Virus record (IMG/VR): IMGVR_UViG_3300048584_000156
Coordinates: 1-38,065 of that record
Reading direction: 5' to 3' (one strand)
Length of the DNA: 38,065 nucleotides
From: a virus
Positions 1-38,065 of the stretch are shown here, piece by piece; the stretch's first letter is position 1; the number at the start of each line of letters is the position of its first letter. The notes under the pieces were generated by a model. It worked only from the letters and a program-made list of their open reading frames with translations. It had not been told where the DNA came from and searched no databases. The translations under genes were made by a program, and so were the position numbers.

Positions 1-390
1 TGATTTTAATAATTTTGATGATTCTGAAGTGAAGCGGCACAGGGATTCAGCGGTAGCCGGGGGGAGATTCCCCCAGCCCCGAGCAAAGCTCAAGCCAAAA
101 ATCAAATTGATTTTCAGACACTCAATTTTAGACACTCAATTTTCTCAATTTTTAGATGGCGAGGTGAAGCTTATCGCCGTCGCCCTCGATAGGAGGGCGG
201 GGCCGGCGAATCGCTTTTTCTTGAGGCTGTTTTGGAGTTTTTGCGGGAGCGGTGCGTCGGACTCGAAGCATGCGACAAGGTCGTAATACCAATGCCGGTG
301 TTTTGAAATTGGATTGTGTCCGGTGCCTGAGCGTTGATTTCACGAAGATTCGAATGGAAAACCATCACGGAAACGGCCATTCTCTAGGCA
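1..390. other. Host intergenic region, no convincing gene
   Basis: Non-coding stretch before the host gene. I see an AT-rich first 30 bp, a small G5/C5 hairpin at about 60-74, a 14-bp-period direct repeat at 116-153, and then GC-rich sequence without a recognisable promoter. Short open frames exist on both strands, but their translations are low-complexity, arginine-rich and lack any domain, so I leave them out. Confidence 0.5.
116..153. repeat. 14-bp-period direct repeat
   Basis: Two exact copies of AGACACTCAATTTT (116-129 and 130-143) are followed by a partial third copy, CTCAATTTTT. The period is 14, twice the 7-bp period seen repeatedly in the prophage. It lies in the upstream region of the host gene. 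No function is assigned. Confidence 0.8.
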
Positions 391-3069
391 ATGGAAGAAA
401 GGCTATGCCGAAAAAACGATCCACGCCCGTGGTTCGCGCTGCTGCTGGGAAGTTACCTGGTTTGCGGTATGGTTTTCCTCGGATTCGCCCGGACGCCGTG
501 GCAGGTGGCGCTTGTCGTCGGCACTGCGGTAACTGCGGATTTTATCGGCAATCTCCTCTTGAGAAAACACAAGGGCTTTCCATGGAGTGGGTTGATCACC
601 GGCTGTGGCTTGAGTCTGTTGCTCGACTATGGATCCAATTTCTGGCTACCGCTACTGCCACCCTTGTTAGCGATCGGCTCAAAGCATCTCTTCACGGTGG
701 ACGGCCGCCATGTTTACAATCCGGCCTTGTTCGGCCTGGTCGCCAGTTTGGCAATCGGCGGCGGAATGATTTCCCCGGCGCCGGCTTATCAATGGGGTGG
801 GACCTGGGCGGTTGCTATGTTTTTGGTTGGGTTGGCGTTGGTGGTGTTCATCCCGAGGATCGGGCGTGGTTGGCTGGTTGGCTCGTTTTTGATTTTCTAT
901 ATGATCCAGACGGCATTCCGCGCCTGGGTGATGCGGCATCACGTGCCGCCGGAGGCGATCTGGTTGGGCACGCTCAGCGCACCGGCGTTTTTCCTGTTCA
1001 CCTTTTACATGCTAACGGATCCGGCGACCTCACCGCCAAAACGCGGAGCGCAAATCAGCATCGCCGCAGCGATCACCGTGATCGATCTTGGGTTTCATTT
1101 CCGGCAGAGTTATTACACGTTGTTCTACGCGGCGTTCACGGTGCAGACGGCGCGTTTTGCCTGGGGGTGGTGGCAGCACCGGGCCTTTTTGGACTGGAAG
1201 GAATGGCTCACTCGCGCTGCATTGGCAGCCGGCTTGTGCGGCGTCGCATTCCTGCTGGGCCGCACGCCTAGCGGGATCACGAAGGATCCGGGATTCGCCT
1301 GGGTGGAAATGGAAAAATTTCCATCCGAACAAGGCACCATTCTCACCGACATTGACCCCCGTCTGCAACACGTCGGGAAATGGATCCTCTCGATCGGCGA
1401 CGCGGTGGCGGTAGCGGATGTCGATGGCGACGGCTTGCAGGACGTCTTTCTAACGAGGCCGATGAAGCGTCCGCTGGATCGATGCACGCTTTTCCGCAAC
1501 ACTGGCGGGCTGAGCTTCGAGCGGGTGGAAATCCCCGCGATGGAAAAAATCCGCAACGATCCGGCAGCCTCCGGCTTGGCATCCTGCGCGGTTTTCGCCG
1601 ACATCGAGAACGATGGCGACCAGGATCTCTTCCTCGGCATCGGCTTCGGTAAGAGTCGTCTCTTCCGCAACGAACTGATGGAAACGGGGAAACCCGCTTT
1701 TACCGATGTCACCGAAGCGGGTGGCATCCTCGGGCATCACACCTGTGTCGCTGCAATGTTTTTCGATCCGGATCGCGACGGCGATCTCGACCTCCTGCTA
1801 GGCAACTCTCTCACGCCCTATCTTCCCGACTATGCCGAGCTCACGCCGCTCAATCCCTTCCGCCTGCCACAGCCAGCGTATGAGGGCGACCGGCGGATGT
1901 TCCACTTCATGCATCAGAGCTGGCACCAGGCGTCTAACGGTGGGTTGAACCAGTTTTACCGCAACCGTGGCGACGGGCATTTCGTTCTCGAAGACATCGT
2001 GAAGCTCGGCATGCCGGAAACCCACTGGACGCTTGCGCTAAACTCCGCGGACTTTGATGGCGACGGCTGGCCGGACGTTTACGCGGCCTCGGATTTTGGA
2101 CCAGACGATGTTTACATGAATGAGAAGGGCAAAGGTTTCCGGCGGATCGAAGGCGCTCATTTCGGCTCGATCGGACGAGATACTTACAAGGGGATGAATG
2201 CGAGCATCGCCGACTTCGACCGCAACGGCACGCCTGACATTTACGTTTCCAACGTTCATGCGCCGATGCAGGCGGAGGGGAGTCTGTTATGGATGACGGA
2301 GCGCACGCAAAACGGCGTTGTCTTCCGCAATGACGCGTCCAGTCGTGGCGCGTTAAACCCATTCCGCTTCGGCTGGGGCGCGGGAGCGATGGACCTCGAC
2401 CTCGACGGATGGACGGACTTGGTGCAGGCAAATGGCATGGTGGACGACCACATGGACCGCAAGTTTCCGAACCCCCGTGACTATTGGTATGTCAACGGCC
2501 AGGTCGCCCGCAGCGGCCCGGAAGTCCACGCCTACGCCGACCGCTGGGGCGACACACGCGGTTACACGATCTGGGGAACCCAGGCGAACCGTGTGTTGTT
2601 GAATCGCGGCGGAATCTTCCATGAAGCCGCGGAAATCACCGATCTAACAAGACTCGGAAACACGCGTGGAGTTGCGCTCGCCGATTTCGACAACGACGGT
2701 GATCCGGACCTGGTGCTGACCCGGCAGTTTGATTCCGTGCTTTTCTACGAGAATCATCGTAGCAAACCTGCCGCATGGGCCGGTTTCGAGGTGATGGGCG
2801 ACGGCAAAACAGTTAGTTCGGATCCAGTCGGCAGTGTGTTGGAAATTTCCCGCAAGGGCGAACGCTGGCACTCCGACGTGCTGAATGTCTCCGGCTTCTC
2901 CGCCCAAGGCGACCGCCGCGTGGTGGTCGGGCTTGGGGCGGATTCGTCACCGGTGCAGGTGAGTGTCCGCTGGCTTGATGGCAGCAAACAAGACCTCGGA
3001 GTTTTCGAAAGCGGGAAATACCACCGCATCCACAAGGCCTCTTCACTCACTCCGGTCTCCGTCCGATAA
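391..3069 (+). CDS. RnfD/NqrB-like membrane domain fused to FG-GAP repeats and ASPIC/UnbV domain (host gene)
   Basis: 892-aa host protein. Residues about 15-300 hold around eight hydrophobic segments with the RnfD/NqrB hallmarks of a NPALFG motif and a MLTDPATSP motif near residue 210. A large predicted extracytoplasmic part follows, with at least seven FG-GAP/VCBS calcium-binding loops of DxDxDG type (for example VADVDGDGLQD, SADFDGDGWPD, LADFDNDGDPD). The last about 90 residues match the ASPIC/UnbV domain (SGFSAQGD then VVVGLGAD). The covalent-flavin SGAT motif of true RnfD is not seen, so electron transport is doubtful; the membrane part may only anchor the propeller outside. The ATG at 391 is the first start giving a plausible N-terminus. 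The gene ends 67 bp before the candidate phage end and looks intact. Domain assignment is strong; biological role is unknown. Confidence 0.85.
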   Translation: MEERLCRKNDPRPWFALLLGSYLVCGMVFLGFARTPWQVALVVGTAVTADFIGNLLLRKHKGFPWSGLITGCGLSLLLDYGSNFWLPLLPPLLAIGSKHLFTVDGRHVYNPALFGLVASLAIGGGMISPAPAYQWGGTWAVAMFLVGLALVVFIPRIGRGWLVGSFLIFYMIQTAFRAWVMRHHVPPEAIWLGTLSAPAFFLFTFYMLTDPATSPPKRGAQISIAAAITVIDLGFHFRQSYYTLFYAAFTVQTARFAWGWWQHRAFLDWKEWLTRAALAAGLCGVAFLLGRTPSGITKDPGFAWVEMEKFPSEQGTILTDIDPRLQHVGKWILSIGDAVAVADVDGDGLQDVFLTRPMKRPLDRCTLFRNTGGLSFERVEIPAMEKIRNDPAASGLASCAVFADIENDGDQDLFLGIGFGKSRLFRNELMETGKPAFTDVTEAGGILGHHTCVAAMFFDPDRDGDLDLLLGNSLTPYLPDYAELTPLNPFRLPQPAYEGDRRMFHFMHQSWHQASNGGLNQFYRNRGDGHFVLEDIVKLGMPETHWTLALNSADFDGDGWPDVYAASDFGPDDVYMNEKGKGFRRIEGAHFGSIGRDTYKGMNASIADFDRNGTPDIYVSNVHAPMQAEGSLLWMTERTQNGVVFRNDASSRGALNPFRFGWGAGAMDLDLDGWTDLVQANGMVDDHMDRKFPNPRDYWYVNGQVARSGPEVHAYADRWGDTRGYTIWGTQANRVLLNRGGIFHEAAEITDLTRLGNTRGVALADFDNDGDPDLVLTRQFDSVLFYENHRSKPAAWAGFEVMGDGKTVSSDPVGSVLEISRKGERWHSDVLNVSGFSAQGDRRVVVGLGADSSPVQVSVRWLDGSKQDLGVFESGKYHRIHKASSLTPVSVR

Positions 3070-3136
3070 GGAGGGCAAACACTCCTGTCTGCCTGGACAA
3101 TGAGTGGAGAAAGTGGCGTGCCCTGCGCTTCTCTTA

Positions 3137-3184
3137 TGTAAGCGACACGCGATTTGAGAAAAACGGACACCGATTTGAGAAAAA
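3137..3184. mobile_element. Candidate transposition end of the Mu-like prophage with two transposase-binding repeats
   Basis: Just after the host gene and just before the last late gene, the sequence starts with TG (3137-3138), the universal terminal dinucleotide of Mu-class ends. It contains two exact copies of GATTTGAGAAAAA (3151-3163 and 3172-3184), each preceded by a related GACAC box (3144-3148, 3166-3170). The 21-bp spacing is two helical turns, as for transposase sites on one DNA face. The 5 bp before TG (TCTTA) would be the target duplication. The partner end is outside the window, so this is inference from position and pattern. Confidence 0.55.
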
Positions 3185-3188
3185 GTGA

Positions 3189-5183
3189 CTAAAATGTCGT
3201 TTCCACGGTTTCTACTTTTGCCGCCCACCGAATGGTGGTGCTGGCCTGCCCGGTGACCGTAATGATCAGCTGCCCACTTGTGTTGGCGGTGATCGCCAGC
3301 GCCCAAGTGGAGGCTCCGGCATCTGTGTGCGTGCTGATGACGGGCGTTCCAACCAGCGCCGTCGTGCCGGCTGATGCGTTACGCTTGATGGCACCGCTGA
3401 TGTGCCACGCGGCAGAATCGCCGGACGAGTTGCGGGCTACGACTTGTCCTCTGAACGAATAAGAGGAATTATTGGGAAGCGTGATCCTTTGGCTGGATCC
3501 ATCCAAGGCAAGTTCGGTCGGAGTTGCTCCGCTTGTCGATACCCGGTGAATATAGGTCACCGCCTGCGCATCGCCAGTCGCCCCAAATCGCCCGGCTGCA
3601 TGAGCCATCGCCCCGTAATGTCCTCTGGTGGTGGCGAAGCTGCCGAAGCTCCCCGAATACTCGCCAGACGCCGTGTTGTCAGAGCCTCCGAGACAGAAAG
3701 AGGAATTCGCGTTGGCTGAATTTCCGCCGCCGCCGAGGGTTAATGAATAAGCGCCTGAAGCCGTGTTGGCAAAGCCACCAGAAATCGACGCCTCGCCAGA
3801 TGCCGTGTTTGTTGCGCCGCCAATGACCGTGGATCGCGGGCCAGTGGCTTGGTTGTGTTGCCCCCCGCTGATGGTTGATTGGGACCCGCTGGCTACATGG
3901 CTACTTGATGACCGTGTTTGCTGCCAATCGACTGCACTACTCCCGCGCTTGTTGCCGCCGGTTGTGGAGTTATCGGCTTGGTGGGCGCTCACTGCGCCCG
4001 TGCCTTTTGGTGATATGACCGCATCTACGTTGGCGGCGGCGTTGGTGGCGAGCAAGCGCACGGCAGGCACTGTCGCGTTGGGGGTGGTGCTGTTCACGCT
4101 CTCGGACCAGTGGGTCAAGCCTCCGGCTGTGGCCCAGGTGCCATCTCCTCGCCAGTAAGTGGAGCCCGAGGCTCCGGTGCCTCCATTTAAATTGCCCACG
4201 GGAAGGTTACCTGTGATGTCTGACCCAGCCCGCACGGTGAGTGTGTTGGAGGCTCCTGAAATGGTCTTGCCGGTGAGCGTTTGAGAGGTGGTTGTGTCGG
4301 CTACCACTCCTGACGGGACTGTCTTGGTGGCCCACCCGTCGAGGTCTGCGTCCCAGGCCTGGACTGTGGAGCCGATCGCGGGGGGATTTACCCATGCTGG
4401 AAGGCCCGCAGTCACTTGTAGAATCTGCCCTGAAGCGCCGATCCCGAGCCGTTCGACATTGCCAATGGTTGAGCGATAATAGATGTCGCCTACCGCTCCC
4501 CCGGCGTTGTTGAAGAAGACGTTGACACCGAGATTGGCGGTGCCGGAGACGGTCAAATCCGTCGCATCAATATCCGCTGCGGTGAGGGTGGCTCCGCTGG
4601 AAATATTCCCACTGAAAGTGCTGGCGTCGCGAAACCATTTCACTCCGTAAACATTCTGGTTTCCGGTCTGTTTTACCGCGAGTTCGTCGATGGTGTTCCG
4701 GGTGCGGAGCGGGGACATGACCACGTCGTCGGCGGAGGCACTCGCGGCTTGCGATTCGGTCGCGAAATCCAGCGCGGCGCTCGGCAGATTGGTGAGCTCG
4801 CTGCCGTCCACTGCGGGGAGCTTTCCGGTGGTGGCGTCCAACCTCACCAACTCGCCGGGAGCGGTGCCTGAGGCGAGCGTCGCCGCGTCCATCAACGCCG
4901 CTGAACCGAGGCCAAGAGCCGTGCGCTGCGCACTGGAGTTTGCCGCAGTGGCCAGCGCTTTTCCAGCCGTGGTGAACCCCCATCCGGTGAACAACTCATT
5001 GATCGTGATCTTTTTGGATCCAGCCGTCCCCGCGCTCAGATCCACGATGCCAATCACGTCGTCGGCAGGCGCGAGAGCGGCGGCGGCGAGCGATTCGCGA
5101 TCGGTAATTTTCTGCTGCCCGGAAAGGGTGTTGCAAGTCATCAGAAAGACGCTTGCAAGGATGATTCTCTGTGGTGTTTTCAT
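3189..5183 (-). CDS. Tail fibre / adhesin-like protein with YadA-type head repeats
   Basis: 664 aa, last late gene, next to the phage end, the usual place for receptor-binding fibres. Residues 1-22 look like a Sec signal peptide (MKTPQ, hydrophobic ILASVFLM, small residues), odd for a phage fibre. Residues about 425-535 carry repeats of the form ISGGxxNxASG, as in the trimeric beta-roll heads of YadA/Hia adhesins and many fibres. The middle part has tail-fibre-like phrases (SALDFATESQAASASADDVVMSPLRT, written here only as the motif around residues 137-162; GGTGAS near 335). The last about 100 residues would be the tip. The start ATG lies 6 bp after the stop of the upstream hub-like gene. Fibre is well supported by position and repeats; receptor is unknown. 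Confidence 0.75.
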   Translation of the reverse strand: MKTPQRIILASVFLMTCNTLSGQQKITDRESLAAAALAPADDVIGIVDLSAGTAGSKKITINELFTGWGFTTAGKALATAANSSAQRTALGLGSAALMDAATLASGTAPGELVRLDATTGKLPAVDGSELTNLPSAALDFATESQAASASADDVVMSPLRTRNTIDELAVKQTGNQNVYGVKWFRDASTFSGNISSGATLTAADIDATDLTVSGTANLGVNVFFNNAGGAVGDIYYRSTIGNVERLGIGASGQILQVTAGLPAWVNPPAIGSTVQAWDADLDGWATKTVPSGVVADTTTSQTLTGKTISGASNTLTVRAGSDITGNLPVGNLNGGTGASGSTYWRGDGTWATAGGLTHWSESVNSTTPNATVPAVRLLATNAAANVDAVISPKGTGAVSAHQADNSTTGGNKRGSSAVDWQQTRSSSSHVASGSQSTISGGQHNQATGPRSTVIGGATNTASGEASISGGFANTASGAYSLTLGGGGNSANANSSFCLGGSDNTASGEYSGSFGSFATTRGHYGAMAHAAGRFGATGDAQAVTYIHRVSTSGATPTELALDGSSQRITLPNNSSYSFRGQVVARNSSGDSAAWHISGAIKRNASAGTTALVGTPVISTHTDAGASTWALAITANTSGQLIITVTGQASTTIRWAAKVETVETTF

Positions 5184-5189
5184 GGTCTG

Positions 5190-6974
5190 TTATTCGTTGA
5201 TTGGATAGGTGGTGTTGTCCTCGTTGATCTCCCAGTTGAGGCCGTCCTCATTGAGAATGGTGTCGAGCGGAGAACCGCTGGTTCCTGCTTGATCGAGCCA
5301 GTAGATATTGTCGTTCCCGGACTGTCGGAAGCGGTTCACGAGATCCCTGAAAGCGTGTCGCGCCGGTGGGCCTAAAGTGAAGGTGATTTCTCCCGTCTTC
5401 GGCGTCACGGAGTAGCCGGAAATGAGCGCTTTCATGTCGGCGAGTTCTGGCAAAGTTCCGGTGATATTCAGGACGCTTCCCACGAGGTTTGCGGGCGGTG
5501 TTTCGCTCGTCGCGATGCTGACTTGTCCTTCCCAGGGCACGAAGTTTTGGGTCTCCAATAAATAGTCCGCAAAGCCTGCCGGAGGGTTGAACCAGCCCCA
5601 GTCTTCCTGGCGGATCAAAGTGGTGTCTTCGGCCCATAAAGTCTTCACCAGCGGGACCACGGTTGAGACGGTGGCCTGCCAGACATACCGGTAACTTAAA
5701 AGGCCCGCCACGACGACGAAATGGACGGTGGGTCGCACGCCTAAAATTCTCGCCCACTTGGGGCGCTCAGGCACACCTCCGCCGAAGAGTCCGGTGATCG
5801 CTGACGATGCCACCGTCGCGGTGATCCGCGCTTGCACGGCCGCGATTCCATCCTTCTTGAACCAGTCTTTGATTTCCCCCTTGGTGAGGTAGTAAGGCCA
5901 CTCACTCAGGTTGATTTCCTCGCCCTCGGAATCAGTTGCTAACAGCATCGGGTCGGTGGGCCAGGAAGTCGATGATCCTGGGGCCACATCCACTTGGGCC
6001 GTGGTGTAAACATTCACGTCCGCATCGCCCGCTTTGAGCAGGTCGTGCCAAAGCTCCAAAGCGTCGCCAATGTGACCGGCTAGAGGCGTGCTTTTCACGA
6101 CCACGAAGTCCGTTAAATCCTGCGGCAGGGTGAGGTCCAGTTCCGGTCCGGTGACGGTGATGATTTGGCGGTCCGGAAGCCCCCCGGCGGACGCCCCCGC
6201 CGTGAGTGTTTTGAAGGCCGTGGCCCGGGTGTTTCCATAGGCTTCGCGCTCCGCGTAGTTGATGTTGATTTCCGAGATTTGTAGATCGTGGCGGGGAGTG
6301 ATTTTGATCAATGAAATCGTGACTGCCGCCGGGTCCAGAGTCACCACCGTGGCCGTCGCTCGCCGCTGCATGGTCAGCGCGGGATTTCCGCCTCCGCTGT
6401 AGTCGAAGTAGATCAATCCATCCACCACCAGCCGCATCACTTCCGCGAAGGCTTCGGACAAGCTCGAGTCCTTGATGCTCAGCCTCGGCACGTCTCCACA
6501 GGCGGCGATGCTGCCTAGCTGCAACGGCATCCCCACGGCGATGGCCCGCGCCGCAAGGCTCGTCAAGTGCGCCGCCGGTGAGCCGGTGTCGAAGAGGTAG
6601 ATCATCCGCGTGGTCACCACCGTCGTCTCGTCTTCCACCTCCGTGCTCAGCGGCGTCTTGGTGAGCCAATACCACGGCCCGGAAACCGTGATGGAATACC
6701 CGTAAGCCGCAGCGGAAAAGTTAGGCTTACGGCCCGTGACATGGCCGGAAAAGTAGCGGTCTCCATTGAGCAGGATGGTCACCTCCTGGCCGATCTCAGG
6801 CAGCAGTCCCGCCGCCTCGTCGAGGTTGCGCAGCCACACTTCCCAAGTCGCCTCGTCGGGAGTGAGTGAGCCGAAGTTGATCTGCAAGCCGTCGCACTGC
6901 GCTTCTTCCAGAGTCCTCACGGTCTCATCCAGGGCCTTGCCCGCTTCGCCGGAAATGTGCCACTCGTCGCTCAT
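5190..6974 (-). CDS. Tail hub / baseplate-like protein
   Basis: 594 aa, between the tape measure gene and the fibre gene. Its ATG overlaps the tape measure stop (ATGA), indicating translational coupling. The N-terminal part (residues about 1-115) is all-beta with a GQEVTILLNG...FSGHVTG pattern followed by YSITVSGPWYWL, resembling the gpD/gp27-like hub fold that closes phage tails. The C-terminal part has several aromatic beta segments and ends with an NEDGLNWEINEDNTTY stretch. No catalytic motif was found. The hub role is inferred from gene order (tape measure, hub, fibre) and fold-like patterns, not from a recognised family signature. Confidence 0.55.
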   Translation of the reverse strand: MSDEWHISGEAGKALDETVRTLEEAQCDGLQINFGSLTPDEATWEVWLRNLDEAAGLLPEIGQEVTILLNGDRYFSGHVTGRKPNFSAAAYGYSITVSGPWYWLTKTPLSTEVEDETTVVTTRMIYLFDTGSPAAHLTSLAARAIAVGMPLQLGSIAACGDVPRLSIKDSSLSEAFAEVMRLVVDGLIYFDYSGGGNPALTMQRRATATVVTLDPAAVTISLIKITPRHDLQISEININYAEREAYGNTRATAFKTLTAGASAGGLPDRQIITVTGPELDLTLPQDLTDFVVVKSTPLAGHIGDALELWHDLLKAGDADVNVYTTAQVDVAPGSSTSWPTDPMLLATDSEGEEINLSEWPYYLTKGEIKDWFKKDGIAAVQARITATVASSAITGLFGGGVPERPKWARILGVRPTVHFVVVAGLLSYRYVWQATVSTVVPLVKTLWAEDTTLIRQEDWGWFNPPAGFADYLLETQNFVPWEGQVSIATSETPPANLVGSVLNITGTLPELADMKALISGYSVTPKTGEITFTLGPPARHAFRDLVNRFRQSGNDNIYWLDQAGTSGSPLDTILNEDGLNWEINEDNTTYPINE

Positions 6975-8662
6975 TTTCCTGCGTTTGCCTCCAGTGCTTT
7001 GAGTCTCCGGTTTTGCTCGTCGAGCTTGGCGTTCACCGCCGTCACCGCAGAGACGGACGTGTCGATCACGGCGATGACTTTGTTAAGCACCTCCCGGTTC
7101 TTGTCCGTGCTCGCGGTGCTCTTGGCGAGCAGCTGTTGGAACAGCCCGAACACCTCTTGCTGTTCCCCGCCGTCCACGCCATTGGCGGCGAGTCCCTTGA
7201 TCTTCTCAACTACATTGAGAACCTCCGGGGACTGCGCTGCATCGCCGATGATTGCCAAGGTGTCCGCCAACTGCTGGTTCACTTGCTGGCTGGCTTTTTG
7301 CTCTGCGCCCTTGAGTTCTGTAGAGTTCAATTTCTCTCTCTGTCCTTGCTGCAGGGTGCCGAGATCGAGGTTGATCGCGGCGGCATTGTTTCGCGTCGCT
7401 TGCACCAGGTTTGACACATTGGTTTGAGCGGCTAGGACTTCTACAGAAAGGTCTGCAACTTTTCTGTTCAGCTCCGCATCATCGCCGGTGATGCTTTTTT
7501 CCAAAGCCGCGATGCGGCCCTCAAGGACTGCTTGGTTGGTTTTGTTGACCGGGTCATTTAGCTTTTTTTGCGCTTCATCGGCCGCCTTGGTGGTTGGAAT
7601 GATTTTAGGGAAAAGACCCCCAAGGATTTGTAATCCTGGATCGTCGGTATCTCTCTCCTGAGCCGCTTTTTTGAGTTCCTCGTTTTTCTCGCGTAGAACC
7701 GCGAGCCTCGCCCGATCCGTGGCCAGAAGCTCTAACGCTTTTTTCTGCGCCTCCTCAGCCTGCTTCAGCTCCGCCGCTTTTGTCTGCGCCGCCTCTTGAG
7801 CCGCCGCCACCCTCGCTTGCTCGGACACCAGGCCTTGGCGCGCCAACTCTTCCGCTCGTTCTTGCACCCGCAGTGAGGCGTCATTCGCCACGCGCCGAGT
7901 GTCCACCGGTTTCCCTGCTTCCGCTGCTTTTTGGTTGGCGGCCGCCGTTGCGTTCTCTCGATCGCTCGCCCTTCGATCAAGCTGTGCTAAGGACAGTTTG
8001 TTCTCAGACTTAACAACCTCATCAATGGCGGTCTTTAGAGCGGCCGCTCGCTTGGAAGCTAGATCGAAAGCGGTCGCTGTGTCTTCGAATTCCTGGTTCA
8101 AATCAGCCGTTTTGTTCTTGGCGATCTGTTGTATCGCCTCATCCATCTCTTCTAACTTCTCCTTCGCGGACCGGGTATCTGTCCCCATCTTCGAAAACAC
8201 ATTGAATGCCACAGCCCCGATCGCGATGATAGCCCCTGCGATGGAACCCGCCGGGCCGAAGGCTCCCAGGAACTGAGGTGCCTGCTGACCGAAAGCGGTC
8301 ATCGCGGATGTGCCGCCCCCCACTTGGACGGCGAAGTCCTGAATCTGAAATCCAGCCTGCTGGATCTTTCCTGTTAACGGCCCACCAAGCTTGGACGCTA
8401 CACCCTCAGAGGTGTTCCCCGTGCGTGCCAGCTCCGTGTTGAACTTCTTCACCTGAGCCTCGGCCAGCGCCAATTGATTCTTGGCCGCCGCCACCTTTTC
8501 TCCGAGATCCACAAATTCCCGACTCCCAATCGGTGTGTTGTTCAGATCCCTCTTGAGACGCTTCACCTCATCGCCTAATTGCTCAATGCTTTTGTCTGTC
8601 TCTTTCACCCCGGACGTATCCGCCGTGGTCTCAATATCGATGTTGAAATTTTTATCAGCCAT
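6971..8662 (-). CDS. Tail tape measure protein
   Basis: 563 aa. Residues 1-80 and most of 160-560 are predicted alpha-helical coiled coil, rich in Ala, Lys, Glu and Gln. A single hydrophobic block lies at about 136-158 (GPAGSIAGAIIAIGAVAFNVF). This is the usual architecture of a tape measure, which sets tail length and helps DNA pass into the cell. It is short for the family, so the tail should be short (roughly 80-90 nm by the usual 1.5 angstrom per residue rule). It is the only long coiled-coil protein in the tail block, and it is coupled by ATGA to the hub-like gene. Confidence 0.8.
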   Translation of the reverse strand: MADKNFNIDIETTADTSGVKETDKSIEQLGDEVKRLKRDLNNTPIGSREFVDLGEKVAAAKNQLALAEAQVKKFNTELARTGNTSEGVASKLGGPLTGKIQQAGFQIQDFAVQVGGGTSAMTAFGQQAPQFLGAFGPAGSIAGAIIAIGAVAFNVFSKMGTDTRSAKEKLEEMDEAIQQIAKNKTADLNQEFEDTATAFDLASKRAAALKTAIDEVVKSENKLSLAQLDRRASDRENATAAANQKAAEAGKPVDTRRVANDASLRVQERAEELARQGLVSEQARVAAAQEAAQTKAAELKQAEEAQKKALELLATDRARLAVLREKNEELKKAAQERDTDDPGLQILGGLFPKIIPTTKAADEAQKKLNDPVNKTNQAVLEGRIAALEKSITGDDAELNRKVADLSVEVLAAQTNVSNLVQATRNNAAAINLDLGTLQQGQREKLNSTELKGAEQKASQQVNQQLADTLAIIGDAAQSPEVLNVVEKIKGLAANGVDGGEQQEVFGLFQQLLAKSTASTDKNREVLNKVIAVIDTSVSAVTAVNAKLDEQNRRLKALEANAGK

Positions 8663-8674
8663 GGTGCGTTTGAG

Positions 8675-9112
8675 TTAGAGTGGAGTGGTTGTCTTGATGT
8701 GATAGGTCCGCACCAGGGTGGCCGCTGCACCGCTGGGTAGCTCGGGAGTCACGTCGCTCACGACCGCGTCCGGGAATACCACGGGGGCTTCGCCAGGGGC
8801 CGTCACCGTCAGCGTGCCCGTGCCGGAAATGATCATCGGCAGATCTGCCAGCGCACCATCCAAAAAGGCCTGCTGCGCGTCCATCGTGGATGGCATGTCC
8901 ACTTCCACCTCAAGATCGAAGTCCAGCGTCACAGCTCCCAGTGGGCGCGAGAATCCGGCGCTGCGCAAGATTCCATCCTTTTCCACCACCTCCTGGCTCG
9001 CCGTGAAATCCGGCAGCCGCACCAACCAGCCGCCCTCCCCTACCAACTCCACCGCTGGATACCCCGGTTCGGAATTCTCAAACACGATGCTCACTGGACT
9101 TTGGATGCTCAT
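8675..9112 (-). CDS. Small tail-block protein, unassigned
   Basis: 145 aa, mostly beta strands (SIVFENSEPGYPAVELVGEGGWLVRLPDF) with a GTGTLTVTAPGEAPVVF segment and a C-terminal YHIKTT strand. It sits directly before the tape measure gene, and its ATG overlaps the stop of the upstream gene (ATGA). The position before the tape measure suggests a tail assembly or tail-tip component. I do not recognise the family. Confidence 0.6.
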   Translation of the reverse strand: MSIQSPVSIVFENSEPGYPAVELVGEGGWLVRLPDFTASQEVVEKDGILRSAGFSRPLGAVTLDFDLEVEVDMPSTMDAQQAFLDGALADLPMIISGTGTLTVTAPGEAPVVFPDAVVSDVTPELPSGAAATLVRTYHIKTTTPL

Positions 9113-9978
9113 AGCGGTGTCAGGGTGCCTTGTGGGGCCCGGCCGTAGCGGCGGTAGCCATCGAAGGGCACCGTTGGAGGTGTGACCGGGGTGAGGTTGG
9201 TTCCTTTGCCGAAAAGCGCATCGGTGATCGTCAGCCCGGAATCCACTTCTGGAATCGGCAGGTCAGATCCGGGCACCATTACATCCGCATGAAGCTGGAA
9301 CTCGCAGGTGACCCTGACCGGCACACTCACCACGAAGGCGTCCACCACCTCGGTCCCGATCTTCAGCTTGATCTCCAGCGTAAGGCTTCCTTCTAACTCT
9401 TTGGGTGCCCACCCGTCTCCCCCCGTCCCGAAGTGATTGAACGTGGCAGAGATCAGCCCACCCCCCAGGTCCGGATCCACGGTATAGATCTCCGGCGCGT
9501 CGTCTCCCGTAACGGTGACAGCCGCATCGAAGTCGATCCAGAAAAAGTTACTCGGCAGCCCGCCATCTCCCCCATACTCGATGATGACCGTGCCTAGATC
9601 CAGAACGCCGCTTGGTGCGAAACGCTCCGCTTCCGGCAGCTCGAACCCGTAGAGTTTTTCGAACGAGTTGAAGTTTCTAACCGGGTGCAGCCGGTCCGGC
9701 ACATACCGCACCCCGCTCGCCGTTACCCCGGTCGTGAGTGAGTTGAAAGGGTCCGCCGACACTCCCACAGTCACCAGCCCGCTCGTGTAGTCGCGGTCCA
9801 CCGACACGACTCCGGCAGGTTCGGAGTCCTCATCGGTCGGCTGGCTGCTCCACTGGTATTGTTCCGCCACTTTCCTCCGCGTCTGCACCGGTGTCCTGGG
9901 GAAGCCCAGCGCCACGCCAGACTCCACCGCCGGTCCTACCGGGGCGAAGGTTCCAGGAGTGATGATGATCTCTGGCAT
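9109..9978 (-). CDS. Tail-block structural protein, unassigned
   Basis: 289 aa from the ATG at 9978, which lies one base past the stop of the upstream gene. A longer frame upstream overlaps that gene in another frame and is rejected. The protein is beta-rich, with FAPVGPAVESGVALGFPRTPVQTRRKVAEQ-like structural phrases in residues 8-40, a WIDFDAAVTVTGDD segment and a Gly-rich FNHFGTGGDGW loop. It is part of a tightly packed run (9109-11808) of unknown tail genes, and virion structure is the likely role. No enzyme motif is visible. Confidence 0.6.
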   Translation of the reverse strand: MPEIIITPGTFAPVGPAVESGVALGFPRTPVQTRRKVAEQYQWSSQPTDEDSEPAGVVSVDRDYTSGLVTVGVSADPFNSLTTGVTASGVRYVPDRLHPVRNFNSFEKLYGFELPEAERFAPSGVLDLGTVIIEYGGDGGLPSNFFWIDFDAAVTVTGDDAPEIYTVDPDLGGGLISATFNHFGTGGDGWAPKELEGSLTLEIKLKIGTEVVDAFVVSVPVRVTCEFQLHADVMVPGSDLPIPEVDSGLTITDALFGKGTNLTPVTPPTVPFDGYRRYGRAPQGTLTPL

Positions 9979-9979
9979 G

Positions 9980-10396
9980 TTAAATCTTCTGAATGCGGAA
10001 TGAGTATTGGCTGCGCGTCTCGATGATTCCGTCCAGCAGCGCGGGCGCATGGCTGGAGTTGAGCAGCACCGCCGCAAAGGATTGGCCATGGAAGATTTCC
10101 CGCAGCCGGATCTCCAGCACCCCTTTTTGGTGGTAGGGTGCTGCCTTGAGATCCGCCAGCGCGGCCAACCAGCTGGCAGCGGCCGTCGCTTGCGGCCGCC
10201 GCACACTAAAGTCTAACCGCGCCCGATGGTTTCCCCTCGGCAGCGCCACGCTCCGCAGGGCGAAGTCACTCTTGGCCACCGGCGTGAGCCATTGCCCGTT
10301 GAGCGAGATCTCTTCGTCCATGTCCTCGTCAAAGCCCAGTAAATCGGTCGAGCCTTCGACCGATGTCCAAGTAATTCGCCAGTCGGAAAGTCTCAT
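9980..10396 (-). CDS. Small tail-block protein, unassigned
   Basis: 138 aa from ATG 10396 (MRLSDWRITW). The gene lies 4 bp after the upstream stop and 1 bp before the next start, so it is embedded in the tail operon. A longer frame is possible but overlaps the upstream gene fully. Contains a W/L-rich first strand, a DEDMDEEISLNGQWL acidic turn, and a helix around SWLAALADLK. Family not recognised. Confidence 0.6.
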   Translation of the reverse strand: MRLSDWRITWTSVEGSTDLLGFDEDMDEEISLNGQWLTPVAKSDFALRSVALPRGNHRARLDFSVRRPQATAAASWLAALADLKAAPYHQKGVLEIRLREIFHGQSFAAVLLNSSHAPALLDGIIETRSQYSFRIQKI

Positions 10397-10400
10397 GATC

Positions 10401-10973
10401 TCAAATCTCGATTGCCTCAGCCTGGATGAAGAGCGTGTCGATCTGTTCTGCCTGCATCCCCAAGGCATTCCCCAGGGCGAGCACCGTCGCCCCGGTGCGG
10501 GCCAGTTTCGCATCGCCCGCCCATGCGGCCGTCACGACCGTGCGTTGTGGCTCGGGCAAGCTGCCGATGATGGCTTCCACCTTTTCCGTGAGTCCCATCG
10601 TCGCGAGGATGGCCTTGGCTCGCCAGTTGGGAATCTCTCTCGGAATCCTCACCGGCATCTCCAACTCCGAGCCGTTGATCCTCGCTTGCAAGGAGTCCGC
10701 AGGATCAGTGCCGAGGATCTGCAAGACCCTCCCCGCGAAGTCTTCCGGCGTGTCTGCCAGCGCGGCGATGTAGTCCTCGGGTCCGTAAAGCATCATCTGC
10801 CCGGGCACCGGCGGCAGATAGGCGGAGATCGTGCGCGCTACTGCGTCCACATGCAGGATCAGCGGCAGCTCATCGCACTCGTAATACTCCGGCTCGTGCT
10901 CCTCGCCCTCGATCGGCAGGCGGAGGTTGAGCGTGATGGGCTTTGAAAAACGGACGTAAGTCTGGGCAATCAT
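10401..10973 (-). CDS. Tail-block protein, unassigned
   Basis: 190 aa. Residues 1-60 form beta strands (FSKPITLNLRLPIEGEEHEPEYYE); the rest is mixed, with helices around TVVTAAWAGDAKLARTGATVLALGNALGM. It ends 4 bp before the next gene. Position in the operon suggests a tail component or tail chaperone. There is no conserved motif I can name. Confidence 0.6.
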   Translation of the reverse strand: MIAQTYVRFSKPITLNLRLPIEGEEHEPEYYECDELPLILHVDAVARTISAYLPPVPGQMMLYGPEDYIAALADTPEDFAGRVLQILGTDPADSLQARINGSELEMPVRIPREIPNWRAKAILATMGLTEKVEAIIGSLPEPQRTVVTAAWAGDAKLARTGATVLALGNALGMQAEQIDTLFIQAEAIEI

Positions 10974-10977
10974 GGTG

Positions 10978-11808
10978 TTAGAGGTAAGGGTCGTAGCGGG
11001 TGCCCGCTGAGATTTTCAGGCGGGCGAAGGCTTTTTGAAAGATAGGTGTCCCGGCGGCATCGACCAGGTTGCCAGACAGGGTGAGGTTGCTGACTGGTTG
11101 GTTGAGCTCACCAAACATGTCGGCGACGAGGTAAGTCGGGAACCCCACGTAGGAGCTTTGCGAATAAGACGTGTAGTTGACCGTGGGGATGGAAATCGTC
11201 CAGTTGGTCGCGGTGCTCCCGGTAACGATAGCTCCGGTCCAGCCGAGCGCGCGGATGTCAGCTTGCATCTGTGCGGACTTACCGGCGACGGACATGTCAT
11301 AGGGAAAATTCGCAAGCGCTTGGGAGACACCAGCAATGACGAGCGAGGTGATGCCATTGTTGCGGGAGTCGCCGCCAGCATTCGATACGGTGATTGCGCC
11401 GGATTTCACCGCGCTGTCCTGGGGGTTGATGGCTCGTGCCCAATACTCGTAAAACCCTCCGCCGAGATCTACGACGGGGACGGGCGCGGGGATGAATTTC
11501 CCCATCGACCAAGCAACCAGGTCAGGACTCCACTGCGGCTCGAGCCGGAAATAACTCCCGTCGTCGGTCCACCCGGCTCCGGCATTGCCGCTCATGATGG
11601 CATCCATGCGGTAACAAAACTCGAACCACTTTTCACCCGCATCCGAGACCACTCGTGCATCGCATACGCCATAGATCGGGACGGGCAGGTTGGGAAACAA
11701 CTGCGTCCCCTGGCCGAAGATGAACTCCACCTCTTGTCCACCCACAAACACGGCGGCGGGTTCGACTCCCTGCACCATGGTCTGCCTGCCTGGAATAAAA
11801 TCAGGCAT
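10978..11808 (-). CDS. Tail-block structural protein, unassigned
   Basis: 276 aa. The N-terminal 100 residues are beta-rich with many aromatics (WFEFCYRMDA, YFRLEPQW). Residues 110-276 contain ISNAGGDSRNNGITSLVIAG-like sequence followed by NWTISIPTVNYTSYSQSSYVGFPTYL. It lies 2 bp after the collagen-like gene stop and 4 bp before the next gene. The Gly/Asn/Ser-rich C-terminal half suggests a surface or fibre-like virion protein; this is only inference. Confidence 0.55.
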   Translation of the reverse strand: MPDFIPGRQTMVQGVEPAAVFVGGQEVEFIFGQGTQLFPNLPVPIYGVCDARVVSDAGEKWFEFCYRMDAIMSGNAGAGWTDDGSYFRLEPQWSPDLVAWSMGKFIPAPVPVVDLGGGFYEYWARAINPQDSAVKSGAITVSNAGGDSRNNGITSLVIAGVSQALANFPYDMSVAGKSAQMQADIRALGWTGAIVTGSTATNWTISIPTVNYTSYSQSSYVGFPTYLVADMFGELNQPVSNLTLSGNLVDAAGTPIFQKAFARLKISAGTRYDPYL

Positions 11809-11810
11809 GG

Positions 11811-12260
11811 CTATTTAGGGATGACATACCAGGTCCCATTCATCTGCGCGGCTGGTGAGAGGGCGAGGTAGGCGGCGACGGTTAAGACGCTGATCTGGGC
11901 GTTCGCACCGGCTGCTCCAGCTGGTCCCGCTGGTCCCGCTGGTCCCGCTGCTCCCGCTGCTCCCGCTGCTCCCGCTGCTCCCGCTGCACCGGCTGCACCG
12001 GCTGCACCATCCGCTCCCGCTGGCCCGGCCTCCCCCGGTATTCCTTGAGGCCCACGCGGGCCGATGTGGATTTGCTGCGTGCTCGTCACCGGCTGCGGCA
12101 TGGCCACTTCCACCTGGGCGATGCCCGGCGAGAACCCGACCTCGAACTGCACCGGCCCGATGTGGATCTCCCGCGTGCCCGTCACTTGTGCAGGCAGGGT
12201 CACCTCCAGTTGGGTGATACCCGCCAGGAACCCGACTTCCACTGTGGCGATGCAGCTCAT
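11811..12260 (-). CDS. Collagen-like repeat protein
   Basis: 149 aa. The N-terminal part is an internal duplication: two units of about 32 residues, each with a VGFxxGIxQxEV core and ending in IHIGP. About residues 68-122 are an uninterrupted collagen-type Gly-X-Y run, first GPRGPQGIPGEAGPAGADG, then many GAA and GPA triplets. The corresponding DNA is a 9-bp tandem repeat (CTGGTCCCG/CTGCTCCCG). A short C-terminal domain (ISVLTVAAYLALSPAAQMNGTWYVIPK) ends the protein. Collagen-like runs in phage proteins form trimeric fibres; this is probably a short virion spike. It overlaps nothing and lies 2 bp from each neighbour. Confidence 0.75.
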   Translation of the reverse strand: MSCIATVEVGFLAGITQLEVTLPAQVTGTREIHIGPVQFEVGFSPGIAQVEVAMPQPVTSTQQIHIGPRGPQGIPGEAGPAGADGAAGAAGAAGAAGAAGAAGAAGPAGPAGPAGAAGANAQISVLTVAAYLALSPAAQMNGTWYVIPK

Positions 12261-12262
12261 GC

Positions 12263-12634
12263 TTAAGTCTCCGCTGGAGGGAATGCCACTGCATCACAGA
12301 TCGTCTTGAAGATCTTCACCCGCCCGCCTAACAATGGAGGAAAGCGGGTCAGGTTGGTATCTTCCAGAATCAGCTCCCATTGGTATTCTCCGACCGGTAG
12401 CAGGCTGGTGACAGTGGGGTCTTGGCGGGGGAGCGTCACTTTTCCCAAGGTGTCGCCACCTGCGATGACGGGTGCCAGGTCGAGGATCAGTTCCGTTCCC
12501 GGCTTGGCCCGCACCTCCGCGAAGGCACGCCAACCGGCCAGTGGCACTGCGGCACCGGCGGCATCCTTGCACAGGATTTCCACCGGGCCGAAGGTCAGGC
12601 CGGGATGAATCGTTAGATCGAGCGTGGTTTTCAT
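12263..12634 (-). CDS. Small tail-block protein, unassigned
   Basis: 123 aa, all-beta in prediction: LDLTIHPGLTFGPVEILCKD, then GWRAFAEVRAKPG, ending LGGRVKIFKTICDAVAF. Located 6 bp after the tail tube gene and 2 bp before the collagen-like gene. Probably a minor tail or fibre-attachment protein. Family not recognised. Confidence 0.6.
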   Translation of the reverse strand: MKTTLDLTIHPGLTFGPVEILCKDAAGAAVPLAGWRAFAEVRAKPGTELILDLAPVIAGGDTLGKVTLPRQDPTVTSLLPVGEYQWELILEDTNLTRFPPLLGGRVKIFKTICDAVAFPPAET

Positions 12635-12640
12635 AACGGC

Positions 12641-13210
12641 TTAACCCACCGCGAAGGTGATGCTGTCCAGCGCTCCCGCATCTGCCAGGTGGACGATGCG
12701 CAAGACCGGGCTGCCCGGCTCGTTCTTGTCTTCCGGCGGTGTCTCCAGGCTCAAGCGGGCATGGATTTCCAAGATGCCGATGACCACCCCGGCCTCGTTG
12801 ATGCGCTTCATGTAAAGCCAGCCGTCTTTGTAGCGGTTCGCTTTTTCAAAGGCTTGTTGCGATCCCACGGTAGCCAGTGCGGCCGTGCCGAACATGAGCT
12901 GGTCGAAGAGCTGCGGCGGATACTCGACGAGCGTGATTTCCATGGCGTCCTCAATGGTTGCCTTGTCCGTCCGCTCCTTATAGCCGCCGGTGGGGGACGC
13001 CCACTCACGCGTGCGGTCCTTGGTTTTCGGCGTGTGTTTCACGGTATTCACGCGCCCCAGATTGTAGTCCAGGTAAGCCGTGGCCGGAGTGGCGGGCTTG
13101 GCGGTGGCGGAGATGGCAGCCGATGCAGCTCCGATGAGGGAGCCGTCCGGAGCGAAGTAGGCTTGAGCACCCACAAGGCGCTCGATCAATGTTCCAAATG
13201 CAGCAGGCAT
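12641..13210 (-). CDS. Probable major tail tube protein
   Basis: 189 aa. Size and position (after the head-tail joining genes, before the tape measure region) fit a tail tube subunit. The sequence has an initial helix/loop (TLIERLVGAQAYFAPDGSL), a charged loop (KTKDRTREWASPTGGYKERTDKATI) and beta strands with LFDQLMFG and WLYMKRINEAGVVIGILEIHA, as expected for tube subunits. This protein must be abundant if correct. The assignment is positional inference with plausible sequence character, not a motif match. Confidence 0.55.
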   Translation of the reverse strand: MPAAFGTLIERLVGAQAYFAPDGSLIGAASAAISATAKPATPATAYLDYNLGRVNTVKHTPKTKDRTREWASPTGGYKERTDKATIEDAMEITLVEYPPQLFDQLMFGTAALATVGSQQAFEKANRYKDGWLYMKRINEAGVVIGILEIHARLSLETPPEDKNEPGSPVLRIVHLADAGALDSITFAVG

Positions 13211-13249
13211 AATGTCAGTTTGTTAGTGTGTTGGTGTGAGGTGAGATTC

Positions 13250-13447
13250 TTAGATTCCGTCGATGCGCACGCGCGGCGGGTCCATGGCGGCGAGGGCTTC
13301 CGCTTCGCTTTTGGTGAGGCGGATGAGGTGTCCTGCCGCGCAGATCAAGTCGCCGATGGTGGTGGGCGTGATGAGCACGGTGCAGGCGTAGGTTTGTAGC
13401 GGCGGGCTGTGACCGTCGCTGGCTTCTTTTTCATTGGTCTTGTTCAT
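13250..13447 (-). CDS. Small phage protein, unassigned
   Basis: 65 aa from the ATG at 13447 (MNKTNEKEAS); an upstream in-frame ATG at 13480 would overlap the preceding gene by a few bases and starts with a less natural sequence. The C-terminal half (VLITPTTIGDLICAAGHLIRLTKSEAEALAAMDPPRVRI) resembles small phage proteins with a strand plus a KSEAEAL helix that lie beside tail genes. Located between the tail completion genes and the tail tube. Confidence 0.55.
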   Translation of the reverse strand: MNKTNEKEASDGHSPPLQTYACTVLITPTTIGDLICAAGHLIRLTKSEAEALAAMDPPRVRIDGI

Positions 13448-13472
13448 GGTCGTATTGGGGTGCTTGCAATCA

Positions 13473-13937
13473 TCATGCAAGGCTCAGGTAGAGAGTGGTT
13501 TTAAACAGCGTTTGCCGGATGACGTAGTCCTCGTCATCCACGTCCTCGAAGCCGTCGAACACCAGCTCGTAGTGGTCCGCGCTGCGTCCGAGCGGGTCTC
13601 CTAGCAGGCGCATCACCGTGGCTTCCCAGCGGGTGTCCTCGTCGGTGGTGTCATAGACGGATGGCTCCTCGTCACTCACGGTGGGCAGCTCCACCAGGGT
13701 GATGGGAATGGTGATGTCCATGAGCAGCCGCTTGCTGCGGGCGTTCTGTTTGCTGGAAGGAGTTCCCTTGGCCACGCCTACCACCAGGCATTGGCCGAAC
13801 TTGCTGGCTCCTACCGCCACCGCCACGTCATTCCAGATCGCCGTGCGGCGCTTGATGAGAACCTCGCCTTCCTCCCACAGCCCGTCCTGAAGCAGCAGCT
13901 TCTGGATTTCCCGGCGGATGTCGTAGAGCTTGCTCAT
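13473..13937 (-). CDS. Probable head-tail joining / tail completion protein
   Basis: 154 aa, coupled by ATGA to the upstream gene. Begins with an amphipathic helix (YDIRREIQKLLLQDGLW), followed by beta strands (VLIKRRTAIWNDVAVAVG, MDITIPITLVELPTV) and an acidic C-terminal part. Position (after the minor head protein and another joining protein, before the tail tube) is that of tail terminator or completion proteins. Function inferred from synteny. Confidence 0.55.
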   Translation of the reverse strand: MSKLYDIRREIQKLLLQDGLWEEGEVLIKRRTAIWNDVAVAVGASKFGQCLVVGVAKGTPSSKQNARSKRLLMDITIPITLVELPTVSDEEPSVYDTTDEDTRWEATVMRLLGDPLGRSADHYELVFDGFEDVDDEDYVIRQTLFKTTLYLSLA

Positions 13938-14620
13938 GCGAGGGTGGAGTTGAGGGTTGAGAGGAAATCATCCGCTTCCTGTTGCAGGGCGTTCACTAAC
14001 ACATCTGCTTCCGGCAATGCGTCATCGTCCTTGGTGATGCGCACGGACTTGACCAGGGCATAGACCGCACGCACGCCGGTGCGGGAAATCAATCCCACGC
14101 TCTTGCTCGCGCCATTGCGCCTCCGGACGCGACCGACGAGAGCCTCGCCCGTAGGGGTTCCCGTCCGCTCGAAGAGCGCCTTCTTCCCCCGGATGGTGAA
14201 GAGCTTGCGACCGGTGTCCGCTTCGTAGTTCCGCGCCCGCTTGCCCAGGGCTTCGGTGACCATCGGGATGGTCAGCGCCTTCTTCCCGGGGCCGGGCAGG
14301 ATCACCCCGCCGAAGAGGTGGATGTTAAAATGGTTGGTCCCTACCGCCACCGTGGCTCCTTTTTCGCTAAAGGCTTCCAGCTTGGTGGCGTCTGCCACTT
14401 TGTTCCAGAAGTTCGTTTTCGGGCCGTTGAGCTTGGCCGCCAGGCTGCCGGGGTTCTTCCCCTCGGTATTCTTGCGCTGGAAGTGGGACTTGAGTTCTTC
14501 CTGCAGCCGCAGGCCCAGCGCTTCGTTCAGAGCACTCCGGTCTGTGAGCGCCCCGGTAACCTTGACCAGGAACGCCCGCGTCTCCGCCGCACCGGTCACG
14601 GTGATCTTGGCGGTGATCAT
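13934..14620 (-). CDS. Probable minor tail / head-tail joining protein (gpG-like)
   Basis: 228 aa from ATG 14620, chosen because GGAG lies about 9 bp upstream and the extra N-terminal sequence of longer frames has no support. MITAKITVTGAAETRAFLVKV begins a strand; the segment QEELKSHFQRKNTEGKNPG and a Lys/Arg-rich centre (GKRARNYEADTGRKLFTIRGKKALF) resemble Mu gpG-like virion morphogenesis proteins. C-terminal SVRITKDDDALPEADVLVNALQQEADDFL is a helix. Gene order relative to the MuF-like gene also matches Mu (F then G). Moderate certainty. Confidence 0.55.
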   Translation of the reverse strand: MITAKITVTGAAETRAFLVKVTGALTDRSALNEALGLRLQEELKSHFQRKNTEGKNPGSLAAKLNGPKTNFWNKVADATKLEAFSEKGATVAVGTNHFNIHLFGGVILPGPGKKALTIPMVTEALGKRARNYEADTGRKLFTIRGKKALFERTGTPTGEALVGRVRRRNGASKSVGLISRTGVRAVYALVKSVRITKDDDALPEADVLVNALQQEADDFLSTLNSTLA

Positions 14621-14674
14621 GCCAGGGCTCCTTTCCGGTTGCAGGCGGGGGAGGTGCATGCTAAGACTACCACC

Positions 14675-14866
14675 ATGTTCAAAATCGACGGTATACGAAG
14701 CCTGGCGGATTCTCTTCGGAAGCGATTTGGCCTGGATGAGGAAACCGCTCTGCAATACGCAGCCGCCATCGGCGATACTCCCGAGTTCGATAAGGACGGC
14801 GCGGAGATCATCGTGCGTGGTGAGAAGGGTGTCATCTTGGCCCGCCTTTCCAACCTGCCTGCTTGA
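14675..14866 (+). CDS. Small + strand ORF inside the - strand late cluster; possible immunity partner of the MuF/HExxH protein
   Basis: 63 aa, opposite to all late genes. The ATG at 14675 is preferred; a GTG at 14654 is also in frame. The translation (MFKIDGIRSLADSLRKRFG, then DEETALQYAAAIGDTPEF, ending VILARLSNLPA) has balanced charge, a clear amphipathic helix and no low complexity, so it looks like a real protein. It fills the only gap of about 200 bp in the head-tail block and overlaps the 3' end of the MuF-like gene by 35 bp tail to tail. An independently expressed small gene beside a candidate toxin-bearing head protein suggests immunity or another moron function. Family not recognised. 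Confidence 0.55.
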   Translation: MFKIDGIRSLADSLRKRFGLDEETALQYAAAIGDTPEFDKDGAEIIVRGEKGVILARLSNLPA

Positions 14867-16451
14867 AGAGCGCCCTCATGAGCGCCCGGACCTGCCGGAA
14901 GTCGCTTGTCCCCCAGTGTAAGTCGCGCGGGAAGCCGTGCTTTTCAAATCCGCCTTTTCGGAACTCTCGCAAATTGTTTTTTAGTTCCGCGTCATCCCCT
15001 TCTTCGATGATGAATTGAGCATAGGCACGGGCGAAGAGTTCCTCCCGGCTCAAAGCATCGGTGTTATATCCATAGCTATTCACCAGCCTCCCCACGGCCG
15101 TGGTGCCGCGCAGAACTTGGATGATGGCTTCCATCTGTGGCTGGCCGCCGGATGCATAGGGCCGCCCCACCGTCGGTTGATGTAAGCCCATATTATCCAG
15201 CAGGTGGCCAAGCTCATGAAGCGCGACCATGCCAGGCGGGATCACCGTCTTCGGGCTCACACTCAGGGTTGGCGTCTTCGCCGGGTGAGTCACCTTTCCG
15301 TAAAGTCCCTCCGGCTTTTCTTCCCGTGGCAGGAATGTGAACGCATCCCGGATCAGGATTGCCACCTTTGGCAGCACTCCATCTCCATGCACACGGTCCG
15401 CCGTTCCCAGGGCATCGCGGATCAGTGAAATCATTTCCGCGTGGTTTGCATCGTCCGGCACACGGATGGTGTCTGTCAGGCGTGATCCGTCCGGCGTCTT
15501 CGGTGGGCGCGGTGTAGTATCTAACTTTGAATCGTGATGCTCCCACTTGTCGCCGGACCCGCCTGCGCGGGGAGCCGCGAAATTACTAGGCCCCTGCGGA
15601 GGAAGCAGCCGGATGATGTCCCCCTCGATCTCCACGTCCCCTAGAAAGTCATCTTCGATCGCACGACGCCGCGCCGGGGAAATCCCCTTCAAGCTCGCCT
15701 GTGCATTCTCATTGAAGGGCAGCTTCTCCGGTGCTTGCGGCGCATCGCTTTCCTTGACCACGCCCAGGGCGAGCGCTTCACGCCGTCCGATGTTGCGCGT
15801 GCCCATGCCGCTGCCCCAGTCAAACGGCTTCCATGGCACGCCGAAGCGGTTCATCTCCTTCCAGATCGGATCATTCTTCAGCGCGATCATGCGGCCTTCC
15901 GGATACTCGGACGGGCCGGGGTAGAATTTCCCGCCCAGGGCTTTCCACTTGGCGCTCCATGCCCGGCGCTCGACCCGGTTCTCTAACCGCACGAACTCCA
16001 TGGCGGGCCACATCCGCAGCGAAACGGCGCTTTGACTGGTCTTCCAGTGCGCGTAGCCCTGGGCTTGTGCCAGGTTCATGTCCCAGATCAGGCCGAGGCG
16101 TCCGGAACTCGTGAAATCTTGCAGCGTGCCCTTCTTCTTTGGATCTGGCCGGTAGCCCGCTTTCTTGAACTCCGCCCGCATCTTCTCCATGAACAGGCCC
16201 CGGTCCATGAATACCCCCTCGCCACCACCCTCTAACTTCGTCCGCTCCAGGGCGATGAACTGCGCGATCTTCGCCTGCAGGGACGCGGCCATCTGTTCTT
16301 GTTCCAGCCGTGCCGCCCACATCGTCCGCAGCCGGATCTCCGCTGGCACCGCATCCCACTCCGCAGACGTGAGCCGCGTCCCCACCGCCTGGCGTTGGGA
16401 AATCTGCTCTACCGCATCTTTCAGCGGCGCGACGGTGGCGGTGATCGGCAT
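14832..16451 (-). CDS. MuF-type minor head protein with C-terminal HExxH metallopeptidase-like domain
   Basis: 539 aa. The N-terminal about 270 residues match phage head morphogenesis proteins (Mu gpF/SPP1 gp7): AQAQGYAHWKTSQ, RMWPAMEFVR, and the typical WKEMNRFGVPWKPFDWGSGMG region. From about 330 the protein continues with an extra domain holding HELGHLLD near 410 (HExxH zinc site) and SREELFARAYAQF near 468, a position and pattern suitable for a third zinc-binding glutamate; similar EE-FARA motifs occur in large-polyvalent-protein metallopeptidase domains. MuF proteins with variable C-terminal enzymatic domains are known phage polymorphic toxins. The C-terminal domain could be injected or act on the virion. 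It overlaps the convergent 63-aa ORF. Confidence 0.75.
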   Translation of the reverse strand: MPITATVAPLKDAVEQISQRQAVGTRLTSAEWDAVPAEIRLRTMWAARLEQEQMAASLQAKIAQFIALERTKLEGGGEGVFMDRGLFMEKMRAEFKKAGYRPDPKKKGTLQDFTSSGRLGLIWDMNLAQAQGYAHWKTSQSAVSLRMWPAMEFVRLENRVERRAWSAKWKALGGKFYPGPSEYPEGRMIALKNDPIWKEMNRFGVPWKPFDWGSGMGTRNIGRREALALGVVKESDAPQAPEKLPFNENAQASLKGISPARRRAIEDDFLGDVEIEGDIIRLLPPQGPSNFAAPRAGGSGDKWEHHDSKLDTTPRPPKTPDGSRLTDTIRVPDDANHAEMISLIRDALGTADRVHGDGVLPKVAILIRDAFTFLPREEKPEGLYGKVTHPAKTPTLSVSPKTVIPPGMVALHELGHLLDNMGLHQPTVGRPYASGGQPQMEAIIQVLRGTTAVGRLVNSYGYNTDALSREELFARAYAQFIIEEGDDAELKNNLREFRKGGFEKHGFPRDLHWGTSDFRQVRALMRALFKQAGWKGGPR

Positions 16452-16455
16452 TGCG

Positions 16456-16917
16456 TTAGATTCCGTTCATTCGTTCACGCCCCGTCCGGCTTCCCGGCCC
16501 GCTGACGATTTGCACGCCCGCCGGTTTCTCGGAGGCCACGGTGGTGGGGATGGCGTCGTCCGCCGCTTCCGGGCGGATCTTGCCCTCCGCCACTTTGTTG
16601 AAAAATGCGTCCGCCTTCTCGAAGTCCAGCTTGCGGGCGTCCCCCGGATTGTAGCCGGGAACAGTGATGAGCAACCGCCAGCGGGCGAGGCTCAGTGCCT
16701 TGGCCTTGAAAGACGGTGGAATGAGCGTGGGATCCGCCGAGAGGGTGTTAGGCGTCCAGGTCCCGATCATCCCCCGGATCTCCGCCACCAGGTCCATGAG
16801 CAATGGCGCGGCTCGGTCCGGCACACTGAGCGTGGTCGAAGTCTTGGCAAAGTCCTCCCGCTCGCGTGAGGTCATCGAGCTGAGGAGGTCTTCAGTAGTA
16901 AGTGGCACCCAGAGCAT
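16456..16917 (-). CDS. Mu gp36-like head-tail adaptor
   Basis: 153 aa. Starts MLWVPLTTEDLLSSMTSREREDF, which matches the N-terminal pattern of the gp36/DUF1320 family (a T-x-x-DL helix followed by a long helix bundle with EIRGMIGTW). Length and location (after the capsid gene, before the MuF-like gene) fit. The C-terminal 40 residues are probably disordered. The ATG at 16917 has no clear Shine-Dalgarno; M15 is an alternative start. Acts at the head-tail connector. Confidence 0.65.
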   Translation of the reverse strand: MLWVPLTTEDLLSSMTSREREDFAKTSTTLSVPDRAAPLLMDLVAEIRGMIGTWTPNTLSADPTLIPPSFKAKALSLARWRLLITVPGYNPGDARKLDFEKADAFFNKVAEGKIRPEAADDAIPTTVASEKPAGVQIVSGPGSRTGRERMNGI

Positions 16918-16950
16918 ATAATAGTGGTATCGGTTTCAGAATCCCGGTGA

Positions 16951-16982
16951 TGCGGCCCGCCGTTCTTAAGCGACGGGCCGCA
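16951..16982 (-). terminator. Strong hairpin downstream of the major capsid gene
   Basis: A 12-bp stem (TGCGGCCCGCCG / CGACGGGCCGCA, one mismatch) with an 8-base loop, 22 bp beyond the capsid stop. There is no U-tract on either side, so it may be a Rho-assisted terminator, an attenuator or an mRNA stabiliser keeping capsid message in excess of the following gene. Structure seen directly; role inferred. Confidence 0.6.
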
Positions 16983-17003
16983 CGGACCGGAGTCCTGTCA
17001 GGC

Positions 17004-18002
17004 TTATGCGATGACGATCTTGCGGATGCCGGCTGTGAACGGCGTGAAGAACAGCGACTCATGCCAGACGGTGATGTCGGTATAAACCGCCGCTTCCTGG
17101 ATGGCCACGGCCCACTCGCCGCCACCTTCCACCGGACTCCAGGCCCGGCGGATGTTGGACGGATCATCCATCAACGGACTGTCGTTGCTGATGTAGCTGT
17201 AGGCCACGGAACCGAGCACGTCGGACTTGTTGCCACTCTTGACGGTTTGCTTCATGCCGTCATCCACCACCACGCTCTTGACTCCCAAGTAGCGGGCCAG
17301 CTCTTCCATGGTGTAAGCACCGTGGTTTTGCATGGCGTGGTTGACGCGGGTCGCCGCCTCATACGAGTCGATGCGCAACTGCTGCCCGGCGGTGCCGATG
17401 ATGCAGTGCGTCGGCATCTGGCCATTGGCCAGGCGCGAGAGCTGGACCATGGCGCGGAGGAAGCCGTCGGGGTTGGTGGTGGCGTCGAAGGTCTTGCTGC
17501 CGCCGCTGGTGGCTGCCGTGTCGAGCGCGGCGATGCCCCGGATGCGGTCCACCCGCAAGAGGCGGTTGCGCAGCGCGTCGGCATAGCGGTTTTCCCAACC
17601 GGCCACGATGGCTCCGTTGATCTTCGGCAAGGTCTTGTGATCCACCCGCATGGTCAGTCCCTTTTGCAAGGTGCTGGCGGTGACGGTGGTGCCCTTGTAT
17701 TGCACGCGCTTGAAGGCGGCCCCGATGGCGCGGATGTCGCTGTCGTCGGCTTCCGCGAGGAATGCTTCATCATCCGCCTTGGCGTATTGGAAGAAGTCAT
17801 TCACCTGGATGCCGGGGAACAGCGCGTCCAGCGCCATTTGCTCGTCTCCGGATGGCAGACCGGCCAGATAGCCAGCCACGTCCTGGGCGAGCGAACCCGC
17901 GTAGTTTTGCGCGGCGTTCGCCACGGTGATTTGTCCCATCACCGGAGTGAGGGAGGCGGAGGTCACGCCGGTCAATGCGGCGAGGATTGCTAGATCTTTC
18001 AT
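17004..18002 (-). CDS. Major capsid protein
   Basis: 332 aa, located between the decoration protein and gp36-like adaptor genes, after portal and protease: the standard place for the capsid subunit. Contains an extended beta-like arm region (KGTTVTASTLQKGLTMRVDHKTLPK), a helix with AIVAGWENRYADALRNRLL, and a GSKTFDATTNPDGFLRAMVQL segment consistent with HK97-like folds. The first 24 residues (MKDLAILAALTGVTSASLTP) resemble a signal sequence or delta-peptide that could be removed by the phage protease. A strong hairpin follows the gene. No close family identity can be stated from sequence alone. Confidence 0.75.
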   Translation of the reverse strand: MKDLAILAALTGVTSASLTPVMGQITVANAAQNYAGSLAQDVAGYLAGLPSGDEQMALDALFPGIQVNDFFQYAKADDEAFLAEADDSDIRAIGAAFKRVQYKGTTVTASTLQKGLTMRVDHKTLPKINGAIVAGWENRYADALRNRLLRVDRIRGIAALDTAATSGGSKTFDATTNPDGFLRAMVQLSRLANGQMPTHCIIGTAGQQLRIDSYEAATRVNHAMQNHGAYTMEELARYLGVKSVVVDDGMKQTVKSGNKSDVLGSVAYSYISNDSPLMDDPSNIRRAWSPVEGGGEWAVAIQEAAVYTDITVWHESLFFTPFTAGIRKIVIA

Positions 18003-18015
18003 ATAGGTATTCTTA

Positions 18016-18047
18016 TTTCAGCGTTTCAGATTTTCAGCGTTTCAGCG
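18016..18047 (-). repeat. Octamer repeat between decoration and capsid genes
   Basis: Four consecutive 8-bp units, on the sense (-) strand CTGAAACG or CTGAAAAT, in the gap between the decoration protein stop and the capsid start. TGA occurs in each unit; with period 8 they cover all three frames. It is clearly related to the CTGAAAA heptamers of the early operon. Confidence 0.8.
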
Positions 18048-18055
18048 TTTACCGG

Positions 18056-18532
18056 TTATGGGTTCACCATGGGGCTGAGTGGCAGCACTTCGAACTCGGA
18101 GCCGTCACCGGCAGCGGCGGTCAAAGATTCTCCCACCAGGTAGGCCCCGGAGACCACGGCGTCCGTCACCTTGCCACCGGCGGTCGCAAACACCCGCACT
18201 CCGGCGGCGATTGCCTTGCTGGCGATGAGGATCTTCGGCCCGCTCAGGATCGGGATCACTCCGACTGGCTGGTTGATGAGCGTGTCGTCATAAACCGAGC
18301 CGATCGGGCGCGTGGTGGCGGTGCAGAGCTTCACTTGGGTGCCAGGGGCGGTGCCGTGAGTCACCAGCAAGTGGGCGGACAATGCCACCTCGGCGGAGCG
18401 GGAAAACGCACCGTCATGGAAGCCTTGGACATTGAGCGCATCCACTCCGGAAGGAGCGAGGGCGCGGGCGGTGGCCGCGAACGGCGCGATGATGAGCGCG
18501 GTAAGGAGCGCGAACCCGTGTTTCAGTTTCAT
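18056..18532 (-). CDS. Capsid decoration protein (DUF2190-like) with a signal-peptide-like N-terminus
   Basis: 158 aa, directly before the capsid gene. Residues about 1-26 are MKLKHG followed by a hydrophobic ALLTALIIAPFAATARALA stretch: a textbook Sec signal peptide, not expected on a virion protein. The rest (IGSVYDDTLINQPVGVIPILSGPKILIASKAIAAGVRVFATAGGKV) matches the small beta-rich DUF2190/decoration proteins that bind the outside of heads, including the G-V-P-x-A-G-x-R-V style loop. Head stabilisation is the likely role; the purpose of the leader is unknown. Confidence 0.7.
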   Translation of the reverse strand: MKLKHGFALLTALIIAPFAATARALAPSGVDALNVQGFHDGAFSRSAEVALSAHLLVTHGTAPGTQVKLCTATTRPIGSVYDDTLINQPVGVIPILSGPKILIASKAIAAGVRVFATAGGKVTDAVVSGAYLVGESLTAAAGDGSEFEVLPLSPMVNP

Positions 18533-18561
18533 AGTATTGGTAGGAGATTGGTGTGGTGGTT

Positions 18562-19731
18562 TCAGCGTTTGAAGAGCTCCGGCTTGGCAGCACGGGTCAT
18601 GGCGTAGGCCTTGTCGTAGTCCTTGCGGATTTCCAGGTTGAGCCCGTTTGCCGTGGCGATTTCCCGCACGGCGGTGTTCATCGCGTCGATGCTCTCACCC
18701 AGCGGGGTGTCGTTCTTGCGCTCGCCCAGTCCGCCCATGCGGTTGGTGGTGTTCATCACCGGCATGAGTGCGGCGAGCTTGGGAGCCTCCGTGAGGAAGG
18801 ACGTGTTGAGGGCGGTGATCCAGCGTGGCTTGTCCGCCTCGGTGATGCGGCCGCTGGTCACTGCCGCATCGATCACCGTGGTGATGGCCGCGCCACGCAC
18901 GGAGGCGAGCTCGGTTTCCAAGGCGGTCGCACGGGCGTTCGCGGCGATCATTTCAGGTGGCTCCGTGGATTCCTCCTTGGACTCGGTAGTCGTCAGCTTG
19001 ACGATGGCGGCGGAGATTTCCTCCGGGGTAGGGGTGGCGTCTGGGGCGAACCCGAGAGCGGCCATGGCTTCTGGCGTTAGTTTCATGTCTGTGTTGTCTT
19101 TGTTAGGTTCGCCGGTATCGGCTGAGAGTGTGGGGGTTTCACCGAGGCCCAGCGCATTCAGGGCGATGGTGTTGGCGTCGATGTTGGGAGTGTTGGTGAG
19201 AGCGTCGCTCCACAGCAGCACCGGACGGTAGGTGTTAGGCGTGCCGGGGACGGGGACCAGCCGCCACAGCGGCGAGTGACCGGTATATTGAGGAGCCTCG
19301 CCGCCGAGCATGGCCACACCGGCGGCATTGAGCACGGCAGTCACATAGATGCCGTCTTCCTCGCACTCGATGACTTTGATCCTGCCGACGGCGCTTGCCT
19401 TGTGGCCGGGATTGTCCTTGAGCCAGGCGGCATTGTCCGCATGGCCCTCATAGATCGGAATGCCCCGGAAGAAGGTGGCCAGCTGGCCGGATAGGCTGGC
19501 GAAGTTGGCCGCCATGGTTTCCCCGGCTTCCTTGTCCACCAGCTGAAGCACCGCCTTGCCGGTCACGTCCCGCCCGGGGAACGTGCCATAGGGGCTCAGG
19601 CGGTAACGCTTTTCACGCTCGCCCTCCGCCAGAGTGATTTCCTGCCAGACGCCGGAAATGGAGTTGAGCGCCTCCGTCGCCACTTCGGTGGCGCTGTTGA
19701 GGACGGTGATGAGTTTCAGGAGTGGTTTCAT
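18562..19731 (-). CDS. Mu I-like head maturation protease with scaffold region
   Basis: 389 aa. Residues 1-190 resemble Mu gpI-type proteases: a KRYRLSPYGTFPGRDVTGKAVLQLVD start, IPIYEGHADN (probable catalytic His region), then GHSPLWRLVP and SDALTNTPNI, a typical serine-region pattern. From about 214 a scaffold-like acidic helical region begins (MKLTPEAMAALGFAPDATPTPEEI), with an in-frame ATG at 19086 that could give a separate scaffold protein as Mu Z does. Residues 255-330 are helical. It directly precedes the decoration and capsid genes and follows the portal gene. Family assignment is good; exact catalytic residues are not proven here. Confidence 0.7.
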   Translation of the reverse strand: MKPLLKLITVLNSATEVATEALNSISGVWQEITLAEGEREKRYRLSPYGTFPGRDVTGKAVLQLVDKEAGETMAANFASLSGQLATFFRGIPIYEGHADNAAWLKDNPGHKASAVGRIKVIECEEDGIYVTAVLNAAGVAMLGGEAPQYTGHSPLWRLVPVPGTPNTYRPVLLWSDALTNTPNIDANTIALNALGLGETPTLSADTGEPNKDNTDMKLTPEAMAALGFAPDATPTPEEISAAIVKLTTTESKEESTEPPEMIAANARATALETELASVRGAAITTVIDAAVTSGRITEADKPRWITALNTSFLTEAPKLAALMPVMNTTNRMGGLGERKNDTPLGESIDAMNTAVREIATANGLNLEIRKDYDKAYAMTRAAKPELFKR

Positions 19732-21266
19732 GCTTGTTTGAGTGTTTGGGCCATCTTGGCTTTCATCGCTTCGTCGAGTGCGGCGGCAAGTTCTTCCCCC
19801 GCTGCGGGATCAATTTCAGAGAGATCCTTGAGAGTTTCTTCCGCGAGTTTCAGGAAGGCTGCATCGGTCGTGCCGGGGTCTTGCGCCGCCTTTGCAAGCC
19901 GCGTGAAAACATCCTCGGTCTCCGGCGTGGTGACTCCCGCCACCCACTCCCGGAAGGTTGCGGCAGAATTGAGCGCGCTGGTCTCGAGCTCTGGTTTCAG
20001 CGTTTCAGTTTTCAGCATTTCAGCGTTTTCCCCTAAGGCCGCTTCATCCGCGTCCGCCTCGACGATTCCGAACTTGCCCAGGAACCAGCTCGGCGAGATC
20101 CGCACGCCGAAGCTCTTGGCCTTCTCGATCACGGTGACGTCCTGCAGGAGATTGTCCCGCGTCTTGGTGCGTAGCTTGAGCTCGCAGAGGATCGGGGCTT
20201 TTTTCCCGAAGTGCCAGGCGATGACGCGGGCGGTTAGATTCCGGTTGATCGTCTCGCTTACCCAGGCGGCGTTGTCGCTGTCGAGCTCGTCGGAGTCTTC
20301 CTGTTGGGGGTTGCTGCCGGTGCCGTTCTCACGGCTCATGGTGGATAGATCTCCGCCGCGCCACAGCATCACTTGCGCCCGGTCCATCCGGTCGATGAGT
20401 TTCACATACGGCACCTCGCCCTGGCCGGTGAGGTTGAGCACGTCGATGACGTCCCCGGTGTTCACCACCGCGCCGAACTCCGCGCCGATGCCTGCCACGG
20501 CCGCAGCCATGTCATTCCACCCGGCGCTGCCTTTCTGCGCTGCCGTCTTCCCCAGGAAGGCGGGCATCCCGTGGCGGTCGCAATACGTCAGCCAGTCCTG
20601 CAGCGGCAGTTGCTTGAACATCCGCGCCAGCACCCCGGCGAGCATCACGCCCCGGCCCCTGGAAAGCATCCACGCCTCTCGCCCGCCCAGCGTTTCCAGA
20701 TCCACTCCGCGCTGGGCGGCGTAGCTGGGTAAAAATTTCATCCGCCCGCAAGTCACCTCGAAGAACCACGTAGGCACCTTGACCAGTTCCGCATTGAGCT
20801 CGCCGCGGGACGGCTGCCATACGATATGATGCGCGGCGTAGCCTTTTCCATAGGCGTCCATGATCTGTTGCACGAGCAGGCGCATCCCGCCCGCTTCTTC
20901 TAACTCCACCGCGTCCGAGGTCCGCAAAGTCTGATAGAATTTCTGCAACACCCCCTGTTGATCCTCCGCTTGATTCTTGAGCTCCGGCGCGATCTCGTCC
21001 TTGGGTAGTATATCGTAGCCGTGGCGGCTAACAGCAGCCTTCGCTTTCGGTGCCACCGTGGCGATGATGTCATCGTGCTTCTCCAGCCACTCCATCACCC
21101 ACGCCAGCGCGGCGATTTCACCCCGTGAATACGCTTCGAGTTGACGCACCAGCACATCCGGTGTCCAGTTGCGCAGCGGGTTGAAGCGGGTTTGCTTCTC
21201 CATTCGCACCCGCTCGGCGGAAACCGGGCGGCCGTAGGGGTCTAAAATGCGGTTTTCGGCGCTCAT
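19728..21266 (-). CDS. Portal protein (Mu gp29-like, DUF935)
   Basis: 512 aa from ATG 21266, chosen because GGAGGAACGCC lies directly upstream; longer frames have no support. MSAENRILDPYGRP..., RNWTPDVLVRQLEAYSRGEIAALAWVMEWLEKHDDII, and later QLPLQDWLTYCDRHGMPAFLGK are classic gp29/DUF935 features. Forms the dodecameric ring through which DNA enters the head. Its stop overlaps the protease ATG (ATGA). The C-terminal region about 415-425 is encoded by a degenerate TTTCAGCG repeat (19995-20025), so repeats have entered the coding sequence. Confidence 0.85.
   Translation of the reverse strand: MSAENRILDPYGRPVSAERVRMEKQTRFNPLRNWTPDVLVRQLEAYSRGEIAALAWVMEWLEKHDDIIATVAPKAKAAVSRHGYDILPKDEIAPELKNQAEDQQGVLQKFYQTLRTSDAVELEEAGGMRLLVQQIMDAYGKGYAAHHIVWQPSRGELNAELVKVPTWFFEVTCGRMKFLPSYAAQRGVDLETLGGREAWMLSRGRGVMLAGVLARMFKQLPLQDWLTYCDRHGMPAFLGKTAAQKGSAGWNDMAAAVAGIGAEFGAVVNTGDVIDVLNLTGQGEVPYVKLIDRMDRAQVMLWRGGDLSTMSRENGTGSNPQQEDSDELDSDNAAWVSETINRNLTARVIAWHFGKKAPILCELKLRTKTRDNLLQDVTVIEKAKSFGVRISPSWFLGKFGIVEADADEAALGENAEMLKTETLKPELETSALNSAATFREWVAGVTTPETEDVFTRLAKAAQDPGTTDAAFLKLAEETLKDLSEIDPAAGEELAAALDEAMKAKMAQTLKQA
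19995..20025 (-). repeat. Octamer/heptamer repeat inside the portal gene
   Basis: On the + strand TTTCAGCG TTTCAGTT TTCAGCAT TTCAGCG, i.e. the CTGAAA motif on the sense strand, phased by 8, 8 and 7. Here the frame avoids stops and the repeat encodes a linker of the form AEMLKTETLKPE near the portal C-terminus. Confidence 0.75.
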
Positions 21267-21312
21267 GGCGTTCCTCCGTTCCCGTTTGCCGCGCCACTTG
21301 CCCAGAACCCCG

Positions 21313-21338
21313 TTGCAAAACGCCGTGAGGCGTTGCAA
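21313..21338 (-). promoter_or_regulatory. Stem-loop in the portal 5' leader
   Basis: Within the 148-bp gap between portal start and terminase stop, AACGCC/GGCGTT forms a 6-bp stem with a 4-base loop, extended past a 2-base bulge by TTGC/GCAA. The same gap contains a run of nine C residues (21372-21380 region) and a CCTAG...CTAGG inverted repeat near 21381. It may be a processing or attenuation signal separating the packaging and head genes. Function is inferred only. Confidence 0.4.
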
Positions 21339-21414
21339 AGATCGCGGGTGCGTAATTGTGCCATATTCACCCACCCCCCCCTAGAATCGCCTCCTAGGCC
21401 CTGTTTTTGACTTG

Positions 21415-22983
21415 TCATAAAAACGCTCCTTTCCGCCGGAATTCCGGCCGCAGGGTTTCGAGGGCCTGGTAGCCGCCCATCGCCACCGGGTTCTTCCCCG
21501 CGTGCAGCATCAACGCCAGCCCCCAGAACCGGTCGGCGTGGGAGTCCCCTTCCTCATCCTGGCTCGCCACGAAGCGGTCGTGATCTCCCACCGTCTCCTT
21601 GCGGATCATCCGCAGGTCCGTTAGAAACTTGTCGTCCTCCGGGATGCGCAGCACCCGGTCCTCGAACGCCGTGCGCAACGGCCCCGCAAGCATCGCCTTG
21701 GAACCCACCGTGAAATTGATACCTTCCACCCGCCACGCGCCGAACTTCTCTCCGGCCCGCTCCGCGAACTGCATCCCGATCCCTGTCTGGTCCACGCAAC
21801 TCCGCGCCATCAACGGCATGATCGGATAGAGTATATCTTCCTGCTTGCTGAACGCTACCCGGTCGAACTCCACCACCGCCCGCACATAGATCAGCCCGTC
21901 CTTGCGCTCGCCGAAGACGTCCACACTCAAGTCCTTCTTCCGGGCCACGTCCTTGCCATGATAGAGCGAGCCACCCGCCAGCGCCTGAGCTGCCAGGTAA
22001 TCCCGCAGGCCCGAGGGCTGCACGCCACGCGGAAGCAAGTAGCGGATTTGCCCCTTCGCCCCACGGAAGTCCACCGTCGCCTCGGTATGCGCCACCAGAT
22101 CATCCGCCGGTAAGTAGAAGGAACCCTGCAAGAGATCATACGGCAGATACAGATCCGCCTCATCCTCCGGCTGGCACTCCAGCTCCTGCATCGCCCGCTC
22201 CCGCGTCGAGAATCCATTGATCTCGTGATTCCAGTATTCCGCCTCATCCATCTCCATCCGGGGATCGTCCTCAGGCAGCTTGGTTTGCAGCTTCCACAGG
22301 AAGCCGTCTTCCAGCGCCCGCGTCAGTGTCACGCGGTGGATCGAGATGCCACGGTGCTTGCGCTTGTCATCACTGCGCTCGTCGGTGATGAGCTTGTTGA
22401 AAAAGTTGTTAGCTCCCCGGTGGGTGGAAATGATCGACTCCCGCCCGCCCCAGGCGATGGTCTGCTTGGCCACGTCATAGAGCTTGCGCGGATCATTCCG
22501 CAGCGCGAACTCATCCAGGCCCACATTGCCGCCCTTGCCCGCGAATACATCCGGGTTGCTGGAAATCGAGTTGATCCGCGTATCATTTGCAAACCGCATC
22601 ACCGACGCCGTCGCGCTCTGCTTGCCATCCTCACCGAAAAGGATCCGCTCATTGAACGCCGCGCTCGCCGCGATCTTGAGCACCGTGCCGAATTTAACGC
22701 AGTAACGGATGAACTCTTGCGCCGTCAGGTCATCACGCGATGAGAACCAAGTATCGATCCGGCATCCTTTAAGGCTGTGCTGCCTCACCTCGTCATACGC
22801 CGTCGCATACGAGATGCCCACCCGCCGCGACTTCTCCATCAGCCGGATCAGCGAGCGATCCTGCACCCATTCCCGCTGATACCTCAGCAAGAACGTGTCT
22901 TGAGCGGGAATCAGCTTCGCCTTGCCACGGAAACTCTTCGCATGGGCAGGCCGCTTCGGTAAGATGGATGGTAAGATAATCAT
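21415..22983 (-). CDS. Terminase large subunit (Mu gp28-like)
   Basis: 522 aa from the ATG at 22983, which overlaps the small-subunit stop by one base; the frame stays open further upstream only as a shadow of that gene. Walker A-like motif MEKSRRVGIS at about 49-58, Walker B-like VGLDEFAL at about 154-161, and SNNP-type coupling motif region nearby. The C-terminal nuclease part has VDVFGERKDGLIYVRAVVEFD and the SCVDQTGIG motif typical of the RNase H-like domain. Packages DNA into the head by headful cleavage of integrated copies in Mu-like phages. Assignment is strong. Confidence 0.85.
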   Translation of the reverse strand: MIILPSILPKRPAHAKSFRGKAKLIPAQDTFLLRYQREWVQDRSLIRLMEKSRRVGISYATAYDEVRQHSLKGCRIDTWFSSRDDLTAQEFIRYCVKFGTVLKIAASAAFNERILFGEDGKQSATASVMRFANDTRINSISSNPDVFAGKGGNVGLDEFALRNDPRKLYDVAKQTIAWGGRESIISTHRGANNFFNKLITDERSDDKRKHRGISIHRVTLTRALEDGFLWKLQTKLPEDDPRMEMDEAEYWNHEINGFSTRERAMQELECQPEDEADLYLPYDLLQGSFYLPADDLVAHTEATVDFRGAKGQIRYLLPRGVQPSGLRDYLAAQALAGGSLYHGKDVARKKDLSVDVFGERKDGLIYVRAVVEFDRVAFSKQEDILYPIMPLMARSCVDQTGIGMQFAERAGEKFGAWRVEGINFTVGSKAMLAGPLRTAFEDRVLRIPEDDKFLTDLRMIRKETVGDHDRFVASQDEEGDSHADRFWGLALMLHAGKNPVAMGGYQALETLRPEFRRKGAFL

Positions 22984-23573
22984 CACATCATCTTGAGCTT
23001 CCGCTCGATGTCTTCCATTTGCTCTGCGGTCACTCCGCCCGTCCCTGCTTCGTTCGCCTTTTCCTTCACCGCATCGTAGAACGCCGCCTTCTTCTCCAGC
23101 ATCGCGATCTTCCGCGCATCGTGCTCCAGACTCTTGTCCGTCTGCTTCAGCCGCTTGTCGTTCTGGTCGAGCTTTGTCCGCCCCTGCCCGATCTTCATCA
23201 TCGCGGAGAACAATTTCGCATCCTTCATCTGGATGCCGCGCGTCGCCATCATCACCACTCCGGCCCGCTCGATTGCCTCCGGTGTCATGGAGGCATCCTT
23301 GCGCATCTCCTCTTTGATCTGATAGACCACGTTGCGCGAGTTCTGGAAGTCCCGACGCACCGCAAGCCACTTGTAGAAATCCGAGACAGTAGAAGGCCAC
23401 TTGATAGAAATGCCGTGCTCGTCTTGCAAATACACCATCACCTCCACCAGCTTGAGCTTCTGCCCGTCCTTCTCCGGATGCCGCAGCCGCCACATCACAT
23501 CCGCGAACTCCTGGTCCGCCTCCGCCTTGTTTTGCAGGATCGCATCCGGCCTCGCTGTTTTGGGGATGTCCAT
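22983..23573 (-). CDS. Probable small terminase (Mu gp27-like, DUF3486)
   Basis: 196 aa, immediately before the large subunit and overlapping it by one base. The N-terminal half resembles gp27/DUF3486: WPSTVSDFYKWLAVRRDF follows a short HTH-like region (KLVEVMVYLQDEHGISIKWPS), and residues 105-180 are a long coiled coil (KIGQGRTKLDQNDKRLKQTDK). Recognises phage DNA and starts packaging. Starts directly after the preceding stop (TGAATG). Confidence 0.7.
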   Translation of the reverse strand: MDIPKTARPDAILQNKAEADQEFADVMWRLRHPEKDGQKLKLVEVMVYLQDEHGISIKWPSTVSDFYKWLAVRRDFQNSRNVVYQIKEEMRKDASMTPEAIERAGVVMMATRGIQMKDAKLFSAMMKIGQGRTKLDQNDKRLKQTDKSLEHDARKIAMLEKKAAFYDAVKEKANEAGTGGVTAEQMEDIERKLKMM

Positions 23574-23837
23574 TCACTTGATTCTATCGTGGTTAATGCC
23601 CGCCTTGGTGATGACCCAGCCTTTCAGCTCCAGTTCGTCGATCTCCTCGCTGCGCACGAAGGCCTCGCCGTGGTTCCACTCCAGCGCGTCGCGCAGTTGA
23701 GTGAGATCCACCCCGCCGCCCACCAGCTCATTGACGGCCTCGAGCATCGGCGCTACCGCCAATGGCTCCCCATCCTGCATCCGCAGGACTTCCCGGATCT
23801 TCTGTCTGACTCGCCCGTTGGAAATTCGCTGTTTCAT
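23574..23837 (-). CDS. Small winged-helix-like protein (gp26 position)
   Basis: 87 aa. Starts MKQRISNGRVRQKIREVLRMQDG and contains VDLTQLRDALEWN and IDELELKGWVITKAGIN, a winged-helix-like pattern. It precedes the small terminase gene with no gap, and its ATG overlaps the stop of the upstream gene. In Mu the same position holds gp26, a small gene of unknown role. Possible DNA-binding accessory of packaging. Confidence 0.6.
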   Translation of the reverse strand: MKQRISNGRVRQKIREVLRMQDGEPLAVAPMLEAVNELVGGGVDLTQLRDALEWNHGEAFVRSEEIDELELKGWVITKAGINHDRIK

Positions 23838-24409
23838 GAATGGCTAGGGTGGGTGGGTTGGACTTTGATGGTTGTCGGCGCGATTGCTTCGGCCAGCTTC
23901 CCGATCTGGCCCGCCACGTCGGAGTTGACCTTCATCATCGCCACCTCCTCGCGCTGGTCGTTCACTATCTCCCAGATCTTCTGCCGTCCCGCATGAGCCG
24001 CGCTCGCCACCTTGCCGATCTCCTCGGACATCGACTTGTATTGCCTCTCCATCTTCTGCGTCAGCGAGGTGTTTTGCACCGACACGGCGCTCATCGTCTC
24101 CCGGAACAGCCCCTTCATCTCCGCCGTGCTGCCGTTGAGCATCCCTTTCATCTCCGCGATGTTCCCGGCCATGTTGGCTTCCAGCCGCTCGAACTCACGC
24201 CGCGTCACGAACTCTTCCTTCATCCGCATCTCAAACGGTTGCGGCAGCGTCACGGCGATCTCCTTCCGGCCCTCTTCCTTGATCTTGTCCCGCTTCACGA
24301 GCGTCAGCACAAAGCTCCCGATCCCCGCCAGGAATGTTCCCAGTGCTCCAAGAGAGACCATGTCTCCCGCACCCAACCCGCCGCCCACTTCTGCCAGTAA
24401 ATTCATCAT
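23834..24409 (-). CDS. Membrane-anchored coiled-coil protein (DUF2730/gp25-like)
   Basis: 191 aa from ATG 24409, in the ATGATGA overlap with the upstream stop; longer frames run through repeat DNA and are rejected. One transmembrane helix at about 18-40 (GDMVSLGALGTFLAGIGSFVLTLV), then coiled coil (ERLEANMAGNIAEMKGMLNGS onwards). Mu-like phages carry such a protein in the lysis-packaging interval. Role unknown; could aid lysis as an inner-membrane spanin-like component. Confidence 0.55.
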   Translation of the reverse strand: MMNLLAEVGGGLGAGDMVSLGALGTFLAGIGSFVLTLVKRDKIKEEGRKEIAVTLPQPFEMRMKEEFVTRREFERLEANMAGNIAEMKGMLNGSTAEMKGLFRETMSAVSVQNTSLTQKMERQYKSMSEEIGKVASAAHAGRQKIWEIVNDQREEVAMMKVNSDVAGQIGKLAEAIAPTTIKVQPTHPSHS

Positions 24410-24615
24410 AAAGTTTCTTCTCCGATCTCTGATCCCTGATCCCTGATCTCCGCTTTCTCTTCCCTCAGTCGTTCCACCGCCTCTGCCAGGCACACGCCTA
24501 ACAAGCTGCCCGTGATTCCATTCTCATCCGCACCCATCGCCAGGCACCCGATCAACTCACTCAGCTCCGCGCCCGTCATAGACCGGACCGCTTCCTGGAA
24601 CCGGGTGAGGCTCAT
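24406..24615 (-). CDS. Small phage protein, unassigned
   Basis: 69 aa, coupled by ATGA to both neighbours. Residues 1-50 look helical (LTRFQEAVRSMTGAELSELIGCLAMGADENGITG). The C-terminal part (EEKAEIRDQGSEIGEETL) is encoded by four GATCYCY-type heptamers. Family not recognised. Confidence 0.55.
   Translation of the reverse strand: MSLTRFQEAVRSMTGAELSELIGCLAMGADENGITGSLLGVCLAEAVERLREEKAEIRDQGSEIGEETL
24424..24451 (-). repeat. GATCYCY heptamer run inside coding sequence
   Basis: On the + strand GATCTCT, GATCCCT, GATCCCT, GATCTCC: four contiguous 7-bp units, overlapping the 3' end of the 69-aa gene. The same motif family appears at 30553-30594 on the other module. Confidence 0.8.
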
Positions 24616-25232
24616 AGCACGCTCCCCCTCGCCTTATAGACGTTCCGCTTCTGCATCATCGAGAGACCCGTCGCCACCTCATAGTGAGGAGCATCCTTGA
24701 ACGACTTCCACGAGCCGCCCCATTCCAGACCGCAAGCCGCCGCGTGCTCGGAGCACGCCTTATGCACCTTCGCCGCCCGGGCCGGATCCGCATCATCCAG
24801 ATACACCTTCCCGGAAAACACCCCGAAGTCCGCCGCGATCCCAAAGTTGTGGTTCGACTGCCCGCCTTTCGCGTTCGTCACCCGCGTCCCCTTGATCGTC
24901 CGCCCCTGGGCAAACAACGCGTCCTGTTCTTCCCAGGTGCGGTGTCCCTCGATCATGACATAGTCACATCCCAGAGTCGCCGCCGTCGCCTTAGCCCGCC
25001 GCGTGAAGCTCATGAACCTCCCCCGCGCCTTCTCATCCAGCGTGGAGATATGTCCCATCGTCCGCGCATCCAGGTCCTTCCCCAGCGCCTCAGACTCTTC
25101 CAGCGCCCCGTAAGACTCCCCACGCGAGGCCAGTTCCATCAGCACCCGTGCCGCCGTCACCGGCCCGAACACGCCGTCCACCTGAGCGCCCACCGCCCGC
25201 TGGATCGTTTTGATAGATTCTATCAGGTTCAT
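24612..25232 (-). CDS. Endolysin, M15 L-Ala-D-Glu/D-Ala peptidase with N-terminal PG-binding-like domain
   Basis: 206 aa. Residues 1-33 (IKTIQRAVGAQVDGVFGPVTAARVL) match a peptidoglycan-binding-type repeat. Residues 90-190 are an M15 zinc peptidase: EGHRTWEEQDALFAQGRT, SNHNFGIAADF (zinc ligands His128 and Asp135) and APHYE (His183), all intact. Cleaves peptide cross-bridges or stem peptide at lysis. No signal peptide, so it needs the holin-like gene downstream of it in the window (upstream in transcription). ATGA overlap with the next gene. Confidence 0.85.
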   Translation of the reverse strand: MNLIESIKTIQRAVGAQVDGVFGPVTAARVLMELASRGESYGALEESEALGKDLDARTMGHISTLDEKARGRFMSFTRRAKATAATLGCDYVMIEGHRTWEEQDALFAQGRTIKGTRVTNAKGGQSNHNFGIAADFGVFSGKVYLDDADPARAAKVHKACSEHAAACGLEWGGSWKSFKDAPHYEVATGLSMMQKRNVYKARGSVL

Positions 25233-25324
25233 CTCACTCTAGTTTTGAAAGGTTCAGGCGCGCGTCTTGCAGAGTAGCTTCCAAGGCTCATGCATCTCCT
25301 AGCTCCGCCCTAAAAATCGTTCTC

Positions 25325-25351
25325 TGATCCGTGTAATCCGTGAAATCCGTG
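25325..25351. repeat. 9-bp tandem repeat
   Basis: Three contiguous units TGATCCGTG, TAATCCGTG, AAATCCGTG in the 137-bp gap between endolysin and holin-like genes. Nothing else is seen in this gap besides an A-rich tract. Period 9 differs from the 7-bp runs of the early region. Confidence 0.8.
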
Positions 25352-25369
25352 GTTAAAAATCTTCCGACC

Positions 25370-25828
25370 TCACTTGCCCGAGGTGAAGTCCACCGTCCCC
25401 AGCACTTCCCCCGTCTCCGGATCTCGCACCGGCACCCGCATCGTCCCGCGCACCGGCTTCCCTGGAGCGAACACCAGCCCGCCCTTCGCCCCGCTTGCCG
25501 CGTCACGGTAAGTCAGCGCGCCGCTCAGCGGATACTCCCCCGCCTTGCACGACGGCAGCCCACCCAGAGCCGCCGCCGTGCCCATGGCTAACAACACCCA
25601 CAAGCCCATCCCCCCAGACGGCTTGTCGGCATCCACGTTGTCAGAGAAGATCGTCACTTTCCCACTCGTCACAAATCGCACGATCACATTCACCGCGGCA
25701 AGCACCGCCAGGAACTCCACCGGGTTCGCCATCAACCACCCCTGCACCGGCGGCAGCAAGGCCGCGATGACCGTCAGAATTTGGACCCAGATTGTTTTAG
25801 ACCGCAGGATGTTTTTCGAGGTGTTCAT
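25370..25828 (-). CDS. Holin-like membrane protein with a C-terminal lipobox-like segment
   Basis: 152 aa from ATG 25828 (MNTSKNILRSKTIWVQIL). Two transmembrane helices at about 13-30 and 36-53 form a holin-like hairpin; a third hydrophobic stretch at 74-91 ends in GGLPSC, reminiscent of a lipoprotein signal, followed by a beta-rich tail. It may combine holin and spanin functions or be two fused genes. An ATG at 25921 with a better GGAG-type upstream also fits the frame and would add 31 Arg-rich residues. It neighbours the endolysin gene. Confidence 0.6.
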   Translation of the reverse strand: MNTSKNILRSKTIWVQILTVIAALLPPVQGWLMANPVEFLAVLAAVNVIVRFVTSGKVTIFSDNVDADKPSGGMGLWVLLAMGTAAALGGLPSCKAGEYPLSGALTYRDAASGAKGGLVFAPGKPVRGTMRVPVRDPETGEVLGTVDFTSGK

Positions 25829-25944
25829 TGGTGGTTGCAAGCACCTTGCCACACCTTTGAAAACCCTCCGCCGCACTGCTTTCAGCGAAATCACTTCCGC
25901 TTCCGTGGTGGCGGTTTTCATCCCCCGCTCCCATCTAACGGACC

Positions 25945-26277
25945 TCAATAATCCGCCCTGCGCGTCACACTTTCCTTATACGCCAGCACACTGCCCGCGT
26001 CCAGCACCAGTGCAGCGTTGGAAGTGCGGCCGTCCTTGCGCACCGCCACCGCCCCCGGCTTCCACCCGGTGATCATCCCCGCCCGGAACGCCTTTCTAAC
26101 GGTAAAGCACGAGCAACCCAGCAGCTTCGCCGCCTGCTTCACGCTCATCCGGCTCAGCGGCTTGCGCGCCACCACCGTCGCCCTGGACTCACCGGCCGGC
26201 GTCGTATCATGGATCACATCACTCTCCCAGATGAGCAACTGCATCTGGCGCGGGGCAGGGGATTGCTGGGCGGACAT
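25945..26277 (-). CDS. Helix-turn-helix protein (excisionase/HTH_17-like)
   Basis: 110 aa. RMSVKQAAKLLGCSCFTVRKAFRAGMITGWKPGAVAVRKDGR is a classic HTH_17/MerR-like unit: helix, turn, recognition helix and wing. N-terminal 40 residues are probably flexible. First gene after the RHH regulator on the late strand; may activate late transcription in the manner of Mu C/Mor, but this is speculation. Its 5' flank is filled with 7-bp and 9-bp repeats. Confidence 0.65.
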   Translation of the reverse strand: MSAQQSPAPRQMQLLIWESDVIHDTTPAGESRATVVARKPLSRMSVKQAAKLLGCSCFTVRKAFRAGMITGWKPGAVAVRKDGRTSNAALVLDAGSVLAYKESVTRRADY

Positions 26278-26331
26278 GCCCGCATCCTAGCATGAGTCTC
26301 CAATTCCTCCGGAAATATTTCTCACCCGCCC

Positions 26332-26358
26332 CATCAGTCCCATGAGTCCTCTAAGTCC
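26332..26358. repeat. 9-bp tandem repeat
   Basis: Three contiguous units CATCAGTCC, CATGAGTCC, TCTAAGTCC, immediately beside the heptamer run 26369-26417 in the 189-bp gap between two regulatory genes. Confidence 0.75.
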
Positions 26359-26368
26359 TATTCTTCCT

Positions 26369-26417
26369 CACTTCTCACTTCTCACTTCTAACTTCTCACT
26401 TCTCACTTCTCACTTCT
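26369..26417. repeat. CACTTCT heptamer array, 7 units
   Basis: Seven contiguous 7-bp units (CACTTCT, one AACTTCT), the longest run in the window. It lies between two - strand regulatory genes, so on the transcribed sense strand the unit reads AGAAGTG and gives TGA in all three frames. Confidence 0.9.
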
Positions 26418-26466
26418 CACCCGCCACTTCTTCACCTCCCCCACGGCCCCACGATCACGTTCCCGG

Positions 26467-26712
26467 CTAAGCCCGCCGCTTCTTTCCCTCTTCAACCACC
26501 GGCTTCAACACCGTCTTCTTCGGGCGTCCGCCTTTGCCGCTGCGGTCCGGGGCGGCAGCCAGGGAAGCCGGTAAATGAAGATAGGCCGCGAGGCTTTCTC
26601 TCACAAAAACACTACGCGGTGTAGTGCCCCGTTTAGCGTCGATTGCAGCAAGCATTTCAACCGTCACCGCTACCGAGAGAAGTGTTTGCCCATCCGAACG
26701 ATTCGCTGCCAT
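26467..26712 (-). CDS. Ribbon-helix-helix DNA-binding protein
   Basis: 81 aa. LLSVAVTVEMLAAIDAKRG then PRSVFVRESLAAYL is a CopG/Arc-type strand-helix-helix unit; the C-terminal 25 residues are Lys/Arg-rich (GKGGRPKKTVLKP). First gene leftward from the divergent control region with a perfect palindrome about 50-74 bp upstream. Likely a transcriptional repressor acting at that operator, perhaps the lysogeny regulator as no CI-like protein is visible. Confidence 0.7.
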   Translation of the reverse strand: MAANRSDGQTLLSVAVTVEMLAAIDAKRGTTPRSVFVRESLAAYLHLPASLAAAPDRSGKGGRPKKTVLKPVVEEGKKRRA

Positions 26713-26761
26713 GGCGGTAGAGTAAAAATATTTTCAGAAAACCCAAGATCTTTGTTGCATA

Positions 26762-26786
26762 CTCAATCATATTCAATATGATTGAG
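26762..26786. promoter_or_regulatory. Operator-like palindrome in divergent promoter region
   Basis: Perfect 12-bp inverted repeat CTCAATCATATT / AATATGATTGAG around a single central base. Each arm contains TATGAT, one base from a consensus -10, so the same palindrome offers symmetrical -10 boxes for both directions. Upstream on the + strand TTGCAT lies 16 bp before TATGAT (26777-26782). A dimeric RHH repressor binding here would block early and late-side transcription together. Confidence 0.7.
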
Positions 26787-26795
26787 ACGCGACAG

Positions 26796-26966
26796 ATGAA
26801 AAAGCAACAAACCAACACACCCCCGACAAACTCGCCGGAGACAGCACTCATCAGCGTCTGGGTGCCAAAGTCTCTGATCCGCGAACTCGACGCAGCAGCG
26901 AAGAGCCAAGACCTCGACCGGTCCAAAGTCATTCGCAAGGCGCTCCGTCAATCCCTCTCCCGCTGA
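26796..26966 (+). CDS. Ribbon-helix-helix DNA-binding protein (early)
   Basis: 56 aa from ATG 26796; an ATG at 26778 is in frame but lies within the palindrome and the probable -10 box. ALISVWVPKSLIRELDAAAKSQDLDRSKVIRKALRQSL is a clear RHH unit. First early gene, probably a Ner-like regulator in balance with the divergent RHH protein. Confidence 0.7.
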   Translation: MKKQQTNTPPTNSPETALISVWVPKSLIRELDAAAKSQDLDRSKVIRKALRQSLSR

Positions 26967-26981
26967 ATCAATCCACATTCC

Positions 26982-27644
26982 ATGAAAACCACCGCCTCCC
27001 AACTCCTCGACCTCGTCTTCGAAGATCACTCCATCACCTCGCGATTCCACAATAACGCTTGGTGGTTCTCAACCACTGACGCCGCCAAAGCGTGCGAAAT
27101 TTCCAAGGCTTACGACGTGATTAAAAACCACATCGATCCTGACCAGCTGACCTCCATTTCAGTGGAGGTCAGATCCGCTAACGGAACCATCCAGAAACGC
27201 ATGGTCCAGTTCACCACCCAGTCCGGCGTCTTCGCCCTGGTGATGGGTTCCCGTAAACCCGCTGCCCGCCGGTTTCAACGCTGGCTTGCCGACGAAGTCC
27301 TCCCCCAGCTCATCCAATACGGCAGTTACCTCCCTGGCACCTCCCGTGCCGAGCGGCTCCAAGCCCTTCACCGGCGTTGGCGGCAGGAGCGGGAGGCGTG
27401 CCTGGAATCCAGCGCCGCCACCATGGCAGAAACCGGCCTGATGACCTTGAAGGCGTTTCGCGAAGAGCACGCCATCCCCGCCCGCGATGTCCTCAGCATC
27501 GCCCGCCGCCTCACCCATCTCGCCAAGCAAGACGGCACCGCCCCCACCAAGCTCACCCTCAAGGGCCACGCCAACCCCACCAACACCTGGCCCCGCCCCC
27601 TGCTCGCCGCCGCCGTCAACTCCACCGTCCCCCGCCTGTTCTAA
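26982..27644 (+). CDS. BRO-family antirepressor-like protein
   Basis: 220 aa. Residues 10-110 match the Bro-N domain: WWFSTTDAAKACEISKAYDVIKNH, FTTQSGVFALVMGSRKPAARRFQRWLADEVLPQL. The C-terminal half has an HTH-like segment (IPARDVLSIARRLTHLAKQ) and a KLTLKG strand. Bro-N proteins bind DNA and often act as phage antirepressors. It lies 15 bp after the early RHH gene. Its first 30 bp resemble sequence at 28204. Confidence 0.75.
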   Translation: MKTTASQLLDLVFEDHSITSRFHNNAWWFSTTDAAKACEISKAYDVIKNHIDPDQLTSISVEVRSANGTIQKRMVQFTTQSGVFALVMGSRKPAARRFQRWLADEVLPQLIQYGSYLPGTSRAERLQALHRRWRQEREACLESSAATMAETGLMTLKAFREEHAIPARDVLSIARRLTHLAKQDGTAPTKLTLKGHANPTNTWPRPLLAAAVNSTVPRLF

Positions 27645-27696
27645 CCGCTTCCACCGATCCCTCTACAAGACCTCACCCACCGCCTCCTCCTCTTCC

Positions 27697-27717
27697 CTGA
27701 ACACTGAACACTGAACA
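27697..27717 (+). repeat. CTGAACA heptamer run
   Basis: Three exact contiguous CTGAACA units followed by CTAAC. Unlike the other runs of this type it is not followed within 15 bp by the expected leader; that leader resumes at 28135, suggesting an insertion here. Confidence 0.85.
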
Positions 27718-27771
27718 CTAACGCCGATGTGCTGGCACCCGCTGGCGAGAAAACTCCAACAACGAAAACCG

Positions 27772-28689
27772 ATGTCTGATACCGAAAACCTCAACGAAGC
27801 CACTGATAGCGGGTTGCTCCAGCCACGCCTTGTTCGGCTGGCGTTCGACGCGCTATCCGAGGACCTCTCCGACAGGCGCGGATTGAAATGGGAATGGGCG
27901 AAGGTAGATGACGACGTGATGCAGGAAGAGATCCGCCCGGCATGGGAAGCGATCATCTCGGAATGCGTCCGCAAGCACCTCGAAAGCTTGGACGGCGAGT
28001 GCGTCGTGGATCACCGGGACGGCTATCAATACGCTGGACCATTCAAGGACGATGGACTCGCCCGCGAATGGATCGCGCTGCAACCAAACCGCGAGCAACT
28101 GCGGCTGGTGATGAACGCGAAAATTCCTCTGCCGAACAACTCAAAACCACCCATGAACACCACTCCCGCCACCGGCCCCGTCGCCGCCGCCATCACCCGC
28201 TGCATGGAAACCACCGCCTCACACCTCCTCGACCGTGCAAGCCAATCCACTGGCCCTGCCCATACCGCCCAGGACGCCGGGCAATTCACCCCATGGTTCA
28301 CTGCCTCTCCCGCAGCCAGCCAAGCGCTTCTGGATGCTGTTCGCCGCCGCGTTCTGCATGCAACCACATGCCCTGGCAGCCGTCAGACTCCCACGTCTTC
28401 ACCAGCGCCCACTCCAACACTTCCTGCAGGCTCACTGGTGGCAGAATGTCCTCCTCAAACTTCGCCATCCCCAGTTGCAGCGCCCAGTCCACTCGCCGCC
28501 TCAGTAGCCACTCTTCCAGCGGAGTCATGGGCTGCCGTTCCGGCCCGGCTAAAAGTGCCTGAATTTTCGCGGAGAGCGTATGCCGCGTTCGCATCTCTTC
28601 TCGGCATGCCGTCATCCAGAACGCTTCCGTCCGTTCCTCTTCCACCGGCAGTAACTCCACCGGCCACTCATGACTCAGGCTGCCAGTGA
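27772..28689 (+). CDS. Composite ORF: inserted N-terminal segment read through into an older gene
   Basis: 305 aa from ATG 27772. Residues 1-120 (SGLLQPRLVRLAFDALSEDLSDRRG...DDDVMQEEIRPAWEAIISECVRKHL) look like a genuine soluble protein. Residues from M128 (ATG 28153) start a second reading unit with its own duplicated leader. After about residue 175 the translation is Pro/Ala/Ser-rich and probably only the shadow of the - strand gene 28298-28738. The first part appears to be an insert lacking its own stop. No family is recognised. The true C-terminus is uncertain. Confidence 0.4.
   Translation: MSDTENLNEATDSGLLQPRLVRLAFDALSEDLSDRRGLKWEWAKVDDDVMQEEIRPAWEAIISECVRKHLESLDGECVVDHRDGYQYAGPFKDDGLAREWIALQPNREQLRLVMNAKIPLPNNSKPPMNTTPATGPVAAAITRCMETTASHLLDRASQSTGPAHTAQDAGQFTPWFTASPAASQALLDAVRRRVLHATTCPGSRQTPTSSPAPTPTLPAGSLVAECPPQTSPSPVAAPSPLAASVATLPAESWAAVPARLKVPEFSRRAYAAFASLLGMPSSRTLPSVPLPPAVTPPATHDSGCQ
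28135..28157 (+). repeat. Duplicated 23-bp leader, copy 1 of 2
   Basis: 23 bp containing AACAACTCAAAACCACCC and the ATG at 28153 are identical to 28810-28832, the leader of the 56-aa gene. It marks the right border of the putative insertion 27723-28137. Confidence 0.85.
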
Positions 28690-28738
28690 TGAGCTGCAAC
28701 ACCTCCGTGAAATCCAACCAGAAATAAGCGCTTTCCAT
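28298..28738 (-). CDS. Antisense accessory gene in the early operon, unassigned
   Basis: 146 aa from ATG 28738 (MESAYFWLDFTEVLQL); the upstream in-frame ATG at 28774 only adds a Gly/Trp repeat. The translation is protein-like and acidic, with many Trp and Leu (WMTACREEMRTRH, PMTPLEEWLLRRRVDWALQLG, VSLQEVLEWALVKTW), much more natural than the + strand frames here. It is the only - strand gene in the early module, so probably an independent moron. Family not recognised. Confidence 0.55.
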   Translation of the reverse strand: MESAYFWLDFTEVLQLITGSLSHEWPVELLPVEEERTEAFWMTACREEMRTRHTLSAKIQALLAGPERQPMTPLEEWLLRRRVDWALQLGMAKFEEDILPPVSLQEVLEWALVKTWESDGCQGMWLHAERGGEQHPEALGWLRERQ

Positions 28739-28786
28739 CCACCCAGACAACCACCCAACCAACCACCCCGTCAATCCGCCTCTTCC

Positions 28787-28814
28787 CTGAAAACTGAAAA
28801 CTGAACACTAACAA
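28787..28814 (+). repeat. CTGAAAA heptamer run
   Basis: CTGAAAA, CTGAAAA, CTGAACA, CTAACAA: four contiguous units ending 13 bp before the ATG of the 56-aa gene. Confidence 0.9.
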
Positions 28815-28827
28815 CTCAAAACCACCC

Positions 28828-28998
28828 ATGAAACACTACCGCGTCATCACCTTCCCTAACGGCACCGCCGCCCTTCAATCCCGCCGTCCCGGCTTCATCC
28901 CCCGTTGGCTCACCCTCGCCCTCGGCCTCCCCGATCCACTCCGCGCCACCGCCGCCCGTATGGAAGCAGACCGCTCTTCCCTGAAAACCGCACACTGA
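28828..28998 (+). CDS. Small early protein, unassigned
   Basis: 56 aa: MKHYRVITFPNGTAALQSRR then PGFIPRWLTLALGLPDPLRA. Basic, with one amphipathic helix. Follows a heptamer run and duplicated leader. Its last residues (SSLKTAH) and stop codon are encoded by the next heptamer run, so the repeat supplies the gene's end. Family unknown. Confidence 0.55.
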   Translation: MKHYRVITFPNGTAALQSRRPGFIPRWLTLALGLPDPLRATAARMEADRSSLKTAH

Positions 28999-29008
28999 AA
29001 ACTAGCAA
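28981..29008 (+). repeat. CTGAAAA heptamer run, overlaps a gene end
   Basis: CTGAAAA, CCGCACA, CTGAAAA, CTAGCAA: four units, last one ending 11 bp before ATG 29020. Unit 3 supplies the TGA stop of the 56-aa gene. Confidence 0.85.
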
Positions 29009-29019
29009 CTATCCAATCC

Positions 29020-29316
29020 ATGCCCGAGCACACCCTCACCGACGACGACGACGATGCCGCCATCACGGAAGCCATCGCTTCTGAAGTCGTCGCCCGTGTC
29101 GAGCGCTCGCACCCCCATGCCTCCCCCGCCTTCTGGCGTCTGTTAGTCCGCCTCTACACCCTCCAGGCCTGTGGCAAGCTCCCCCCTCCAGGCATCATCT
29201 CCGACCAACAGCTTGCCGACCACCTCGGCATGGACTTCCGCCGCCTCTCGGAAACCCGCCTCACCGCCCTCACCAAAGCCTATCTCCACATCCGCAAACA
29301 CCACCCCGAACTCTAA
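29020..29316 (+). CDS. Small early protein, unassigned
   Basis: 98 aa. Acidic start (LTDDDDDAAITEAIASEV), then helical AFWRLLVRLYTLQACGKLPPPGIISDQQLADHLGMDFRRLSETRL, which looks like an HTH region (DQQLADHLGMDFRRLSETRLTAL). A DNA-binding role in early regulation or transposition is possible; not a recognised family. Confidence 0.55.
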   Translation: MPEHTLTDDDDDAAITEAIASEVVARVERSHPHASPAFWRLLVRLYTLQACGKLPPPGIISDQQLADHLGMDFRRLSETRLTALTKAYLHIRKHHPEL

Positions 29317-29337
29317 CCACCCACCAACACCACCACC

Positions 29338-29568
29338 ATGTCAGCCCGCATCCCACATCTCCTCACCCACCTCCTATCCTCCGCCGATCTCGACGCCCTG
29401 CGCACCGAGATGCTCGATAAAGCCAGCACCCTCACCGGCCCCGCCTGCGAGGCTTGGATGGACGCCGTCATCCTCCTGGACAAGCGCCGCAGCGAGTCCT
29501 TCCAACGCAGCGCCAAGGCCACCCCCAGCGCCCGCCGCAAGTCCCTCGGCCTCCGCTACACCCGCTAA
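29338..29568 (+). CDS. Small early protein, unassigned
   Basis: 76 aa, 21 bp after the previous gene. Helical (LLTHLLSSADLDALRTEML, ACEAWMDAVILLDKRR) with a basic C-terminus (SARRKSLGLRYTR). A repeat block follows at once. Function unknown. Confidence 0.5.
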   Translation: MSARIPHLLTHLLSSADLDALRTEMLDKASTLTGPACEAWMDAVILLDKRRSESFQRSAKATPSARRKSLGLRYTR

Positions 29569-29577
29569 CTCCTCTTC

Positions 29578-29649
29578 CACTTCTCACTCGTCACTTCTCA
29601 CTCGTCACTTCTGCCTCTTCCCTGAAAACTGAACACTGAAAACTAGCAA
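29578..29649 (+). repeat. Double repeat block: CACTTCT run followed by CTGAAAA run
   Basis: 29578-29612 holds CACTTCT/CACTCGT alternating (5 units); 29622-29649 holds CTGAAAA, CTGAACA, CTGAAAA, CTAGCAA (4 units). The only place where both classes occur together. The block ends 8 bp before ATG 29658. Confidence 0.9.
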
Positions 29650-29657
29650 CTCTCCGT

Positions 29658-29831
29658 ATGAACTCCATCCAACGCCGCGCTCACTTAGCTCTCGCCATCC
29701 AAGGCCCCTTTTCCCGCAACCGCCGCACCGGCCTCATCCGCCGTGGTAATCTCGGCACCCTCTTCGCCCTGCTCTGCCTCGGCACCATCAGCTCCATCAT
29801 CACCATCCTCCTCATCGCCATCCTCCTCTAA
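29658..29831 (+). CDS. Small membrane protein
   Basis: 57 aa: basic N-terminus (MNSIQRRAHLALAIQGPFSR, then NRRTGLIRRGN) and one C-terminal transmembrane helix (LGTLFALLCLGTISSIITIL, ending LLIAILL). A positive-inside small membrane protein; could be a superinfection or host-takeover factor. Ends 1 bp before the next start (TAACATG). Confidence 0.55.
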   Translation: MNSIQRRAHLALAIQGPFSRNRRTGLIRRGNLGTLFALLCLGTISSIITILLIAILL

Positions 29832-29832
29832 C

Positions 29833-30129
29833 ATGGATATCACCGACATCCTCGCTGCCGTCAGCGCCATCACCAGCGTCGCTCCCTCCGATATCATCTC
29901 TTTCATCGGCACTCGCGCCACCGCCCTCTCACGCTTTCTCACCATCGCCGCCATCAAAGCCAGATACCCACTCTTGAGCAACGCCGAGATCGCCCCTGTC
30001 TTCCGCCTCGACCCCACTAGCATTCGTTACGCCACGCAGCGCCACAACCACCTCCTGCAGGCGGACCCCGCCTACTCCCAAGCCTGGACCCGCCTCCAGT
30101 CCGACCTCTCCTCTTCCACTTCTCACTGA
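29833..30129 (+). CDS. DnaA domain IV-like DNA-binding protein
   Basis: 98 aa from ATG 29833; an upstream frame overlaps the membrane protein and is rejected. Residues 1-75 have the pattern of the DnaA C-terminal (box-binding) domain: ILAAVSAITSVAPSDIISF, RATALSRFLTIAAIKARYP, NAEIAPVFRLDPTSIRYATQRH. In DnaA the equivalent RxxDHxTVxHA signature reads here LDPTSIRYATQR. The last six residues (SSSTSH) and stop are encoded by a heptamer run. Might bind DnaA-box-like sites; inference only. Confidence 0.55.
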   Translation: MDITDILAAVSAITSVAPSDIISFIGTRATALSRFLTIAAIKARYPLLSNAEIAPVFRLDPTSIRYATQRHNHLLQADPAYSQAWTRLQSDLSSSTSH

Positions 30130-30151
30130 TCACTTCTCACTCGGCACTCCT
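30117..30151 (+). repeat. CACTTCT heptamer run
   Basis: CACTTCT, CACTGAT, CACTTCT, CACTCGG, CACTCCT: five units. The second provides the TGA stop of the DnaA-IV-like gene; the run ends 4 bp before ATG 30156. Confidence 0.85.
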
Positions 30152-30155
30152 CACC

Positions 30156-30479
30156 ATGCTCTACCTCATCGACATCACCTGGCACCGCCGCACCCCTGAA
30201 ACCGGCCGCCCCCAAACCGGCATCGAAACAGTGCCCATCGCAGGCCGATCATTGGCGGACGCCAAGAGCAAAGCCTTTAAGAAATTCAACCTCCATTACG
30301 GAATGCACCTCGCCATCCAGCAGGTCTCCGAAAAACAAGACCCCGCCGCTATCCACACCACACCCTTCAAGCGCATCGACTGCGGATCCGGCCACGACTT
30401 CGGCATCTGCCCCAAGTGCCACAAAGGCCACGGCATAGTCCTCATGGAGCGCGGCAAATTATCCCCCGCATTCGCCTAA
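30156..30479 (+). CDS. Small early protein with a CxxC motif, unassigned
   Basis: 107 aa. N-terminal strand-rich part (MLYLIDITWHRRTPETG, TVPIAGRSLADAKSKAF) and a C-terminal DCGSGHDFGICPKCHKGHG segment that could bind zinc. Possibly a DNA- or protein-binding adaptor. Family not recognised. Confidence 0.55.
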   Translation: MLYLIDITWHRRTPETGRPQTGIETVPIAGRSLADAKSKAFKKFNLHYGMHLAIQQVSEKQDPAAIHTTPFKRIDCGSGHDFGICPKCHKGHGIVLMERGKLSPAFA

Positions 30480-30492
30480 CCCGGAACTCTTC

Positions 30493-30527
30493 CACTTCAC
30501 ACTTTCCACTTCTCACTCGTCACTCCA
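30493..30527 (+). repeat. CACTTCT heptamer run
   Basis: CACTTCA, CACTTTC, CACTTCT, CACTCGT, CACTCCA: five units ending 7 bp before ATG 30535. Confidence 0.85.
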
Positions 30528-30534
30528 ATCCACC

Positions 30535-31296
30535 ATGCCTGCCAAGTCTTCCCATCTCTCATCCCCGATCTCCAATCCCCGATCTCCAATCTCTTCCGAA
30601 GTCGAGATCGTCACCGCCGCCCAAGTCTCCACTGCCGAGCTAGCAGGCCTCGCCCAAGCCATCACCCGCAGCCGGGAAATCATCCACCAGCACGAACAAC
30701 TCTGCCACGAGACCACCCTCGAGCACTACCTCGACGCCGGTCAAATGCTCGCCAGGGCACAGGAGATCTTCACCCTGTCTCACAGCGCTGCAGGAGCGCT
30801 GAAGGGGAAGTCCTCAGAAAGCCTGTCCACGGTGGACAAGCTTCCTGAGACTCCCCCCGAGATCCTCGCCAACCGAGGATTCTCCGCCTGGCTCGCCAAG
30901 GAAATCCCCACTTTAAAGCGTCCCACCGCCATCCGCTACGCCACCGCCTTCCGTTCCCTGGAACTCCCCTTGGACGCCAAGCCCGCAGCTATCCGTGCCA
31001 AGGTCAAGACCCTCCGCCACGAGGCAGGCAAGGCCGGGGCACCCATGCCCACCCTCGCCGCCCTGCTCAAGACCGCGCCTAAGCCGCCGGAGCCGGAAAC
31101 CCTAATTGTTCTGATGCCCAAGTCATCCAAACAACTCAAGCTGGAGGATGCCCGCGAGATCTTCCACCTCTGGATGGAATCGTGGGACAAAGCGCTCAAA
31201 CAAGGCCACCTCGAACACCTCGACCGCAATGGCCTCGAACAGCTCAAGGACTTCACCGCCACCGTCCGCGACCGCATCAACGCCAGACTGAAGTAA
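30535..31296 (+). CDS. Pre-transposase early protein (DUF3102-like?)
   Basis: 253 aa, five bp before the transposase gene. Residues 35-130 are helical (LAGLAQAITRSREIIHQHEQ...TLEHYLDAGQMLARAQEIF), then GFSAWLAKEIPTLKRPTAIRYATAF, which recalls DUF3102/phage regulatory proteins with a WL...S-x-x-TA-x-RY motif. N-terminal residues 6-20 come from a GATCTCC-type heptamer run. Could regulate or assist transposition. Family match is tentative. Confidence 0.6.
   Translation: MPAKSSHLSSPISNPRSPISSEVEIVTAAQVSTAELAGLAQAITRSREIIHQHEQLCHETTLEHYLDAGQMLARAQEIFTLSHSAAGALKGKSSESLSTVDKLPETPPEILANRGFSAWLAKEIPTLKRPTAIRYATAFRSLELPLDAKPAAIRAKVKTLRHEAGKAGAPMPTLAALLKTAPKPPEPETLIVLMPKSSKQLKLEDAREIFHLWMESWDKALKQGHLEHLDRNGLEQLKDFTATVRDRINARLK
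30553..30594 (+). repeat. GATCTCC/AATCCCC heptamer run inside coding sequence
   Basis: CATCTCT, CATCCCC, GATCTCC, AATCCCC, GATCTCC, AATCTCT: six contiguous units encoding HLSSPISNPRSPIS at the start of the 253-aa protein. Same family as 24424-24451. Confidence 0.85.
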
Positions 31297-31301
31297 TTCC
31301 C

Positions 31302-33425
31302 ATGCAACTCTCCATCATCGACTACACCTCGCCCGAGTGGGAATCCCTTCCCTCCTCTCTCCGCACGGAGATTCACGATTGGCTGGAAGCCCTCTACCCG
31401 CCACCGGAGCGCGGCATCACCGCCTGGCTGACGCAAGTGGGCGAATCGATGGGCAAGTCCTACGCCACTGCCCGCCGCAATTACGACGCGCTCCAGGCAT
31501 CCGGTTGGAGCTGGAAAGTGCTCGTCGATGCCCGCAAGACATCGGCGGATGCCGTCATTCTCGACGGCACCGGCTCGCAGGTCTTCCGTGCTTACGTGGT
31601 CGAGCAGGTCGGCAAGTTCAAGCGCAAGAACGTCTCCGCCTTCCGCAAACTCCGCAATGACTTCCGGCGGCGCGATGGCGTGATCCCCGGCTACGAGGGA
31701 TTCCCCGGCTGGCCTAAGACGCCCATCGGTTGGACGGACCGGAATCTTGGCCGCATCGTCAAGGCGGAGACCAACCGCGCCCGCCTCGCGTCCCTCCGCA
31801 TCGGCACGAGCAGCAAGACCAACGAATTTCTCCCCACCGTCCGCACCACCCGCGTGGGCTTGCATCACGGCCAGGTGATCCAGGTGGACGACGTGCGGCA
31901 TGATAACTGGGTCACCCTAGGCAAGAGCGGGAAATACGTCCGCGTCAATGAACTCGGTGCGCTCGACCTTCTATCAGGCCACCGCTTCCAGTGGGGATGC
32001 AAACCCCGCCGCCGCCGGGTGGACAAGTCCTACGAGGACATCAACGGCAGCGACATGCGCCTCTTCACCGCCGGACTCTTCCACCGCTGGGGATACTCGC
32101 CGCATGGCACCATGATCATGAGTGAGCACGCCACCGCCAAGGTGGACGAGCGCATCGCCAAGATCCTCTACGACGCCACCGGCGGCCTGATCCGCGTGGA
32201 CTATCAGCCGATTGAGGGCAAGCAGGCCGCGCTAACAGGATTCTGGAACGGCACGGAAGGCGGAAACTTCCGCGCCAAGGCCTGCCTGGAATCCCTGCAC
32301 AATCTCATTCACAACGATCTATCCGCCCTGCTCATGCAGACCGGTTCGCCATCGTCCGGCCTCAAGGGACCGGTCACCACCGACCGCATCATCGCCTACG
32401 CAGAAGCCATCATGCGCGAGGTGCTGAAAAAGTGCCCTGCCCGTGCCCACCTGCTCAAGCTCCCCGGCATCGACTATCACACGCAGTTCATCCCCTTTCT
32501 GATGGATTACTATCACCACGGCCTCGCCCTGCGGACCGATCATGAAATGGAAGGCTGGGAGAGCCTCAACTACGTGGTAACCGAATACACCGCCCTTCCT
32601 GGATCCAACCACTGGCTGAGCCAAGCGGATTTCCTCAAGCTCCCCGAGCCGTCGCAACTCATCATCGGCAACGCCGTCCGCAATGATCCGCAAAGCTGGT
32701 CGAAGCGCCGCAACCTTTCCCCCCTGGAAGTTTGGAACCAACGGCCCAAGTTCCTGCCCATCCCGCCTGTCACCATCTGTGACATCATCGGCGAGGACAT
32801 GGCCCGAGAGGTTATCGTTAGGAAAGGCTTCGCGGAGTTCGAGGATCAGGAGCTTTCGCCGGATGCGCTCATCTACACCGCCCGCTATGTCACCGGCCCT
32901 AACCGTGGACGCGAGATTCCGCACGGCGAGAAGATCAAGCTCTTCGCCAATCCCTTCGAGGATGGCAGCGCCTTCGTCATCGACGCCCAGGGCCGCTACC
33001 TCGGCCAGCTCCCGCTCTACAAGCGCTTCTGCGCCGTAAACGCCGCTGCCTTCCACACCGACGCCCCCTTCGAAGAGCGCCCGTCCCTCAAGAGCGAAGA
33101 GTTCATCCGCGCCACTGGCGAGAAACATGAACGCATCGCCACCATGCTCGAACCGGACCGCATCAACCACCGCGAGGAAGTCCAGGAAGCCCAAGACCTC
33201 CGCGCCCACAACCGCAAAGTCCTAAAAGGCGAACCCATCACCCCGGAAGAGATCCACGACGCCCGCGTTGCAGCCGGTCAACAAGCCCATCGCACCGCCG
33301 CTGCAAACCGCCTCAGCGATCACGGCCAGCCCATCGACTACGACCTCATCCCCGTCGCCGAAGAGACCTGGCAAGACCCCTTCGCCTGCCTCCCCGAAAC
33401 CAACAACTTCCCCGACTCCATCTGA
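31302..33425 (+). CDS. MuA-like DDE transposase
   Basis: 707 aa from ATG 31302, 5 bp after the previous stop. Integrase core: first acidic pair D196/D197 in VIQVDDVRHDN; third acidic E330 in KACLESLHNLIHNDL; the second position falls at E275 in MIMSEHATAKVDERI, giving 79- and 55-residue spacings (67 and 56 in MuA). The N-terminal 130 residues contain GKSYATARRNYDALQASG, an HTH-like region for end or enhancer binding. The C-terminal part (630-707) is charged and may contact the MuB-like ATPase. Catalyses replicative transposition of the phage. The D-to-E second residue is unusual and could be a misaligned neighbour. Confidence 0.8.
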   Translation: MQLSIIDYTSPEWESLPSSLRTEIHDWLEALYPPPERGITAWLTQVGESMGKSYATARRNYDALQASGWSWKVLVDARKTSADAVILDGTGSQVFRAYVVEQVGKFKRKNVSAFRKLRNDFRRRDGVIPGYEGFPGWPKTPIGWTDRNLGRIVKAETNRARLASLRIGTSSKTNEFLPTVRTTRVGLHHGQVIQVDDVRHDNWVTLGKSGKYVRVNELGALDLLSGHRFQWGCKPRRRRVDKSYEDINGSDMRLFTAGLFHRWGYSPHGTMIMSEHATAKVDERIAKILYDATGGLIRVDYQPIEGKQAALTGFWNGTEGGNFRAKACLESLHNLIHNDLSALLMQTGSPSSGLKGPVTTDRIIAYAEAIMREVLKKCPARAHLLKLPGIDYHTQFIPFLMDYYHHGLALRTDHEMEGWESLNYVVTEYTALPGSNHWLSQADFLKLPEPSQLIIGNAVRNDPQSWSKRRNLSPLEVWNQRPKFLPIPPVTICDIIGEDMAREVIVRKGFAEFEDQELSPDALIYTARYVTGPNRGREIPHGEKIKLFANPFEDGSAFVIDAQGRYLGQLPLYKRFCAVNAAAFHTDAPFEERPSLKSEEFIRATGEKHERIATMLEPDRINHREEVQEAQDLRAHNRKVLKGEPITPEEIHDARVAAGQQAHRTAAANRLSDHGQPIDYDLIPVAEETWQDPFACLPETNNFPDSI

Positions 33426-33458
33426 CTTCTCACTTCTCACTTCTCACTTCTCACTTCT
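33424..33458 (+). repeat. CACTTCT heptamer run between transposase and ATPase genes
   Basis: GACTTCT followed by four exact CACTTCT units; overlaps the transposase TGA stop by two bases and ends 6 bp before ATG 33465. Confidence 0.9.
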
Positions 33459-33464
33459 ACCCCC

Positions 33465-34547
33465 ATGACCACCGCCATCGCCACCCCAGATCCAGACGAC
33501 GACAACAAACTGCGTCCCGCCACCACCACCACGAATTATAACATCGCCCCCGATCAATTCGAGACCGTCATCACCAAGCTCCCACAGCATCAGCAAGACG
33601 TCATCCGTTGGTGGTATTTCCTCGGCAAGGATCGTGGATGGCCGCTCAACCAACTGGCCAAAGCCTGCGGTTCCAGCTCCACCACCCTCAGCCGCGTCTT
33701 CCGGGGCGAATACGGCGCGGAACTCGACAACCTCTGCAAGAGCCTAACCAAAGCCCGCGAATCCTTCCACGAGACCGTGGATAATCCCGAGTTCATCATG
33801 ACGTCCCTGGCCAAGGAAATGTTCGCCATTAACGACCGCGTCCGCGCCCTCCGCACCGTCGCCATCCTCTATGGTGCCATGGGCATCGGCAAGACCACCG
33901 TCCAGGAGGAATACAAGCACCGCAACAACCACGGCCGCACCATCTACTACCGCTGCGAGCCTGGCATGACGCTCGCTCAGTTCATCAGCTCCCTCGCCGG
34001 TGCCTGTGGCATCAACTTCAAGCACAAGCAAAACCAGCTCCGCATCCGCGAGAAACTCTACACCCTGCTCGCCGCCGGTCAGCGCCTCCTCATCATCGAC
34101 GAGCTTCACCAACTCTTCCTCCGCCGTCCCGGTGCCGATCTCACCCCGGTGCTGCAATGCGAGTTCCTCCGCACCATCTATGACAAGGCCAAGTGCGGCA
34201 TGGTCCTCATCGGCACCCACGCCCTGGAGCGCTACATGATCGACCAACAGAAGATCCTCGCCCAGCTCCTCGACCGTGGCACCATGCCCATCCAGCTCCC
34301 GGACAAGCCCACCGCCGAGGATGCCCGCGCCTTCGTCAAGCACTTCGGCCTGCCTGCTCTAACTTCCAGCGAGCCGGAAGCCGGCGCCATCGTCAAAGAC
34401 ATCCTCACCTCCTCCGGTCTCCGCAAGCTAACCCTCCATCTCCGCGATGGCGCAGCCACCGCCGCCAAGCGTGGCGAGAAATACACCTGGTCGCACTTCT
34501 GCACCGCCTTCGAAGATCTTCAATCACTCGGCAAACGCCGCAAATAA
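33465..34547 (+). CDS. MuB-like AAA+ transposition ATPase
   Basis: 360 aa. N-terminal HTH at about 61-85 (LNQLAKACGSSSTTLSRVFRG). Walker A GAMGIGKTT at 137-145; Walker B LLIIDELH at 208-215; sensor-like VLIGTHALERY near 245. This is the MuB/TniB arrangement: an ATPase that binds target DNA and delivers it to the transposase while giving target immunity. It directly follows the transposase gene, separated only by a heptamer run. Confidence 0.85.
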   Translation: MTTAIATPDPDDDNKLRPATTTTNYNIAPDQFETVITKLPQHQQDVIRWWYFLGKDRGWPLNQLAKACGSSSTTLSRVFRGEYGAELDNLCKSLTKARESFHETVDNPEFIMTSLAKEMFAINDRVRALRTVAILYGAMGIGKTTVQEEYKHRNNHGRTIYYRCEPGMTLAQFISSLAGACGINFKHKQNQLRIREKLYTLLAAGQRLLIIDELHQLFLRRPGADLTPVLQCEFLRTIYDKAKCGMVLIGTHALERYMIDQQKILAQLLDRGTMPIQLPDKPTAEDARAFVKHFGLPALTSSEPEAGAIVKDILTSSGLRKLTLHLRDGAATAAKRGEKYTWSHFCTAFEDLQSLGKRRK

Positions 34548-34552
34548 TCCCC

Positions 34553-34580
34553 CTGAAAACTGAACACCGAAAACTAGCAA
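34553..34580 (+). repeat. CTGAAAA heptamer run
   Basis: CTGAAAA, CTGAACA, CCGAAAA, CTAGCAA: four units, 6 bp after the MuB-like stop and 6 bp before ATG 34587. Nearly identical to 29622-29649, about 5 kb away. Confidence 0.9.
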
Positions 34581-34586
34581 CTCTCC

Positions 34587-34922
34587 ATGAACACCGCCCT
34601 CATCCTCCGTGACCCCATGCAGCCGCCCATCCATGTCCTCGAATGCGACGGCCCCGCGATCTACCCGATCCCCGACATCCACCGCTATCCCGGCGATTTC
34701 GACGCACGCCCCTACATGTCATTCCAGAATTTCCTCGACCTGCCAGACTACGCCAAAAAACCAGGCCCCTCCACTTGGGAAATGGAACACGCAAACGCCC
34801 GCCGCATCTACCGCCTCATCGAGCACGCAGAGACCGGCTTTAACGTCCTAACACCCTCACAGCTCCAAGAAATCCGCGCCCGCCTCAAGCTCATCGCCCC
34901 CGAGTGCGACCAGGACTTCTGA
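34587..34922 (+). CDS. Early protein, unassigned
   Basis: 111 aa. N-terminal part (PPIHVLECDGPAIYPIPDIHRYPGDFDARPYMSF) is Pro/Asp-rich; C-terminal part is helical (WEMEHANARRIYRLIEHAETGFNVLT). Located in the Mu-like semi-essential early region between B and Gam. Family not recognised. Confidence 0.55.
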   Translation: MNTALILRDPMQPPIHVLECDGPAIYPIPDIHRYPGDFDARPYMSFQNFLDLPDYAKKPGPSTWEMEHANARRIYRLIEHAETGFNVLTPSQLQEIRARLKLIAPECDQDF

Positions 34923-34938
34923 TCTCTCCCTCTTCTTC

Positions 34939-34966
34939 CACTTGTCACTTCTCACTCGCCACTTCT
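34939..34966 (+). repeat. CACTTCT heptamer run
   Basis: CACTTGT, CACTTCT, CACTCGC, CACTTCT: four units ending 4 bp before ATG 34971. Confidence 0.85.
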
Positions 34967-34970
34967 CACC

Positions 34971-35303
34971 ATGTCCATCCGCCCCACTCCCTGCCTGGCA
35001 GACCACCCGGTTCATCTCGCCCACGTCGCCGCCTCCAACCACACCTGGGAACTCCACATCGGCACCGTCCAGCTCTTTATTTCCGGCCCCGGCCCGGACG
35101 CCTGGCTCGCCTGCTCAGAGCCCTGCTACTCCGGCTCCATCGGCACCGATCACGAGCGTCACGTCGCCCATAAAGCAGTCACCATCCTCCGGAAAAATCA
35201 CGGTCAAAACAAAGACGCCGGCATTCCCGAAATCCAAACCGCCCTCGCCCTCGCCCGTGCGGAAATTCCGGCCCCTAAAACAGACGTCCCGTGCCCGCTC
35301 TAA
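34971..35303 (+). CDS. Early protein, unassigned
   Basis: 110 aa with several beta strands (TWELHIGTVQLFISG, AWLACSEPCYSGSIG) and a helical C-terminus. Overlaps the next gene's GTG start by 13 bp. No motif I can name. Confidence 0.5.
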   Translation: MSIRPTPCLADHPVHLAHVAASNHTWELHIGTVQLFISGPGPDAWLACSEPCYSGSIGTDHERHVAHKAVTILRKNHGQNKDAGIPEIQTALALARAEIPAPKTDVPCPL

Positions 35304-35524
35304 CCCCCACCGCCAAAGCCGCGCTGGAGATCGCCATCCTCCGAGATCTTCGCGTCGGCCAATCCACCGCAGACTCCACCGCTGGCCGCCTCAAAACCGA
35401 CCTCCAAACCACCCAACAACTCCTCGCAGGCCTCGTCACCGATGGCCTCGTCGAGACCACCACCATCGCCCAAACTCTCACCGCTTACCGCATCACCCAA
35501 ACCGGCCTCATCGCCATCGCCTAA
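35291..35524 (+). CDS. Winged-helix-like small protein (GTG start)
   Basis: 77 aa from GTG 35291, overlapping the previous stop. Pattern AALEIAILRDLRVGQSTADSTAGRLKTDLQ, then LLAGLVTDGLVETTTIAQTLTAYRITQTG is a winged-helix fold with a wing strand. Probably a regulatory or DNA-binding protein. Ends 1 bp before the next ATG. Confidence 0.55.
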   Translation: MPALTPTAKAALEIAILRDLRVGQSTADSTAGRLKTDLQTTQQLLAGLVTDGLVETTTIAQTLTAYRITQTGLIAIA

Positions 35525-35525
35525 C

Positions 35526-35828
35526 ATGTCCACACCCACCCTCGAAATCCCCCGCCTCGTCACAGCTCCCCGAGAGACCTTCCTGCGCCAGCAAGAAGGC
35601 CGCATCCGCAGCCAAGCGCTACCCCTCAAATCCGACCCCGAAATCCTCCGCGAACTCAACGCCATCGAGATGGCAGAAGACCTCTTCGACATCCACGAAA
35701 TCGCCGGGAAAAAGATGGCCGATCAAGCCCGCCACGCCTGGGAAAAAATCCACGCCCGCCACTGCGCCGCCGCCTTCCAACTCCGCCTCTATCACCTCGA
35801 TAAACTCGCCCACCTCGTCGGCATCTGA
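35526..35828 (+). CDS. Early helical protein, unassigned
   Basis: 100 aa from ATG 35526 (MSTPTLEIPRLVT). Mostly helical (PEILRELNAIEMAEDLFDIHEIAGKKMADQARHAWEKIH, here only quoted in part as residues 40-78). Directly upstream of the Gam-like gene. Family not recognised. Confidence 0.55.
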   Translation: MSTPTLEIPRLVTAPRETFLRQQEGRIRSQALPLKSDPEILRELNAIEMAEDLFDIHEIAGKKMADQARHAWEKIHARHCAAAFQLRLYHLDKLAHLVGI

Positions 35829-35857
35829 TTCTCACTCAAACCACCAAAAATAACATC

Positions 35858-36376
35858 ATGTCCACACGCCTCAAATCCACCGTCACCATCGACTCACGCG
35901 CTCAATTCGAAGTCACCGTCGATGAGATCTGCAAGCACCAGCTCGACCGCGAACAACTCATCACCCTGCGTGATCGCCTGCTCGCCGAAATCATGGAAGA
36001 ACACAACCCCGAGATCGAGAAAATCAGCCAGCAGATTTCCGCCAAACTCGTCCTCTGTGAGAAGTTCGCCACCACCCACCGGGAGACCCTTTTCGGCAAG
36101 CTCAAATCAGCCGCCTCTGCCCTCGGGCTTTTCGGCTTCCGCACCGGCAATCCCAAGCTCGTTCTGCTCAACCGCAAATGGAAGTGGGACGATGTCTTGC
36201 AAGCCCTCCGCACCACCGAACGCACCGAACTGATCCGCACCAAATCAGAACCCGACAAGGACGCTTTAAAGAAGCTCGAAGACGCCGATCTCGCAAGCCT
36301 CGGCCTGCGCATCGACCAGGACGAAACCTTCTTCATCGAACCCAAGCGCGAAGATCCCGAACGCCTGTCCGCATAG
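35858..36376 (+). CDS. Gam-like host-nuclease inhibitor
   Basis: 172 aa, typical size for Mu Gam. N-terminal coiled coil (residues 5-75, LDREQLITLRDRLLAEIMEEHNPEIEKISQQI), then THRETLFGKLKSAASALGLFGFRTGNPKL, the hallmark Gam segment, and a C-terminal domain with WKWDDVLQALRTT. Mu Gam is a Ku-like protein that coats DNA ends and blocks exonucleases. Position after MuA/MuB and other early genes matches Mu. Confidence 0.8.
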   Translation: MSTRLKSTVTIDSRAQFEVTVDEICKHQLDREQLITLRDRLLAEIMEEHNPEIEKISQQISAKLVLCEKFATTHRETLFGKLKSAASALGLFGFRTGNPKLVLLNRKWKWDDVLQALRTTERTELIRTKSEPDKDALKKLEDADLASLGLRIDQDETFFIEPKREDPERLSA

Positions 36377-36392
36377 CCCCATCTCGGCCCGC

Positions 36393-36440
36393 AGGGACCG
36401 GCGCGGTTTAGCCATCCGCATCCTCATTTCGCCGGTCCCT
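36393..36440. promoter_or_regulatory. Inverted repeat downstream of the Gam-like gene
   Basis: Perfect 11-bp inverted repeat AGGGACCGGCG / CGCCGGTCCCT with a 26-base loop in the 86-bp gap after the Gam-like gene. No U-tract follows. Possible terminator, protein binding site or structured mRNA element. No function shown. Confidence 0.5.
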
Positions 36441-36462
36441 CATTCATCTCCTAACCACCCCC

Positions 36463-36861
36463 ATGAAGAAAGTCCACATCGTCAGCTTTGGCTACCGAGA
36501 CTACGCGTTCACCAGCATCGCGAAAGCCGCCGATGCGGTAAAATTTTTAGCCTCACTCACCCCCGTGAAATACACCTACGTCTCCGGCGAGGGACCGGCT
36601 TACTACGTCCCAGCGCCCGATGACGAACAGCGCGAAGTGAAGCTGGAATTGAATCAGAATTTCCGGGATGCCGAGAAGCCCGAGAAACCCGCAAAAACTC
36701 TCGCTCTCCCCAAGCCCAAGCGTGGCACCATCCGCTGCATCTGCGGCTTCTCCGACGTCGCTCCCAACCAATCCTGCGTCCACTGCGGCAAGCCCTTTTC
36801 CGAATCCCACAACCGCACCCACGGCAGTGGGAACAACGGCCCAAATCTCCGCCTGATCTAA
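36463..36861 (+). CDS. Zinc-ribbon early protein
   Basis: 132 aa. N-terminal region (VHIVSFGYRDYAFTSIAKAADAVKFLASL) then a C-terminal zinc ribbon with TIRCICGFSDVAPNQSCVHCG (CxC-x-CxxC). A linker of about 20 residues is Lys/Pro-rich. Possibly binds DNA, or RNA polymerase. Family not recognised. Confidence 0.55.
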   Translation: MKKVHIVSFGYRDYAFTSIAKAADAVKFLASLTPVKYTYVSGEGPAYYVPAPDDEQREVKLELNQNFRDAEKPEKPAKTLALPKPKRGTIRCICGFSDVAPNQSCVHCGKPFSESHNRTHGSGNNGPNLRLI

Positions 36862-36863
36862 CC

Positions 36864-37370
36864 ATGCCTGTCGATTGGAAAAGGTATCCTTCAAACTGGC
36901 CTCGTATCCGCCGGGTGATTGCCCGCCGGTCGCAAGGCCGGTGCGAGTGGTGCCAGGCCATCAATCGCGAGCCGCATCCCGTCACTCAACGCTATTGGCT
37001 TACGCCGCCGGACGTTTACAGCTCGCTTGATGCTGAGTTCGACTTCGATTTCGATCCATGCCCCTGCCCACGTCCGGAAGCTTATAACAGCCTCCAAATC
37101 CCATGGGGGAAATCCAACTACGTGAACCCACCATTCCTCAAGATTGACGCTCCTCACGGAGGCCCGTCCGCGTTCGCTCGCAAGGCAATCGCAGAGCGGG
37201 ATGCCGGGAATGCCAGCGTCCTCATTCTGCCCGTGCCTTGGAGCCTCGGCATGCTCATGGCTGCCGGTGCTGAGATCCGCTACGGCGGGTCCGTTCGCTG
37301 GTTGGAAGCCGACACTGGTCAACCATGCCCGCGCTCGCGTCCGCAAGCCATCGCAATTCTACGCCCATGA
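36864..37370 (+). CDS. HNH N-terminal fragment fused to phage Dam-like DNA adenine methylase
   Basis: 168 aa. Residues 1-41 (WKRYPSNWPRIRRVIARRSQGRCEWC...EPHPVT) are the start of a phage HNH endonuclease, including the CxxC zinc knuckle but without the HNH core. From about 42 the sequence becomes a Dam-like N6-adenine methylase: YWLTPPDVYSSLDAEFDFDFDPC and YVNPPFLK (catalytic NPPF). The methylase part appears complete, so DNA modification is the probable activity; the nuclease part cannot cut. Overlaps the next gene (ATGA). Confidence 0.7.
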   Translation: MPVDWKRYPSNWPRIRRVIARRSQGRCEWCQAINREPHPVTQRYWLTPPDVYSSLDAEFDFDFDPCPCPRPEAYNSLQIPWGKSNYVNPPFLKIDAPHGGPSAFARKAIAERDAGNASVLILPVPWSLGMLMAAGAEIRYGGSVRWLEADTGQPCPRSRPQAIAILRP

Positions 37371-38053
37371 AAACTACCTCCAAAAAGCCAGCCAAAATCC
37401 GTGGCAACATTTCTCCCGAAGAGATCCGGCCACTCATCATGGCCGCCCGCGAAGCCTTCGCCATCCAAGACCCCGGCATCACCTTCGATGAGTGGAGATC
37501 TGAGCAGGTGATGGAGGCAGTGGGACGCCCCGGAATCACTGCCTGCGATCACCACCACTTCTGCGATCTAATGGGTCATTTCAAGATCGCCGCCAACAAA
37601 GAAGATGAGGCGCTTCACTGGATTTTAAAGGGCGGTAAAGACACTCAGCGCCAGATCGCCTGGTCAATCGCTGAGACTCTCGCCGCCCACCTCACCCTCG
37701 CCCACTCCACCGTCGAGCAAATCACCTCCACTGTCGCCAAGCGGGTCCTCGCCCGCCGCCTCGCCGCCCGCGCATCCATCCTCGACCACGCCGACGGCCC
37801 ACTCTCATTCGACTACCTTCTGAGCATCGTCCGCGATAAAACCCGCCGTCCTGATCTTACCCTCACCGCCGATCTCAAGACCAGCCTGGCCGAGCGCTGC
37901 ACCGCCGGCCAGCTCGCCCAGATCCGCTTCACCCTCGTCAACCGCATCGCCGAGCGCGAGGGCAGAGGTCGGATCAGCGACCGCAACCGCTCCCAGAACT
38001 CGGATGCTGCCAAGGACCGCCGTTCGCCCCACACCCTTGCGCCCCGCTTTTAA
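37367..38053 (+). CDS. Early protein, unassigned
   Basis: 228 aa from ATG 37367, coupled to the methylase stop. Mostly helical: SPEEIRPLIMAAREAFAIQ, EWRSEQVMEAVGRPGITACDHHHFCDLMGHF, and a Lys/Arg-rich C-terminal tail (REGRGRISDRNRSQ). The sequence DHHHFCDLMGHFK is suggestive of a metal site but no known family is recognised. The window ends 12 bp after its stop. Confidence 0.55.
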   Translation: MKTTSKKPAKIRGNISPEEIRPLIMAAREAFAIQDPGITFDEWRSEQVMEAVGRPGITACDHHHFCDLMGHFKIAANKEDEALHWILKGGKDTQRQIAWSIAETLAAHLTLAHSTVEQITSTVAKRVLARRLAARASILDHADGPLSFDYLLSIVRDKTRRPDLTLTADLKTSLAERCTAGQLAQIRFTLVNRIAEREGRGRISDRNRSQNSDAAKDRRSPHTLAPRF

Positions 38054-38065
38054 GCAACTTTTGCC

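Follow-up and report, generated by a model that had tools for sequence, protein, structure and literature searches.

Heptamer arrays ahead of the small genes of a Mu-like phage as probable solo arms of a dispersed intergenic repeat of its host group

The window analyzed here is the whole 38,065-nucleotide stretch of the IMG/VR virus record IMGVR_UViG_3300048584_000156. It encodes a transposition module along with an anti-repressor-like gene and small genes. The original prediction drew attention to tandem heptamers of the CTGAAAA type located between these genes; arrays of other units occur nearby. The features are as follows.

27697–27724, plus strand: array of three CTGAACA units and CTAACGC, adjoining the ATG of ORF 27727; three frames stopped
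28787–28814, plus strand: array CTGAAAA, CTGAAAA, CTGAACA, CTAACAA; three frames stopped; the ORFs upstream overlap on both strands
28981–29008, plus strand: degenerate array CTGAAAA, CCGCACA, CTGAAAA, CTAGCAA, with the stop of ORF 28828–28998; two frames stopped
29578–29612, plus strand: TCACTTC/TCACTCG array with no sense stops, directly 5′ of the next array
29622–29649, plus strand: array CTGAAAA, CTGAACA, CTGAAAA, CTAGCAA; three frames stopped
29833–30129, plus strand: small gene in a variable slot, with a weak DnaA C-terminal-like match below the cut-off
30489–30517, plus strand: CTTCCAC/TCACTTC-type array, preceding ORF 30535
31302–33425, plus strand: Mu-like transposase gene, a synteny anchor
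33421–33458, plus strand: TCTCACT array between the transposase and ATPase genes
33465–34547, plus strand: DNA transposition ATPase gene (MuB/TniB-like), a synteny anchor
34553–34580, plus strand: array CTGAAAA, CTGAACA, CCGAAAA, CTAGCAA, 5 nt past the transposition ATPase stop; two frames stopped
34587–34922, plus strand: small gene with arrays at both sides; a relative lies elsewhere in the related phage contig L019 (15408)
34935–34969, plus strand: TCACTTC-type array that closes the 34587–34922 cassette

At the left end of the window, a large membrane/VCBS-type ORF (391–3069) does not look like a phage gene, which suggests flanking host DNA there. Two long ORFs, 28298–28774 (minus) and 27727–28689 (plus), overlap on opposite strands, leaving the upstream side of the 28787 array uncertain. 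The minus ORF could be the real gene, in which case the array would lie between divergent genes.

All five CTGAAAA-type arrays are present on the plus strand, far beyond chance. A search with the quoted 28-mer, allowing up to three mismatches, recovers those at 28787, 28981, 29622, and 34553, with none expected from 100 shuffles. The array at 27697 is a different version. Some other arrays in the phage have a period of 8 or 9, not 7. Where phage arrays were examined in context, a start codon follows about 6–22 nt downstream, and the arrays adjoining start codons are all in the sense orientation. Two window leaders were folded, and both are unstructured. In the phage loci examined, no array has an inverted partner within 350 bp downstream. 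No gene for an S23/IVP protein, which becomes important below, was seen in the window or in any of these phage loci, and Rfam gave no match in seven sources at gathering thresholds.

Arrays of other classes are found in regions of minus-strand genes (window 24417–24457 and 26361–26427; L019 4980–5520; related phage L001 880–950 and 1675–1715). There, the pyrimidine-rich strand is still the plus strand, i.e., antisense to the genes. A further heptamer array, ATCTCCA/ATCCCCG, lies inside coding sequence (window 30557–30591; L001 6530–6570). It fuses a shared C-terminal domain to N-termini that differ, that of L001 being an HTH-like stretch and that of the window short, so domain junctions, too, can be marked by an array.

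The exact CTGAAAA pattern is present in genomes of the Verrucomicrobiaceae and Akkermansiaceae. It occurs in 44 of 145 host-family genomes; the count reaches 121 matches in a single genome, and the reversed-pattern control gives almost zero. Where these genomes are metagenome-assembled, their contigs may be chimeric. Almost every array of G031, a complete genome of 4.9 Mb, is intergenic. Of 60 arms, 52 have the CTAGC end closer than the other end to a gene boundary (median 8.5 versus 105 nt; p = 3e-9), where boundaries are the gene calls of a simple script rather than curated annotation; the orientation null gave 0 matches in 151 kb. The CTAGC end faces starts and stops alike. Arrays of opposite orientation at most 600 bp apart are always arranged as AGTTTTCAG...CTGAAAACT; that is, 25 pairs are (−,+) and 0 are (+,−). 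The short inverted pairs have no gene inside, fold as strong hairpins, and lie between operon genes. The long pairs (430–460 bp) enclose an S23/IVP (PF05635) gene in 5 of 5 cases, and from our own reading of the flanking translations we take these pairs, in Verrucomicrobia, to sit at a probable ribonucleotide reductase locus. The array ends TTCC and CTAGCAAACT, which are not part of the repeat, are conserved, and chromosomal solo arms in tight gaps are mostly in the sense orientation. The phage array at 29622 has the same heptamer order and the same CTAGCAA end as the arms flanking one chromosomal S23 gene (L130).

The atpD–atpC spacer offers a view of one site across the host-family genomes. 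Some of them have a hairpin of CTGAAAA, TAACTAA, or TCTCTGG units there, some an array of another kind, and some a plain spacer. The hairpins have z scores of −6.4 to −1.5, to be set beside the unstructured window leaders. No obvious target-site duplication is seen in these spacers; the spacer is replaced, not cleanly interrupted, nor did any precise insertion with target duplication turn up.

Two other features of these chromosomes were noted. The idea that arrays follow one replicon strand came from the phage, where arrays are on the plus strand even near minus-strand genes, and from contig C5 of genome G069. In the first 300,000 bp of that contig (L064–L078), GC skew runs from +0.17 to +0.37 over 300 kb and 13 CTGAAAA arrays all lie on one strand, with genes on both. 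The idea was dropped: the arrays of G031 are on both strands, and their orientation is set by gene boundaries. G031 also has a longer dispersed palindromic element (CCGGCGGCATTGGCGAA ... TTCGCCAATGCCGCCGG; L084, L086, L095, L098, L100, L106, L109, and L118) that carries a near-identical CTGAAAA array internally.

The association of inverted arms with S23 genes extends well beyond the CTGAAAA heptamer. Among 51 PF05635 loci sampled across Verrucomicrobiota, 35 have a flanking inverted repeat scoring at least 14, and 16 score less; the same score is reached by 1 of 102 shifted controls and by none of 127 small genes on a contig rich in arrays. The arms match themselves at lag 7 with a value of 0.72, versus 0.21–0.29 at other lags, and lag 7 is the best in 34 of 35. 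The heptamers differ between loci; the period of 7 is what they have in common. Outside Verrucomicrobiota, in a small survey limited to plasmids, 11 of 13 cyanobacterial and Gemmatimonadota S23 genes have inverted repeats, mostly of cyanobacterial-type heptamers such as CCCTACT, CCCTTTT, CCCTGTT, and TCCTGAC. A first control, in which the left flank from one cyanobacterial plasmid was set against the right flank from another, gave 12 high scores in 156, probably because these plasmids share heptamer families, and we therefore rely on the shifted and small-gene controls. The annotated nrdB–nrdA spacer of a Nostoc plasmid contains an S23 gene. S23 genes with array-like flanks were also seen inside CRISPR-Cas operons (cas6–cas4, cas10–cmr3) of cyanobacterial plasmids (L215, L216, and L217). 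The notion that S23 recognizes its own heptamer was considered and found unsupported, as the identity of S23 has little bearing on the heptamer except among close relatives.

We propose, with a probability of about 0.62, that the phage arrays represent solo arms of an intergenic repeat dispersed through the host group, the full form of which is an inverted pair, and that their stop codons are a by-product. In the full chromosomal element, two heptamer arrays would lie in inverted orientation, the CTAGCAAACT end of each pointing at the neighboring gene from about 8 nt away. Between them would lie either a short loop, giving an ORF-less hairpin between operon genes, or a single gene for an S23/IVP four-helix-bundle protein. 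Such an element would resemble the S23-coding intervening sequences of 23S rRNA but occupy operon spacers. Arms made of many unrelated heptamers would occupy the same kind of site, keeping the 7-bp period and the inverted layout but not the sequence. The phage would keep sense arms only, as unstructured leaders before start codons, and these arms would travel with small genes as cassettes of arm plus ORF. With a stop-bearing heptamer, an arm could overlap the end of the upstream gene or take its place. Insertion, template switching, or recombination may spread the arms, the hairpins may undergo processing of the RNase III type, and the arms may play a mild leader role in translation.

This proposal builds on the observed dispersal, orientation rules, inverted pairing, and S23 association, and on changes of array type at orthologous sites, described next. 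The step from the phage's solo arms to the S23 elements is suggested by their identical sequence and shared position rules. Several observations count against the proposal: some G031 arrays sit within the longer palindromic repeat instead, the phage loci examined show neither inverted partners nor S23 genes, 16 of the 51 S23 genes fall below the score of 14, some phage arrays have periods of 8 or 9, precise insertions with target duplication did not turn up, and the heptamer cannot be predicted from the S23 sequence.

The phages compared amount to a handful of contigs, syntenic with the window: L001/L024, L019 (transposase 83% identical), L020, L002, and others. At equivalent intergenic sites, they carry arrays of CTCAAAT, TTCGATG, TCACTTC, an 8-mer, or a 9-mer, or none. 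The site before a small membrane-protein gene (29658) is occupied by TCACTTC and CTGAAAA arrays in the window, CTCAAAT in L001, the CATTTCAG 8-mer in L019, and CTGAAAA in L020. The transposase–ATPase site has TCTCACT in the window, CTCAAAT in L001, CTGAAAA in L002, and no array in L019 or L020. The genes vary too. In L002, the slot between the membrane-protein gene and gene 30535 is filled by an ACP-like gene (Pfam PF00550); L020 has an unrelated gene there. CTGAAAA arrays border each of these two genes at both edges. The same slot holds two other genes in the window, one of those in L019, and an ACP-like gene in L001. Gene 34587, bounded by CTGAAAA and TCACTTC arrays, is absent, arrays included, at that site in L001 and L019. 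Thus, arrays often mark the edges of swapped genes.

That the arrays might serve as tracts for cassette exchange was part of the original prediction, which called for a comparison of related phages. Read as an explanation in its own right, near-identical arrays let the phage swap small genes by recombination. The replacement of one gene by another within CTGAAAA arrays in L002 and L020, and the absence of gene 34587 with its arrays from L001 and L019 at that site, partly bear out the cassette boundary; passage of recombination through the arrays themselves would be a further step. At about 30 bp, the tracts offer little length for homologous recombination; several of the swapped genes are flanked by an array at one side only or by arrays of another type, and the comparisons are few. 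We regard this explanation as possible, at somewhat worse than even odds. It is compatible with the solo-arm proposal, as a consequence of it, and that proposal in turn explains why the same short repeats lie at the edges of small swapped phage genes.

Rather less probable is that the arrays are translational leaders or regulator sites, in which an unstructured heptamer replaces the Shine–Dalgarno sequence or binds a protein (S1, Csp, or CsrA), as proposed for the TAACTGA repeats discussed below. The spacing of phage arrays before start codons, the lack of structure in both folded leaders, the sense bias of chromosomal solos in tight gaps, and the same pattern in Beggiatoaceae all agree with such a role. 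A dedicated leader is harder to reconcile with array types that swap freely at one site and with antisense arms that follow stop codons.

The original prediction also offered an all-frame translation insulator. On this view, the arrays would be under selection because three TGA units close each sense frame from one small cassette to the next. The period-7 arithmetic holds: a run of three intact CTGANNN units does close every frame. Each array was said to do so, but only three of the five in the window do; the 28981 array, with CCGCACA as its second unit, and the 34553 array, with CCGAAAA as its third, have lost one frame each. An array does supply the stop of an upstream ORF in L002, in L020, and in the window, where the TGA at 28996–28998 ends a 56-aa ORF as predicted. 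Among the fetched loci, no relative of that ORF was found, so it may not be a gene. At other arrays, as in most cases, the upstream gene has its own stop ahead of the array, e.g., by 5 nt at 34553. The uniform sense orientation of phage arrays beside start codons would suit an insulator, whereas half of each host inverted pair is an antisense, stop-free arm. CTCAAAT, TTCGATG, TCACTTC, and 8-mer units are free of sense stops, the ATAAGTCCT 9-mer closes a single frame, and TGATCAC closes all three. Since equivalent sites in relatives carry mostly stop-free arrays or none, the stops are not the conserved property of the arrays. They look incidental, a by-product of the CTGAAAA heptamer as for TAACTGA, and we consider insulation very improbable.

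Least likely of all are neutral simple-sequence repeats born of replication slippage and unconnected to any element: unit number does vary, and in many bacteria no other long simple repeat is as common as the heptamer (work by Mrazek, as cited in PMC4679880), but slippage does not account for the fixed outward orientation, the 25:0 pairing, the conserved non-repeat ends TTCC and CTAGCAAACT, or the S23 association.

The closest described system is the set of TAACTGA direct repeats, found between genes in Beggiatoaceae, Cyanobacteria, and Bacteroidetes (MacGregor 2015, PMC4679880). These are also heptamers, intergenic, mostly located just before start codons that lack a ribosome-binding site, with sense stops in all frames, some of which overlap the upstream stop. 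They differ in heptamer and hosts, the unit of the window being CTGAAAA/CTGAACA, and neither outward-facing inverted pairs nor an S23 association is described for them in PMC4679880. The window arrays have the makings of heptamer direct repeats, being tandem 7-bp units in at least two copies, intergenic, and present at many loci. They are of the TAACTGA/STRR kind but form a family separate from TAACTGA. The short tandemly repeated repetitive (STRR) heptamers of cyanobacteria likewise consist of 7-bp tandem units, occur as several families per genome, and are intergenic. The hosts differ, and the CTGAAAA arrays are tied to S23 genes and an inverted layout, which is also true of most of the S23 genes tested on cyanobacterial plasmids.

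Intervening sequences of 23S rRNA share long-stem terminal inverted repeats and an S23 ORF in a subset of members. In Coxiella burnetii, the S23-encoding intervening sequence has heptameric GACAGAT repeats before the ORF, and RNase III cuts at the first of them (PMC4990558); the heptameric repeats are thus a further likeness. In the elements described here, stem-forming terminal inverted repeats are present in chromosomes and absent in the phages examined, and the S23/IVP ORF is found in a subset of chromosomal and plasmid loci. The difference is one of place and content: our elements lie in operon spacers, many with no ORF, and the window and annotated loci are between protein genes (nrdB–nrdA, cas6–cas4, and atpD–atpC), not inside 23S rRNA. 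REP/BIME and MITE-type palindromic repeats are similarly short, dispersed, inverted, and located between operon genes. Here, the arms are heptamer arrays, and a non-systematic search found no REP consensus, transposase partner, or target duplication.

Reports of heptamer repeats in many bacteria go back decades; to our knowledge, none of the origins suggested for them has gained acceptance, and we know of no function for S23/IVP proteins outside rRNA insertions. In the open-access literature, no paper was found that links S23 genes as a whole with heptamer arrays. The period-7 arms of S23 genes in Verrucomicrobiota and on cyanobacterial plasmids, together with the Coxiella heptamers, suggest that heptamer arrays may largely be the ends of intervening-sequence-like elements. 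In its broadest form, which we put forward tentatively and rate a little short of an even chance, many bacterial heptamer repeats (STRR, long simple heptamers, and phage leaders) would be ends, or solo ends, of a single widespread class of such elements, encoding the S23/IVP four-helix-bundle protein or derived from elements that do. These would insert in polycistronic transcripts as hairpins, their sequence drifting while the period of 7 and the inversion are kept. For the phage, a special stop-codon insulator is no longer needed to explain the arrays. For the wider family, the link between S23 and heptamers makes it possible to test what moves these elements, what use S23 makes of the stem, and whether operon transcripts are cut there.
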